Part shown: piece after piece, positions 1-51,219 of the stretch | Layout: each line of letters begins with the position of its first letter | Numbering within the stretch: position 1 is the stretch's first letter | From: Gammaproteobacteria bacterium | GTDB lineage: Bacteria; Pseudomonadota; Gammaproteobacteria; Ga0077536 | Length of the DNA stretch: 51,219 nt | Direction: 5' to 3' | Assembly (NCBI GenBank): GCA_016191285.1 | Contig: JACPPA010000050.1 | Location: 1 to 51,219, forward strand | Program-made: the position numbers and the translations under genes | The notes under the pieces: generated by a model | Told to the model about the DNA's origin: nothing | Databases searched by the model: none | Seen by the model: only the letters and a program-made list of their open reading frames with translations

Positions 1-159
1 GGCGGCGCTTAGGTGTTTTAGGCATTGGCAAATCATGCCAGATTTATCCTTACCTCAAATATGCAGCGAACCCTATGAAAATAGGCTTTACAACTTGAGC
101 ATCTACTCATTTTTACCCACACTCAAACCGGAAGAGCCAAGAAAACTAAAAAAGACGAG

Positions 160-402
160 ATGCGTCCGGAATACAAGCGTTCGGATTTCACCAGCCTTAA
201 GCGCGGTAAATTCTACGCTGAAGTCGCTAAGGGGACGGCAGTGGCGCTCCTTGATCCGTCAATCGCCAAAGCATTCCCCACATCGAAGGCCGTAAACGAA
301 GCATTGCACGGATTGTTAGCACTCACCGAACAAACATCACGCATAACAATGCTGACCGGACGCCGGGGAAAGCGCGGCGGCGCAGCACGGCAACCCGTGT
401 AG
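160..402 (+). CDS. Small antitoxin-like hypothetical protein
   Basis: An 80-residue basic protein starting MRPEYKRSDF. It resembles short single-domain proteins that begin with M(R/K)xEYKRSDF and carry a conserved FPTSxAVNEAL segment (here around residues 38-48), which are often found near toxin genes; this comparison is from memory. The C-terminus is rich in Gly, Arg and Lys and is probably disordered. No partner toxin is visible between the window edge and this gene, so it may be a solitary remnant. No function is claimed. The ATG was chosen because similarity begins there; the sequence in front (AAAGACGAG) is a weak ribosome binding site. Confidence 0.5.
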   Translation: MRPEYKRSDFTSLKRGKFYAEVAKGTAVALLDPSIAKAFPTSKAVNEALHGLLALTEQTSRITMLTGRRGKRGGAARQPV

Positions 403-545
403 CCGGCGCTGATGTCTAGCGTTAATGAGAACCGAATTGAGCGACGGCGTTACTGCAGAGAGATCTGCGTACTGCATTTCCGCTCGTGGCCGGTCACCGA
501 CGAACAGGCGACGATTCGCGAATGCTGTCGCGTGGATGCAATGTA

Positions 546-619
546 GGTGTCAGAGCTTGTCTTTTGCTCAAGCGCAATGCGGCACCTTTGCAAAAGGGCA
601 AAAAGCAAGCTCTGACACC
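546..619. repeat. 74-bp palindromic hairpin element
   Basis: Perfect 14-bp inverted repeat (GGTGTCAGAGCTTG at 546-559 and its complement at 606-619), continued by near-complementary TCTTTTGC / GCAAAAAG inside. It lies in a gene-free stretch (403-767) and looks like a miniature interspersed palindrome. The rest of that stretch shows nothing recognisable. Confidence 0.6.
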
Positions 620-767
620 CATGTTCTGTTCCGATAGCTCGGCCACCGACACCTTCAGCCACACCTCCGCCATCAACTAGACTAGTAGTCAATGACTGCT
701 GCCGCTACCTGCTATATCTGAGAGTAGACACCCGCTATTCACTCGACTCAAACGTTAGGTGCGATTT

Positions 768-1022
768 TCAGTAGTGATAGCGTAGTTGTGCGATGAACAG
801 TACTTCGCCTTCTACGCGGTAGACAATTCGATGTTCGTCGTTGATTCGACGCGACCAAAATCCGGAAAATGCATGTTTTAGTGGCTCCGGTTTACCGCTG
901 CCCTCGAATGGCGAGCGCAGAATGTCTTTAATAAGAACATTGATCCGCTTGAGAATGCTTTTGTCGGTGCGCTGCCAGTACAAGTAGTCTTCCCAAGCGT
1001 TCTCGGAAAACTGAAGTTTCAA
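768..1022 (-). CDS. yoeB: Toxin YoeB (Txe/YoeB family mRNA interferase)
   Basis: An 84-residue RelE-fold toxin, which in this family cleaves mRNA in the ribosomal A site. The sequence has the family features: the NAWEDYLYWQ start, a GKPEPLK segment, the basic SRRINDEHRIVYRV strand, and the C-terminal His-Tyr pair (ends RYHY) that includes the catalytic His of E. coli YoeB. Glu in FEGSGKPE and Arg in EHRIVYR match the other catalytic positions. Length is as expected (84 aa). The ATG overlaps the stop of yefM by 4 bp (ATGA), as is usual for translational coupling of antitoxin and toxin. Confidence 0.93.
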   Translation of the reverse strand: MKLQFSENAWEDYLYWQRTDKSILKRINVLIKDILRSPFEGSGKPEPLKHAFSGFWSRRINDEHRIVYRVEGEVLFIAQLRYHY

Positions 1023-1270
1023 TCGAGCAGTTTCCGCCTAGTGCCGCCAGTGGTTTTGAGTTCAGCGATAGACTCCAGCAGACGCCGCGCATTTTTTGGG
1101 CTGCGCAGCAAGTACGCAGTTTCTTCCAGCGCTTGATAGTCATCGAGCGACATCATGACTACCGACTGGGAATTCTTTCTGGTAATAATAATTGGCGCGT
1201 GGTCGTCACAAACTTTATCCATGGTATTCGCAAGCTTACTGCGGGCTTCGGAATAGGTCAGGGTATCCAT
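1019..1270 (-). CDS. yefM: Antitoxin YefM (Phd/YefM family)
   Basis: An 83-residue antitoxin that should bind and neutralise YoeB and repress the operon. The protein begins MDTLTYSEARSKLANTMDKV and has the family core PIIITRKNSQSVVMMSLDDY followed by ETAYLLRSP. The start at 1270 is chosen over an upstream in-frame start because similarity begins exactly there and AGAGGCGAG precedes it. The toxin gene follows with a 4-bp overlap. The promoter region carries a two-site operator. Confidence 0.93.
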   Translation of the reverse strand: MDTLTYSEARSKLANTMDKVCDDHAPIIITRKNSQSVVMMSLDDYQALEETAYLLRSPKNARRLLESIAELKTTGGTRRKLLD

Positions 1271-1287
1271 ATCGGCTCGCCTCTTGT

Positions 1288-1305
1288 GGTACAACTCATT
1301 GTACA
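1288..1305 (-). promoter_or_regulatory. YefM-YoeB operator, paired TGTACA-type sites
   Basis: TGTACA at 1300-1305 and GGTACA at 1288-1293 lie 12 bp apart centre to centre, just upstream of the yefM start. In E. coli the YefM-YoeB operator has a long and a short palindrome with a TGTACA core, also centred 12 bp apart. The match in motif and spacing suggests conditional autoregulation by the same mechanism. Confidence 0.6.
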
Positions 1306-1431
1306 AAAGAGAATCCCACCTAACAACGCAATGGACCTGACGGGATCGAGTCGAACGAATAAGCGAAACTCCGGCGCCAGTCACCCGCGCCGCGTTTGAG
1401 TTCAGCGGCGGCCCGCTCACAATAGGGTGCT

Positions 1432-1611
1432 TCGAACGGGCTCGATTGTCTCGGCTATGACCTTGCGCGCATGGGGATGCGCATCATCCTCGAAGAGCTA
1501 ACGCGACGCCTGCCGGGTCTTGATCTCGCGCCGGCGTAGGATATATCGGTATTCCGCGAATACCTCGCATCGCGGGCCCGAACAGGTGAGCGTCCGGTGG
1601 AATGTCGCTAG
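1432..1611 (+). pseudogene. Cytochrome P450 C-terminal remnant
   Basis: One frame reads DCLGYDLARMGMRIILEEL and then TRRLPGLDLAPA, followed by a stop at 1537. It resembles the P450 heme-binding end and L helix (CLGxxLARxEMRIxLEELxRRLPxLxL). After the stop the same frame continues FREYLASRARTGERPVEC, resembling the usual P450 tail (NLAFRGPERLPVEW), ending at 1611. The His and Gly residues before the heme Cys are lost and the N-terminal part of the gene is gone. This is a decayed fragment, not a working gene, and it runs into the 3' end of the opposing SDR gene. Confidence 0.65.
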
Positions 1612-2330
1612 ACCAACAATCCACCGCCATCAATCGTGAGTACTGTCCCGTTCACGTAACCGTTCTTCATCAGAAACAACACCGCATCGGCGATTTCGTC
1701 CGGCCGGCCAACCCGTTTAACGGGTAATTTCTCACCGGCTGCCTTCAGTATCGCGTCGCGTTGATCGCCGAAGAAGCCATCGAATAACGGGGTATCGACA
1801 AAGCCTGGCTGGATCACATTGACGCGGATCGGTGCGAGATCCAACACCAGGGAACGCGCGAAGGATTCAACCGCGCCACACGAGGCGGAAGCGACAGCCG
1901 CGCCGGCCAAGGGTCGACGCGCGGCGGTGCCGGACATAAACACCAGCGAGCCGCGCGTATTCATTTTCGGCGCGCCGTACTTCGCGGCATATAACGCAGC
2001 CCAAAACCGCACACCCATCGCCGGACGCAACTCGGTACGGCTCGGTGCGAGTTTGGGATCGAGCACTAAGGTGCCGACGGTGGAAAAAATGTGATCAATG
2101 CCGGTGAAGGATTCGAAGAATTCGCGCGCCGGTCGCTCATGCGCCGCATCGAATTGTTCGGCACGCGCCTCATTACTCAAGACTTTCCGCGCGGCCGCCA
2201 GCCGCGCTGCATCGCGACCGGTGATGACCACCTTCGCGCCCGCAGCTTGTGCTGCTTGGGCCGTTGCCAAGCCGATGCCGGAGCTGCCGCCCAAAATAAT
2301 CACCGTCGCGCCGTTTAGATCATTCGCCAT
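1608..2330 (-). CDS. SDR family oxidoreductase lacking the YxxxK dyad
   Basis: A 240-residue Rossmann protein. The cofactor-binding GGSSGIG loop is near residue 15, an NAD(P)-preference segment TGRD follows, and the C-terminal RVNVIQPGFVDTPLF and IDGGG segments are intact. Where classical SDRs have YSASKAAV this protein has ASASCGAV, so both catalytic Tyr and Lys are missing. The active-site Ser region (VFMSGTAA) is kept. A subgroup of SDRs with the same replacement exists (remembered), so this may be a divergent enzyme or a binding protein. It stands alone between the P450 remnant and a large inverted repeat. Confidence 0.85.
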   Translation of the reverse strand: MANDLNGATVIILGGSSGIGLATAQAAQAAGAKVVITGRDAARLAAARKVLSNEARAEQFDAAHERPAREFFESFTGIDHIFSTVGTLVLDPKLAPSRTELRPAMGVRFWAALYAAKYGAPKMNTRGSLVFMSGTAARRPLAGAAVASASCGAVESFARSLVLDLAPIRVNVIQPGFVDTPLFDGFFGDQRDAILKAAGEKLPVKRVGRPDEIADAVLFLMKNGYVNGTVLTIDGGGLLV

Positions 2331-2512
2331 GTTGGATTTCCCCGGCTTCGGATCGCCGAAACCATTTCAATTATTTTCGAGTAAATTTCCAATGCCTGTC
2401 AGCGACCAAGCGTATCGCGCTAAACGCCTCTTTCGAATTTTGACTGGGTGAAGCAACATGACAAATCGAAGCTAAAAACCCCTAGTTCAGATCGCAGTCG
2501 ATGTTCTTATTC

Positions 2513-2666
2513 CCCCTCACCCCGGCCCTCTCCCGCGAGGGGAGAGGGGGTAATATTGAACTCGCGGGTCTTTCTCCGCTCCTCTTACGAGTGCGCTAGG
2601 GCGAAGGATCAAGCAGCACCGATTTCGCCCCCCTCTCCCCTCGCGGGAGAGGGCCGGGGTGAGGGG
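2513..2666. repeat. Large inverted repeat, 38-bp perfect arms
   Basis: Arms at 2513-2550 and 2629-2666 are exact reverse complements (CCCCTCACCCCGGCCCTCTC and on), separated by 78 bp. The whole can fold into a long hairpin downstream of the ICMT-like gene. This pyrimidine-rich sequence type is a common interspersed palindrome in proteobacteria and may end transcription. Confidence 0.75.
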
Positions 2667-2689
2667 TTTAGAAGTAGGAAAGCGGCCCG

Positions 2690-3427
2690 CTATGCCACCG
2701 GTTCGCGTAAACCGCCGCGTCGTTTCACCATCCCTACCGATAGAAAAATCGCGACACATACTGCGCCAGCGCTCAATAAGGTCGTTTGACGCGTAGCCCC
2801 CATGCCCGCACTGCTAGTCGCCGCCTCATACGCCAGCAGCAACAGCGCGGTCATCACCCACACGATGCAGCTCTCCATTTCTTTCGAGACTACACGTCGC
2901 CAATTAAAGCGCATGCCGGTGACGGTTTGCGTGAGCCCGCCGAACCGCGGCAACCAGCGCGGCACCCGCGCGCAATACGCCGTAAAAGCCACGCCAAACT
3001 TAGACCCGAGATAAGTCTCCTCGGCGCGTACGACGGCAATATAAGCCAAACCAAAGAACGCGCCGCCGAGCACGTACACCAACGGATGATTGTGGATCAC
3101 AAATAGCCCGGCCAAGATCAGTAGATTGCCGACGTAGAGCGGATTGCGCGCATGCGCGAACAGCCCTTCGGTGACCAACGTATCGGCATGCACTTTTTTG
3201 TCCACGCCGCCGCGCTTGATATACGCGAGCCCCACCACCAGCGCGCGCAGTAATTGCCCGCTAGCCGAAATTCCGAGGCCAACCAGATCAAGCCATAGAT
3301 CAGAAGACAACGAGCCGCCCGCTAAACGCGGACGAAAACTCGCGAACAACACCAGCATCACCACCGGGAAGACACGGTTGCGCTCGCGAAAAAGCCAATT
3401 GCCGTACGCGATGAGAATTGACGACAC
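2690..3427 (-). CDS. ICMT/PEMT-family membrane methyltransferase
   Basis: An integral membrane protein of the isoprenylcysteine carboxyl methyltransferase/phospholipid methyltransferase family, which transfers methyl from SAM to lipid-like substrates. Hydrophobic segments alternate along the chain. The family signatures are GLFAHARNPLYVGNLLI and, after two more hydrophobic segments, RAEETYLGSKFG then CARVPRWLPRF. The substrate is unknown. The reading frame is open back to 3514, inside cmoA. I prefer the GTG at 3427, which follows the cmoA stop (3444) and has GGA eight bases upstream. The gene is probably co-transcribed with the CmoA-like gene. Confidence 0.8.
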   Translation of the reverse strand: MSSILIAYGNWLFRERNRVFPVVMLVLFASFRPRLAGGSLSSDLWLDLVGLGISASGQLLRALVVGLAYIKRGGVDKKVHADTLVTEGLFAHARNPLYVGNLLILAGLFVIHNHPLVYVLGGAFFGLAYIAVVRAEETYLGSKFGVAFTAYCARVPRWLPRFGGLTQTVTGMRFNWRRVVSKEMESCIVWVMTALLLLAYEAATSSAGMGATRQTTLLSAGAVCVAIFLSVGMVKRRGGLREPVA

Positions 3428-3443
3428 GATCGAATCCGGTGAC

Positions 3444-4232
3444 TTAATTTTTAACCGCGATAATGCCAGCGAAGTTATACCACCGGAAAAATTCTTCGAC
3501 GTGGCCAAAGCCAATGCTCTGCAACAGCAAGCGATTCTCCTCGGGTCGATACGGGATCAAGACATTTTCGAGGGCTTCGCGTTTTTGCGCGATTTCCACT
3601 TCGGAATAGCCATTGCGGCGCTTCATGTCGTAGTAATAACGAATAAAAAGGCGATTGAGTAGACTCGCCGACAAGGTTTGTTTCTCGACCAGCAGCAAGC
3701 ACCCTTGATCGGTCAACCCTTCGTAAATCCAGCGAATGACGCGTTCACGATGCAATGGCCGCACGAACTGCAGGGTTAGGTTCATGACCACGACTGACGC
3801 ATTATCGACCACGCGATCAGTATTTAAATCGGCTACTTGTAGTTCATAGGCCCGGCTCACCCCAGCGGCTTCCAGCTTGAGTTGCGCCTTGTCGAGCATC
3901 TCACGCGAATTGTCGACACCCACAAAGCGCACGCCGGGGTCGACTGTGCCATCGAGTGCGAGCAAGGTCGTGGCGGTCGAGCAGCCGAGATCAAAGAGCT
4001 GCGTGCCCGGTACCGCGAAGTCGCCGGCTTGTTCGGCGATCATGCGTTGGATTTCGTCGTAGAACGGCACGGAACGACCGACCATATCGTCGAATACCGA
4101 GGCGGTTTTAGCGTCGAACTTAAAATCCTTCGAACCACTGGCCGTATCTTCGAAGATGGCGTCTCGCGCCGGACTAGACGGTTCAGCACTGTCGATCGCG
4201 CGCACCACTGTAGGAGATTTTTTGTCTGTCAC
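3444..4232 (-). CDS. cmoA: CmoA-like carboxy-SAM synthase
   Basis: A 262-residue class I SAM-fold protein closely following E. coli CmoA, which converts SAM and prephenate to carboxy-SAM for cmo5U34 tRNA modification. Visible matches are [15 protein letters not shown], the SAM loop [29 protein letters not shown], and [20 protein letters not shown], which includes the Arg that binds the carboxylate in CmoA. There is a roughly 30-residue extra N-terminus. The start is GTG with GAGAGG upstream. In E. coli the partner cmoB follows; here an ICMT-like gene does, and no cmoB is in the window. A diverged role cannot be excluded. Confidence 0.82.
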
Positions 4233-4241
4233 GTCTACCTC

Positions 4242-4949
4242 TCAAGCCATTGTCGAAATCGATTTTCGGGGACCGCCAAAGGCGCGATACACGCCGAGAC
4301 AAATGATCCACGCCAACCACGCCGACCACAAGTCGTGTGAGATGAAATGCGCCCCGCGGATCCATTGGGTTAGCGCAAATAAGCTGCCCAATGCGGCGGC
4401 GCCGGCCAACGCGCGTCGCGCCCAGCGCGGCCGCCGGTCGCGCCACAGAAAATAGAAGGCGAAAAGCGCGAAGGCACCGCTCGAGTGCGCACCTGGAAAG
4501 CAGCCATCGGCCACCGCGCCGGGCGGGCGGGTATCAAATAGCCGCACGTACGGTTTGTCGCCCCCGTAGCGGGCCAATGACCACGGGCAGTCGATTTCAG
4601 TTGTGGCCTTGCCCAGCGCCACCACGCCAGTGACGAAACACAGGCAAAGCAGTACATAGCCGCTGCCACGCCGCCACGGACGATACGCGGCACGCGCGAA
4701 ACTCGCGAGGTAAACCCCGAGCGTCAGCACGGCAAACACCACCATCAGGCGATTCCCGCCATCGTGTAGGACGTTCTTGTACAAAAATAAACTACGCGCG
4801 GGAAACGTAAGCTGTGTTGGGTCGTAAAACAGATCACTAACGAACAGGTCGAAATGCAGGCGATAAATCACGCTCGCCAACAGGGCGAAGGCGGCGGCCG
4901 GGAACATCAAGTGACTGCGCCAGAAGCGCGCATTCGAAGTGGCGGACAT
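4242..4949 (-). CDS. PAP2 family phosphatase, membrane-bound
   Basis: A 235-residue protein with about six hydrophobic helices. The three PAP2 phosphatase motifs are present: KPYVRLFDTRP (KxxxxxxRP), PGAHSS (PSGH-type, with Ala for Gly), and RGAHFISHD (SRxxxxxHxxxD-type, Gly/Ala variant with both His and Asp kept). Such enzymes dephosphorylate lipid phosphates at the periplasmic face. It starts 10 bp after the stop of the sulfatase-fold gene and is surely in the same operon, suggesting joint action on envelope lipids or glycans. Confidence 0.85.
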   Translation of the reverse strand: MSATSNARFWRSHLMFPAAAFALLASVIYRLHFDLFVSDLFYDPTQLTFPARSLFLYKNVLHDGGNRLMVVFAVLTLGVYLASFARAAYRPWRRGSGYVLLCLCFVTGVVALGKATTEIDCPWSLARYGGDKPYVRLFDTRPPGAVADGCFPGAHSSGAFALFAFYFLWRDRRPRWARRALAGAAALGSLFALTQWIRGAHFISHDLWSAWLAWIICLGVYRAFGGPRKSISTMA

Positions 4950-4959
4950 AAACTAGCGG

Positions 4960-6957
4960 TTAACGCGCAGAGAGTTGCGAATGCACGGTGAGGCCAGCGT
5001 TTGGTGGACGCCGTAATGCCCCCCGATCAAAAGCGTCGGCGGCCACTTGGTAATGCGCTATCGCGTCGTGTTTTAGTTCGTCATCGCCAACCGCCGGTTC
5101 CGAGGGTTCACCCGCGGCGGAACGCAGGACGGGCGCGCGTTGCGGTCCCAAGTCGACTTGTCGACCATCGCGGATGAAGCCGAGTTCCTGATACGTGCTG
5201 ATGAAAACGGCTGGCGACTGAGTGATCGGCGTCGCCAAGTCACGACCAAAAAACGGCGCGCGATACGACATTCGCAACATGCGTAGGATGGTTGGCGCAA
5301 CATCAATTTGGCTCGCGAACTGGGCGTCCTCGTGTGCCGGCACGCGTTTCGGGGCGTAAATAATAAGCGGGATGTGATAACGCGCCAGCGGCAAATCGGT
5401 CATGCCTGCGCTCGATGCGCAATGGTCCGCCACGATGACAAAGACGGTGTCGGCAAACCACGGCCGCTGCCGTGCGCGATCGATGAAGTCGCCGATCGCC
5501 CAATCGGTGTACTGAACCGCGCCGGAGCGTCCGCTAGTTTCCGAGGCGAGCGGCACCCGTCCGCTCGGGTAGGTAAACGGCCGATGATTCGACGTCGTCA
5601 TGATATGGGTGAAGGAATGGCGCCCGGCCGCCGCCGATTGATCCATCTGGCGCAGCGCCAGCGTGAAGAGATCTTCATCGGCCACGCCCCACGCGGTCTC
5701 GTGATGAATGTCGGCATCGGGGACAGCGTTGCGATCGACCACGGTATACCCGTTATTGCTGAAGAATTCCCGCATATTGTCGAACCGCGCATAACCACCA
5801 TAGACGTAGCGTACATCGAAACCGTGATCCTTGAAGATCGAACCCAGCGTGATCAAATTCGCGTTGTGCGGCCGCTTGACGATCGACTCGCCGGGCGTCG
5901 GTGGCACCGACAACGACAACGCCTCCAAGCCACGCACCGTGCGCGTGCCAGTGGCATAGAAGTTGGTGAAAAACCAGCCGTCCTTCGCCAGCGCATCGAG
6001 GCGCGGCGTGATCCCCTCTTGGTTGCCGAAGCGCTGCATGAACTCAGCGGACAAACTTTCTACCGAGATCAGCACTACATTGAGTTGGCGCGGTGTCGCG
6101 CCGTAATCGACCGCGCGCGTTAATTCAAAGGGATCGGCGCTATAGCGAACCTGCGGATCCTTGAACGCTTGCGCGCGCACGCGCTGGTACGCCTCGGCGC
6201 GCGGCAAGCTCGGGTAAAAGGATTTGTAATCGAGCTCCGCGTGATTAAACGCACGGAAGAATTCATAAATGCCATTCCTCGAAAGTTCATTGGCGTAGCG
6301 GTTTTCGAATCGATTATGCAAAGAATCGGGCACGGCATAAAACGCCAGTACCGGCAACAGCAATAGCGCACCCGCGGCCACCGCCTCGCGACGCCACGGC
6401 GCGCGCGGACCGCCACCCGCGATGACGTGATGGCGTGCACGAAACACTAGCGCGAGGCTAAGGCCGGCGATCCCACCGAGCACCCACGCCACGGGATACG
6501 ACTGCCAGATATTGACGACGATTTCCTGGGTATAAACCAAGTAATCCACCGCAATAAAGTTGAAGCGCGTACTGAACTCATCCCAGAAAATCCATTCCGA
6601 TACCGCGACGAAGAGCATCAAGAACACCCAAACGGTGATCCCAGCGAGCATCACGGCGCGCGACGCCCGATAGCGGCGCCATGTCTGCGGGAGGGCCACG
6701 AGCAGCACCAACAACGGGATAAAAAAGAACGTGGCGGTGATTAGATCGAACACCAGCCCGAGACCCAAAATGGCCGCGATCGACAGCGGCGGCGCCGCTA
6801 ATGATCCGGCACTTTTCGCCATCAACAGCACGCGCGTCAGCGTCGCCAATCCAACAAAGACCACTAACAACCAACGCCACGGCCGTAGGCGCTCGCCGCG
6901 CCAGATAAGGTCAACTATAGAAGGCCCGGGGACGAGTTCGCGCAAATGAAAGAGCAT
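4960..6957 (-). CDS. LTA synthase-family sulfatase/phosphoglycerol transferase
   Basis: A 665-residue protein with five hydrophobic helices in the first ~220 residues and a C-terminal periplasmic alkaline-phosphatase/sulfatase domain. The metal site begins at VVLISVESLSAEFM; the nucleophile is the Thr in FYATGTRTVRG; VIVADHCASSAG and the His in HIPLIIYAPKR supply later ligands. This layout fits phosphoglycerol or phosphoethanolamine transfer to envelope polymers (OpgB/LtaS-type). The acceptor is unknown. The partner PAP2 gene follows at once and could recycle the lipid by-product. The last ~70 residues are not part of the catalytic core and are unassigned. Confidence 0.85.
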   Translation of the reverse strand: MLFHLRELVPGPSIVDLIWRGERLRPWRWLLVVFVGLATLTRVLLMAKSAGSLAAPPLSIAAILGLGLVFDLITATFFFIPLLVLLVALPQTWRRYRASRAVMLAGITVWVFLMLFVAVSEWIFWDEFSTRFNFIAVDYLVYTQEIVVNIWQSYPVAWVLGGIAGLSLALVFRARHHVIAGGGPRAPWRREAVAAGALLLLPVLAFYAVPDSLHNRFENRYANELSRNGIYEFFRAFNHAELDYKSFYPSLPRAEAYQRVRAQAFKDPQVRYSADPFELTRAVDYGATPRQLNVVLISVESLSAEFMQRFGNQEGITPRLDALAKDGWFFTNFYATGTRTVRGLEALSLSVPPTPGESIVKRPHNANLITLGSIFKDHGFDVRYVYGGYARFDNMREFFSNNGYTVVDRNAVPDADIHHETAWGVADEDLFTLALRQMDQSAAAGRHSFTHIMTTSNHRPFTYPSGRVPLASETSGRSGAVQYTDWAIGDFIDRARQRPWFADTVFVIVADHCASSAGMTDLPLARYHIPLIIYAPKRVPAHEDAQFASQIDVAPTILRMLRMSYRAPFFGRDLATPITQSPAVFISTYQELGFIRDGRQVDLGPQRAPVLRSAAGEPSEPAVGDDELKHDAIAHYQVAADAFDRGALRRPPNAGLTVHSQLSAR

Positions 6958-6984
6958 AAATAGTGACCAGGCAGTGGGGATGCG

Positions 6985-7375
6985 GCGAATGACCGGGTCT
7001 CACCGCCGTCGTCCCGGCAACCGCCGAGACCCAGTCAAATAATTAATATTCCTGGATTCCGGCCTGCCGGGCCGTGTAAAAACTCGATAGGAGTTGTCGT
7101 CGTAGCGTCCGACCCTGCACCCGTCATTCCGGCGAACGCCGGAAGCCAAAGGGCTTTCGAGCACCCCCACCCCCGTCATTCCGGCGCACGCCGGAAGCCA
7201 GTGAAGAAATGCTGTCCGCGCCGTGCGCGGACACCTGATCCGACTGGATCCCGGCGTTTCGCTGTGCGAATTCAGGGATGACGGCGCGAGAACAGCGCCG
7301 CGCCCGGTACCCCCACACCAGATCGACAACTCCATCAGGTTTTCACACGGCCTGCCGCGCCGGAATGACGATAAG
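6985..7375. repeat. Cluster of REP-like palindromes
   Basis: The 566-bp gene-free stretch 6958-7523 holds several copies of the common GTCATTCCGGCG..CGCCGGAAGCC repeat. Two tandem copies lie at 7120-7148 and 7172-7200, a degenerate inverted one at about 7239-7290, and half copies near 6990-7036, 7053 and 7356-7373. No gene was recognised within it. Confidence 0.7.
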
Positions 7376-7523
7376 TTAACACTTGGCACCCATAGGGTGA
7401 GCGATACTTCCGCCTCGCTGTTTAGCATAAGGATGGATTCTCAAGATGCGGTCTGGATTGCTGGCGCGATTAGACGCGTCTAGCAGCTTTGAGTCTAGCG
7501 GTAATGTCCTTAGGTTAGCGACA

Positions 7524-7988
7524 TCAATACTCGGGCCGCGACCGTCCATAACTATCCAGCCACACCAGGGTTGCGCCTTTAAGTGGCACGCGCGATCGCA
7601 CTTGCAGCTTGTAAAACGTTTCGCCCTTGGGCACCGAATCCTCTTCCAATACCACACCGGGAAGGCCGTGAAAAAAAGTGTAACCGGTGGCATGCAATTG
7701 AAACGGCTTGCCATTGCGATTGATCGCTTCCGCTTCGATCGCGCTAAGCGGCATGACCTGGGGCAATTGCTGGACGATAGTGCTACGCTTCAAGCCCAGG
7801 CTATCCAGATCCCGTAAATAAATAATGAGCCGCGGATTGCCGGTTTGCGCGGTCAACACTTCGCGTAACGTGACTTCACGCCATTCGGGCGTTAGATCAA
7901 ACGGCGCGCCGGTTACCGATAGCGAGTCGAGCGAAATACTGCCCAACGCGGCCACCAATTGCACCCAGAGCACAAGGTCGCTTAACAC
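7524..7988 (-). CDS. Hypothetical protein
   Basis: A 154-residue protein not recognised. It starts with GTG preceded by GAGGT at good spacing, 19 bp after the hydrolase gene stops, so it is probably third in the surE operon. A mildly hydrophobic N-terminus (MLSDLVLWVQLVAALGSISL) is not a clear signal peptide. The rest is mixed alpha/beta with no Cys cluster and no evident catalytic motif. Function unknown. Confidence 0.6.
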   Translation of the reverse strand: MLSDLVLWVQLVAALGSISLDSLSVTGAPFDLTPEWREVTLREVLTAQTGNPRLIIYLRDLDSLGLKRSTIVQQLPQVMPLSAIEAEAINRNGKPFQLHATGYTFFHGLPGVVLEEDSVPKGETFYKLQVRSRVPLKGATLVWLDSYGRSRPEY

Positions 7989-8007
7989 CGATTTACCTCG
8001 ATGTTAG

Positions 8008-8727
8008 TTAGTCCCGTGCGGCCTCGATAAGTTTAGCGGCGAGTCCAGCGGGATTCGTGAAGAGTACCTCGTGGCCACCGGCCATTTGCACCAGACGATA
8101 GACACCAAGACGGTTTGACATGCGTGGATGCCAGCCCCACTCGCCGGGCGGCAACGCGGTATCTTCGGTGCAATTTAAATAGCTGCGCGGAATTTCCTGG
8201 GTGAAAAAGCGCTGTAAGTCGAGTTGATCGATGAAGGGTTGATAGGGTTCGGGGGACAGAGTCGCGTACGTTGTCTGCGCCAATTCCAAGCTCGCATCGT
8301 TCATAAAAGCATCGCGCCAAACCGTAAACGGCAGCATGACCGTGCGCTCCGCGGTAACGAGATGTTCGAACATCTCGCGATAATGCGGCGGCACATTGTC
8401 CATCAGCGACTCGCCATGCTGCAACACGAAGGCGTTCCAGAACACTAAACGCCGGATCCGTTCGGGCATGATTTCGGCGAGTTTGGCGATGATCGTTCCG
8501 GCGAAGCTATGGCCGACCAACACAAAGTCGCGCAGGTCGTGTTCAACGATAAAGTCGGCCAGCGAGCGCGTGCAATCGGCGTGCGTCACGCGTTTATCCA
8601 CGCCTAGTCCGTGGCCGGCCAAAGTTGGCGCGTAGGTGCGATGGCCGGCCGCCTGCAAATGCGCGCAAGTCGCCTGCCACGCCGCGCCGTCGTGCCAAGC
8701 GCCATGAACCAAGACAAAGGTTGTCAT
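8008..8727 (-). CDS. Alpha/beta hydrolase
   Basis: A 239-residue single-domain hydrolase. The oxyanion-hole segment FVLVHGAWHDGAAW opens the protein, the nucleophile elbow is VGHSFAG (Ser near residue 94), and the catalytic His lies in MAGGHEVLFTNP near the end. This form (HGAWH plus GHSFAG) is typical of small esterases related to plant methyl esterases; the substrate is unknown. The ATG overlaps the surE stop by 4 bp (ATGA), so translation is coupled. Confidence 0.88.
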   Translation of the reverse strand: MTTFVLVHGAWHDGAAWQATCAHLQAAGHRTYAPTLAGHGLGVDKRVTHADCTRSLADFIVEHDLRDFVLVGHSFAGTIIAKLAEIMPERIRRLVFWNAFVLQHGESLMDNVPPHYREMFEHLVTAERTVMLPFTVWRDAFMNDASLELAQTTYATLSPEPYQPFIDQLDLQRFFTQEIPRSYLNCTEDTALPPGEWGWHPRMSNRLGVYRLVQMAGGHEVLFTNPAGLAAKLIEAARD

Positions 8728-9611
8728 CGCGGCGCCACGGCCTTCAGCCGCGCTGTGACCTCATCCACCAGGTCGTGCGGCGCTTGCCAACTCACATCCA
8801 ACACGCTCAACGTGATGTAACCTTGTTTGAAGAGTGCGGTATCGGCATGCGCGGGATCTGGCTCGACGACGGTTTCCGGCCCGTAACTCAACTGCGCGCG
8901 ATGTGCCGGCGCGCTCTTGTACGCGAAATGCATGCCGCCCAACACGCCAACGTTTGCCCATCGCACGCCTTTGATCGCGGGCTCGGCACGCGCTGGGTAA
9001 TTCAGGTTAAGCAGTGTGCGCGGCGGCAGTAGCACGCCGCCCTGCGCCGAGGCCGCGAGTTCAGCGATCAGTTGGGTGACGAACTTAGCCGCCGCCGGAT
9101 ACGCTGCAACAGTTGACGGGAAGCCCGCCGCGCGCTCGGCCAACTCCATGCCCACCGACACCGCCATGGCCGGCACCGCGTGCATCGCGGAGAACACGGC
9201 AGCGCCGACGGTCCCCGATAAATTGGTCGTCGTCCCTAAATTTTGACCCCGATTAGCCCCCGACACGACGAGATCCGGTGCTTTGCTCGCGAATACCATA
9301 TCGAGGCCAACACCGGCGGCGTCGGCTGGACTGCCATCGACCACCCAGGTGTCGCTCGCCTCTTCGACGACGCCGACTGGCGTGGTCGAGATCTTCACGC
9401 TACTACCACTTTGATCGGTGCGTGGCGCGACGATGACCACATGATGCCCCGCACCGCGCAACGCGTCGCGAAGCGCGAGCAAGCCGGGAGCCCGATAGCC
9501 ATCGTCGTTGGTCAACATAATGGTCAATGCGCGCTGGTTGGCAGCGACACTGAAGGTGATCCCGAACATAATCGCGAGCAGTGCAGCCGTTCGCAATAAC
9601 ACTTTGGACAT
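8724..9611 (-). CDS. surE: SurE-family 5'/3'-nucleotidase with export signal
   Basis: A 295-residue protein of the SurE family, metal-dependent acid phosphatases acting on nucleoside monophosphates. The metal-binding Asp pair is in MLTNDDGYRAPG, followed by VVIVAPRTDQSGSS, VVDGSPADAAG and the Asn of VVSGANRGQNLG. Unlike cytoplasmic E. coli SurE, this protein begins with a clear signal peptide (MSKVLLRTAALLAIMFG..VAA), so it should act in the periplasm or outside. The ATG at 9611 is chosen over an upstream GTG because GGAG lies nine bases before it. It leads an operon with the alpha/beta hydrolase. Confidence 0.88.
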   Translation of the reverse strand: MSKVLLRTAALLAIMFGITFSVAANQRALTIMLTNDDGYRAPGLLALRDALRGAGHHVVIVAPRTDQSGSSVKISTTPVGVVEEASDTWVVDGSPADAAGVGLDMVFASKAPDLVVSGANRGQNLGTTTNLSGTVGAAVFSAMHAVPAMAVSVGMELAERAAGFPSTVAAYPAAAKFVTQLIAELAASAQGGVLLPPRTLLNLNYPARAEPAIKGVRWANVGVLGGMHFAYKSAPAHRAQLSYGPETVVEPDPAHADTALFKQGYITLSVLDVSWQAPHDLVDEVTARLKAVAPR

Positions 9612-9733
9612 CAACTCGCACTCCACTGAACACTTCGTCCTTGAGTCTAATTAACTCGCGTGGGTGCCGCTACCCCGCTCTGCTTACCTGCGCTTAGGAT
9701 TCGCACGGGGCTGAACGTCGGAGGGTGCTGAGG

Positions 9734-9868
9734 GCCGGTGGTTGGGGAGTTCGTGGGCTACCGCTTCGCGATTCATCCCTGAATCGCTCCGCTGCCACGC
9801 GCGCTGCGCTATACCATCCATGGCTCGCTGGCGCGCGAGGCACGCCCACGAACTCCCCAACCACCGAC
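9734..9868. repeat. Long-stem structured repeat, copy 1
   Basis: Perfect 22-bp inverted arms at 9737-9758 and 9844-9865 enclose a body that has its own hairpin (GCGATTCA-TCCC-TGAATCGC, 9768-9787). The body closely matches that of a second copy at 22636-22777, while the arm sequences differ in a compensatory way. It occupies most of the 297-bp gap between surE and the XRE-cupin gene. Confidence 0.75.
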
Positions 9869-9908
9869 CCGATATGACTGCGATTATTTTCGACTCCTTG
9901 TTGAAAAT

Positions 9909-10610
9909 TTACTCCACATCTCGCGTCACCGTGCCGTAATAGATGATGGCCAAAAATTGAATCGGCATTTTAATTAAGCGCTCCGGGCCATGCGGAATAT
10001 CGCCCTGAAAGGTCAGCGCGTCACCCGGCTTCAACATGAAGAGGTTGTTGCCGTGACGATATTCGATGCGGCCTTTAAGCATGTAAATAAATTCAGTGCC
10101 TTGATGCTGGAAACGCGGGAACACTTCGCTTTGATCGTCGAGCGTAATCAGAAACGGATCGAATAATTTGCGTGGCCCTTGGTCGTACGCGAGCAGTTCA
10201 TAGGAGTGACCGCGTTTGGTGCCGCGCCGGACCACTTTCATGCCCTGCCCTTGTGGCACGTAGCGCGCCTCGCCCCCGGGGAGATCGTAGTCCTTGAATA
10301 GCGCGGCCAGCGACAGACCCACCGCGCGGCACACGCGCGCCAACGTATCCACACTCGGCATCGCCTGACCGTTCTCGATCCGACTCACCATGCCGCGGCT
10401 GATCCCGGATAGCGCGGCGACATCTTGAATCGTCAACTGCTGGGATTGGCGATACGTCTTGAGCGTCGCGCCGAGGTAGGCGCCAATTTGCGGCTCGCTG
10501 CGCGCGCCACGCGCGGCGGTTTTAACGCGTCGAGCCTTCTTGCGCGTCGGCCGCGCGGCCGCGCGCGTTAGCACTGCGCGCCCGGTCAAGGGGCGCGACC
10601 TGGGATCCAT
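9909..10610 (-). CDS. XRE-cupin transcriptional regulator
   Basis: A 233-residue regulator. A basic, probably disordered N-terminus of about 40 residues is followed by an XRE helix-turn-helix (TIQDVAALSGISRGMVSRIE, near residues 59-78) and a C-terminal cupin domain (FQHQGTEFIYMLKGRIEYRH then MLKPGDALTFQGDIPHGPER). In this class the cupin senses a small molecule, plausibly a pathway metabolite. It overlaps the 3' end of mgsC by 25 bp and is the last gene of the methylamine operon, so it is the likely local regulator. The start is uncertain: other in-frame starts lie within the basic N-terminus. Confidence 0.85.
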   Translation of the reverse strand: MDPRSRPLTGRAVLTRAAARPTRKKARRVKTAARGARSEPQIGAYLGATLKTYRQSQQLTIQDVAALSGISRGMVSRIENGQAMPSVDTLARVCRAVGLSLAALFKDYDLPGGEARYVPQGQGMKVVRRGTKRGHSYELLAYDQGPRKLFDPFLITLDDQSEVFPRFQHQGTEFIYMLKGRIEYRHGNNLFMLKPGDALTFQGDIPHGPERLIKMPIQFLAIIYYGTVTRDVE

Positions 10611-11905
10611 TGGGTGCCGGCCAGCGGCACCCCCGCCATCGCCGCCGCTTCGACCGTCAGCGCCACCAGATCTTCGGGTTCCAGGTTATGCACATGCGAC
10701 TTGCCGCACGCGCGGGCGACGATTTGTGCTTCCATCGCGAGTGTTTTCAAATAATTCGCCAAGCGCCGGCCACCGAGTACCGGATCGAATCGTTTGGCGA
10801 GTTCGTCGTTCTGAGTGGTGATGCCGGCCGGATCATTTCCTGCTTGCCAATCATCGTAGAAGCCCGCGCGGCTGCCGAGTTTTTGATACTCGGCATCGAA
10901 GGCCGGGCTGTTATCGCCCAGGGCGATCAGGGCCGCGACACCGATCGAGACCGCGTCGGCGCCCATCGCGAGCGCCTTCGCGACATCCGCACCGGTGCGG
11001 ATCCCGCCGGAGACGATCAATTGTACTTTGCGATGCATATCAAGCTCGGTCAGCGCTTCAACCGCTTGCCGCAGTGCCGCCAGCGTTGGGATCCCAACGT
11101 GTTCGATAAACACGGTTTGCGTGGCTCCGGTACCGCCTTGCATGCCATCGAGCACGATCACGTCCGCCCCGGCCTTGACCGCGAGCGCCGTGTCGTAATA
11201 GGGGCGGCTCGCTCCAATCTTGATGTAAATCGGCTTTTCCCAATCGGTGATTTCGCGGAGTTCGCGGATTTTGATTTCGAGATCGTCAGGGCCGGTAAAG
11301 TCGGGATGACGACAGGCGCTGCGCTGATCAATATTGGGCGGCAGATCGCGCATGGCGGCGACGCGTGGGCTGATTTTTTGGCCCAGTAGCATGCCGCCAC
11401 CACCGGGCTTCGCGCCTTGGCCGAGGACCACTTCGATCGCGTCTGCGCGGCGCAGATCATCCGGATTCATGCCATAGCGCGACGGCAGTAGTTGATACAC
11501 CAAGGTCTTCGACGACAATCGCTCTTCCGCGGTCATGCCGCCATCGCCGGTGGTGGTACTGGTGCCGGCCGCGGTCGCGCCACGCCCCAGTGCTTCCTTG
11601 GCCGGCGCCGACAGGGAGCCAAAACTCATGCCCGCAATCGTAATCGGAATTTTTAGCTCGACCGGCTTTTTTGCGTAGCGCGTACCGAGCACCACATTGG
11701 TGTCGCAACGCTCGCGATAACCTTCGAGCGGGTAGCGCGACATCGACGCGCCGAGAAACAGCAAATCATCGAAGTGCGGAACATAACGCTTCGCACCCCA
11801 TCCGCGGATGTCATAGATCCCTTCGGTCGCCGCGCGTTGAATCTCGGCGATGACGTCACGGCTGTACAGGTGAGATTCGATGAGGCCGGGAGATTTAGTC
11901 GTCAT
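10586..11905 (-). CDS. mgsC: N-methylglutamate synthase subunit C (glutamate synthase-like FMN domain)
   Basis: A 439-residue protein corresponding to the FMN-binding synthase domain of glutamate synthase. Visible are PITIAGMSFGSLS, STTTGDGGM, EVVLGQGAKPGGGGMLLG, IKIGASRPYYDTALAVKAGAD, DGMQGGTGATQ and VSGGIRTGADVAKALAMGADAVSIG. In the N-methylglutamate pathway MgsABC makes N-methylglutamate from methylamine and glutamate. Alone this could be called GlxD-like, but mgsA, mgsB, gmaS and four mgd genes beside it settle the role. It follows mgsB by 14 bp. A three-Cys [3Fe-4S] motif is not evident. Confidence 0.9.
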   Translation of the reverse strand: MTTKSPGLIESHLYSRDVIAEIQRAATEGIYDIRGWGAKRYVPHFDDLLFLGASMSRYPLEGYRERCDTNVVLGTRYAKKPVELKIPITIAGMSFGSLSAPAKEALGRGATAAGTSTTTGDGGMTAEERLSSKTLVYQLLPSRYGMNPDDLRRADAIEVVLGQGAKPGGGGMLLGQKISPRVAAMRDLPPNIDQRSACRHPDFTGPDDLEIKIRELREITDWEKPIYIKIGASRPYYDTALAVKAGADVIVLDGMQGGTGATQTVFIEHVGIPTLAALRQAVEALTELDMHRKVQLIVSGGIRTGADVAKALAMGADAVSIGVAALIALGDNSPAFDAEYQKLGSRAGFYDDWQAGNDPAGITTQNDELAKRFDPVLGGRRLANYLKTLAMEAQIVARACGKSHVHNLEPEDLVALTVEAAAMAGVPLAGTQWIPGRAP

Positions 11906-11919
11906 AACGATTGCTCGCC

Positions 11920-12615
11920 TTAATACGCGTCCGCATGGTCCACACTAAAGTGATACAGCTTGCGCGCCGAACCGTAGCGCCGAAACTGGCGTGCCGGCAG
12001 TGCAATCCGCGCCGCCGCCAGCAGGGCTTCGAGCGCTTCGACATGTTCGGTGCGCAGCTCCTTCTCGATACAGTCAGCACCGAGGTCGGCGATGCTGCCT
12101 CTGACATAGATCTGTGCTTCATACAGCGAGTCACCGAGCGCCGGTCCCGCATCGCCACACACCACGAGACGACCGCGCTGCGCCATGAAAGCGGACATGT
12201 GTCCCACCGCGCCCTGCACGACGATGTCGAGGCCCTTTAGCGAAATTCCGCAACGTGCGGAGGCATCTCCTTCAATCACCAGCAAACCGCCGCGCCCGGT
12301 GGCGCCCGCGGATTGGCTTGCATTACCGCGTACGCGCACCACCCCCGACATCATGTTTTCCGCCAATCCGGTCGACGCATTGCCATTGATCGTGACGGTC
12401 GCGTATTTATTCATTCCGGCGCAGTAGTATCCGACGTGGCCCGCGATCTCGACCGTGCACGGGGCATTGATGCCGACCGCAACAGTGTGCTCGCCAGCGG
12501 GGTTCAGCACCTTCCACGCAGTAGGAGGGCCTTGCTCGGGCAGGTTGTGCAGCGCCTGATTAAGCTCGCGTACCGTATGCTGGGTAAGATCGAAAACGTA
12601 TCCTGAAGCGTCCAT
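11920..12615 (-). CDS. mgsB: N-methylglutamate synthase subunit B (GXGXG domain)
   Basis: A 231-residue protein matching the right-handed beta-helix (GXGXG) domain found at the end of glutamate synthase. Repeating glycine-rich turns are visible, such as GHVGYYCAGMNKYATVTING, RGNASQSAGATGRGGLLVIEG and GAVGHMSAFMAQRGRLVVCG. It is structural and organises the synthase complex. I start it at the ATG at 12615, preceded by GAGGG, rather than the upstream TTG. It lies 15 bp after mgsA and before mgsC. Confidence 0.9.
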   Translation of the reverse strand: MDASGYVFDLTQHTVRELNQALHNLPEQGPPTAWKVLNPAGEHTVAVGINAPCTVEIAGHVGYYCAGMNKYATVTINGNASTGLAENMMSGVVRVRGNASQSAGATGRGGLLVIEGDASARCGISLKGLDIVVQGAVGHMSAFMAQRGRLVVCGDAGPALGDSLYEAQIYVRGSIADLGADCIEKELRTEHVEALEALLAAARIALPARQFRRYGSARKLYHFSVDHADAY

Positions 12616-12630
12616 ACCATCCCTCAAACG

Positions 12631-13572
12631 TTAGCTCGCCTGCGCAAGCCAGGCGCGTGCCGCCCGCGCCTGGCCACCCTTTTCCCACACATAGACCGTC
12701 GCCGGCTCAGGCTCCCACACCCGCGCTCGTTCGACGCCGGGAAGCTTGGCCAGTGCGCGATACTCGGACGCCATCGCGACCCACTCCGGAGTCTCCGCCA
12801 TCACCGCCGGCTTGCACGCAATGGGGTCGCGCAACACCGCGAAGCCATCACTGGTTCCGATCGTAAAAGTGAAAAACCCATCGAGATCTTTCAATGCCGC
12901 ATAGAGGGCCGCCTCCAAACTCAAGCCGCGCCGCATTTGGACGTCGAGATACTGGGCCGCGACTTCCGAATCGTTTTCAGTACGAAACACGGCGCCATCC
13001 TTCGCGAGCTTCCGGCGCAATCGATTGTGATTGGATAACGAACCGTTATGCACCAGACAGAGATCGCTGCCGGTCGAAAACGGATGCGAGCCGGCCGTGG
13101 TCACCGCTGATTCAGTCGCCATCCGAGTGTGCCCGATAGCGTGGCTACCCTGCACCGCACTGAGTTTAAACATGCTTGCGACTGCCGCGGGTAGCCCCAC
13201 TTCTTTATAGATCTCGATATGGCGCCCGATACTGACGACCGCGTAGGGCGCGTTGGCGCGCAGGAGATAGCGACGCACGCCTGCTTCGTCCGCGTTCAGC
13301 GTCAACAAGCAATGGGTGTGGATCGGCCGAAAGCCGACGTCCGCCATGAAATGCCGCGTGAGATCGGCGGCCACCTCGGCCCACTCGAAATCCGCAGCCG
13401 CGTTTTGCAACACAATCTTGACGCCGCCTAACGGCTGCGGATCGCGATAGATCGCAAACCCCGTACTGTCTGGACCACGCTGTGTCATTTCTAGCAGCAT
13501 CGGTTCGAACAGTGCGCCCAGATGGCAATTAAGCGCGGGATTTTTTAAATAGAGTCCAACTATTCCGCACAT
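12631..13572 (-). CDS. mgsA: N-methylglutamate synthase subunit A (class II glutamine amidotransferase)
   Basis: A 313-residue Ntn-type glutaminase domain. It starts MCGIVGLYLK, where Cys2 is the nucleophile after Met removal. Other glutaminase features are RGPDSTGFAIY, IGHTRMATESAVT, HPFSTGSDLCLVHNGSLSNH and ENDSEVAAQYL. In the pathway this subunit handles the gamma-glutamyl amide and passes it to the synthase domain. The ATG has AAGGA eight bases upstream. A REP-like palindrome separates it from gmaS. Confidence 0.9.
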   Translation of the reverse strand: MCGIVGLYLKNPALNCHLGALFEPMLLEMTQRGPDSTGFAIYRDPQPLGGVKIVLQNAAADFEWAEVAADLTRHFMADVGFRPIHTHCLLTLNADEAGVRRYLLRANAPYAVVSIGRHIEIYKEVGLPAAVASMFKLSAVQGSHAIGHTRMATESAVTTAGSHPFSTGSDLCLVHNGSLSNHNRLRRKLAKDGAVFRTENDSEVAAQYLDVQMRRGLSLEAALYAALKDLDGFFTFTIGTSDGFAVLRDPIACKPAVMAETPEWVAMASEYRALAKLPGVERARVWEPEPATVYVWEKGGQARAARAWLAQAS

Positions 13573-13607
13573 GATTATGTCCTTTCGTGGCTGCTGATCG
13601 GGCGTTA

Positions 13608-13679
13608 TGTATGGGAGCCGCTTTAGCGGCGAATCCCGAACACCATTCCTCGTTCGCGGCTAAGGCCGCTCTCACAACA
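13608..13679. repeat. REP-like palindrome GGGAGCCGCTTTAGCGGC, copy 1
   Basis: An imperfect hairpin built from GGGAGCCGCTTTAGCGGCGA and a degenerate inverse (TCGCGGCTAAGGCCGCTCTC). It fills the gmaS-mgsA spacer inside the operon. Two more family members lie at 34803-34869 and 42361-42426. Confidence 0.7.
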
Positions 13680-13709
13680 TTGGGTCTAAGTTCAATGCAC
13701 AGCAGTTTC

Positions 13710-15044
13710 TTAATAAAATTCCAAGTAACGATTCACTTCCCAATCCGATACATGCCGCGAATACTCTACCCACTCCATGCGTTTGACCTTGACGAACTCC
13801 GCGATCACGTCCGCCCCCAATTGCTGAGCAAAAAGCGGATCGGCTTCCAATGCATCCAGTGCTTCGGTTAGCGACTGCGGAAGCAGCCCGATCCCGCGCT
13901 TCGTTAATTCGGTTCGCGACATTTCGTAGAGGTTCACGTTCTGTGGCGGTCCGGGCTCGCGCTTGTTGGCGACGCCGTCCATGCCGGCGGCGATGACCGC
14001 CGCCGCCGCGAGATACGGATTGCAACTCGGATCGGGCAATCGACACTCCAAGCGGCCGTACGGAATACGCACCATCGAGGTTCGATTGTTATCGCCATAG
14101 GTGATGTAAGCAGGGGCCCACGTCGCACCCGACAACGACTCACCCACCACCAAGCGTTTGTACGAATTCACCGATGGCGCGAGCAACGCACACAGGCCGC
14201 GGGCGTGCTTCAGCAGACCCCCAAGAAAATGGTAGCCGAGCTTGGATAAACCCCTGCCCTGCTTATCTTTGTCATCGTGAAACAGATTGGTGCCAGCGGC
14301 GTCGGCGAGCGACAGGTGCATGTGCATGCCACTGCCGGTACGGTGACGAAAGGGTTTCGGCATGAAGGTGCAGATGAGTCCCATATCGCGCGCGATCTCG
14401 CCAGCTGCCATGCGGAACAGCACATACCGATCGGCGGCGTTCAGGGCGTCGGAATAGGTGTAGTTGATTTCGAATTGGCCGTTCGCGTCTTCGTGATCGA
14501 TTTGATAGATGTCGAAGCCGATCGCTTGTAATGACATCACCAGACGTTCAAGCATTTCGCGGCTGCGCGACAGGCCTTTGTAGTCGTAACACGGCTTATC
14601 GAGAACGTCGGTGGTATCGGCTGGACCAATGCTGCCATCGTCACGCCGACGCAAAATCATGAACTCGGGTTCGATCCCGATATTGACCGTCCAGCCCTTG
14701 GCTTGGGCTTTGGCTACGGCCTGCTTTAGCACCAACCGCGTGTCAAAGGGATACGGTTTGCCGCGCACCGTCCCTTCGCACACGATGCGCGCGTAACCGG
14801 GTTGCCAGGGCACGAGCGACAAGGTGCTCAAATCGCCGATGGCCATGTAATCGGCATCATGCGGGCCCATGGCCATGCCCCACACCGCGAAACCAGCGAA
14901 GCCCGCACCCGTGGTTAAGATATCTTCGAAATGAGAAACCGGCACTGATTTAGTCTTGGCGACGCCGTGGATGTCGACGAATTGCGCCAACACGAAGCGT
15001 ACCTCATTATCCTTCAGAAATTTTTGCGCTTGTTTTAAGTTCAC
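13710..15044 (-). CDS. gmaS: Gamma-glutamylmethylamide synthetase (glutamine synthetase type III-like)
   Basis: A 444-residue glutamine-synthetase-fold enzyme that, in this pathway, ligates methylamine to glutamate with ATP. Visible glutamine synthetase motifs are [57 protein letters not shown], and [31 protein letters not shown]. The GTG at 15044 is chosen because GGGAGG lies seven bases upstream and the protein then begins [13 protein letters not shown], the usual start; the frame is open further upstream. It overlaps the mgdD stop by 4 bp (GTGA). Confidence 0.92.
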
Positions 15045-15679
15045 GCGACGCCTCCCGTTAATGCTGTGTTGAAATATTCCGCAAAGCCGATGACGGTGCC
15101 ACCAAACTCGCGTGTCAGCTCGCCTAGGGTCGTGAAGAGGTAAGGGCCATCGGCGGACGCGCACACCACGCGATAGCGCGGGCCGGCGGGTTCACGATAA
15201 AGCCCCACTTCAACACCGGCGAACAAGGTAGGGATCCAGGCGTCGGTTGCGAATTGGGTGAGATCGAGCACACACAATTCGGCCAGGAGGGGGGCGGCAC
15301 TCACGTCGCCCAACGCTATCTCCACCGCGTCGTAGTTCTGCACCATGCAAGGAGGCGCCGCGACGTCGAGCGCCGCGCGATTCGCCACATCGGCATCGAT
15401 GTCACCGCTCGCCAGCACTTGCTGGGCACCGATGCGCGCCACCCACCAGCCCTCGGCGGTGAGGCGCTGCATGAGACGTGGATTGGGCAGTGCATTGCTA
15501 CTCAACCATAAATCGCACCCTCGCCCCACGATCAACTGTTTACGCAACGGGCTCAGATCAGCGAGATATCCCGCCACAGGCGACGTTTCAACCCGGGTCA
15601 GTGCGACGGTCATACTCGCCACTTCCCCGAAGCGAAACGCGTCCGACGCAAAGCAGGGCAACAAGGGGCTAGCGCTCAT
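15041..15679 (-). CDS. mgdD: N-methylglutamate dehydrogenase gamma subunit (SoxG-like)
   Basis: A 212-residue protein like the gamma subunit of heterotetrameric sarcosine oxidase, an accessory subunit of the flavoenzyme complex. Recognition rests mostly on position (immediately after the alpha subunit, 4-bp ATGA overlap) and on the C-terminal pattern [12 protein letters not shown] ... [23 protein letters not shown] segment followed by FAEYFNTAL, typical of SoxG. No catalytic motif is expected. Confidence 0.85.
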
Positions 15680-18537
15680 GCTGCCACCTGGCGCGCATTT
15701 TTCGGATCATAAAACGGCGTGTTGACAAGGTGTGCGTCGGCATACGCGCCATTGGTCAATCGAATCCGGAAGGCCTTTGCGCGCGCTACGCTGTCGCGGT
15801 CGAGTACCGCCAGACCAATCGTTTTGTTAAGTCCCGGGCTATAACCGACGCTCGTGACCCGCCCCTGCACGGCCCGATCGTCGATGATCAAATGGCATTC
15901 TTCGATTGGCGCGGCGAGATCGACGTGCGTCGACTCAAAACCGATCAGCACCCGCTCGGCATGTTCGCGCAAAGTCTCGAGTGCCGCCTTGCCGAGAAAT
16001 TGCGGCTTCTTGAAGTTGACCAGCGCGGTCAATGGCGTCTCGAAGGGATGCATGACGCCGTCGGTATCCTGACCCACGATGAGATGTCCCTTCTCCAAGC
16101 GCAATAGGCGCTGCGTCTCGACGCCGAACGGCATGAGGTCATCGCTCTGACCTAGTCGCACCAGGTCACGCCACAATTGCCGCGCCTCGGAGTACGCGAG
16201 ATGAATCTCATAACCCACTTCACCGACAAAGCCGACGCGCATCATGCGTACTTGCAAGCCGCTGAGCACGGTCTCGCGGATGCCGAGGAACGGGAATGCC
16301 GACTCCGCGAGTTCCTGTTGCGTAACGCCGGCAAGCAGCGCGCGCGCGCGTGGCCCGGCGATATTGATCGCCGCCACCTGGCGCGTGACGTCGATAATCT
16401 CGACGTCGAGTTTGAACAGCGCGGCGACCTGCGTCAGCTGCCGATAGCTGGCCGCCGCATGGCTTGACCCGGCCGTCACGTAAAAATGATCTTCACCCAA
16501 GCGCGCGGCCACCCCGTCGTCCACAATAATGCCGCGGTGGTCGCACATCAGGATGTAGCGCGTCATGCCGAGCGCGGTTTTATCGACGGCCCCGGTATAG
16601 CAAAGATTCAATAGTCGCGCTGCATCCGGACCCACGACCTCGAATTTACCGAGCGTCGAGACATCGATAAGCCCCACCCGCTCGCGTACCGCACGATATT
16701 CCGCGAGCCGTGATTCGGCTTCGCCGCCGCGCCGGTAAAAACGCGGACGCCGCCACTGTCCTGCTTCCATCCACTCGGCACCGGCGGCTTCATGCTCGGG
16801 GTTCAACGCGCTTGCGCATTGCGGCCGCCAGCGGCGCCCCGCGAGCGTGCCCATCTCGACCGGGTGATAAAAAGGTCGCGCGGTAGTCGCGCCGATCTGG
16901 CCCAGCGTTTGACCGTGGTAATCGGCCAGGAAGCGCGCGGCATTCAAGTTCGAATGCTTGCCCTGACTCGGCCCCATGCCATTGGTGGTGTAACGCTTCA
17001 ATAGCTCGACATTATCGAAACCTTCACGACAGGCGACGTCTAAATCGTGTAGCTGCAGGTCTTCGTCGAAGTCGACAAAATGCTTGCGGCGGGCATGTTC
17101 GAACCACGGCCGTGGGTGCGAACGGGCACTCGCTTCCAGTGCCGGCCGCGGAGCGGCGGCGGCGGCGCCACGTAGGAAACTCAAGACCTCGCGGGCGGCG
17201 GCTTCGCCATCGCCAATGCGGTCCGCGAGTTGGTAGCGTCCATTGACACGGCCGGCCGCAAACACGCCAGTGGGCAACTCGCCCGGGAGCATTTGATTGA
17301 GCGTCGGCGCGAATTCGAAGCGCGCGCCCGCTTGATGCAAAAGCTGAGTCGCGCCAGCCCAGCCGACACTCATCAATAAGCCGTCGCACGCAAGACTGTC
17401 GGCGATGCCATCGACTGTCCAACTGACGCGGCCCAGCATTGCGCGCTCGGCATGGGCTTCCAACTGTTTGATCGGTCCGGCCAGCCGCACGCCGGCGGCC
17501 GCGAGCTCATTGGCGCTCGCGCCGCGCGTGGCGGGATCATCGAGATCGAGCACCGCTTCGATAGTAAGTCCCGCCGCTTTCAACTCACGCGCGGCAGCAT
17601 AGGCGTCGAGATTGCCGGCGACGATGACGCCGCGCAGGAACGGCGCGACCGCATAACGCCGCACCAGACGCTGCGCGCCGCTCGCGAGCATCACGCCCGG
17701 CAAATCATTATTTCGAAAAATCGCCGGTTGCTCGATGGCGCCAGTGGCCACCACGATGGCGCTGGCGTTTATCGTAATGAGGCCTTCGGCACTCACCAGC
17801 GCCACCTCGCGATCTGAATAGATGCCCGCGGCAAACGCGCCGGTGTGCACCTTAAGCGTGGACGCATTACCAAGCGCCGCGGTCGCCTGGGCCAGCCATT
17901 GTTGATCCTGGTCGGTGGAATGCGCGTAGGTCAGGCTGCCACCGAGACGGACGTTCTCGTCGACCAGCGTAATCCTGATGCCCGAAGCCGACAGCACGCG
18001 CGCGCAAGCAAGTCCTGCCGGGCCGGCGCCGATCACCAGGCATTCGCAAAATTCGCGGCGCGCGGCGCGCCGCGTGCGCGGAAAATCGGCGGTCACCACG
18101 CCGAGTCCGCTCGCGCGACGGATGAGGCGCTCCCAGAACGGGAATAACCACCGCGGTCGGAAAAACGCCTTGTAGTAAAACCCCACCGGCAGGATTGGCG
18201 CCAACCACTCGAGGGCGCGTCCCCAGTCGCGACGCAAACCACCCCAGGTATTGACGGCGCGATACGCTTCTCCGCTAACCACGGGCTCGACATCCGCGCG
18301 CAGGTTGAGACGCGTCGCGGTTTGCAGCAACACATTGGCGTCATGGTTGGCTGCCGATAACACACCGCGCGGTCGATGGTATTTAAAACTTCGGCCGAGC
18401 AGGCGCTGACCGTTCGCCAGTAAAGCGCTGGTTAGGGTATCACCCGCGAGCGCCGTAAAACGCTCGCCTTCGAATTCAAAATGAACGCGGGTGCCGCGCG
18501 TCACCCATTCGTGCGGTTGGGGTGGCAGCCTATGCAT
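15676..18537 (-). CDS. mgdC: N-methylglutamate dehydrogenase alpha subunit (SoxA-like)
   Basis: A 953-residue subunit with the SoxA layout. An N-terminal ferredoxin-like fold (VHFEFEGERFTALAGDTL, residues ~19-36, then GRSFKYHRPRGVLSA) is followed by a dinucleotide-binding domain (CLVIGAGPAGLACARVL near residue 165) and a C-terminal GcvT-like folate domain from about residue 575 (GLIDVSTLGKFEVVGPDAARLL, TRYILMCDHRGIIVDDGV). The folate domain should pass the oxidised methyl group to tetrahydrofolate as methylene-THF. It overlaps both neighbours (8 bp with mgdB, 4 bp with mgdD). Confidence 0.92.
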   Translation of the reverse strand: MHRLPPQPHEWVTRGTRVHFEFEGERFTALAGDTLTSALLANGQRLLGRSFKYHRPRGVLSAANHDANVLLQTATRLNLRADVEPVVSGEAYRAVNTWGGLRRDWGRALEWLAPILPVGFYYKAFFRPRWLFPFWERLIRRASGLGVVTADFPRTRRAARREFCECLVIGAGPAGLACARVLSASGIRITLVDENVRLGGSLTYAHSTDQDQQWLAQATAALGNASTLKVHTGAFAAGIYSDREVALVSAEGLITINASAIVVATGAIEQPAIFRNNDLPGVMLASGAQRLVRRYAVAPFLRGVIVAGNLDAYAAARELKAAGLTIEAVLDLDDPATRGASANELAAAGVRLAGPIKQLEAHAERAMLGRVSWTVDGIADSLACDGLLMSVGWAGATQLLHQAGARFEFAPTLNQMLPGELPTGVFAAGRVNGRYQLADRIGDGEAAAREVLSFLRGAAAAAPRPALEASARSHPRPWFEHARRKHFVDFDEDLQLHDLDVACREGFDNVELLKRYTTNGMGPSQGKHSNLNAARFLADYHGQTLGQIGATTARPFYHPVEMGTLAGRRWRPQCASALNPEHEAAGAEWMEAGQWRRPRFYRRGGEAESRLAEYRAVRERVGLIDVSTLGKFEVVGPDAARLLNLCYTGAVDKTALGMTRYILMCDHRGIIVDDGVAARLGEDHFYVTAGSSHAAASYRQLTQVAALFKLDVEIIDVTRQVAAINIAGPRARALLAGVTQQELAESAFPFLGIRETVLSGLQVRMMRVGFVGEVGYEIHLAYSEARQLWRDLVRLGQSDDLMPFGVETQRLLRLEKGHLIVGQDTDGVMHPFETPLTALVNFKKPQFLGKAALETLREHAERVLIGFESTHVDLAAPIEECHLIIDDRAVQGRVTSVGYSPGLNKTIGLAVLDRDSVARAKAFRIRLTNGAYADAHLVNTPFYDPKNARQVAA

Positions 18538-18796
18538 CGGGCGTAGCGGCGCACGCCGCCATCAGTTCAATGGTTTCGACTTCATCGGTGGCAGTATCAC
18601 GCGCGATCACAAACCATAAATGTGACGGCCGGTGATACCACCATTCGCGTTTGACGCGCGCGGTCGCGTCGCCAAAGTAAATCGCGGCGCGCGCTGCACT
18701 CGAATCGTCTTGCAGTAACCCACCGATCGAACTGCCCGCGCAGATAAACTCGCCGGCGGGACGGCGGCCAATAACGGGGCAGGCAAATTGCTTCAT
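18530..18796 (-). CDS. mgdB: N-methylglutamate dehydrogenase delta subunit (SoxD-like, zinc ligands altered)
   Basis: An 88-residue delta subunit. It starts MKQFACPVIGRRPAGEF and continues to REWWYHRPSHLWFVIARDT. Sarcosine oxidase delta subunits bind zinc with a CPxCG pair and a later His-x3-Cys; here the second Cys is Ile and the last Cys is His, so that site is not intact. From memory, delta subunits in N-methylglutamate clusters often look like this. The ATG at 18796 is one base after the mgdA stop; an earlier in-frame start inside mgdA was not used. It overlaps mgdC by 8 bp. Confidence 0.85.
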   Translation of the reverse strand: MKQFACPVIGRRPAGEFICAGSSIGGLLQDDSSAARAAIYFGDATARVKREWWYHRPSHLWFVIARDTATDEVETIELMAACAATPDA

Positions 18797-18797
18797 C

Positions 18798-20039
18798 TCA
18801 ATGCCCAACCGCCGCCGCGCTTTTTTCACCCAACACCGTCAAACGCTCGAAGCGTTCCATGCCGAAGGCCTCGATTAAGCGATGCGGCGTGTCGTGCGCG
18901 ACGGTAAAGGCCATGGTTTCACCACACACCGGCGTCGCCTTGAACCCCCAGGTGCCCCAGCCGGCGTCGAGGTAAAAGCCATCGACGGCAGTCTTGCCCA
19001 TCACTGGCGCGTAGTCCGGCGTCATGTCCGCCATCCCGGCCCATTGCCGGTTGATCTTCACGCCGGCGAGAAACGGAAACAGATCGAGCATCTGATCGGC
19101 GAGCGCGGTCACGAATTCGAGCGACGAACGGGTCGCATGCAGCTCGGCGGGATCGACCGCCGCGCCCATGACCAGTTCGCCGCGCGCCGACTGGCTGAGA
19201 TAAACGTGCAGACTACCCGACACGATGATGGGTTCGAGCCAGGGTTTCATGGGCTCGGTAACACAGGCTTGTAAGGGGACGATGTCGACTGGGCTTTTAA
19301 GGCCGGCCATTTTGAGCGTGGCCGGCGTGGAACCGGCGACCGCGGACAACACTTTGGCGGTTTTTATTTTACCGCGCGTGGTGTTCACGCCCGTCACCCG
19401 GCCGGCGGTGACATCGATACCGGTCACCGCGGTGTGCTGGAAGATCTCGACGCCGGATTGCGACGCACGCCGCGCATAACCCCACGCCACGGCGTCATGG
19501 CGCACGATCGCGCCCGGCGCGTGATACAGCGCACCAACGATGGCGTGCTGCCCGCCACAGCTCAGATCAATTTGCGGGCAGGCGCGTTTGACGTCGTCGG
19601 GTCCGACCAAGCGGCTATCGATACCGTGGTGCTTATTGACTTCCGCACGCCAGCGCAGGGTGCGCAAGGTCGATTCATTATGCGCCAGCGTGAAATGTCC
19701 CCGCTTGGAATAGAACAGATTGATATCGAGTTCGCCGGCCAACGACTCGAACAATCGCACGCTGCGGTCGTAAAAGCGCACCCCCTCGGGGGTTAGATAA
19801 TTCGAACGCACGATGGTCGTGTTGCGCCCCGTATTGCCGCCCCCCAGATAGCCCTTGTCGAGCACCGCGACGTTGCGGATCCCATATTGGGTGGCGAGAT
19901 AATACGCAGCGGCGAGCCCATGCCCCCCGGCGCCGATGATAACTACGTCGTAACTATGTTTAAGCGTCGCCGGCGTGTTGAACCAGCGCGGCTCGGCATA
20001 ATCCCGATTAAACGCATACTTAAGAAGGCGCAACGACAT
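18798..20039 (-). CDS. mgdA: N-methylglutamate dehydrogenase beta subunit (SoxB-like FAD enzyme)
   Basis: A 413-residue DAO-fold flavoprotein, the oxidising subunit that removes the N-methyl group of N-methylglutamate. The FAD loop is VVIIGAGGHGLAAAYYLA, then LDKGYLGGGNTGRNTTIVRS as in SoxB, AIVRHDAVAWGYARRA in the middle, and a C-terminal FYLDAGWGTWGFKATP. It is the first gene of the operon, with two direct repeats upstream that may be an operator. The start is the ATG at 20039; the ribosome binding site is weak. Confidence 0.92.
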   Translation of the reverse strand: MSLRLLKYAFNRDYAEPRWFNTPATLKHSYDVVIIGAGGHGLAAAYYLATQYGIRNVAVLDKGYLGGGNTGRNTTIVRSNYLTPEGVRFYDRSVRLFESLAGELDINLFYSKRGHFTLAHNESTLRTLRWRAEVNKHHGIDSRLVGPDDVKRACPQIDLSCGGQHAIVGALYHAPGAIVRHDAVAWGYARRASQSGVEIFQHTAVTGIDVTAGRVTGVNTTRGKIKTAKVLSAVAGSTPATLKMAGLKSPVDIVPLQACVTEPMKPWLEPIIVSGSLHVYLSQSARGELVMGAAVDPAELHATRSSLEFVTALADQMLDLFPFLAGVKINRQWAGMADMTPDYAPVMGKTAVDGFYLDAGWGTWGFKATPVCGETMAFTVAHDTPHRLIEAFGMERFERLTVLGEKSAAAVGH

Positions 20040-20070
20040 GGCGCGAGACTTCGCCTATAGGTTAATGGAG

Positions 20071-20097
20071 TGCAACTATTATTATTAATATGCAACT
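20071..20097. promoter_or_regulatory. Possible operator of the methylamine operon (paired TGCAACT)
   Basis: TGCAACT occurs at 20071-20077 and 20091-20097, exactly 20 bp apart (two helical turns), separated by an AT-only stretch and ending 32 bp upstream of the mgdA start. The flanks also make an imperfect inverted repeat (GGAGTGCA / TGCAACTCC). This is where the XRE-cupin regulator would be expected to bind; no direct evidence. Confidence 0.4.
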
Positions 20098-20296
20098 CCA
20101 CATGCAACCCATGCGACGCCGCGACGTTGTCGCCGGACACCTGCCGCGTGCGTGGACTCATCGCTGCACCGAGAGCCCAATTCAACACGCGGCAGTTATC
20201 CAACGTTTGGTGATGCTTCGATGCGCCTGCCACCGGAGCGTTTACAAAGTAGACTGCAAACACGGTGCCAACCTCGCACGACGGTCAATCTAGGCG

Positions 20297-20565
20297 CTAA
20301 ATAGCCCGTACTGTAACCGCGACAAACGCAGGCTTCGACGCGGTGTCGACACCGGATGCCACCCCGTCATCCCGGAACGTGCGCAGCCCTTATAGACGTC
20401 ACCCTGGAATTCGCAAAGCGAAACTCCGGGGCGGGATCCCGCTGGTATTTCAGGCGCCCTTGGATCCCGGGTCTGCGCGGCTAACGCCGCTTCGTCCGGG
20501 ATGACGGACCTGACAATTTAGGTCGGATGCCTCTTCTTGAGCCCATGGCAATGCGGGCTATTTAG
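20297..20565. repeat. 269-bp palindrome-bounded element with inner REP
   Basis: Perfect 12-bp terminal inverted repeats (CTAAATAGCCCG at 20297-20308, complement at 20554-20565) bound a segment that contains a second perfect 13-bp inverted pair (20364-20376 and 20495-20507, CCGTCATCCCGGA). No ORF is visible. It lies in the 638-bp gap upstream of the methylamine operon. It may be a miniature mobile element or nested REP sequences; the outer part of the gap shows nothing else. Confidence 0.5.
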
Positions 20566-20677
20566 TTACAGGTTAAGTCTCATTCTGACTACGCGATTCG
20601 TGGGGTAAACGATCCGACTTGGCGCATCGCGCTCGCAAGACGCACAAAAAGCGGACGCAGCGACCGCTTTATTCCGC

Positions 20678-21406
20678 TTAGAATCCGCTGGCTGCTTTCC
20701 AGTTGTCGTAGACGCGGCGCGCGTTGGCGTTGAAGGTGGGCATGGCGGCGACGCACGCTCGCATCAACGCCTCCGCGCCGCTCGCGCCGAGCGTGGATTC
20801 TAGCGCTGCGCGGTACGCCGGTATCGCGTTCCAGTCAGCTGCAGTCGACGCGGTAATTTCGACGTGGAACTGCATTGACAAGGCGCGCGTGCCTAGGCTC
20901 ATCGCTTGATTCGCGCAGCGGGGCGAACTGGCGAGTACTACGGCACGAGGGGGGGGTGTACTGACTTCGGCGCCATGCCATTGCAATACATCGAACGAGC
21001 GCGGCAGGCCCGCCAGACAGGCACTCGCGGCGCCCGCCGGATTCAGGCTCACCGGCATCACCCCGACTTCGGGCAACAACGCGCGCCCCACTTCGCCACC
21101 GAGCGCCGCCGCCAGCAATTGGTGTCCTAAACAAAATCCCAGGTACGGCATGCCGCGTGTAATCACGGCGTCATAAATGGCCCGCTTCTCGGTCACGAGC
21201 CACGGATATTCCGCCTCTTCCCACACATCCATGGGTCCACCCATCACCCACAATGCCGCATAGTCGCCGAGCGGTGGTATGACCTCACCGACATCGAGTT
21301 CGACCGCGTCAAAGGAATAACCATCGGCGGCCAGGAAGTCGCGAAAAACGCCCGGATGCTCGACGTCGACGTGTTGCAACACTAAAACCCGTTTCGAGCG
21401 CGCCAT
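20678..21406 (-). CDS. Class I glutamine amidotransferase-like protein
   Basis: A 242-residue GATase-1 fold protein. The nucleophile elbow is YLGFCLGHQLLAAALGG (Cys near residue 93), the oxyanion segment is LWVMGGPMDVWEE, and the His-Glu pair is in MQFHVEIT. Stand-alone members hydrolyse gamma-glutamyl compounds or serve as amidotransferase subunits; the substrate here is unknown. It lies about 640 bp upstream of mgdA on the same strand, so a side role in handling gamma-glutamylmethylamide is possible but only an inference. AGGA lies eight bases before the ATG. Confidence 0.85.
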   Translation of the reverse strand: MARSKRVLVLQHVDVEHPGVFRDFLAADGYSFDAVELDVGEVIPPLGDYAALWVMGGPMDVWEEAEYPWLVTEKRAIYDAVITRGMPYLGFCLGHQLLAAALGGEVGRALLPEVGVMPVSLNPAGAASACLAGLPRSFDVLQWHGAEVSTPPPRAVVLASSPRCANQAMSLGTRALSMQFHVEITASTAADWNAIPAYRAALESTLGASGAEALMRACVAAMPTFNANARRVYDNWKAASGF

Positions 21407-21544
21407 GGTGTCGTCCTAAAATTCATTCGGTGCCGCGTCGTGCCGTCCCACAATAAACGGCAATAAATCGCGCCGCAATCGCTCAACACTTTGCGTAATG
21501 CCGCAGCTAAACTACGCGCGCGGTTTCAATCCTCAAGAGCAACC

Positions 21545-22483
21545 ATGAACCTCACCCAACGCGGCGTTTTTATGTTCAACGAGGGGATCCCGTCGACTGA
21601 ACTAAAACGCGCGGTGCAGCGCATCGAATCCTTAGGCTACGGCGCGGTGTGGTTCCCGGAAGCGATCGGTCGCGAACCGTTGGCCACCGCCAGTTTCATT
21701 CTCGCCCACACCGAACGCCTAATCGCGGCGACCGGCATTCTCAACATTTACGGTCGCGATCCGATGGTGACCGCGATGGGCCAACAGACGCTCGCCGAGC
21801 AATCGGGTGGCCGCTTTTTACTGGGCCTTGGCGTGTCGCACAGCCTATTCGTCGAACCCCGCGGCCACGTGTATGGCAAACCCGTCGCCACGATGCGCAG
21901 CTATGTCGCCGCGCTGCGCCAATGTCACACCGGGATTTCAGTCACCAAAAGCCTGGCCCTAGACGGGTTCGCGCCACAACTCGTCGGGCACGGAGAGCGG
22001 GGCGCGATTACGACCGACCTGGGCGAAATGCCGGTGGTACTCGCTGCGCTTGGACCCAAAATGAATGCACTCGCGGCTGAAATCGCCCAAGGCTCCCACC
22101 CGTACAACACCACGCCGGACCACACGCGGCGCACGCGCCAAATTCTGGGACCGCGCGCCTGGTTGTGTCCGATGCAGCGCGTCTGTCTCACCACCGATGC
22201 GCGCCGCGCGCGCGAAGTGGGGCGCCGCGTGTTAAGTCTTTATCTCGAGCTCCCAAATTACCGGAACATGCTGTTCACCTGCGGCTTTACTGAAGGGGAT
22301 ATGGAAAGTGGCGGCAGCGATCGCTTAATCGATCAGTTGCTGGGATGGGGCAATGAAACAGCGATTCGCGCCGCCATTCAGGCGCATCTCGACGCGGGCG
22401 CGAATCATGTTTGCGTGCAAGCCATCAATCTCGAAGATCCGGTGAGGCCGTGTTTTCGCGCGCTGGAGGCGTTGGCGGCTTAA
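21545..22483 (+). CDS. LLM class (F420-type) oxidoreductase
   Basis: A 312-residue luciferase-like monooxygenase-fold protein. It begins NLTQRGVFMFNEGIPSTEL and has GYGAVWFPEAIGREPL, LIAATGILNIYGRDP, GGRFLLGLGVSHS and VVLAALGPKMNALAAEIAQG, typical of the family annotated as probable F420-dependent oxidoreductase. Binding of F420 rather than FMN is not provable from sequence. The ATG at 21545 was chosen where similarity begins; the frame is open upstream. It is divergent from the GATase gene and followed after 8 bp by a hairpin that may end transcription. Confidence 0.82.
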   Translation: MNLTQRGVFMFNEGIPSTELKRAVQRIESLGYGAVWFPEAIGREPLATASFILAHTERLIAATGILNIYGRDPMVTAMGQQTLAEQSGGRFLLGLGVSHSLFVEPRGHVYGKPVATMRSYVAALRQCHTGISVTKSLALDGFAPQLVGHGERGAITTDLGEMPVVLAALGPKMNALAAEIAQGSHPYNTTPDHTRRTRQILGPRAWLCPMQRVCLTTDARRAREVGRRVLSLYLELPNYRNMLFTCGFTEGDMESGGSDRLIDQLLGWGNETAIRAAIQAHLDAGANHVCVQAINLEDPVRPCFRALEALAA

Positions 22484-22491
22484 GTGGCCCT

Positions 22492-22620
22492 GGCGGTGAT
22501 CGGGTGCGCACTCCGCGCTTCCTCGCCGGCCCTCCTGGCCGGCTCGTCGCTGTTCCGCGTGCGACGCTATCCTGCGCCGCGCGCTCCACAATGACGCTAC
22601 GCGCACACCCGATCACCGCC
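22492..22620. repeat. 129-bp hairpin element, perfect 15-bp arms
   Basis: Arms GGCGGTGATCGGGTG (22492-22506) and the exact complement (22606-22620) enclose a body with an inner palindrome (GCCGGCCCTCCTGGCCGGC). It starts 8 bp after the LLM stop codon and sits 15 bp before the next long-stem repeat. Its body differs from that of the neighbouring repeat. Confidence 0.65.
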
Positions 22621-22635
22621 CTCATGCGCCAAAAA

Positions 22636-22777
22636 GCCGGTGGTTGGGTTATTCGGCGGCTAAGCGCTTTGCGATTCATCCCTGAATCGCGAAGCTGCCA
22701 CGTGCGCTGCGCTAAACCCTCCCTGGCTCCCTGGCTCGCTTGCGCGCGAGGCGCGGCCGAATAACCCAACCACCGGC
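22636..22777. repeat. Long-stem structured repeat, copy 2
   Basis: Perfect 21-bp arms at 22636-22656 and 22757-22777. The body shares GCGATTCATCCCTGAATCGC and the CTGCCACG..GCTGCGCTA..CCTGGCTCGCT..GCGCGCGAGGC segments with copy 1 at 9734-9868, but the inner arm sequences are different and still fully paired. Confidence 0.75.
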
Positions 22778-22810
22778 CGCGCACTGCCTCGTCGCGGGGA
22801 TCCGCCCTTG

Positions 22811-23827
22811 TTAAGCCTTGAACCCCTCCCCAAATGTCCCAACCGCGCGTTGCCGTGTCGGCCCGGACGGTGAAACTGGCGCAGCATGATCGGGAAAGCT
22901 AACCGCGCACAACACGGCCCAATAGCCGTGCGCCGTTAACATCCGGTCGCCGAAGCCGTTGGCGTGCAGAAAGCGCCTTAACACGGGCAGCCGATAACAC
23001 GGCGCCCACATCAGCAAATGATGTTCGGTGTGATAGTTCACCCAATACGGCGCGAACAGCGCGCGCTCCAGCCAGCTCGTCTCGGTCGTGCGTGCATTCT
23101 TAAACGGATCATTGCGATCCGGCACCACCGCATGTTCTGCGATATTGCGGATCCGAAGCACCAACTGCTGCCAGGTAAGCGCCGGCACGACCCACAGCGT
23201 GAAATAAAATGTCCAGTGTCCACTCGCGGCGAGCAGGCAAAACAGCAGCAGATTCACCAGGAGCTGGCGCCCGAGTCGATCGGCGAAACGAGAAAGTCGG
23301 TCGCGCCACCTTAATCCGGGCGCGCCCCACGCCGCTTTAAACTGAGCGCGCCGCTGCGCGAACCCGGTGCGGCCAAGCACATCACGGAATAATTTGCGGC
23401 GTAAACTCGAGCGCGGAATCGGATAATGGCCCGTGAGCACAAGATCCGGATCGTCGTCCTGCATGGTTCGCGCGTGGTGCTGCAAATGATAACAACGATA
23501 CGCGCCGGTCTCGGCCAACAGGGGAAAGGCACACAGCCACTGACTGAGTGCGAGACTTAAATTGGGCGTACGCGCCAGCACACCATGCGCGCCGTCGTGC
23601 ATCAGAATCAACAAGCCCAACTGACGGCTACCAATCAGCATGATCGCCACAAGATATGTCACCGGATTCGGGACATAGGCGACGAGCGTCATGCTCGCCC
23701 CGATCACGAGCCACGCGTGGCCGACCAGCCACAGGCCCCAAGCGTTCGACCGCTGGCGCACGGTGGCAAGTTGTACCGGCGTTAGTAGGCTAGTCGCGGC
23801 AGGGGCCGATTTCATCGCAAGACTCAT
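22811..23827 (-). CDS. Membrane fatty acid desaturase
   Basis: A 338-residue integral membrane di-iron desaturase. The three histidine boxes are present: HDGAH, HLQHH and HTEHH, with hydrophobic segments between them. Such enzymes introduce double bases into acyl chains or hydroxylate/desaturate related lipids; regiospecificity is unknown. The ATG at 23827 is used because the frame upstream shows no similarity; an internal ATG at 23815 is an alternative. It overlaps none of its neighbours and lies 38 bp downstream of the PPOX-family gene on the same strand. Confidence 0.88.
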   Translation of the reverse strand: MSLAMKSAPAATSLLTPVQLATVRQRSNAWGLWLVGHAWLVIGASMTLVAYVPNPVTYLVAIMLIGSRQLGLLILMHDGAHGVLARTPNLSLALSQWLCAFPLLAETGAYRCYHLQHHARTMQDDDPDLVLTGHYPIPRSSLRRKLFRDVLGRTGFAQRRAQFKAAWGAPGLRWRDRLSRFADRLGRQLLVNLLLFCLLAASGHWTFYFTLWVVPALTWQQLVLRIRNIAEHAVVPDRNDPFKNARTTETSWLERALFAPYWVNYHTEHHLLMWAPCYRLPVLRRFLHANGFGDRMLTAHGYWAVLCAVSFPDHAAPVSPSGPTRQRAVGTFGEGFKA

Positions 23828-23865
23828 TGAAAAGCATTGGTTCAAGCATAGCGCGCCTACCGCCG

Positions 23866-24339
23866 TTAGGCATGACGACGAAGCCACTGTTCCAGGCTGT
23901 CGCGTCCGCTCGCGGCCCACCAGCCCATGGCGCGCCAGGTAATCCGGAGCATCGTCGGTTCGTCCTTGAACATCGGGGTCGATTGGTACTGTGGGTACTT
24001 CGCGGTCAGGGCCTTGATCGCCGGCACCCAGTCTGGATGTTTATCCCCACTGATCGTGGCCTCGGCTTTCAATCGAATCCACCATAACTCAGACCAGTCT
24101 TCGGCGTAATGATCGAGCACCAACATCACCTGCGGCGAGCGTTCGATGCGCGCCAAGCGACCCAACTCACTGGCCGGACCTTTGGGCTTGCCATCGATCG
24201 GCGACCACAAACTTGAGTCGACTCGCGCGAACACAATCGGCAGAGCCTCGGGAAGATCCTCGAGATCGCGAAGGGCGAGCCGCGCCACTGGCATGGTGTC
24301 TAGAATCGCGTTGAGTACTTCAGCGGGTAATGGCTTCAT
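23866..24339 (-). CDS. PPOX-class (F420-type) oxidoreductase
   Basis: A 157-residue split-barrel flavin-type protein. MPVARLALRDLEDLPEALPIVFA, SPIDGKPKG and RIERSPQVMLVLDHYAEDWSELWWIRLKA match the small PPOX family named F420-dependent. It should bind a flavin or deazaflavin; the substrate is unknown. The ATG overlaps the stop of a truncated EthD gene by 4 bp (ATGA). Confidence 0.82.
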   Translation of the reverse strand: MKPLPAEVLNAILDTMPVARLALRDLEDLPEALPIVFARVDSSLWSPIDGKPKGPASELGRLARIERSPQVMLVLDHYAEDWSELWWIRLKAEATISGDKHPDWVPAIKALTAKYPQYQSTPMFKDEPTMLRITWRAMGWWAASGRDSLEQWLRRHA

Positions 24340-24434
24340 GGCGCCAGCGCCGCGTGCCGCGTCACCCAGTGCGCTTCGAAATCCGCCAACCGCATGTCGA
24401 CTCGGCGCTTAAAATTCACGATCACTTTTAACAT
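24336..24434 (-). pseudogene. Truncated EthD-family protein (32 residues)
   Basis: A 32-residue ORF with its own ATG and an AAGAG upstream. It reads MLKVIVNFKRRVDMRLADFE and then AHWVTRHAALAP. This matches only the first third of an EthD-domain protein (MIKxxxxLKRRPDMSxEEFxxYWxxxHAPL). The rest of the domain is missing, and the frame ends in an ATGA overlap with the next gene. It may be a remnant or a retained short leader peptide that couples translation. Confidence 0.6.
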
Positions 24435-24458
24435 GGGGCTCTTCGTCTCTTCACGTAA

Positions 24459-25703
24459 TCACTTCAGTTGGTCGGCCAACGCAGCGCGAAACCTCGGATG
24501 CGCAATCGCGATCAGAGCTTCCGCGCGCGCCCACAGATCCTTGCCTTTGAGCCGCGCGACGCCGTATTCGGTCACCACATAATCGAGGGCGAAACGCGGT
24601 GTCGTCACGGGCGCACCGACGGCGAGCCGCGCGACAATTTTCGAGTGCTGCTCGTCTTCCGTGGTCGAGGGCAGCGCGATAATCGATACGCCGCCCTCGC
24701 TGTGCATCGCGGCCTCGACGTAATCCATACTGCCACCCACCCCGCTGATTTGCAGCGCGCCCAAGGTTTCGCCGTTACTTTGGCCCTGCAGATCGATTTC
24801 GATCGCCGAATTAATCGAGGTAAAACGCGGTAACGCCGCGAGGGTCGGGAAGTGATGGGTGACGCTAAGCGGCGCCATTTGCACGCGCGGCGTGCGTCCA
24901 CAGAACTCGTAAAACGCTTGGTCGCCGGCGAGATCGCCTACCGTGACCTGCGGATCGTGCACTGCCGTATCGAGGAAATCCTGCAAGCCGCCGGTGAGCA
25001 GGCCAGAGAACAAATTGATCCCGCGTTTCTCGGCCAAGCGGCTTAATACACGATCAGGCACAGCGCCGATGCCGAGTTGCACCCACGCCTGATCCGGGAT
25101 CAAATCGAGCACCTGTTCAAGGATTTGCTGATCACGCGGCTTGGCCGCCGGCGTCGCGTACGTACACAGGGGAGTCGCGGCTTCGATGGCATAGGAAATC
25201 CGGTCCAGCGGCACGCGACTAGCACCTGCCGTGACTGGCATATTGGCATTGAATTCAGCAATGACCAAGTCGGCGTTGGCGATGAAATCGGGATTCGCGC
25301 CCACCGAAATGCCGAGACTGACGGTGCCATCCGCCTGTGGCACCGATGTTTGCACCATCACCACATGCGGTTGGATTGGGCCATCACGCCGCACCAAGCG
25401 GCCGAGGTCGCCCAGACGAATGGGGACAAAGCCAAGCTTTCGCCGATCATTCTCTTTGAACAAATGGCGTAACGCGGATGAGGCCTGCCAGGTGACAAAT
25501 CGAAAATGCTCGCCCAACCCGCGCTTCAAATAGCCATAACGCCCAAAGCCGAAGCCAGAGTACACCGTGAGGTTCGAGAAACGCTCGACGTTGTCCGCAA
25601 ACGCTTCGAACAAGGTAATCGGTTCGGCGCAACCGCCTGGCATTATCAAATTAACCCCATCGGGGATCGCGGCGATGGCGGCCGCGGGCGTGACAATTTG
25701 CAT
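24459..25703 (-). CDS. Acetyl-CoA hydrolase/transferase family CoA-transferase
   Basis: A 414-residue family I-type CoA-transferase (4-hydroxybutyrate/succinyl-CoA:acetate CoA-transferase group). Visible are the glycine-rich start PDGVNLIMPGGCAEP, LQLGIGAVPDRVLS (read as VQLGIGAVPD), the Glu of SINSAIEIDLQGQSNGE that should form the CoA thioester, and GGVSIIALPST near the end. It moves CoA between short acyl groups; the substrates are unknown. It is first in a short operon with the EthD stub and the PPOX gene. Confidence 0.86.
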   Translation of the reverse strand: MQIVTPAAAIAAIPDGVNLIMPGGCAEPITLFEAFADNVERFSNLTVYSGFGFGRYGYLKRGLGEHFRFVTWQASSALRHLFKENDRRKLGFVPIRLGDLGRLVRRDGPIQPHVVMVQTSVPQADGTVSLGISVGANPDFIANADLVIAEFNANMPVTAGASRVPLDRISYAIEAATPLCTYATPAAKPRDQQILEQVLDLIPDQAWVQLGIGAVPDRVLSRLAEKRGINLFSGLLTGGLQDFLDTAVHDPQVTVGDLAGDQAFYEFCGRTPRVQMAPLSVTHHFPTLAALPRFTSINSAIEIDLQGQSNGETLGALQISGVGGSMDYVEAAMHSEGGVSIIALPSTTEDEQHSKIVARLAVGAPVTTPRFALDYVVTEYGVARLKGKDLWARAEALIAIAHPRFRAALADQLK

Positions 25704-25849
25704 ACTTCACCTTCGGTACTTATCAGTGTTGAGTGTACTTAAAAAGCTGGCCGTGAATTCATGACCAGCAAGTAACGCGTGGCTGCGCCTTCGAACTGCG
25801 ATCGTAAATTCAGTACACTGTCGCCTCCCTGGCTCGAGAAAATCCGCGC

Positions 25850-26494
25850 ATGCATACCCCTTGGATCCGCTCAACGCTGTGCCTCGTCCTGGTCATGAAC
25901 CTGAATCTGCTGCTCAGTACCGCGGCTCTCGCCACCCCGGCCTTGGAAGGGCGATGGACGATCAACGGGGACGAGAGTGACGACCCACATGATCAACTCA
26001 AGGGACTGAAAATGGTGAAATCCAGACCACCGTCCGAAAGCACGGGTACCGGCGGTCGCGAAGATGCGCAACGCGCGCGGGCCTATACCCAGCAAGCCTT
26101 GGTCAAGGAACGGCACCTGCTCTTTTCAGAGGCGGATGTCGGCGAGTTATCGCGGATCCTAAACGCGACAAACGTCAATATCGTCCCGACCGATTCGGGA
26201 TTCCAATTTTCGTATGAAGATGGCTTCAAACGCCAGTTAAGCCCGCGGCCCGGCGGCGCGGTGTATACCGCGAAGGGGGATGAATTCGTGCCCGATGAGT
26301 TGGGCCGCAGCATGGTCTACTGGCGCAGCTCGACCTTGGTCATCGAAACCCTGCTCGCCCCGCGCGGCACGATGACCGAAGAAGTTTCGCTACAAAGCGC
26401 GAAACATCGCTTGAAAATTCATACAGTGCTGAAAAATCCGGATTGGGATTTCGATGCGGATATCATTCGAGTGTTCGACGTAGCGTCGCACTGA
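25850..26494 (+). CDS. Exported hypothetical protein
   Basis: A 214-residue protein with a signal peptide (RSTLCLVLVMNLNLLLSTAALA, cleavage probably after ALA near residue 28). The mature part starts LEGRWTINGDESDDPHDQLK and is mostly polar, with a beta-rich C-terminal half. I do not recognise the family. It is a single gene convergent with chrR. Confidence 0.65.
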   Translation: MHTPWIRSTLCLVLVMNLNLLLSTAALATPALEGRWTINGDESDDPHDQLKGLKMVKSRPPSESTGTGGREDAQRARAYTQQALVKERHLLFSEADVGELSRILNATNVNIVPTDSGFQFSYEDGFKRQLSPRPGGAVYTAKGDEFVPDELGRSMVYWRSSTLVIETLLAPRGTMTEEVSLQSAKHRLKIHTVLKNPDWDFDADIIRVFDVASH

Positions 26495-26518
26495 GCACAG
26501 ACGAAACAACCAATTACC

Positions 26519-27169
26519 TCAGATCCCGAGATACCGCTGGACAAGCCGCGCGACCCAGCCTTCAAACTTGAGTGAACCGCTGGTTGCCGCGAGGCACAGG
26601 CATTCGCCGACTGTCGTGACCAGCGGCTGATGCCATGTGTCTTCATCGGCATCTTCGAGTGCACCTACCCCAAAGACCTGGTCTCCCACCACGTAGGCCC
26701 CCTGGAGCACCAGCGTGAGTTCGCTACCGCTGTGCGAGTGTCGCGGCAGCACCGCGCCGGGACGCGCGCGCAACAACCACAAACGGTCGTTGTCATCGTG
26801 GCGCAGCTTGGCGATGGAAACGCCACCAGCGCCACCACGCCAACGCAGCGCATCGAGGCTGATCCGTAGATAACTGCTGACAAGGCCCGTCAGGTCGAGT
26901 GCTCCTGGCAATTGCGAACCCGCACGCCAGACCTCCAGTTCCGGCGATTTAGCCGTGGAGTTGACGATGTCGTCAGCGGTCAGGATTGTCGCCATCTCGG
27001 CGCCTGCCATCATGAATTCAGCGCCCACGTGTTCGGCAAGCCTGAGGTCTTCCTTACACACCCGGCAACCCAGCAAATGGCTCGCGATCACGATCTCGAA
27101 CGCCGGCGACAAATGGCCACACGCATAGTCCATGAGCCAACCGCTGCCCGGATGATGCTGCGGGGTCAT
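26519..27169 (-). CDS. chrR: ChrR-family anti-sigma factor (zinc ZAS domain plus cupin)
   Basis: A 216-residue anti-sigma factor. The N-terminal zinc site is the early His and SHLLGCRVCKED (His-x3-Cys-x2-Cys) near residues 30-40. The C-terminal cupin-like domain has LRARPGAVLPRHSHSGSELT and DTWHQPLV, the latter supplying metal ligands. In Rhodobacter sphaeroides ChrR releases the sigma factor on singlet-oxygen stress. It overlaps the sigma factor gene by 4 bp, so the two are made together. Confidence 0.88.
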   Translation of the reverse strand: MTPQHHPGSGWLMDYACGHLSPAFEIVIASHLLGCRVCKEDLRLAEHVGAEFMMAGAEMATILTADDIVNSTAKSPELEVWRAGSQLPGALDLTGLVSSYLRISLDALRWRGGAGGVSIAKLRHDDNDRLWLLRARPGAVLPRHSHSGSELTLVLQGAYVVGDQVFGVGALEDADEDTWHQPLVTTVGECLCLAATSGSLKFEGWVARLVQRYLGI

Positions 27170-27798
27170 GCGCTCTCCTTAATGAGCTGCTTCAGCCGTT
27201 CAAAGGCAAGCCGCGCGCGGGATTTGATGGTACCGAGCGGTACGCGCTGTTCCCGCGCTATTTCGCGTTGGGATTTGCCCTCGACATAGCATCGCAGCAC
27301 GACTTCCTGTTGTTCCCGGGGCAGCTGTGCAAGGACTCGGGCGATTCTGCCGCCTAAGGCCTGCGCGAGCAGATCGGGTTCATCCGGGTGCGCTCCACGC
27401 GTTGCTTCGACATAGACCCCGGTCAGGCGCAGATCGCGGCGCGCCGCGCGTTCAAGATCGATCACGCGATTTCTGACCAGCGTGAAGATCCAGGTGCGCG
27501 CCGACGCGAGCGCCGGGTCGAATTGTGCGGCTTTACGCCACACCACCAGCCATACATCCTGCAACGCGTTCTCGGCGTCGGCGGGCGCAATGCCGCCGCG
27601 CCGCAGGTAGCTATGGATACGCGGCGATAGGCGCTCGAAAAGACGTCGAAAGGCGTGCGGATCGGCGGCACTTTTGACCCGCAGCAACCACGCATTCTCC
27701 TCGCTGCGTTCAGCCACACTGACGTCGGCGGGCAATGGAAAGCGCACCACCGAAGAGGCGTCATCCGAAGATGGCATATCGGGCATGCGGACGATCAT
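27166..27798 (-). CDS. rpoE: ECF sigma factor, RpoE of the ChrR-controlled group
   Basis: An ECF sigma factor of up to 210 residues. Region 2 contains AFRRLFERLSPRIHSYLRR and AENALQDVWLVVWRKAAQFD; region 4 contains LPREQQEVVLRCYVEGKSQREI with the helix-turn-helix REIAREQRVPLGTIKSRARL. Its start is uncertain: the predicted promoter would place the transcript start next to the ATG at 27798, so either translation is leaderless or it begins at ATG 27786 or 27777. It is paired with chrR and divergent from a lipid operon that carries the same promoter motif. Confidence 0.9.
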   Translation of the reverse strand: MIVRMPDMPSSDDASSVVRFPLPADVSVAERSEENAWLLRVKSAADPHAFRRLFERLSPRIHSYLRRGGIAPADAENALQDVWLVVWRKAAQFDPALASARTWIFTLVRNRVIDLERAARRDLRLTGVYVEATRGAHPDEPDLLAQALGGRIARVLAQLPREQQEVVLRCYVEGKSQREIAREQRVPLGTIKSRARLAFERLKQLIKESA

Positions 27799-27804
27799 GC
27801 TCGG

Positions 27805-27833
27805 TTATACGCTCGACGCCTACCACCGGATCA
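27805..27833 (-). promoter_or_regulatory. ECF (RpoE-type) promoter for rpoE-chrR
   Basis: On the minus strand, TGATCC (complement of 27828-27833) is followed after 18 bp by TATAA (complement of 27805-27809). This agrees with the R. sphaeroides RpoE consensus as I recall it (TGATCC-N18-TAWRW), and implies autoregulation of the sigma factor. Confidence 0.65.
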
Positions 27834-27856
27834 CCGCGCCCACTGAATCGATCCAG

Positions 27857-27885
27857 TGATCCGGTTCTCGGCGGGAGACGTACAA
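27857..27885 (+). promoter_or_regulatory. ECF (RpoE-type) promoter for the lipid operon
   Basis: TGATCC at 27857-27862, then 18 bp, then TACAA at 27881-27885, with one mismatch to the -10 consensus. The first bases of the spacer (GGT) also match the divergent promoter. The start site would fall near 27891, leaving a short leader with CCGGAA before the GTG at 27917. Confidence 0.65.
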
Positions 27886-27916
27886 ACGACATCTTTCGCA
27901 GCTTCCGGAACGTTTA

Positions 27917-29278
27917 GTGCAGGTCCACGGTCCCGAGTCTCCTCCGCAGCGCATCGCCGTCGTCGGTAGTGGCATCGCGGGCCTAAGTGCGGCGTGGCTG
28001 CTGGCCAAGCGCCATCAGGTAACGTTGTTTGAATCGAACCCGACCCTCGGTGGCCACGCCAATACGATCGAGGTCGAAGATCGCGGCCGGCAGCTCCCGA
28101 TCGATACGGGTTTCATTGTGTATAACGCCCTCAACTATCCAAATCTCGTCGCGCTGTTTGCAGCGCTCCGGGTCGCGACCGCGCCCAGCGACATGTCGTT
28201 TGCCGCCTCGCTGCAGAACGGCGCGCTGGAATACTCGGGAACCGATCTTCGTGGCTTGTTCGCGCAGCCCGCCAACCTGCTACGACCACGCTTCTGGCGC
28301 ATGTTGCGCGATCTCCGGCGCTTCTATGCGGAGGCGCCGTCCTATCTGAGTGGGCCCGAGGCACAGCTGTCGATCGGAGAACTGCTGTCGCGGCAACGAT
28401 ATTCGGCGACCTTCGGCGAGGACCATTTGTGGCCGATGGCTAGCGCCATCTGGTCCGCGACCCCGTGCGACATCCGGGACTACCCCGCGCGTTCATTCAT
28501 TGAATTCTTCACCAATCACGGTTTACTGCAACTTTCCAACCGACCGCAGTGGCGTACCGTTCAAGGCGGCGCCCGCGAATACGTCCAGCGACTGCGCGCC
28601 ACCATGCCGGATGCGGCCTGCATCCATCAGGCCGTGTTACGCGTCGATCGCCTGCTCTCGCACGTCGTGCTTCACACCAGGGATGGACTCACGCATTCCT
28701 TCGATCAGGTCGTGATGGCCGTGCACGCCGATCAAGCATTACGCCTGCTAGTCGCCCCGACTGCCGATGAGCGGTGGTGGCTTGGCGCGTTTCGCTACAG
28801 TCGCAACACCGCGTTTCTGCACGAAGACACCCGCTTGATGCCCAGGCGGCGACGCGCCTGGGCCAGTTGGAATTATCTCGATGCCGACACGAGTGCGGTG
28901 ACGTCTCGGCTATGTGTGACCTATTGGATGAATCGCCTGCAAGCGCTCGCAACCGATCGGCAGTTCTTCGTGACCTTGAATCCACTGCACGAGCCTAGAC
29001 CATCGCTGACGCATTACCGGACAGTCTACGAACATCCCCGGTTCGATCAGCGCGCGCTGGCCGCCCAACAAGCGTTGTGGCGTCTGCAAGGCGTCCGCCG
29101 TACCTGGTATTGCGGCAGCTACTTCGGCTACGGATTTCACGAGGACGCGCTACAGGCCGGGCTGCTGGTCGCGGAACGGCTCGGTGGCGTCGCGCGGCCG
29201 TGGCCGCGGCCCATACAATCGAGCCGGGTGCCATGGCCGTCGGATAGCCGGGCTTCGACGTTGGCGGACGCCGCCTAG
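27917..29278 (+). CDS. FAD-dependent oxidoreductase (amine oxidase fold) of the ECF lipid operon
   Basis: A 453-residue flavoprotein. The FAD loop IAVVGSGIAGLSAAWLLA is at residues ~13-30, followed by VTLFESNPTLGGHANTIEVE and PIDTGFIVYN. The C-terminal part has the usual RTWYCGSYFGYGFHEDALQAG FAD-closing segment. It is the family found next to DUF1365 and Cfa-like genes in many proteobacteria, there linked to stress-induced lipid change. The substrate is not known. The start is GTG with CGGAA upstream. It is directly preceded by an RpoE-type promoter and followed 2 bp later by the DUF1365 gene. Confidence 0.87.
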   Translation: MQVHGPESPPQRIAVVGSGIAGLSAAWLLAKRHQVTLFESNPTLGGHANTIEVEDRGRQLPIDTGFIVYNALNYPNLVALFAALRVATAPSDMSFAASLQNGALEYSGTDLRGLFAQPANLLRPRFWRMLRDLRRFYAEAPSYLSGPEAQLSIGELLSRQRYSATFGEDHLWPMASAIWSATPCDIRDYPARSFIEFFTNHGLLQLSNRPQWRTVQGGAREYVQRLRATMPDAACIHQAVLRVDRLLSHVVLHTRDGLTHSFDQVVMAVHADQALRLLVAPTADERWWLGAFRYSRNTAFLHEDTRLMPRRRRAWASWNYLDADTSAVTSRLCVTYWMNRLQALATDRQFFVTLNPLHEPRPSLTHYRTVYEHPRFDQRALAAQQALWRLQGVRRTWYCGSYFGYGFHEDALQAGLLVAERLGGVARPWPRPIQSSRVPWPSDSRASTLADAA

Positions 29279-29280
29279 CC

Positions 29281-30081
29281 GTGTCCTCGGAGTTGCCCGT
29301 GCACAGTGCACCGTTCGCGCCGGAACTCTGTGAGGGCTGGGTGCGTCACCAGCGATTGCGACCGCGCGCGCACACCTTTGCCTATCGCGTGTTTTACCTG
29401 CGCGTCCCGTTATCGCGGCTGAACGAAATCGCCAATCGCTGGTTGAGTCGCGATGGCTTCAATCTGCTCTCTTTCGTGGCGCGCGACTATGGTCCACGCG
29501 ACGCGACAAACCTCGCCACCTGGGTCGATAGCACCCTCGCGCATGCGCGACTACCGGTCTTCGATGGCGAAATCGTGCTGCAGACCTTCCCGCGCGTGCT
29601 CGGTTACGTTTTCAATCCGATCAGCCTGTGGTTCGTACACGATCGGACGCACGCGCTGCGGGCGGTGATCTGCGAAGTCAACAACACCTTCGGTGAGCGT
29701 CACAACTACCTGATCGCACATCCCGATGCACACCCGATCCGCGCGGAAGACTGCCTCACGGCGCGCAAGCTGCTGCACGTCTCGCCGTTCTGCGAAATCA
29801 AAGGGCACTATCGCTTTTGCTTCAGTGAACACGGCGGACAATGGACGACGGCGATCGATTATCACGATGGTCCAGAGGCCGCCGATCGGCTCTTGCTGAC
29901 GTCCATCACCGGCACACCGTACCCGCTCAACGCCACGACGACATTGCGTGCGTTCGTGCGCTATCCGTTTTTCACCTTGAGTGTGATGGCGCGTATTCAC
30001 TGGCAGGCGCTAAGGCTCTGGCTGAAGCGCATGCCCTGGTTCGCCAAACCCCCGCCCCCTGAAATCGAAACGTCTTTCTGA
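29281..30081 (+). CDS. DUF1365 family protein
   Basis: A 266-residue DUF1365 protein. It has the family features: an early GWVRHQRLRPRAHTFAYRVF, LPRVLGYVFNPISLW-type segment (here QTFPRVLGYVFNPISLWFVH), AVICEVNNTFGERHNY and KLLHVSPFCEIKGHYRF, with a hydrophobic stretch near the C-terminus. The family is functionally uncharacterised but almost always sits between an FAD oxidoreductase and a Cfa-like methyltransferase, as here. GTG start right after the previous stop. Confidence 0.88.
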   Translation: MSSELPVHSAPFAPELCEGWVRHQRLRPRAHTFAYRVFYLRVPLSRLNEIANRWLSRDGFNLLSFVARDYGPRDATNLATWVDSTLAHARLPVFDGEIVLQTFPRVLGYVFNPISLWFVHDRTHALRAVICEVNNTFGERHNYLIAHPDAHPIRAEDCLTARKLLHVSPFCEIKGHYRFCFSEHGGQWTTAIDYHDGPEAADRLLLTSITGTPYPLNATTTLRAFVRYPFFTLSVMARIHWQALRLWLKRMPWFAKPPPPEIETSF

Positions 30082-30093
30082 ACGGAGCCCTTG

Positions 30094-31323
30094 ATGTCGC
30101 CCCATGAGTTGACCACGCGTTTAGTCGAAGCCACTCTGCCCGCCGCCGCACACACGTTCTGCGCGTTACTGTCACGTCTTGACACCGGCACCCTTCATTT
30201 CACGACGCCGGACGGCAACGTCATTCACGTTTACGGGAGGCATTCCGGTCCGACTGCCGATCTTTACTTCAAAGACTGGCAAGTCGCGGCGGAGCTGTTG
30301 CGCACCGCCGAGATCGGCCTCGCCGAGTGCTTCAGTGATGGCCGCCTGGAAACCTCGGATCTCACGAGCTTATTGCGCTTCTGCGCGGTGAACGAACGCG
30401 CGCTCGCGGAGTACTTCCATGCGCGACCGCTGGCCACGGCCTGGTTGTGGCTAAAACACCTATGGCGCACCAACACACGGCGCCAGGCGCGCCGGAATAT
30501 TCAGGCGCATTACGATTTGTCGAATGATTTCTACGCCCTATGGCTGGACTCGACGATGACCTATTCGAGCGGCTTGTTCGAATGGAATGCCGAGGGCAAG
30601 GCGAGCGGGGATCTCGTGGCCGCCCAGATCGCCAAATACGAGCGCATCCTCCTTGAGCTTGCTCCCCAACGCGGTGCGCATATCCTCGAAATCGGCTGCG
30701 GCTGGGGCGGGTTCGCGGAGTATGCCGCACGTACCCGCGGCGTGCGCGTCACGGGCATAACGTTGTCACCGGCTCAGCTCGAATTCGCGCGGCGACGAAT
30801 CGCGCGCGCGCGACTCGAGGCCGAGATCGATTTCAAACTAATTGACTATCGCGATGTCGCCGGCGAGTTCGATTTTATCGTCTCCATCGAGATGTTCGAA
30901 TCGGTCGGCGAACGCTACTGGCAGACCTACTTCGAGACGCTTCGCGCGCATCTCCGGCAGGGTGGCCGCGCCGTGATCCAAACTATCACGATCGACGAGC
31001 ACGTATTCGCGCGTTATCGCCGCGGCAGTGATTTCATACGCGAGTACATTTTTCCAGGGGGAATGCTTGCGCCAATTTCACGGATCATCCGCGATGCCGA
31101 ACGCGCCGGCTTACACACTGGTGCGCCTTTCCGATTCGGTCGCGATTATGCGCATACGCTGATGTGCTGGCATCAGCGTGTAACGCAGGCCGCGTCAGAG
31201 ATTGATGCATTGGGTTTCGATGCACGGTTCCGCCGGCTGTGGCAATTCTATTTGAACTATTGCGAAGTCGGATTTCGGAGTGATCGCACCGATGTGCTCC
31301 AACTCACCCTGTGTCACGCGTAG
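30094..31323 (+). CDS. Cyclopropane-fatty-acyl-phospholipid synthase-family methyltransferase
   Basis: A 409-residue SAM-dependent methyltransferase that acts on unsaturated acyl chains of phospholipids. Motifs in order: YDLSNDFYALWLDSTMTYSS (acyl-binding region), the SAM loop ILEIGCGWGGFAEYAA, GITLSPAQLEFARRRI, IVSIEMFESVGERYW, and EYIFPGGMLAPISRI. Product may be a cyclopropane, a methyl branch or a methylated precursor of a furan fatty acid, as linked to the RpoE-ChrR regulon in R. sphaeroides. The ATG at 30094 follows CGGAG. Shares the ECF-controlled operon. Confidence 0.9.
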   Translation: MSPHELTTRLVEATLPAAAHTFCALLSRLDTGTLHFTTPDGNVIHVYGRHSGPTADLYFKDWQVAAELLRTAEIGLAECFSDGRLETSDLTSLLRFCAVNERALAEYFHARPLATAWLWLKHLWRTNTRRQARRNIQAHYDLSNDFYALWLDSTMTYSSGLFEWNAEGKASGDLVAAQIAKYERILLELAPQRGAHILEIGCGWGGFAEYAARTRGVRVTGITLSPAQLEFARRRIARARLEAEIDFKLIDYRDVAGEFDFIVSIEMFESVGERYWQTYFETLRAHLRQGGRAVIQTITIDEHVFARYRRGSDFIREYIFPGGMLAPISRIIRDAERAGLHTGAPFRFGRDYAHTLMCWHQRVTQAASEIDALGFDARFRRLWQFYLNYCEVGFRSDRTDVLQLTLCHA

Positions 31324-31389
31324 CCGAGTAACACGCGGATTGCCGATCATGGAACACAACGCCGCCTGTGCTTTGCGCTATTTGTCGTG

Positions 31390-32169
31390 ATGTCGCTTAA
31401 CGCACCGATCCGCGACTGGACCACACAACGGGTCTGGATCATTGGCGCTTCCAGCGGCATCGGTGCAAGCCTCGCGCGGGCGCTAAGCCAACGCGGCGCG
31501 GCGGTGGCGTTATCCGCGCGCAGAGCAGATGCCCTGCAAACTGTTGCGTCCGACCTACCAGGCGAACGACATCTGATCCTGCCGCTCGACATCACGGCGC
31601 CGGCAACCGTGTCCGATGCGCAAGACCGTTTGTGGGCCGCGTGGGGCGGCTACGATCTGGTGGTGGTCATGGCCGGGAATTACGTACCGATGGACGCTTG
31701 GAACTTTCAATGCGTTCAGGCCAATGCCCTGCTCGCGGTCAATTTACACGGCCCTTTAATCGTTCTGGAATACGTCCTGCCGCGGCTACGTCGGCAAGGT
31801 CATGGTGGGCTTGCGTTCGTCTCCAGCGCGGCGGGTTATCGCGGGTTGCCGAAAAGTCTCATCTATGGTCCGAGCAAGGCGGCTGTGATCAATCTCGCTG
31901 AATCCCTGTACTTCGATCTGCACCCGCTTGGACTCGCCGTGTATCTCGTCAATCCCGGTTTCGTGCGGACGCCACTCACCGCGCGGAACCCGTTCAAAAT
32001 GCCGGCATTGATTACCGCCGAGGAAGCCGCGGAGGAAATCGTCCGCGGTTTCTCGCGTGGTGATTTTGAAATTCACTTCCCGCGCCGTTTCACCGGTCTG
32101 CTGAAGCTGTTGCGAATGCTTCCCTACCGCTGGTACTTCCCGCTGGTGAAGCGAATAACCAAATCATGA
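31390..32169 (+). CDS. SDR family oxidoreductase, end of the ECF lipid operon
   Basis: A 259-residue short-chain dehydrogenase. The cofactor loop is WIIGASSGIGASLARAL; VVMAGNYVPMD replaces the usual NNAG; the catalytic Ser is in AFVSSAAGYRG and the YxxxK dyad is YGPSK. The C-terminal ~40 residues are basic and hydrophobic (RFTGLLKLLRMLPYRWYFPLVK), suggesting membrane contact, which suits a lipid substrate. It follows the Cfa-like gene by 66 bp in the same direction. Confidence 0.85.
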   Translation: MSLNAPIRDWTTQRVWIIGASSGIGASLARALSQRGAAVALSARRADALQTVASDLPGERHLILPLDITAPATVSDAQDRLWAAWGGYDLVVVMAGNYVPMDAWNFQCVQANALLAVNLHGPLIVLEYVLPRLRRQGHGGLAFVSSAAGYRGLPKSLIYGPSKAAVINLAESLYFDLHPLGLAVYLVNPGFVRTPLTARNPFKMPALITAEEAAEEIVRGFSRGDFEIHFPRRFTGLLKLLRMLPYRWYFPLVKRITKS

Positions 32170-32184
32170 AAGGGCGCGACCGCT

Positions 32185-33825
32185 CTACTTCTTCAGCTTC
32201 GCCTTCTCCATCTCGCGCAATTCACGCCGCATGATCTTGCCGGTGGTGGTCATCGGCAAGGCGTCGACAAATTCAATCAAGCGCGGCACTTCGTGTTTGG
32301 CCAGGCGGCTGCGCACCGACTCCTTTAGTTCCTCGGCCAAAGCCTCGGTCGGCGTGACGCCGGGGCTCGCAATGACAAAAGCCTTGATGACTTCGGTACG
32401 CACCGGATCGGGTATGCCGATCACGGCCGCCATGCGCACCGCCGGATGCTTGATCAAGGCATCTTCGATTTCGCTCGGTCCGATGCGGTAGCCGGAACTG
32501 GTAATCACATCGTCGGCGCGGCCGTGAAACCAGAAATAACCGTCTTCATCCATATGCCCGGTGTCGCCGGTGATCAACCAATCGTTGATGAACTTATCGC
32601 GGGTGGCCTCCGGTTTGTTCAGGTATTCCGTGAGCATCACCGGGTGCGGTCTTTGACACGCGATGTGTCCGGTTTCACCGGGCGGAAGCACCTTACCGGT
32701 GTCGTCGATGATGGCGACCACTGAACCTGGCGTCGGACGTCCGAGCGAACCCGGCTTAATCGGCATGACCTTGCCATTGTTGCCGAGGATGACATTGCAC
32801 TCGGTCTGACCGAAACCCTCGTTCACGCTCAGTTTCAATTCACGCAGCGCCCACTCGTAGAGTTCTTTGCCGACAGCTTCGCCACCGGACAGCGCCGCCC
32901 GCAATTTCAATTTGTAGCGCGACAGCGGATCGGGCACGCCGCGCATGAGTTTCAACATGGTGGGCGTCAGCAGCGCCAACGTCACATTATGCTGATCGAG
33001 GATCCGATAGGCCTCTTCGGGTTCGAAACCTTTCATCGCGGTGGCGACCACGGTGCAGCCGTGGAACCAGCCCGGGAATAGCACGTCCATCAAACCGGCC
33101 ATCCAGGCCCAATCCGCCGGCGACCACAGGATGTCGTTGGCTTGCGGGAAAAAATCGTAAATAAACTCCAAGCTCGGCATATGCCCAAGCATCATGCGGT
33201 GCGGCTGCACCGAGCCTTTGGGCATGCCCGTGGTGCCGGAGGTATAACTAATCCAGGCGATATCTTCGGCTTTGGTCCGCACATTGGTGAATGTCGCGGG
33301 CGCGGACTCAATCGTTCGCCAGAAATTCTTAGCGCCGGTCGGCTCGCCGTCGATCACGAACACGTGTTCAAGTTTCGGCGCCTGACTCCGGGCTTCCATG
33401 ACCTTGGGATAGTTCGCACTATCCGTGATGAGGACGCGCGCGTTGCTATCGTTCAAGCGGTAGATCAGCGCATCCGCGCCGAATAGCACGGAGGTCGGGC
33501 ACGACACCAGACCCGCTTTCCAACACGCCACATGGGTAATCGCGCACTCCGGGTCTTGCGCCAATAACACCGTGACGCGGTCGCCGCGTTGTAATCCCAG
33601 GCTCAGTAATGTGTTGGCCCATTGATTCGCGAATTTTTGAATTTTCTGGAAAGTGTAGCGATGAACCTGTTTGGCCTTGTCTTCGTAAATCAGCGCCAAG
33701 CGTGCCGGGTCGCCGGCCCAGCGGTCGCACACATCGTCAGCGATGTTGTAGTCGGTCGGAATATTCCACTTGAAGTTCTTGCAGATTTCGTCGTAGGTCG
33801 CGCCGCGTTGGAGTAGATTGGTCAT
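32185..33825 (-). CDS. Acyl-CoA synthetase (AMP-forming)
   Basis: A 546-residue ANL-superfamily ligase that activates a carboxylic acid with ATP and CoA. Motifs: ISYTSGTTGMPKGSVQPH (P-loop), GGEAVGKEL, NEGFGQTECN, GDTGHMDEDGYFWFHGRADD, and the C-terminal catalytic Lys in PMTTTGKIMRREL. It belongs to the acetyl-/medium-chain type; substrate not determined. It is convergent with the ECF lipid operon (16 bp apart) and divergent from the next SDR gene. Confidence 0.88.
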   Translation of the reverse strand: MTNLLQRGATYDEICKNFKWNIPTDYNIADDVCDRWAGDPARLALIYEDKAKQVHRYTFQKIQKFANQWANTLLSLGLQRGDRVTVLLAQDPECAITHVACWKAGLVSCPTSVLFGADALIYRLNDSNARVLITDSANYPKVMEARSQAPKLEHVFVIDGEPTGAKNFWRTIESAPATFTNVRTKAEDIAWISYTSGTTGMPKGSVQPHRMMLGHMPSLEFIYDFFPQANDILWSPADWAWMAGLMDVLFPGWFHGCTVVATAMKGFEPEEAYRILDQHNVTLALLTPTMLKLMRGVPDPLSRYKLKLRAALSGGEAVGKELYEWALRELKLSVNEGFGQTECNVILGNNGKVMPIKPGSLGRPTPGSVVAIIDDTGKVLPPGETGHIACQRPHPVMLTEYLNKPEATRDKFINDWLITGDTGHMDEDGYFWFHGRADDVITSSGYRIGPSEIEDALIKHPAVRMAAVIGIPDPVRTEVIKAFVIASPGVTPTEALAEELKESVRSRLAKHEVPRLIEFVDALPMTTTGKIMRRELREMEKAKLKK

Positions 33826-33996
33826 GGGGATCCCCCTCGGATTCGGTCGTAATTAAGCTCGTCCTTCATACCCGATCAGCCTAGGTCGAATCAACCGTGA
33901 GTGTGCACCGGCGAATCGAAGCCGCATTAGCCTAATCGCCTTGCCCGGCTGTTAGAATGCCGAGCCGACCTCACTACAACGCGTAAGGAGAATCCT

Positions 33997-34761
33997 GTGG
34001 CTGGTAAGCTCAATGGCAAAGTCATCATTATCACGGGTGGCAGCACCGGCATCGGCCGGGCCACCGCGCTCAGGTGCGCCGCCGATGGCGCCAAAGTCGT
34101 CGTCGCAGACGTCAATACGACGGACGCCCAGGCAACCGTCGACTTGCTGGTCAAAGCCGGCGGCACCGGCAAGTTCATCAAAACCAATGTCGCGAGCGCC
34201 TCCGAGGTGCAGGCCCTCGTTGCCGGCACGGTCGCGGCTTATGGACGCCTGGACGGGGCCTTTAATAACGCCGGGATTGAAGGCGACTTCTGCAATATCA
34301 CGAAAATGACCGAAGACAGCTTCGACCGCACCATCGCGGTCAATCTCAAAGGTGTTTGGCTGTGCGTTAAATATCAAATCGAGCAGATGCTGAGTCAGGG
34401 TAGCGGCGGGTCGATCGTCAGCACTGCTTCGGTTGCTGGGATCGTCGGCGCGCGCGGCGCCACCGCCTACTGCGCGTCCAAACACGGGGTGGTGGGCCTT
34501 ACCAAAAGCGCCGCACTTGAATTCGCGCGCAAGCGCATTCGGGTTAACGCAGTCTGCCCGGGCGTGATCAAAACGCCGATGGTCGATCGTCTGATGCAGG
34601 CCACCGGTCTTGGCGAGTCGGGGTTTGTCGCGCAAGAGCCGATGGACCGCCTGGGCGAACCTCGTGAGATCGCGGACGCGGTGGCGTGGTTGCTGTCGGA
34701 TGAAGCGTCGTTCGTCACCGGCGTCGCGTTGCCGGTCGATGGTGGGTTTTCGGCGGTCTAG
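33997..34761 (+). CDS. SDR family oxidoreductase (classical)
   Basis: A 254-residue short-chain dehydrogenase with every classical motif: TGGSTGIGRATAL, VVVADVNTTD (Asp here favours NAD), NNAG, the Ser in STASVAG, YCASK, and RVNAVCPGVIKTPMV. Ends PVDGGFSAV. GTG start with a strong TAAGGAG upstream. Substrate unknown. It stands alone, divergent from the acyl-CoA synthetase. Confidence 0.9.
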   Translation: MAGKLNGKVIIITGGSTGIGRATALRCAADGAKVVVADVNTTDAQATVDLLVKAGGTGKFIKTNVASASEVQALVAGTVAAYGRLDGAFNNAGIEGDFCNITKMTEDSFDRTIAVNLKGVWLCVKYQIEQMLSQGSGGSIVSTASVAGIVGARGATAYCASKHGVVGLTKSAALEFARKRIRVNAVCPGVIKTPMVDRLMQATGLGESGFVAQEPMDRLGEPREIADAVAWLLSDEASFVTGVALPVDGGFSAV

Positions 34762-34802
34762 GGTTGTTCCACAATGGACTTTAATAAATCGGCGCGTTTC
34801 TG

Positions 34803-34869
34803 TTGTGGGAGCGGCTTTAGCCGCGAATGGGATTTTTTTGAGGATTCGCCGCTAAAGCGGCTCCCACAA
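34803..34869. repeat. REP-like palindrome GGGAGCGGCTTTAGCCGC, copy 2
   Basis: Nearly perfect hairpin: TTGTGGGAGCGGCTTTAGCC on one side and its inverse (GCTAAAGCGGCTCCCACAA) on the other, with a short T-rich loop. It lies 41 bp after the SDR stop codon and may end its transcript. Same family as copies at 13608 and 42361. Confidence 0.75.
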
Positions 34870-34966
34870 TGTGTTGCCAGTACTAAACATATTCACATCG
34901 ATGGTGAATCATTGGACTTTGGTCGCCCATGCGATCCATGACTCTTCGTGCGGACTCCCAAACCTC

Positions 34967-35070
34967 GTCATGCCGGAAACCGCCGCCCGGTGATCCGGAA
35001 TCCAGGCGATGTCTCCAAAGCCCCCTGGCTTCCGGATCTTCGCCGCGCGCGCGGCGGCGTCCGCAATGAC
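34967..35070. repeat. REP-like palindrome, GTCATGCCGG type
   Basis: Begins GTCATGCCGG and ends GCAATGAC; inside, GATCCGGAATCCAGG and CCTGGCTTCCGGATC pair with one mismatch. It is part of the 690-bp gene-free stretch 34762-35451, which holds three different repeat types and no recognised gene. Confidence 0.6.
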
Positions 35071-35130
35071 AACGGTTAGGCTCAGGCATCCCGCGATTTC
35101 CTGCATCATTTCCGATGGGATTCTGTTTAG

Positions 35131-35355
35131 GGAATCTCTGCAAAAGGCAGAGATTCCTGCGGCACAGGGAGGTGCCGCCATTTTCAATGGTCGAAGACCG
35201 TTGAAAATGAAGGAAAACAAAAATGACACTTTTTGTTTTCCTTACTCTGACAAAATCGCCCGGCGCGATTTTGAACGCACCTCGTGCGGCCCGCTAGGGC
35301 GAGCCTCAGGATGAGGCGAGTAATAGTCCAGGAGGGACTTATTCAGAGGTTCCTT
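35131..35355 (-). repeat. Multi-hairpin interspersed element, copy 1 (with insertion)
   Basis: Read on the minus strand it starts AAGGAACCTCTGAATAAGTC and carries consecutive hairpins: 35212-35241 (12-bp stem), a CATTTTCAACGGT hairpin, GCGGCAC/GTGCCGC, and a perfect 11-bp stem at 35131-35157. Compared with copy 2 (46306-46472) the first hairpin is interrupted by about 80 bp that hold further hairpins, including a perfect 9-bp CAAAATCGC stem. Confidence 0.7.
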
Positions 35356-35451
35356 AGTTCGTCTCTTCCAAAATCACGCTCGCACGTGCTGTTCGAAACA
35401 ATCAACCGCCGAGACTTACAAGCCGTTGACGAACGTTAATTTAGTCAGACG

Positions 35452-37752
35452 ATGATCTCCGTCGAACGTGAATTCGCGACTTGGATAGTCCGCCATCGCT
35501 GGCTTGTAATCGTCGCGTGGCTGGTCGTCATCGCTGCCGCCGCCAGTGGACTTCGGCACCTCACGTTCAACAATAATCACCGCCTCTATTTCAGTCCGGA
35601 GAATCCGCAGCTCCAGGCGTTTAACGCCCTCGAACGCACGTTTGTAAAAAACGACACGGTGACGTTCATCGTGGCCCCCGCCGATGGTCGCGTATTCAGC
35701 CGCGAGAATCTCGCGATCGTGAAGTCACTAACGACTCGCGCGTGGCAGCTCCCGTATTCGAATCGGGTCGATTCGCTGACTAATTTTCAATTTACCCAAG
35801 GGTTCGACGACGACCTGGTGGTGCGCGATCTCGTTCCCGATCCAGCCGCGTTGAACGAGGCCGAGCTCGCCAAGATCAAGGCCATCGCCCTTGCCGAGCC
35901 CCTGTTAAAAAACATGCTGATCCGCGACGACGCGCGCGTGACGGCGGTGAACGTGGTGGTCCAAATGCCACGTCAGAACGAAGCGCGCGAAGTGCCGGAA
36001 GTGGCCGACGCCGCACGTGCGGTGGCCGCGGAATTCGAGCACACCTACCCGGGTTTAAAGATCTACCTCACTGGCGTGGTCATGATGGATCACGCGTTTG
36101 CCGAGGCCGCGTTACGGGACGCTGCCGGCCTCATTCCGCTCAGTTTCGCGGTCATGGTGATCTTGCTTGGGATCCTGATCGGCGGCGTCAGCGGAACCTT
36201 GGCCACGGTGGCGGTCGTCGGTTGCGCCACGCTCATCGCGATGGGCGTCGGCTGCTATATCGGTTACCCGGTGTCCACGGCGACGTCGGCCGCGCCCCTT
36301 ATCATTTTGACGGTGGCGCTCGCTAATTGTGTACATTTGCTGCACGCCTTCGTCCACGGCATGCGCGACGGACTCGACAAGCCGACGGCGCTCGTGGCGG
36401 TCGTGAGTACGAATTTGCGGCCGATTTTCATGGCGAGTCTGACCACGGTGATCGGCTTTCTAACCTTTAATTTTTCCGATGTGCCGCCGTTCCGGCAATT
36501 GGGGAATTTAGTCGCTTTCGGCGACTTCAGTTCCTACTTGCTTTCGATTTCATTCTTCCCGGCGCTGCTCGCCGTCCTTCCAGTCCGCATCACGCCACGC
36601 GCCACCCACACTAATCCGATAACGTCGCGCCTTGCCAGCTGCGTTATTCATTGGCGCCGTCGACTGCTGCTGGGATTTAGCGTAGTCATGATCGGCTTGT
36701 TTGCGGGGTTGCCACGCAATGAGCTAAACGATGTCTTCGTCAAGTACTTTGACGACACCGTCGAGTTTCGACGCGCGACCGATTTCACCGTCGCGCACTT
36801 GACCGGCGTTTATCACCTCTACTACACGCTAAGCGCGGCCGCGGCAGGTGGCGTGAGTGAACCAGTCTTCATGCAGGAAGCCGCCGAATTCGTCGCTTGG
36901 TTACGCGCCCAGCCGGCGGTAGTTCACGTCGCGAGCTATACCGACATCATGCGCCGGCTCAACAAAAACCTGCACGGCGACGACCCTGCCTACTTGCGTT
37001 TGCCAGCCGATCGCAATCTTGCGGCGCAGTACTTGCTGCTGTATGACATGTCGCTGCCCTATGGGCTGGATTTGAATAATCAGATCAATATCGACAAATC
37101 GTCCGTCAAAATAGGCGTGGGAATTCAGACGCTATCGAGCCAAGCGGTGATTGCCTTGAACACCGCGGCGGAAGCGTGGCTTAAAGATCACGCGCCGCAT
37201 GTTAAATCCGGGACGGGCTCGGGCAGTGCGCTGATGTTCGCGTATCTTGGGCGGCGCAATATCACGTCGATGCTGAAAGGCACCGTCGTTGCCTTGCTGC
37301 TGATCTCGGTGGTCCTGTTGTTCATGCTGCGTTCGGTGAAACTTGGGTTCGTGAGCTTGATTCCGAACTTGGTGCCGCTCGGCATGGGCTTCGGTTTGTG
37401 GGGCTATTGCGTCGGACAGATCGGATTATCCATGTCCGTGGTCTCGAGCATGACCTTGGGCGTCATCATCGACGATACCGTGCATTTTTTGGTGAAGTAC
37501 CAACGTGCCAAGGCGCTGCCGGGGAATGATGCCGCGGCCGCGGTGCGCGCCGCGTATCAAGAATCGGCCCCGGCGATGGTGATTACTTCGGTCATTTTGA
37601 TCGCCGGGTTTCTAACCCTGGCGTTGTCGCATTTCCAACTCAGCGCCAGCATGGGCCTGTTAACGGCGGTGGTGATCGCGTTCGCGCTCCTGGCTGATCT
37701 GTTGTTTCTGGCCCCGGTGCTACTGCTATTCGAGCGTTACCAAAATGCATAA
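35452..37752 (+). CDS. RND/MMPL-family exporter
   Basis: A 766-residue transporter with the MMPL/RND two-half layout. The first TM helix is at ~15-35 (WLVIVAWLVVIAAAASGL), followed by a large periplasmic loop and a TM block from about residue 225 (LIPLSFAVMVILLGILIGGV), then a second TM (~405), loop and TM block from about 615 to the end. The conserved TM4-like Asp segments are TLGVIIDDTVHFLVKYQR. It probably exports a lipid or hydrophobic compound using the proton gradient. It overlaps the LolA-like gene by 8 bp, a common pairing. Confidence 0.87.
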   Translation: MISVEREFATWIVRHRWLVIVAWLVVIAAAASGLRHLTFNNNHRLYFSPENPQLQAFNALERTFVKNDTVTFIVAPADGRVFSRENLAIVKSLTTRAWQLPYSNRVDSLTNFQFTQGFDDDLVVRDLVPDPAALNEAELAKIKAIALAEPLLKNMLIRDDARVTAVNVVVQMPRQNEAREVPEVADAARAVAAEFEHTYPGLKIYLTGVVMMDHAFAEAALRDAAGLIPLSFAVMVILLGILIGGVSGTLATVAVVGCATLIAMGVGCYIGYPVSTATSAAPLIILTVALANCVHLLHAFVHGMRDGLDKPTALVAVVSTNLRPIFMASLTTVIGFLTFNFSDVPPFRQLGNLVAFGDFSSYLLSISFFPALLAVLPVRITPRATHTNPITSRLASCVIHWRRRLLLGFSVVMIGLFAGLPRNELNDVFVKYFDDTVEFRRATDFTVAHLTGVYHLYYTLSAAAAGGVSEPVFMQEAAEFVAWLRAQPAVVHVASYTDIMRRLNKNLHGDDPAYLRLPADRNLAAQYLLLYDMSLPYGLDLNNQINIDKSSVKIGVGIQTLSSQAVIALNTAAEAWLKDHAPHVKSGTGSGSALMFAYLGRRNITSMLKGTVVALLLISVVLLFMLRSVKLGFVSLIPNLVPLGMGFGLWGYCVGQIGLSMSVVSSMTLGVIIDDTVHFLVKYQRAKALPGNDAAAAVRAAYQESAPAMVITSVILIAGFLTLALSHFQLSASMGLLTAVVIAFALLADLLFLAPVLLLFERYQNA

Positions 37753-38521
37753 GACTGTCTTTGTGGTGTGCACGCTGTGGTCGCTGGTGGTCGCCGCCGA
37801 CATCCCCGAAGCACGCGGCCGCGCGATTGCGCTTGAAGTCGACGCGCGCGATCAAGGCTGGGCAAGTTTAAGCGCCGATCTCGACATGCGCTTAACCAAT
37901 GCGCAAGGCGAAGAAAGCCGGCGCACGCTCCGCCTCAATGCCCTGGAAATATCTGGCGACGGCGATCAAAGCCTCATCGTATTCGACTCTCCGCGCGATA
38001 TCGCCGGCACCGGCTTATTGAGTTACACCCATGCCCTACAACCCGATGATCAATGGCTGTACCTGCCGGCGCTCAGGCGTGTCAAGCGGATCGCGTCGGC
38101 CAATAAGTCCGGACCCTTCGTCGGTAGCGAATTCGCTTACGAAGATCTGACGTCGACCGAAGTCGAAAAATATACTTACCTGTGGTTGCGCGACGAACGC
38201 CTCGACGAACACGAGACCGTGGTGTTGGAAGAGCGACCGGCTTATGAACTCTCGGGCTATACGCGGCGCGTCGTGTGGATCGATAAGGCGATGTATCAAC
38301 CGCTCAAAGTCGAATTCTATGATCGCAAAAATGCCTTGCTGAAAACCCTCACGTTGAGTAGCTATCAGCAATATTTGCAGCGCTATTGGCGGCCTTCGAA
38401 GATGGTCATGCAAAACCATCAGACCGGAAAACGTACTGAATTAATCTGGGCCAATTACGTGTTTCGCGCCGGCTTGACCGCGCGCGACTTCGACCAGAAC
38501 ACGCTCAAACGATCACGGTGA
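37745..38521 (+). CDS. Outer membrane lipoprotein-sorting (LolA-like) protein
   Basis: A 258-residue exported protein with a short signal peptide (KTVFVVCTLWSLVVA). The fold is the LolA/LppX-type beta half-barrel: LEISGDGDQSLIVFDSPRD, GTGLLSYTHALQPDDQWLYL and LPALRRVKRIASANKSGPFVG are the usual conserved blocks, with SYEDLT-like FAYEDLTSTEVEKY. It should bind a hydrophobic ligand in the periplasm for its overlapping RND partner. It is convergent with the next gene. Confidence 0.87.
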   Translation: MHKTVFVVCTLWSLVVAADIPEARGRAIALEVDARDQGWASLSADLDMRLTNAQGEESRRTLRLNALEISGDGDQSLIVFDSPRDIAGTGLLSYTHALQPDDQWLYLPALRRVKRIASANKSGPFVGSEFAYEDLTSTEVEKYTYLWLRDERLDEHETVVLEERPAYELSGYTRRVVWIDKAMYQPLKVEFYDRKNALLKTLTLSSYQQYLQRYWRPSKMVMQNHQTGKRTELIWANYVFRAGLTARDFDQNTLKRSR

Positions 38522-38542
38522 AATAATCGTTTGCGACGGCCA

Positions 38543-40471
38543 TCAAGCCGCAATCGGTTTGGGTCCCGCTAGGTTGCGCCATTCCTTGGGATTGGCGCAA
38601 CGCAGCTGTGCCGCTTCGATGATCAGGCGCAGAAAATCGGCATAACGGTAACCACCGTACCCGGCCATCAGATTCATCTTACCGTCCCAACACCAGCCGG
38701 GATTGGGGTTAACCTCGAGCAGTTTCACGTGACCGTTGGCATCGGTTCGAAAATCGATACGTGCGTAATCGCGGCAGCCCAAGCGCTCAAACAAGGTGAT
38801 GGACCAATCGACCATCTTGCGGCGCAGGTCGTCGTCAATCTCGGCTTGTTTGTACTCGATATCATTCCAATACGGCGAATCGGGACACCACTTGGATTCG
38901 TAGCTTAAGATCTGTGGCAGCTTCGGATCTAAATTACTGAAATCCACTTCGAGCAGCGGCAACACCGTGTAACCGAAGCCAGGGTTGCCGATCAACGCCA
39001 CGGTGTATTCGCGGCCCGGCAGGAACTCCTGAACCAACAAGGGTCGCCCGGGCAGGAGGTTACGCAACTCCGACAGGTAGGCCACGGCTTCCTCGGTATT
39101 ATTGACCACCGCGTGTTGCGTAATGCCCAGACTACTGTCGCCGAGGCAGGGCTTGATCAGCGCCGGGAAAATCGACGGCAGGGTCGCGCCTTGATCGTCC
39201 GGGTCGAACAACGATTCGAGCGGCACCGGAATATCGAACGACTCGGCGGCGGCGCGCACCAACGCCTTGTTGTAGCACAGCCCGAGCGCGGCGGGGCCGG
39301 CGCCGGTGTAGGGGATCCCGAGCATTTCGAGCAGCGCCGGCACGTGGAGCTCTTTCAACGCATCGTTGTTGTAACCCTCGTCGCAGAGATTGAGCACGAA
39401 GGTTGAATGGCGGTTGCGGAGCTCGTTTAAAAACGCGTTGTGATTATCGAGGTACGTGAACGTATACCCCGGCAACTCCGCCAACGCGCTCTGCAAGCGA
39501 CTGACGGTGTCGATGTCTTCCTGATTGAAGACGCCGTTACGCTTCACATCGTCGGGTAGCCGGGGATCGCCAAGCAGCACGGTCACATCGGGATAAAGTA
39601 CGTCGCGACGTTTCTTGGTCGCCATTTTCGGCGGCGCGACGGCAGAAATGAAATTACGGTGCGCCATCATGCCGAGGTCGGCATTGCGCGTTGACAAGGC
39701 TTCCAGCGAGGCATGGAACCTAATCTCGCTGAAACCTGCTTCTTCCAGCAATTTCTTGATGAGGTCCCGCGAATAAAGACGCTCGGCATAGAACTGATCG
39801 GCAATGACGCCTTTTTCGGCGTGGACCACCACTTCGCGCGAAATCATGCGCGCGCGATCGGCGGATAACGATCGTTCGCGGCACACAAATTGGTTATCGT
39901 CGATCCATTCCCACGAGCGACGCTCGAAGTTTTGACGCATCCAGTCACCGTCCATCAAATCGAGCACGAGTTTGCCGGCCGAGCGCAGCGCGCGTTTCAC
40001 CGATGACAGCACATCGAGATCGTCTTCTTCGCGATCGAAGTAGCCAAACGAGTTACCCATGACGGCGACACAGTCAAAACTCGATTCGGGCACCGAAAAC
40101 TTGCGCGCGTCGCCTTCCTTGAAGCGCACGTCGAATCCGGCGTTGCGCGCGCGCCGTCGCGCCAGACTCACCAGATAACGCGAGCGATCGATCCCGAGAA
40201 CTTTCTTGAAACCGCGCCGCGCCAACTCCAACGAGTGGCGCCCTTGTCCGCAACAGAGATCCAACACCCGATCAGTGGGATCGAGACCGGCGGCGGCGAT
40301 AACCGCCTCGATTTCGCGCACGGTGTTGTCGTCGTTCTCGACCACGTCGCCGTCGGTTTTAAGATACAGCGAGTTGAAAAGATTGCGCCACCACTCGTTG
40401 GGTAGATGGTGTTCGAGATCGGTGACGGGTCCCAGAGTGCGGATATTATTCGGCTTCGGCTTCGCGTCCAT
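38543..40471 (-). CDS. Fusion protein: SAM methyltransferase and D-Ala-D-Ala ligase-like ATP-grasp
   Basis: A 642-residue two-domain protein. Residues ~1-280 are a class I methyltransferase (RVLDLCCGQGRHSLELARRG at 68-87, GDARKFSVPESSFDCVAVMG, LVLDLMDGDW). Residues ~310-630 are an ATP-grasp ligase of the D-Ala-D-Ala type (DVTVLLGDPRLPDD, VLNLCDEGYNNDALKELHVP, MLGIPYTGAG, LIKPCLGDSSLGI, LVQEFLPGREYTVALIGN, and the metal motif LLEVNPNPGW). The ligase should join a carboxylate and an amine with ATP, and the first domain should methylate the same product or a precursor. It stands alone. This is not the cell-wall Ddl, which has no methyltransferase. Confidence 0.85.
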   Translation of the reverse strand: MDAKPKPNNIRTLGPVTDLEHHLPNEWWRNLFNSLYLKTDGDVVENDDNTVREIEAVIAAAGLDPTDRVLDLCCGQGRHSLELARRGFKKVLGIDRSRYLVSLARRRARNAGFDVRFKEGDARKFSVPESSFDCVAVMGNSFGYFDREEDDLDVLSSVKRALRSAGKLVLDLMDGDWMRQNFERRSWEWIDDNQFVCRERSLSADRARMISREVVVHAEKGVIADQFYAERLYSRDLIKKLLEEAGFSEIRFHASLEALSTRNADLGMMAHRNFISAVAPPKMATKKRRDVLYPDVTVLLGDPRLPDDVKRNGVFNQEDIDTVSRLQSALAELPGYTFTYLDNHNAFLNELRNRHSTFVLNLCDEGYNNDALKELHVPALLEMLGIPYTGAGPAALGLCYNKALVRAAAESFDIPVPLESLFDPDDQGATLPSIFPALIKPCLGDSSLGITQHAVVNNTEEAVAYLSELRNLLPGRPLLVQEFLPGREYTVALIGNPGFGYTVLPLLEVDFSNLDPKLPQILSYESKWCPDSPYWNDIEYKQAEIDDDLRRKMVDWSITLFERLGCRDYARIDFRTDANGHVKLLEVNPNPGWCWDGKMNLMAGYGGYRYADFLRLIIEAAQLRCANPKEWRNLAGPKPIAA

Positions 40472-40835
40472 GATCAGTGGAATGTCTCCGTGCTCGCGTA
40501 ACGATTAAGCGGAAGGCGCGGCCCGAAACGCCGCGCCGGTGATGTGACATGGGTAGTCAAGTGGTTCGCCCGTCTCCGCCTGGTGGATGAGGACGCCGTA
40601 ACGGCATCCGCGTTAATTATTTTTTATCCGTGCGAGTCGCGCGCAAGCTAACGCAACCGGACCAGTGGTTCAAGAGTTTCTCGAACAACCGTTCGCACCC
40701 GCGCGGCCGCCACGGCTGCCGCGCCATCGTCGACCGCGGCCGATTGACCACCAGAACGCGCATCCTCTACAGTCCAACCCTTGTCAGCCTTCAAGGAAGC
40801 GATGCGCGAGCAGCCTTGCCGCGAGTCTACATTTC

Positions 40836-42311
40836 ATGCCGATTACTACCATCCTGATCGCGAACCGCGGCGAAATCGCCTGCCGCATTCAGCGCACGGC
40901 GCGCGCGCTTGGCCTGCGGACGACCGCGGTTTATCACTTCGCGGATCGCGCCGCGCCGCATGTCGCGGCGGCCGACGCGCAGGTTGAATTATTGGCTGAC
41001 GCGCCAACCGCGGCCTATCTCGATGTCCACCAACTACTCGCTGCCGCGCGCGCCACCGGCGCGGATGCGGTGCATCCGGGCTATGGCTTTTTGGCCGAGA
41101 ATGCGCGCTTCGCCGCGGCGGTGGAAGCGGCGGGCCTCACGTTCATCGGTCCGCAGCCGGAAGTAATCGACCTCATGGGCGATAAAATCCGCGCCCGCGA
41201 GTTCGCGGTTCAGCACGGCGTGCCAGTCGCGCCGAGTTGTACCCAAACCGGGACGCTCGATGAATTCGTGGTGGCCGCCTCGGCGCTTGGCTTTCCGTTG
41301 TTGATCAAGGCCGCGGCGGGCGGCGGCGGCAAGGGCATGAGCATCGTGCGCGCCGCCGGCGAATTACGCGAATGCGCGCAACAATCCGCCGCGGCCGCGA
41401 CACGCTACTTCGCGGATGGCAGAATCTATGCCGAACGCTATGTCGAACGGCCGCGGCATATTGAAGTTCAGGTGTTGGGCGACGGCAGGGGCAGACTCGT
41501 GCACTTATTTGAGCGCGAATGCTCGGTGCAACGGCGATTTCAAAAGATCATTGAAGAAACTCCCGCACCGAATTTACCGTCGGCGCAGCGGGATCGGATC
41601 TGTGAGGCCGCCGTCAACTTGGCCGGCGCCGCCAAGTACCGCAACGTCGGCACCGTGGAGTTTATTCTCGCGCCGGATGGCGAGTTTTATTTTTTGGAAA
41701 TGAACACTCGGCTGCAGGTCGAACATCCCGTCACCGAAACGGTCACTGGCTTTGACTTGGTCGCCGCACAAATCCGCATCGCCAACGGCGAAGATCTATG
41801 GCTAACGCAGGATCAGGTGCGGCAACGCGGCCATGCAATCGAATGCCGGATTTGCGCCGAGCAGCCTGAACATGATTTCCGACCGGCGACGGGGAACATT
41901 AAACGTCTGCGGATTCCGCACGCGGACGGCGTACGCTTCGACAGCGGCATTACCGAAGGACTGGCAGTTGGTGCGGCCTTTGATTCGATGCTCGCGAAAC
42001 TGGTCTGTCATGGCGTCGATCGCGACGCGGCGATCGCACGGATGCGTCAGGCCCTCCACGATCTGGTGCTGCTTGGCGTTGATACCAACGTCGGCTACCT
42101 CGCCCGGATCTTCGAGCATCCGGCGTTTGTCGCCGGCCAACTGCACACGGGATTCGTCGTCGAACACGCCGCAAGTCTCCGCGCCGCACCGTTAGCGCCG
42201 CGGGAACGCGCCGCGATCCTACTCGCCGCGGCACTCGCCACCGATGAATTTCGCCGCATGGCGTTCGATATTCCCGAACCACACGCCTCGATCGGCCACT
42301 GGCGGAACTAG
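40836..42311 (+). CDS. Biotin carboxylase subunit of an acyl-CoA carboxylase
   Basis: A 491-residue biotin carboxylase, forming carboxybiotin from bicarbonate and ATP. Motifs: ILIANRGEIACRI, HPGYGFLAENARFA, the ATP-grasp loop KAAAGGGGKGM, ECSVQRRFQKIIEETPAP, FYFLEMNTRLQVEHPVTE, and GHAIECRICAEQP. The chain ends soon after, with no biotin domain; that is encoded by the next gene. Together they are 659 residues, close to a normal MccA/AtuF-type alpha subunit. The ATG at 40836 was chosen where similarity begins. The preceding 364 bp (40472-40835) hold only a perfect 8-bp hairpin at 40515-40537. Confidence 0.9.
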   Translation: MPITTILIANRGEIACRIQRTARALGLRTTAVYHFADRAAPHVAAADAQVELLADAPTAAYLDVHQLLAAARATGADAVHPGYGFLAENARFAAAVEAAGLTFIGPQPEVIDLMGDKIRAREFAVQHGVPVAPSCTQTGTLDEFVVAASALGFPLLIKAAAGGGGKGMSIVRAAGELRECAQQSAAAATRYFADGRIYAERYVERPRHIEVQVLGDGRGRLVHLFERECSVQRRFQKIIEETPAPNLPSAQRDRICEAAVNLAGAAKYRNVGTVEFILAPDGEFYFLEMNTRLQVEHPVTETVTGFDLVAAQIRIANGEDLWLTQDQVRQRGHAIECRICAEQPEHDFRPATGNIKRLRIPHADGVRFDSGITEGLAVGAAFDSMLAKLVCHGVDRDAAIARMRQALHDLVLLGVDTNVGYLARIFEHPAFVAGQLHTGFVVEHAASLRAAPLAPRERAAILLAAALATDEFRRMAFDIPEPHASIGHWRN

Positions 42312-42360
42312 TGTCCCGTCCCATCGCGAACCTGCATAATTCGCGCGCTGCCGGTCGCGC

Positions 42361-42426
42361 TTGTGGGAGCCGCTTTGGCGGCGAAAGGGCCTTAAATGAA
42401 GATTCGCGCCTACAGCCGCTCCCACG
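42361..42426. repeat. REP-like palindrome, copy 3
   Basis: TTGTGGGAGCCGCTTTGGCG with an imperfect inverse (CGCGCCTACAGCCGCTCCCAC). It lies between the biotin carboxylase and biotin carrier genes, in the 163-bp gap that splits what is normally one alpha-subunit gene. Confidence 0.7.
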
Positions 42427-42474
42427 GTAACCACGGGTCGATTTATGAGAGTTTATTGCGCTACACCACCCTAG

Positions 42475-42977
42475 ATGACCATCCACCTAATACTCGATGG
42501 CATACCGGCCACGATTACAATTCTCGCGCGCCGCCCGGCCTTAACCTGCCGGGTTGGCGACCAAATCTGGACAGTCGCCGAGACCGCCGCCGCCGACGCT
42601 GGCACGGTCGTGACCATCGACGGCGAAGCATTTCACCTCTGGCGCGTGCAGGAAGGCGATCGCGTGCATATCAAACTCGGGACGCGGACTTTCTCGCTCG
42701 CGGTGGACGATCCGATCAATGCGGCCGCGCAGCTCGGCGGCTCGAGCAATGCAGTGAGAGCCGACATGCCCGGCGTGGTTGTGGGGGTGAATTGCGCGGC
42801 GGGTGACGTGGTGCGCGCCGGCCATCCGCTGTTGACGATTGAGTCGATGAAAATGCAAATGACGTTAACGGCGCCGCGCGACGGGACCATCGGGACGGTG
42901 GCCGTGAAAGTAAACGAGAGCTTTCAGAAAGGCGCCGTGTTGGTGGTCATGGCCGCGGAACTGGAGGCGACACCGTC

Positions 42978-42981
<4 letters not shown>
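42475..42981 (+). CDS. Biotin carboxyl carrier subunit of the acyl-CoA carboxylase
   Basis: A 168-residue protein. The C-terminal ~75 residues are a biotinyl domain (DMPGVVVGVNCAAGDVVRAG, then the biotinylation site IESMKMQM with Lys as acceptor, and TAPRDGTIGTVAVKVNESF). The first ~95 residues form a beta-rich region that may be the BT linker domain of an MccA-type alpha subunit. The usual EAMKM is ESMKM here. No good ribosome binding site precedes the ATG. The stop overlaps the carboxyltransferase start by 4 bp. Confidence 0.85.
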
Positions 42982-44585
<1,604 letters not shown>

Positions 44586-44681
44586 GGAATGTGAATTCGC
44601 GGCCGAAGTTATCGAGCACACGGGTTGCCTCAATGAAGTTGCAAGGGTATAAAGCGCGAGTCCAGAACCACGGTTAAGGTC

Positions 44682-46307
44682 ATGCCGACGACCACCACGC
44701 AGTACACGCAGAGTCTGCCCATCGGTTGCCGAGTACTGTGGTATGAAGTCCGCGCCGTGCTCGGTCAGGGCGGTTTTGGCATTACGTACTTGATGCACGA
44801 TACCAATCTCGATCAAGCAGTCGCGATCAAGGAGTATCTGCCGAGCCTGTTCGCGACACGTGGCGCCGAACACTCGATCGTCCCCACTTCCACTGGCCAA
44901 CAAGCCGATTTCGATTGGGGTCTGACGCGCTTTGTCGAGGAAGGCCGCCTCCTCGCTCGCTTGGATCATCCCGCGGTGGTGCGCGCGCACTCCGTGTTCG
45001 AGGCGAATGGCACTGCCTATCTGGTGATGCGCTACGAAGAGGGCGAAACGCTCGATGCGCTGCTGAAACGCGCGCGCATCATGCCGGAATCGCTGCTGGC
45101 TCCCCTCTTGATGGATGTCATGGATGGGCTCGAGCACATTCATGCCAACGGTTATATTCATCGCGATGTCAAACCGAGCAATATTTATCTGCGGCGTGAC
45201 GGACACGCCATGCTGCTCGATTTCGGCGCTGCGCGGCAGGCCTTGCAGAGCCATACACGAACCTTCACTTCCTTGGTCTCGCCTGGCTATGCACCGTTCG
45301 AACAATATCGGACCGATGGTACAGGCCTTGGGCCATGGACCGATATCTATGGTCTCGGGGCAACCGCCTACCGTGCCATCACCGGACGTGCGCCGATCCC
45401 TTCAGTCGATCGTTCGCACCGCATCTTGGATGGCACTGGAGATCTCATGCCGCGCCTGACGGCGGCTGGCATCGGCCACTATTCATTTCAATTCTTGGCC
45501 GCCGTCGATCGCGCACTGGCCTTTCGCGAACTCGAACGGCCAGTTACGGTGACGGCCTGGCGCGCGATGTTCGAAGATCCGGAACCCGTCACCGCGCAAC
45601 CACCCGCGACCCCAGCAAGCGCGACGAAAGATCCGGCATCATTCGCGAATCGCCAACCCGGCACTTCAAGCGCGAGCGCAACCGTCGGCGCTAGATCCGG
45701 AGTCGACCATGCCCCGCGTAACGAAGAGCATGTGGTGACTGCGCGTGAGCCGCTGACCGCCCGCACCGCGGTTGAATCTGGAATGGCGCTCTTTAGACAC
45801 AAACTGCGAATACAACTGGGAGTCGGCGCGACGGCCTTGTGCGCGGCCTTCATCGCGTTCTTGATTTACCAACCGCCTGTCGCCACCGCACTATCGAACA
45901 ACAACCCACTCGCGGACCATGGCGGGAAATCACCACTTTCAGCGGTCGGCGCGCGACTGCCGGCGCTGCCGGCAACTGAAAACACCGTGAACACTCAGTT
46001 TCAGATCGCCACTTTATTGCGCCGCGCCGCGGCGGATCGCGCGGCATTTCGCCTGACCACGCCGCCCGGCAACAACGCGCTCGAAAAATATCGCGCGGTG
46101 CTGCGATTCGACCCACGCAACGGCGACGCAAAAACAGGAATCGATCAAATCGTTGGACGGTATCTCGATCTCGCGGCGGCCGCGGCGACGCGCCGTGAAT
46201 TCGCGGCGGCAAATGATTTCTTGCGGCGCGCGAACGACGCTAATCCGAGCGATCGAAGACTGCGCGAAGCGTTTGTCGCATTGGCGCGCAGCCAAGCGAG
46301 CAGTTAA
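44682..46307 (+). CDS. Membrane serine/threonine protein kinase
   Basis: A 541-residue Hanks-type kinase. The catalytic domain (~20-290) has GQGGFGITY, the ATP Lys in VAIKEYLP (~50), HRDVKPSN (~160) and LDFGAA (Asp ~180), with an APE-like YAPFEQY. It is followed by a Pro/Ala/Ser-rich linker, one TM helix at ~377-397, and an extracytoplasmic domain of about 140 residues with TPR-like repeats (NALEKYRAVLRFDPRNGDA). Such C-termini may sense envelope state. Its stop codon overlaps the first bases of a multi-hairpin repeat. Confidence 0.9.
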   Translation: MPTTTTQYTQSLPIGCRVLWYEVRAVLGQGGFGITYLMHDTNLDQAVAIKEYLPSLFATRGAEHSIVPTSTGQQADFDWGLTRFVEEGRLLARLDHPAVVRAHSVFEANGTAYLVMRYEEGETLDALLKRARIMPESLLAPLLMDVMDGLEHIHANGYIHRDVKPSNIYLRRDGHAMLLDFGAARQALQSHTRTFTSLVSPGYAPFEQYRTDGTGLGPWTDIYGLGATAYRAITGRAPIPSVDRSHRILDGTGDLMPRLTAAGIGHYSFQFLAAVDRALAFRELERPVTVTAWRAMFEDPEPVTAQPPATPASATKDPASFANRQPGTSSASATVGARSGVDHAPRNEEHVVTAREPLTARTAVESGMALFRHKLRIQLGVGATALCAAFIAFLIYQPPVATALSNNNPLADHGGKSPLSAVGARLPALPATENTVNTQFQIATLLRRAAADRAAFRLTTPPGNNALEKYRAVLRFDPRNGDAKTGIDQIVGRYLDLAAAAATRREFAAANDFLRRANDANPSDRRLREAFVALARSQASS

Positions 46308-46472
46308 GGAACCTCTGAATAAGTCAATCCTGGACTTATTCAGAGTACGGGAAGCAAAAAGTATGATTTTTGCTTCCCTTCATTTTCAATGGTTTGCAAC
46401 CATCGAAAATGGCGGCACCTCCCTGTGCCGCGGGAAACTCTGCTTTTTGCAAAGCTTTCTAAAGCGGAAACG
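46306..46472 (+). repeat. Multi-hairpin interspersed element, copy 2
   Basis: Starts AAGGAACC on the kinase stop codon. Stem 1 is a perfect 13 bp (46313-46325 and 46333-46345), stem 2 a perfect 12 bp (46349-46360 and 46367-46378), stem 3 pairs CATTTTCAATGGTT with its inverse with one mismatch, stem 4 is GCGGCAC/GTGCCGC, and stem 5 is degenerate. Stem 1 could act as a terminator. The end near 46472 is approximate. Confidence 0.7.
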
Positions 46473-46491
46473 TGCTGCGTGGGGGCCGCGT

Positions 46492-47088
46492 CTATTGGGC
46501 ATCCAACTCCATCATATCCGCCACCGTATCAATATCAAGTAATACACCAGGCGTTTCGACTTCAATCGTCACCAGCGTTGACGCGGATTCAACCACCGCA
46601 CGCGCGCCCTGATCGCCAGTCAAGGCGCACAGCGCCTCACGATACGCAGGCGCGAAGAGCACCGGATGGCCCCGACGCCCGCGGTAGACGGGGGCGATAA
46701 TCGCAGTCCCGTCGGCGATGGCAAACGACGTCGCGAGCTGCTCGAACGTTGCCGGCTCCACGTCCGGCATGTCGCCGAGGCAAATGAAGATCCCATCAAG
46801 CGCAGTAGTCAGTGCCGCGACGCCGGCAGCGATCGAGCTGCCCATTCCCGCCGCCGGATTTGGATTAGCGGTCAGCGCAAACGGGTGTCGCGCGACCAGC
46901 GCGCGCTTCTCATCATCAACGCACCCCACAACCACGACACACTCCGCGAGATGCGCTCGCTCGAGATTTGTCAGCGCCCAGTACAGCAACGGTTGTCCAC
47001 GGTAGGGTTGCAGCAATTTATCGCCACGCGTAAATCGCGACGATAACCCAGCAGCGAGGAGCACTGCGCCGAAGCGTTTAAGTCTCAC
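46492..47088 (-). CDS. mocA: MocA-like molybdenum cofactor nucleotidyltransferase
   Basis: A 198-residue MobA/MocA-type nucleotidyltransferase. The GTP/CTP loop is VLLAAGLSSRFTRGDKLLQPYRGQPLL, with ANPNPAAGMGSSIAAGV and FICLGDMPDVEP following; the C-terminus is LDIDTVADM. MocA makes molybdopterin cytosine dinucleotide for xanthine dehydrogenase-type enzymes; the pairing with xdhC supports this. The ATG overlaps xdhC stop by 4 bp. Confidence 0.85.
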   Translation of the reverse strand: MRLKRFGAVLLAAGLSSRFTRGDKLLQPYRGQPLLYWALTNLERAHLAECVVVVGCVDDEKRALVARHPFALTANPNPAAGMGSSIAAGVAALTTALDGIFICLGDMPDVEPATFEQLATSFAIADGTAIIAPVYRGRRGHPVLFAPAYREALCALTGDQGARAVVESASTLVTIEVETPGVLLDIDTVADMMELDAQ

Positions 47089-48011
47089 GTGGTGGCGTAC
47101 TGCGTCTGAATGATTTCGGCCACGATGGCAACGGCGATTTCCGGTGGATTCTTGCCACCCAGCTTCAAGCCAACCGGTGCGCGAAGGCGTGCCAGCGCGG
47201 CGTCGGTAACGCCCAGACGACGCAAATTAACCACGCGCTCCTCGTGCGTACGTTTACTCCCCAACGCGCCGACATAAAAGCACTCGGAGGCCAGGGCCTG
47301 CTTGAGGATGAGCGGTTCCCACTCGTGCTCATGAAACAACGACACAAACGCCGTCCAGCGATCGAACTCAGCGAATCGAAACGCTGCGGGAGCTGCTAAG
47401 TATTCAGCGCGTACTGCGTGTGCCACCGTGGCTTCGAGCGTCTCGACTTCGGAGGACATCGCGATCACTTCAAAATCGGCGGCGCTCGCCAAGCGGGCGA
47501 GAATGGGGACCGTCGGGCCCTTGCCGACGGCGACCAGCCGCGGCGTGGGCGGGTAGTGACGAATATACGCGCCGGGGTCAGCGGCCGGCGTAATCGCCGC
47601 GATAACGCGACCTGCCGCGGGATTGATGCTCAAGGTCGCGGGTTGCCGCAGCACCCGGAAGTCAAGCAGGCTAGCGAGGGCCGCGTCCGTGAAATTGACA
47701 TCGAAATACACGTCAATTCCCGAGCCGCAGGGCAGCCGGATATCGATATAGGGCGAGCCCGCGCCGTAACGCACCGTACCGCTCTTTCCGCGCGCGATGC
47801 GCGCCTGCGCTTCGGCGATGATCGCCGCTTCGGCGCAACCACCGGTGATATTGCCGACGGCAGCGCCGGTTTCCGCGATCGCCATCTGGCTACCGAGGGG
47901 TCGCGGGGCGGAGCCGTCGGCTGCGATCAGCGTCACAAGTGCAGTCTTTAGGCCTAACGCGCGCCATTGGCGCAAATTCGGCAGGACACTCGGAACATAA
48001 ATTGCCGACAT
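47085..48011 (-). CDS. xdhC: XdhC/CoxI-family molybdoenzyme maturation factor
   Basis: A 308-residue XdhC-family protein that delivers sulfurated Mo cofactor to xanthine dehydrogenase-type apoenzymes. The N-terminal part has LVTLIAADGSAPRPLGSQMAI and GNITGGCAEAAI (with the conserved Cys); the C-terminal Rossmann domain has CFYVGALGSKRTHEERVVNLRR and PVGLKLGGKNPPEIAVAIVAE. The Mo enzyme itself is not in the window. First gene of a two-gene operon with mocA. Confidence 0.88.
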   Translation of the reverse strand: MSAIYVPSVLPNLRQWRALGLKTALVTLIAADGSAPRPLGSQMAIAETGAAVGNITGGCAEAAIIAEAQARIARGKSGTVRYGAGSPYIDIRLPCGSGIDVYFDVNFTDAALASLLDFRVLRQPATLSINPAAGRVIAAITPAADPGAYIRHYPPTPRLVAVGKGPTVPILARLASAADFEVIAMSSEVETLEATVAHAVRAEYLAAPAAFRFAEFDRWTAFVSLFHEHEWEPLILKQALASECFYVGALGSKRTHEERVVNLRRLGVTDAALARLRAPVGLKLGGKNPPEIAVAIVAEIIQTQYATT

Positions 48012-48247
48012 TTAAATCAGACCCCTGAATTGCTTGGCCCCGTGGGGCTCGATGATATCGCCATGCCGCGTGTATCGCATCGTCACGCATTCTGAACGGA
48101 CTAAGACTGCTGGCAACAATGGATACAACGTCAATTTGACGCACGCCGCGCCGGACACCTGGCAAAAAGCGTCAGGACCTTGACGTGTAAACGGAATGCA
48201 GCACTGGCCGTTCACGGAGACGGTTGAAATAATCTCGAGCTAAAGCT

Positions 48248-48263
48248 TGGCACACAACCTGCG
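48248..48263 (+). promoter_or_regulatory. Sigma54-type promoter (-24/-12)
   Basis: TTGGCACACAACCTGCG: GG at 48249-48250 and GC at 48261-48262 have the exact sigma54 spacing, and TGGCAC at -26 to -21 is a full match to the -24 box. The -12 box is CTGC (consensus TTGC). The predicted start (+1) is 48274, which is the first base of the leader RNA stem. Confidence 0.6.
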
Positions 48264-48273
48264 ATATAGAGTC

Positions 48274-48401
48274 GTGATGCCATGCGATCGGGATAGCCGA
48301 GTAGGTAACCACCCGCAAAGGCGGCGAATCGACTCAGGGGCGGAAGGGGATTGAGGTTCCGCGCGATGTGGCCAAGTCACGGCATCACCCGGGTTGAACC
48401 C
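48274..48401 (+). ncRNA. Candidate structured leader RNA of the GGDEF-EAL gene
   Basis: A closing 8-bp stem (GTGATGCC at 48274-48281 with GGCATCAC at 48381-48388) encloses hairpins GAGT/ACTC with inner CCGC-AAAG-GCGG (48313-48324) and a perfect GCGGAA/TTCCGC stem (48340-48345 and 48357-48362). A small GGG/CCC hairpin follows at 48391-48401, 27 bases before the ATG. It does not fit the c-di-GMP class I or II consensus as I know them. The rest of the 417-bp spacer (48012-48247) shows nothing recognised. Confidence 0.45.
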
Positions 48402-48428
48402 TGAATAACAACGCTAGAGCGGCCCACT

Positions 48429-51104
48429 ATGAATCTGTCTGATTCCCCTCCGCCGGCATCAACGTCCGCGGTTGGGCGTGCCGCGATGCCTGGCGGAACG
48501 CTCGAAGTGCGCCTCGCGGGCGCCCTCGTACTCTGGCTTGGGGTATGCGCCGCGCGGGCGTTCGTGCCGTGGGGCGGGCCACTAACGGAGAAGGTGCTCG
48601 GCCTATTTTACGACTTGCCGGTGGGCCCGATCCTGGCGTTCTTATGTTGGCGCGCCAGTTGCGCGTCCGCCTCGAATCCACGTGTCGCACGAGGCTGGCG
48701 CACGCTGGCCGTCGCTTACCTTATTTACTGGATTGGCAATTGCATCTGGAATGTTTACGAGGGCATTCTGGAAATTAAGCCATTTCCGTCATTGGCAGAT
48801 GCGTTCTTTTTGATTTTCTATCCGCTGGCCATTTATGGTTTGAGCTCTCTCACCGAACGTCTGCCGAATAGCCGCGACCGCTTGAAGTTCAGCTTGGACT
48901 GCACTACCGCGGTGGTGAGTTCGCTTGGGATTCTGTGGTACTTCGCGCTTCGACATTCGACCGTGGATGACGAACACGGAATTCTCGGCATTATTGTCAG
49001 TGCCTCGTATCCAATCGCCGATATCATGCTCTTGATTGCCGTGGTATCGGCGCTGCTTAAACGCCAAACCCTTGGCTTCGGTCCACCGCTGATTATGCTA
49101 GCTGGCAGTTATCTCGCGATGATGGCGGGCGATCTGACGTTTATGGAACCCGCGGCTGAGGGTGAGTACGCAAGCGGTGGAATAACCGATGTCTTTTTCC
49201 AACTCTCCTTCGCGCTGGTCGCGATTGCCGCCGCGTTGCAAATACGTGCGATGTCACTACGAACCGAGCGCGCCGCCATGCCCGCGGCCTATGCCTTTCA
49301 TTTATTTCCGTACCTCACGGTTGCCGCGGTATTCGCCTTGCAGCTCTGGGTCGGGCGCGAAGCCGCGCTGCGACCGGCCGGAATTCTCTCCTTCGTCGCC
49401 ATGGTCACCACCGTCATCGTCGTGCTGCGTCAGATCCTGGCGACGCGTGAAAATGCCGAGCTATCGGCCGCACAAGCCGCGCAAGCCACCGAGGTGCGCT
49501 ACAAATCGTTGGTTCGTAACTCATCCGATATCGTGCTCGTCACCGACGAAAAGGGTTGCGTGTCCTTCGTTACGCCGTCCGTTGAACGTCAACTCGGTCT
49601 CGGCACCGACGAACTACTTGGAACTCCGCTTACCGACCTTACGCACCCGAATGATCTATACGAAGTACGCCACTTCTGTCGCGATTTGAGTGAAGATCCG
49701 AGTCTAACGGGGCCTGTTGAGTGGCGTTTACGAACGCCCGACGGCGGGTATTTCTATGTTGAAGTCGTCGGCTCAAACCTGTTCGCCGATCCGAATGTGC
49801 GTGGCTTGGTCTTAAATGCGCGCGACATCACCGAGCGCAAACGCCTCGAAGACGAACTGAAACATCTCGCGTTTACCGACACCTTGACCTTGCTCGCCAA
49901 TCGCAATCTGTTCAACGAACAGCTGGCGATCGCGCTCAATCGTGGCGAACCGTATCCAACGCTGATCTTCGTCGACCTCGACAACTTCAAAAAAGTCAAC
50001 GATACCCTGGGGCACGAGGCCGGCGATAAACTGCTTGCCGTGGCGGCACGCCGCCTGATTCGAACCACCCGCAGCGGCGACACGGTCGCGCGGCTTGGCG
50101 GTGATGAATTTGCGCTGCTCATCACGGGTGACACCTCCCAACTTTATGTCGAGGCGTTGGCCGCACGCTTGGTCGAAGCGCTATCCACGGCCTATGAAAT
50201 CAACGGCCGTCAACTAACGCTATCCGCCAGCATCGGGATCGCAAAAGGTGATCGAGGCATGTCGTCCCAAGAACTCATGCGTAACGCGGATCTTGCGATG
50301 TATCGCGCTAAAGCGCGCGGCAAACGTTGCTATGAAGTTTACGAACCGGCGATGTATGCCAGCATGCGCCAGTCGGTCGATCTTGAAATGGAATTAACCG
50401 CGGGCCTCGAGCGTGGCGAGTTCGTCCCCTACTTTCAGCCTATTGTCGATTTGCGCACTTCGGAAATCGTCGGCGTGGAAGCGCTCGCGCGCTGGCATCA
50501 CCCCGAGCGTGGGGTGCTATCCCCGGCGATTTTCATTCAAATCGCCGAAGACAGCGGGTTGATTGACCGGCTCGGCCGCTCGATGCTGATTCAAACCTGT
50601 TGGCACGCGTCCGAATGGCTGAAGACCGTTAAACCGGAGCGTCTGCAGCATATCGCCATTAACATTTCCGGACGCCAAATCGAACATGTCGACCTCGCGG
50701 CGGAAGTCGCCGAAGCACTAAAAACCTATCAACTGCCACCTCAAATCCTGGTGCTCGAAATCACCGAGTCGGTGTTGATGGAAAACGTGGGCGCCGCTAT
50801 CGAACAGCTCAACCGCCTCAAGGAATTGGGGGTACGTATCGCACTCGATGACTTTGGCACCGGCTATTCGTCGTTGAGCCACGTCCATCGATTCCCCATC
50901 GATATCTTGAAGATTGACCGCTCCTTCGTGGACGCTTTGAAAATTTCCGACTCGTCCGTACTGGTCCGCGCGATGATTAGTTTGGCGCACGCCCTGGAGC
51001 TCGATGTAGTCGCGGAAGGAATTGAGAAGATCGAACAACTCACCCACTTGCAGCGGCTAAACTGCCGGCACGGTCAGGGCCTGATCGATCCCCACGAAAT
51101 TTAA
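48429..51104 (+). CDS. Membrane PAS-GGDEF-EAL cyclic di-GMP enzyme
   Basis: An 891-residue bifunctional-type protein. Residues ~28-345 hold about eight hydrophobic helices (a MASE-like sensor), ~358-475 a PAS domain (YKSLVRNSSDIVLVTDEKG, NARDITERKRLEDEL), ~480-645 a GGDEF domain with intact GGDEF (557-561) and ~655-880 an EAL domain with intact EAL (684-686), DDFGTGYSSLSH and VVAEGIE. Both cyclase and phosphodiesterase residues look intact, so direction is not predicted. The end (GQG then LIDPHEI) departs from the family's GQGxLFxxP; see the shifted frame downstream. It has a sigma54-type promoter. Confidence 0.9.
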   Translation: MNLSDSPPPASTSAVGRAAMPGGTLEVRLAGALVLWLGVCAARAFVPWGGPLTEKVLGLFYDLPVGPILAFLCWRASCASASNPRVARGWRTLAVAYLIYWIGNCIWNVYEGILEIKPFPSLADAFFLIFYPLAIYGLSSLTERLPNSRDRLKFSLDCTTAVVSSLGILWYFALRHSTVDDEHGILGIIVSASYPIADIMLLIAVVSALLKRQTLGFGPPLIMLAGSYLAMMAGDLTFMEPAAEGEYASGGITDVFFQLSFALVAIAAALQIRAMSLRTERAAMPAAYAFHLFPYLTVAAVFALQLWVGREAALRPAGILSFVAMVTTVIVVLRQILATRENAELSAAQAAQATEVRYKSLVRNSSDIVLVTDEKGCVSFVTPSVERQLGLGTDELLGTPLTDLTHPNDLYEVRHFCRDLSEDPSLTGPVEWRLRTPDGGYFYVEVVGSNLFADPNVRGLVLNARDITERKRLEDELKHLAFTDTLTLLANRNLFNEQLAIALNRGEPYPTLIFVDLDNFKKVNDTLGHEAGDKLLAVAARRLIRTTRSGDTVARLGGDEFALLITGDTSQLYVEALAARLVEALSTAYEINGRQLTLSASIGIAKGDRGMSSQELMRNADLAMYRAKARGKRCYEVYEPAMYASMRQSVDLEMELTAGLERGEFVPYFQPIVDLRTSEIVGVEALARWHHPERGVLSPAIFIQIAEDSGLIDRLGRSMLIQTCWHASEWLKTVKPERLQHIAINISGRQIEHVDLAAEVAEALKTYQLPPQILVLEITESVLMENVGAAIEQLNRLKELGVRIALDDFGTGYSSLSHVHRFPIDILKIDRSFVDALKISDSSVLVRAMISLAHALELDVVAEGIEKIEQLTHLQRLNCRHGQGLIDPHEI

Positions 51105-51175
51105 GCGAATTCTGGCGCATGTTGCTTGATACTTTCGATCAATCGCCGGAGCGCGTCGCGAAGGGCAGAGAATGA
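51081..51175 (+). other. Frameshifted C-terminal extension of the GGDEF-EAL gene
   Basis: In another frame from about 51085 the DNA encodes SPRNLSEFWRMLLDTFDQSP then ERVAKGRE and a stop at 51173-51175. One extra base near 51085-51090 would join it to GQGLI, giving GQGLIxSPRNL, which fits the family's GQGxLFxxP end. The region after 51175 to the window end shows no feature. Confidence 0.5.
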
Positions 51176-51219
51176 GCAGCGAAGCCGTTGCTGTAACAAT
51201 CGAGTGCCGATAAAAAATA

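Follow-up and report, generated by a model that had tools for sequence, protein, structure and literature searches.

The window analysed here is the whole of one contig (C52), a stretch of 51,219 nucleotides from a gammaproteobacterial genome of 5.1 Mb in 60 contigs. On the plus strand it carries a gene for an 891-residue PAS-GGDEF-EAL protein (48429-51104). Pfam assigns EAL (1.3e-69), GGDEF (1.9e-41) and PAS (2.1e-12) domains to the product, and the GGDEF, RxxD and EAL signatures are all found. These domains sit behind hydrophobic N-terminal segments, as judged by hydropathy. An xdhC-like gene (47085-48011, minus strand) is divergent from this c-di-GMP gene, and the two have a common upstream region, an intergenic gap of 417 bp (48012-48428). 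The XdhC-like gene is followed on the minus strand by a gene for a MobA-like nucleotidyltransferase, and the pair covers 46492-48011.

The gap contains TGGCACACAACCTGC at 48248-48262, ahead of the PAS-GGDEF-EAL gene, and the spacing between the GG and GC elements of this site is canonical. From ortholog conservation and pattern counts, given below, we assign it to a putative sigma54 (-24/-12) promoter box, TTGGCACACAACCTGCGAT (48247-48265, plus strand). The sigma54 consensus is TGGCACG-N4-TTGC, in which TTGC is the -12 element. The window box matches 9 of the 11 specified positions at exact spacing; its -12 element is CTGC, and the first T of TTGC is absent. The predicted transcription start is 48274 on the plus strand, placed by spacing only at 12 bases past the C of the -12 element. 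For sigma54 promoters the start base is known only to within a base or two. The original prediction had described a TGGCAC-N6-TGC match with exact -24/-12 spacing and a +1 at 48274, and its letters and coordinates are correct. On letters alone the site is statistically weak and does not go beyond chance. The window has three occurrences of TGGCAC-N5..7-TGC where 1.84 would be expected, and there are two copies of the exact TGGCAC-N6-TGC in the 51 kb. The second exact copy is TGGCACCGTGTTTGC (20256-20270, minus strand), which has the better -12 element (TTGC).

Orthologs were sought with the N-terminal 357 residues of the window protein in 36 genomes of the order. Four of these genomes, the window's own included, carry one. 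G003 belongs to the same genus and its protein is 57-58% identical to that of the window; G030 and G033 belong to another genus (50-53%). All three relatives are metagenome-assembled genomes. A single-sequence protein search of named genomes found no ortholog, and the same genomes queried with the four-row alignment gave three loci, corresponding to G003, G030, and G033. A class-wide sample of 369 genomes contained one more family with an ortholog (G374), and among the four genomes of its order was a second ortholog-bearing genome (G401).

The upstream region of each ortholog was scanned for its best score against the 11 positions of the sigma54 consensus. The best site scores 9/11 in each of the window (TGGCACACAACCTGC), G033 (TGGCATGTAACGTGC), and G030 (TGGCATGCAAAGTGC), and the -12 element of these boxes departs from TTGC, reading CTGC or GTGC. 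A sigma54-type box is kept ahead of three of the four orthologs found in the 36 genomes of the order, the window gene counted. G003, of the same genus, has no such box in the 400 bases upstream of its gene; nothing there scores above 8/11, and the best site falls within the upstream reading frame. With G003 lacking the box, the predicted promoter is not universal among the orthologs. The promoter segments of the window, G033, and G030 were aligned pairwise, and in all three pairs the score exceeded that of every one of 500 shuffles. Outside the order, G374 and G401 carry an identical weaker site, TGGTCCATCATTTGC (8/11), located 46 bases (G374) and 61 bases (G401) ahead of the first aligned residue. 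These are suggestive only, because the whole upstream regions of the two are similar and other sites tie with them in score.

A 19-base pattern, TTGGCAYNNNANNTGCGAT, was written from the boxes of the window, G030, and G033. It occurs four times in the 36 genomes of the order, and three of these occurrences are matches by construction; the reversed pattern does not occur. The fourth match, which was not chosen beforehand, is in G026 (L093, 1501-1519), a genome of the window's own family, ahead of a flgB-like gene (Pfam Flg_bb_rod, 22.2 bits against a cut-off of 20.7) and then a flagellin gene. A flgA-like gene lies on the other, divergent side of this box. A flgB-like gene followed directly by flagellin is a seemingly unusual gene order. 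As a control for spacing, a similar pattern with one extra spacer base gave no match in any of the 36 genomes. When one mismatch was tolerated, a similar 20-base pattern occurred three times in the window's genome and its reversed control four times; this looser pattern is not specific. The window box thus resembles sigma54-dependent flagellar flgB promoters in that the identical 19-base pattern stands ahead of the flgB-like gene and flagellin of G026, and it differs from them in that the gene it precedes encodes a c-di-GMP enzyme instead of a flagellar component.

The box could in principle be a chance match to sigma54, with the gene transcribed from a sigma70 promoter. The near-expectation count in the window, the deviating -12 element and the same-genus ortholog without a box would all fit such an account. 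However, two orthologs of a different genus, with leaders unrelated to that of the window, keep the box, and the pattern recurs ahead of flgB. We regard transcription from a sigma70 promoter as improbable. The comparison gives a good probability that the sigma54 promoter ahead of the PAS-GGDEF-EAL gene is real, and the earlier claim of such a promoter is supported, as the same box stands ahead of two orthologs.

From the predicted +1, the 5' untranslated leader would be 155 nt long (48274-48428, plus strand). Its first eight bases, GTGATGCC (48274-48281), are exactly complementary to GGCATCAC (48381-48388). This 8-bp inverted repeat reaches 11 bases if one mismatch is accepted. Short hairpins lie inside the stem at 48312-48324, at 48340-48362 (6-bp arms, GCGGAA/TTCCGC), and at 48368-48380. 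The stem opening at the predicted +1 is confirmed letter for letter, and the further hairpins reported within it are present as three short ones.

How surprising this register is can be judged from shuffled leaders. Of 2000 dinucleotide shuffles of the leader, 258 (13%) contain a Watson-Crick stem of at least 8 bp, and just 9 contain one that begins at position 1 or 2. Among 7295 overlapping pieces of the window of the same length as the leader, 1887 have a stem of at least 8 bp and 75 have one at the start. The agreement of stem and +1 is a coincidence at the 0.5-1% level, picked out after 51 kb had been read. On these counts (9/2000 shuffles, 75/7295 pieces), the statement that agreement to the base is unlikely by chance was not confirmed. 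The folding energy of 48274-48428 has z = +1.07 relative to shuffles, and five choices of ends gave z values from -0.76 to +0.94.

We then compared the leader with known RNA families. At gathering score, Rfam has no match in the window, neither to a c-di-GMP riboswitch nor to any other cis-regulatory RNA. A permissive search of 48150-48480 (E <= 10) gave only hya (18.7 bits, cut-off 56.8) and MDR-NUDIX (18.2 bits, cut-off 54.9). Both matches were rejected as chance. The leader has in common with the GEMM-I and GEMM-II riboswitches and with hya RNA its location in a 5' leader. In contrast to the first two, GEMM is absent among the two Rfam matches listed to E 10, and in contrast to hya RNA the leader reaches 18.7 of the 56.8 bits required.

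Neither did the search for relatives of the leader itself yield a second copy. BLAST of 48240-48440 against 96 genomes, including the window's own, returned the self-match only. A covariance model was built from the single leader and its minimum-energy structure; its self-score is 149.8 bits. In 58 genomes at E <= 1 the model found itself and four weak matches in other genomes (E 0.17, 0.39, 0.75, and 0.77; these E-values are rough, and this search used stricter filters). The best non-self match scored 22.5 bits (E 0.17). At the orthologous leaders the model found nothing, and weak matches at loci L006 (E 0.59) and L020 (E 2.1) fall outside the leaders.

The orthologous leaders were also aligned directly. 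From the predicted +1 they are 117 and 129 nt long in the two other-genus orthologs, against 155 nt in the window. The alignment score of the window leader was reached by 499 of 500 shuffles with G033 and by 447 of 500 with G030, and both scores are below the shuffle mean. G033 and G030 themselves have a stretch in common towards the 3' ends of their leaders, and there only 1 of 500 shuffles reaches the score. The paired regions of the window leader are not kept in the orthologous leaders, and there is no homologous leader to align for covariation. In this family, conservation thus extends to the putative promoter and not to the leader.

These results bear on the suggestion of a structured cis-regulatory RNA with a narrow distribution, confined to this species or to unsampled genomes, in which the leader would act as a riboswitch or by binding a protein to tune the c-di-GMP enzyme. 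The perfect 8-bp closing stem that begins on the predicted +1, the rarity of that register in the shuffles and the three inner hairpins would be in keeping with it. Against it, the fold is no more stable than shuffles, the best Rfam scores stay far under their cut-offs, the covariance model finds only its four weak matches, and the two orthologous leaders are unrelated in sequence and different in length. Such an RNA is quite improbable. The undescribed cis-regulatory RNA proposed originally does not pass the refutation test set for it: the homology search of the leader returned only itself in 96 genomes, the orthologous leaders are unrelated and of differing lengths, the pairing is not conserved, and no convincing second copy was found. 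A functional RNA element in the leader is not supported, and no entry as a riboswitch candidate is warranted. A leader RNA restricted to the species would be invisible to comparative tests, because one genome with the leader is in the sample. There is a very slim chance that a structured RNA of this kind starts exactly at the sigma54 start and controls the membrane PAS-GGDEF-EAL enzyme. If true, it would be a layer of RNA control on top of that by sigma54 and FleQ.

The sequence fits an inverted repeat in DNA equally well, for example one that lies past the promoter and serves for protein binding or looping. FleQ is able to bind enhancers downstream of the RpoN site, and FleQ enhancer sites reportedly lie atypically in that position (title of Jyot 2002, as referenced in PMC6120874). 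The arms of the repeat, however, are about 100 bases apart and look unlike the published FleQ motif, and the leader is not conserved; this reading is highly improbable. Most likely, the 8-bp stem at the +1 is chance or a lineage-specific feature without a conserved regulatory role. Of the coincidence of two signals, the promoter half is supported and the leader RNA half is not.

The region is very probably the promoter and ordinary leader of a sigma54-dependent gene for a membrane-bound PAS-GGDEF-EAL enzyme, with a flagellar activator as a candidate regulator. RNA polymerase with sigma54 (RpoN) would bind the -24/-12 box at 48247-48265, and an AAA+ enhancer-binding protein would be needed to open it. 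This activator may be a flagellar one, either FleQ or an FleR-like activator encoded nearby, perhaps bound at two CGTCA/TGACG dyads upstream. The c-di-GMP enzyme would thereby be made together with the flagellar programme. The promoter suggests that the enzyme belongs to the sigma54 regulon, probably that of flagella, in a gammaproteobacterial family.

The proteins that such a scheme requires are encoded. All eight genomes searched encode the RpoN DNA-binding domain (PF04552), as do four of the 14 controls. The sigma54-activator domain (PF00158) was found in six of six genomes, with 15 matches, three of them weak, in the window's genome. The three weak ones probably belong to other AAA+ proteins, because the family also matches in all 14 control genomes. 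The window's genome has a close FleQ homolog, for which the best match is FleQ 8p53 (480 bits) and in which the C-terminal helix-turn-helix region is similar. Its gene is followed by that for a PAS-histidine kinase, and a second activator domain lies 2.9 kb on, an order which we take to be fleQ-fleS-fleR.

The two dyads are candidate activator sites. One is CGTCA-N3-TGACG, CGTCAATTTGACG (48129-48141, with the GTCA/TGAC core at 48130-48140), and the other is CGTCA-N6-TGACG, CGTCAGGACCTTGACG (48170-48185, with GTCA-N6-TGAC at 48171-48184). They are centred about 139 and 97 bp upstream of the predicted +1, and the roughly 42 bp between the centres is close to four turns of the helix. The second shares its GTCA-N6-TGAC layout with the published FleQ motif GTCaNTAAAtTGAC (PMC8125075). 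For P. fluorescens F113 at least, this motif has been judged unreliable (PMC6120874). Among 5000 shuffles of the 417-bp intergenic region, 5 held two or more GTCA-N0..8-TGAC dyads. The fairer comparison, as the motif was chosen afterwards, is with any repeated 5+5 dyad, and such dyads arose in 72 of 3000 shuffles. Across the window's genome CGTCA-N6-TGACG shows no clear enrichment (8 against 5 for the reversed control); the corresponding counts in five other genomes are 5/8, 15/10, 19/5, 14/6, and 11/10. No GTCA-N1..8-TGAC dyad stands ahead of the orthologs in G003, G030, G374, and G401, the four with enough upstream sequence; G033 was left out of this check, its contig ending about 60 bases before the box. 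The dyads could serve the divergent xdhC-like gene instead.

A c-di-GMP gene driven by sigma54 is of a kind already known, because there are precedents with FleQ and sigma54 in Pseudomonas putida. One study reports that three GGDEF/EAL promoters of this species (PP1144, PP3711, and morA) are raised by FleQ and are partly sigma54-dependent, and that PflgB is strictly sigma54-dependent (PMC5026340). The window gene resembles these three as a c-di-GMP turnover gene behind a sigma54-linked promoter, its activator and its sigma54 dependence being predicted. Among the predicted FleQ-regulated genes of two pseudomonads listed in one table is PP_5263, a GGDEF/EAL gene (PMC6120874, Table 1). The likeness in this case is that of a c-di-GMP turnover gene as a target of FleQ, which for the window gene is one candidate regulator.

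The C-terminus of the PAS-GGDEF-EAL protein (51050-51104 of the window) reads GQGLIDPHEI. In three orthologs the corresponding sequence is GQGYYFG(R/K)PES, with about 40 further residues. The gene in the window may be shortened at its 3' end.
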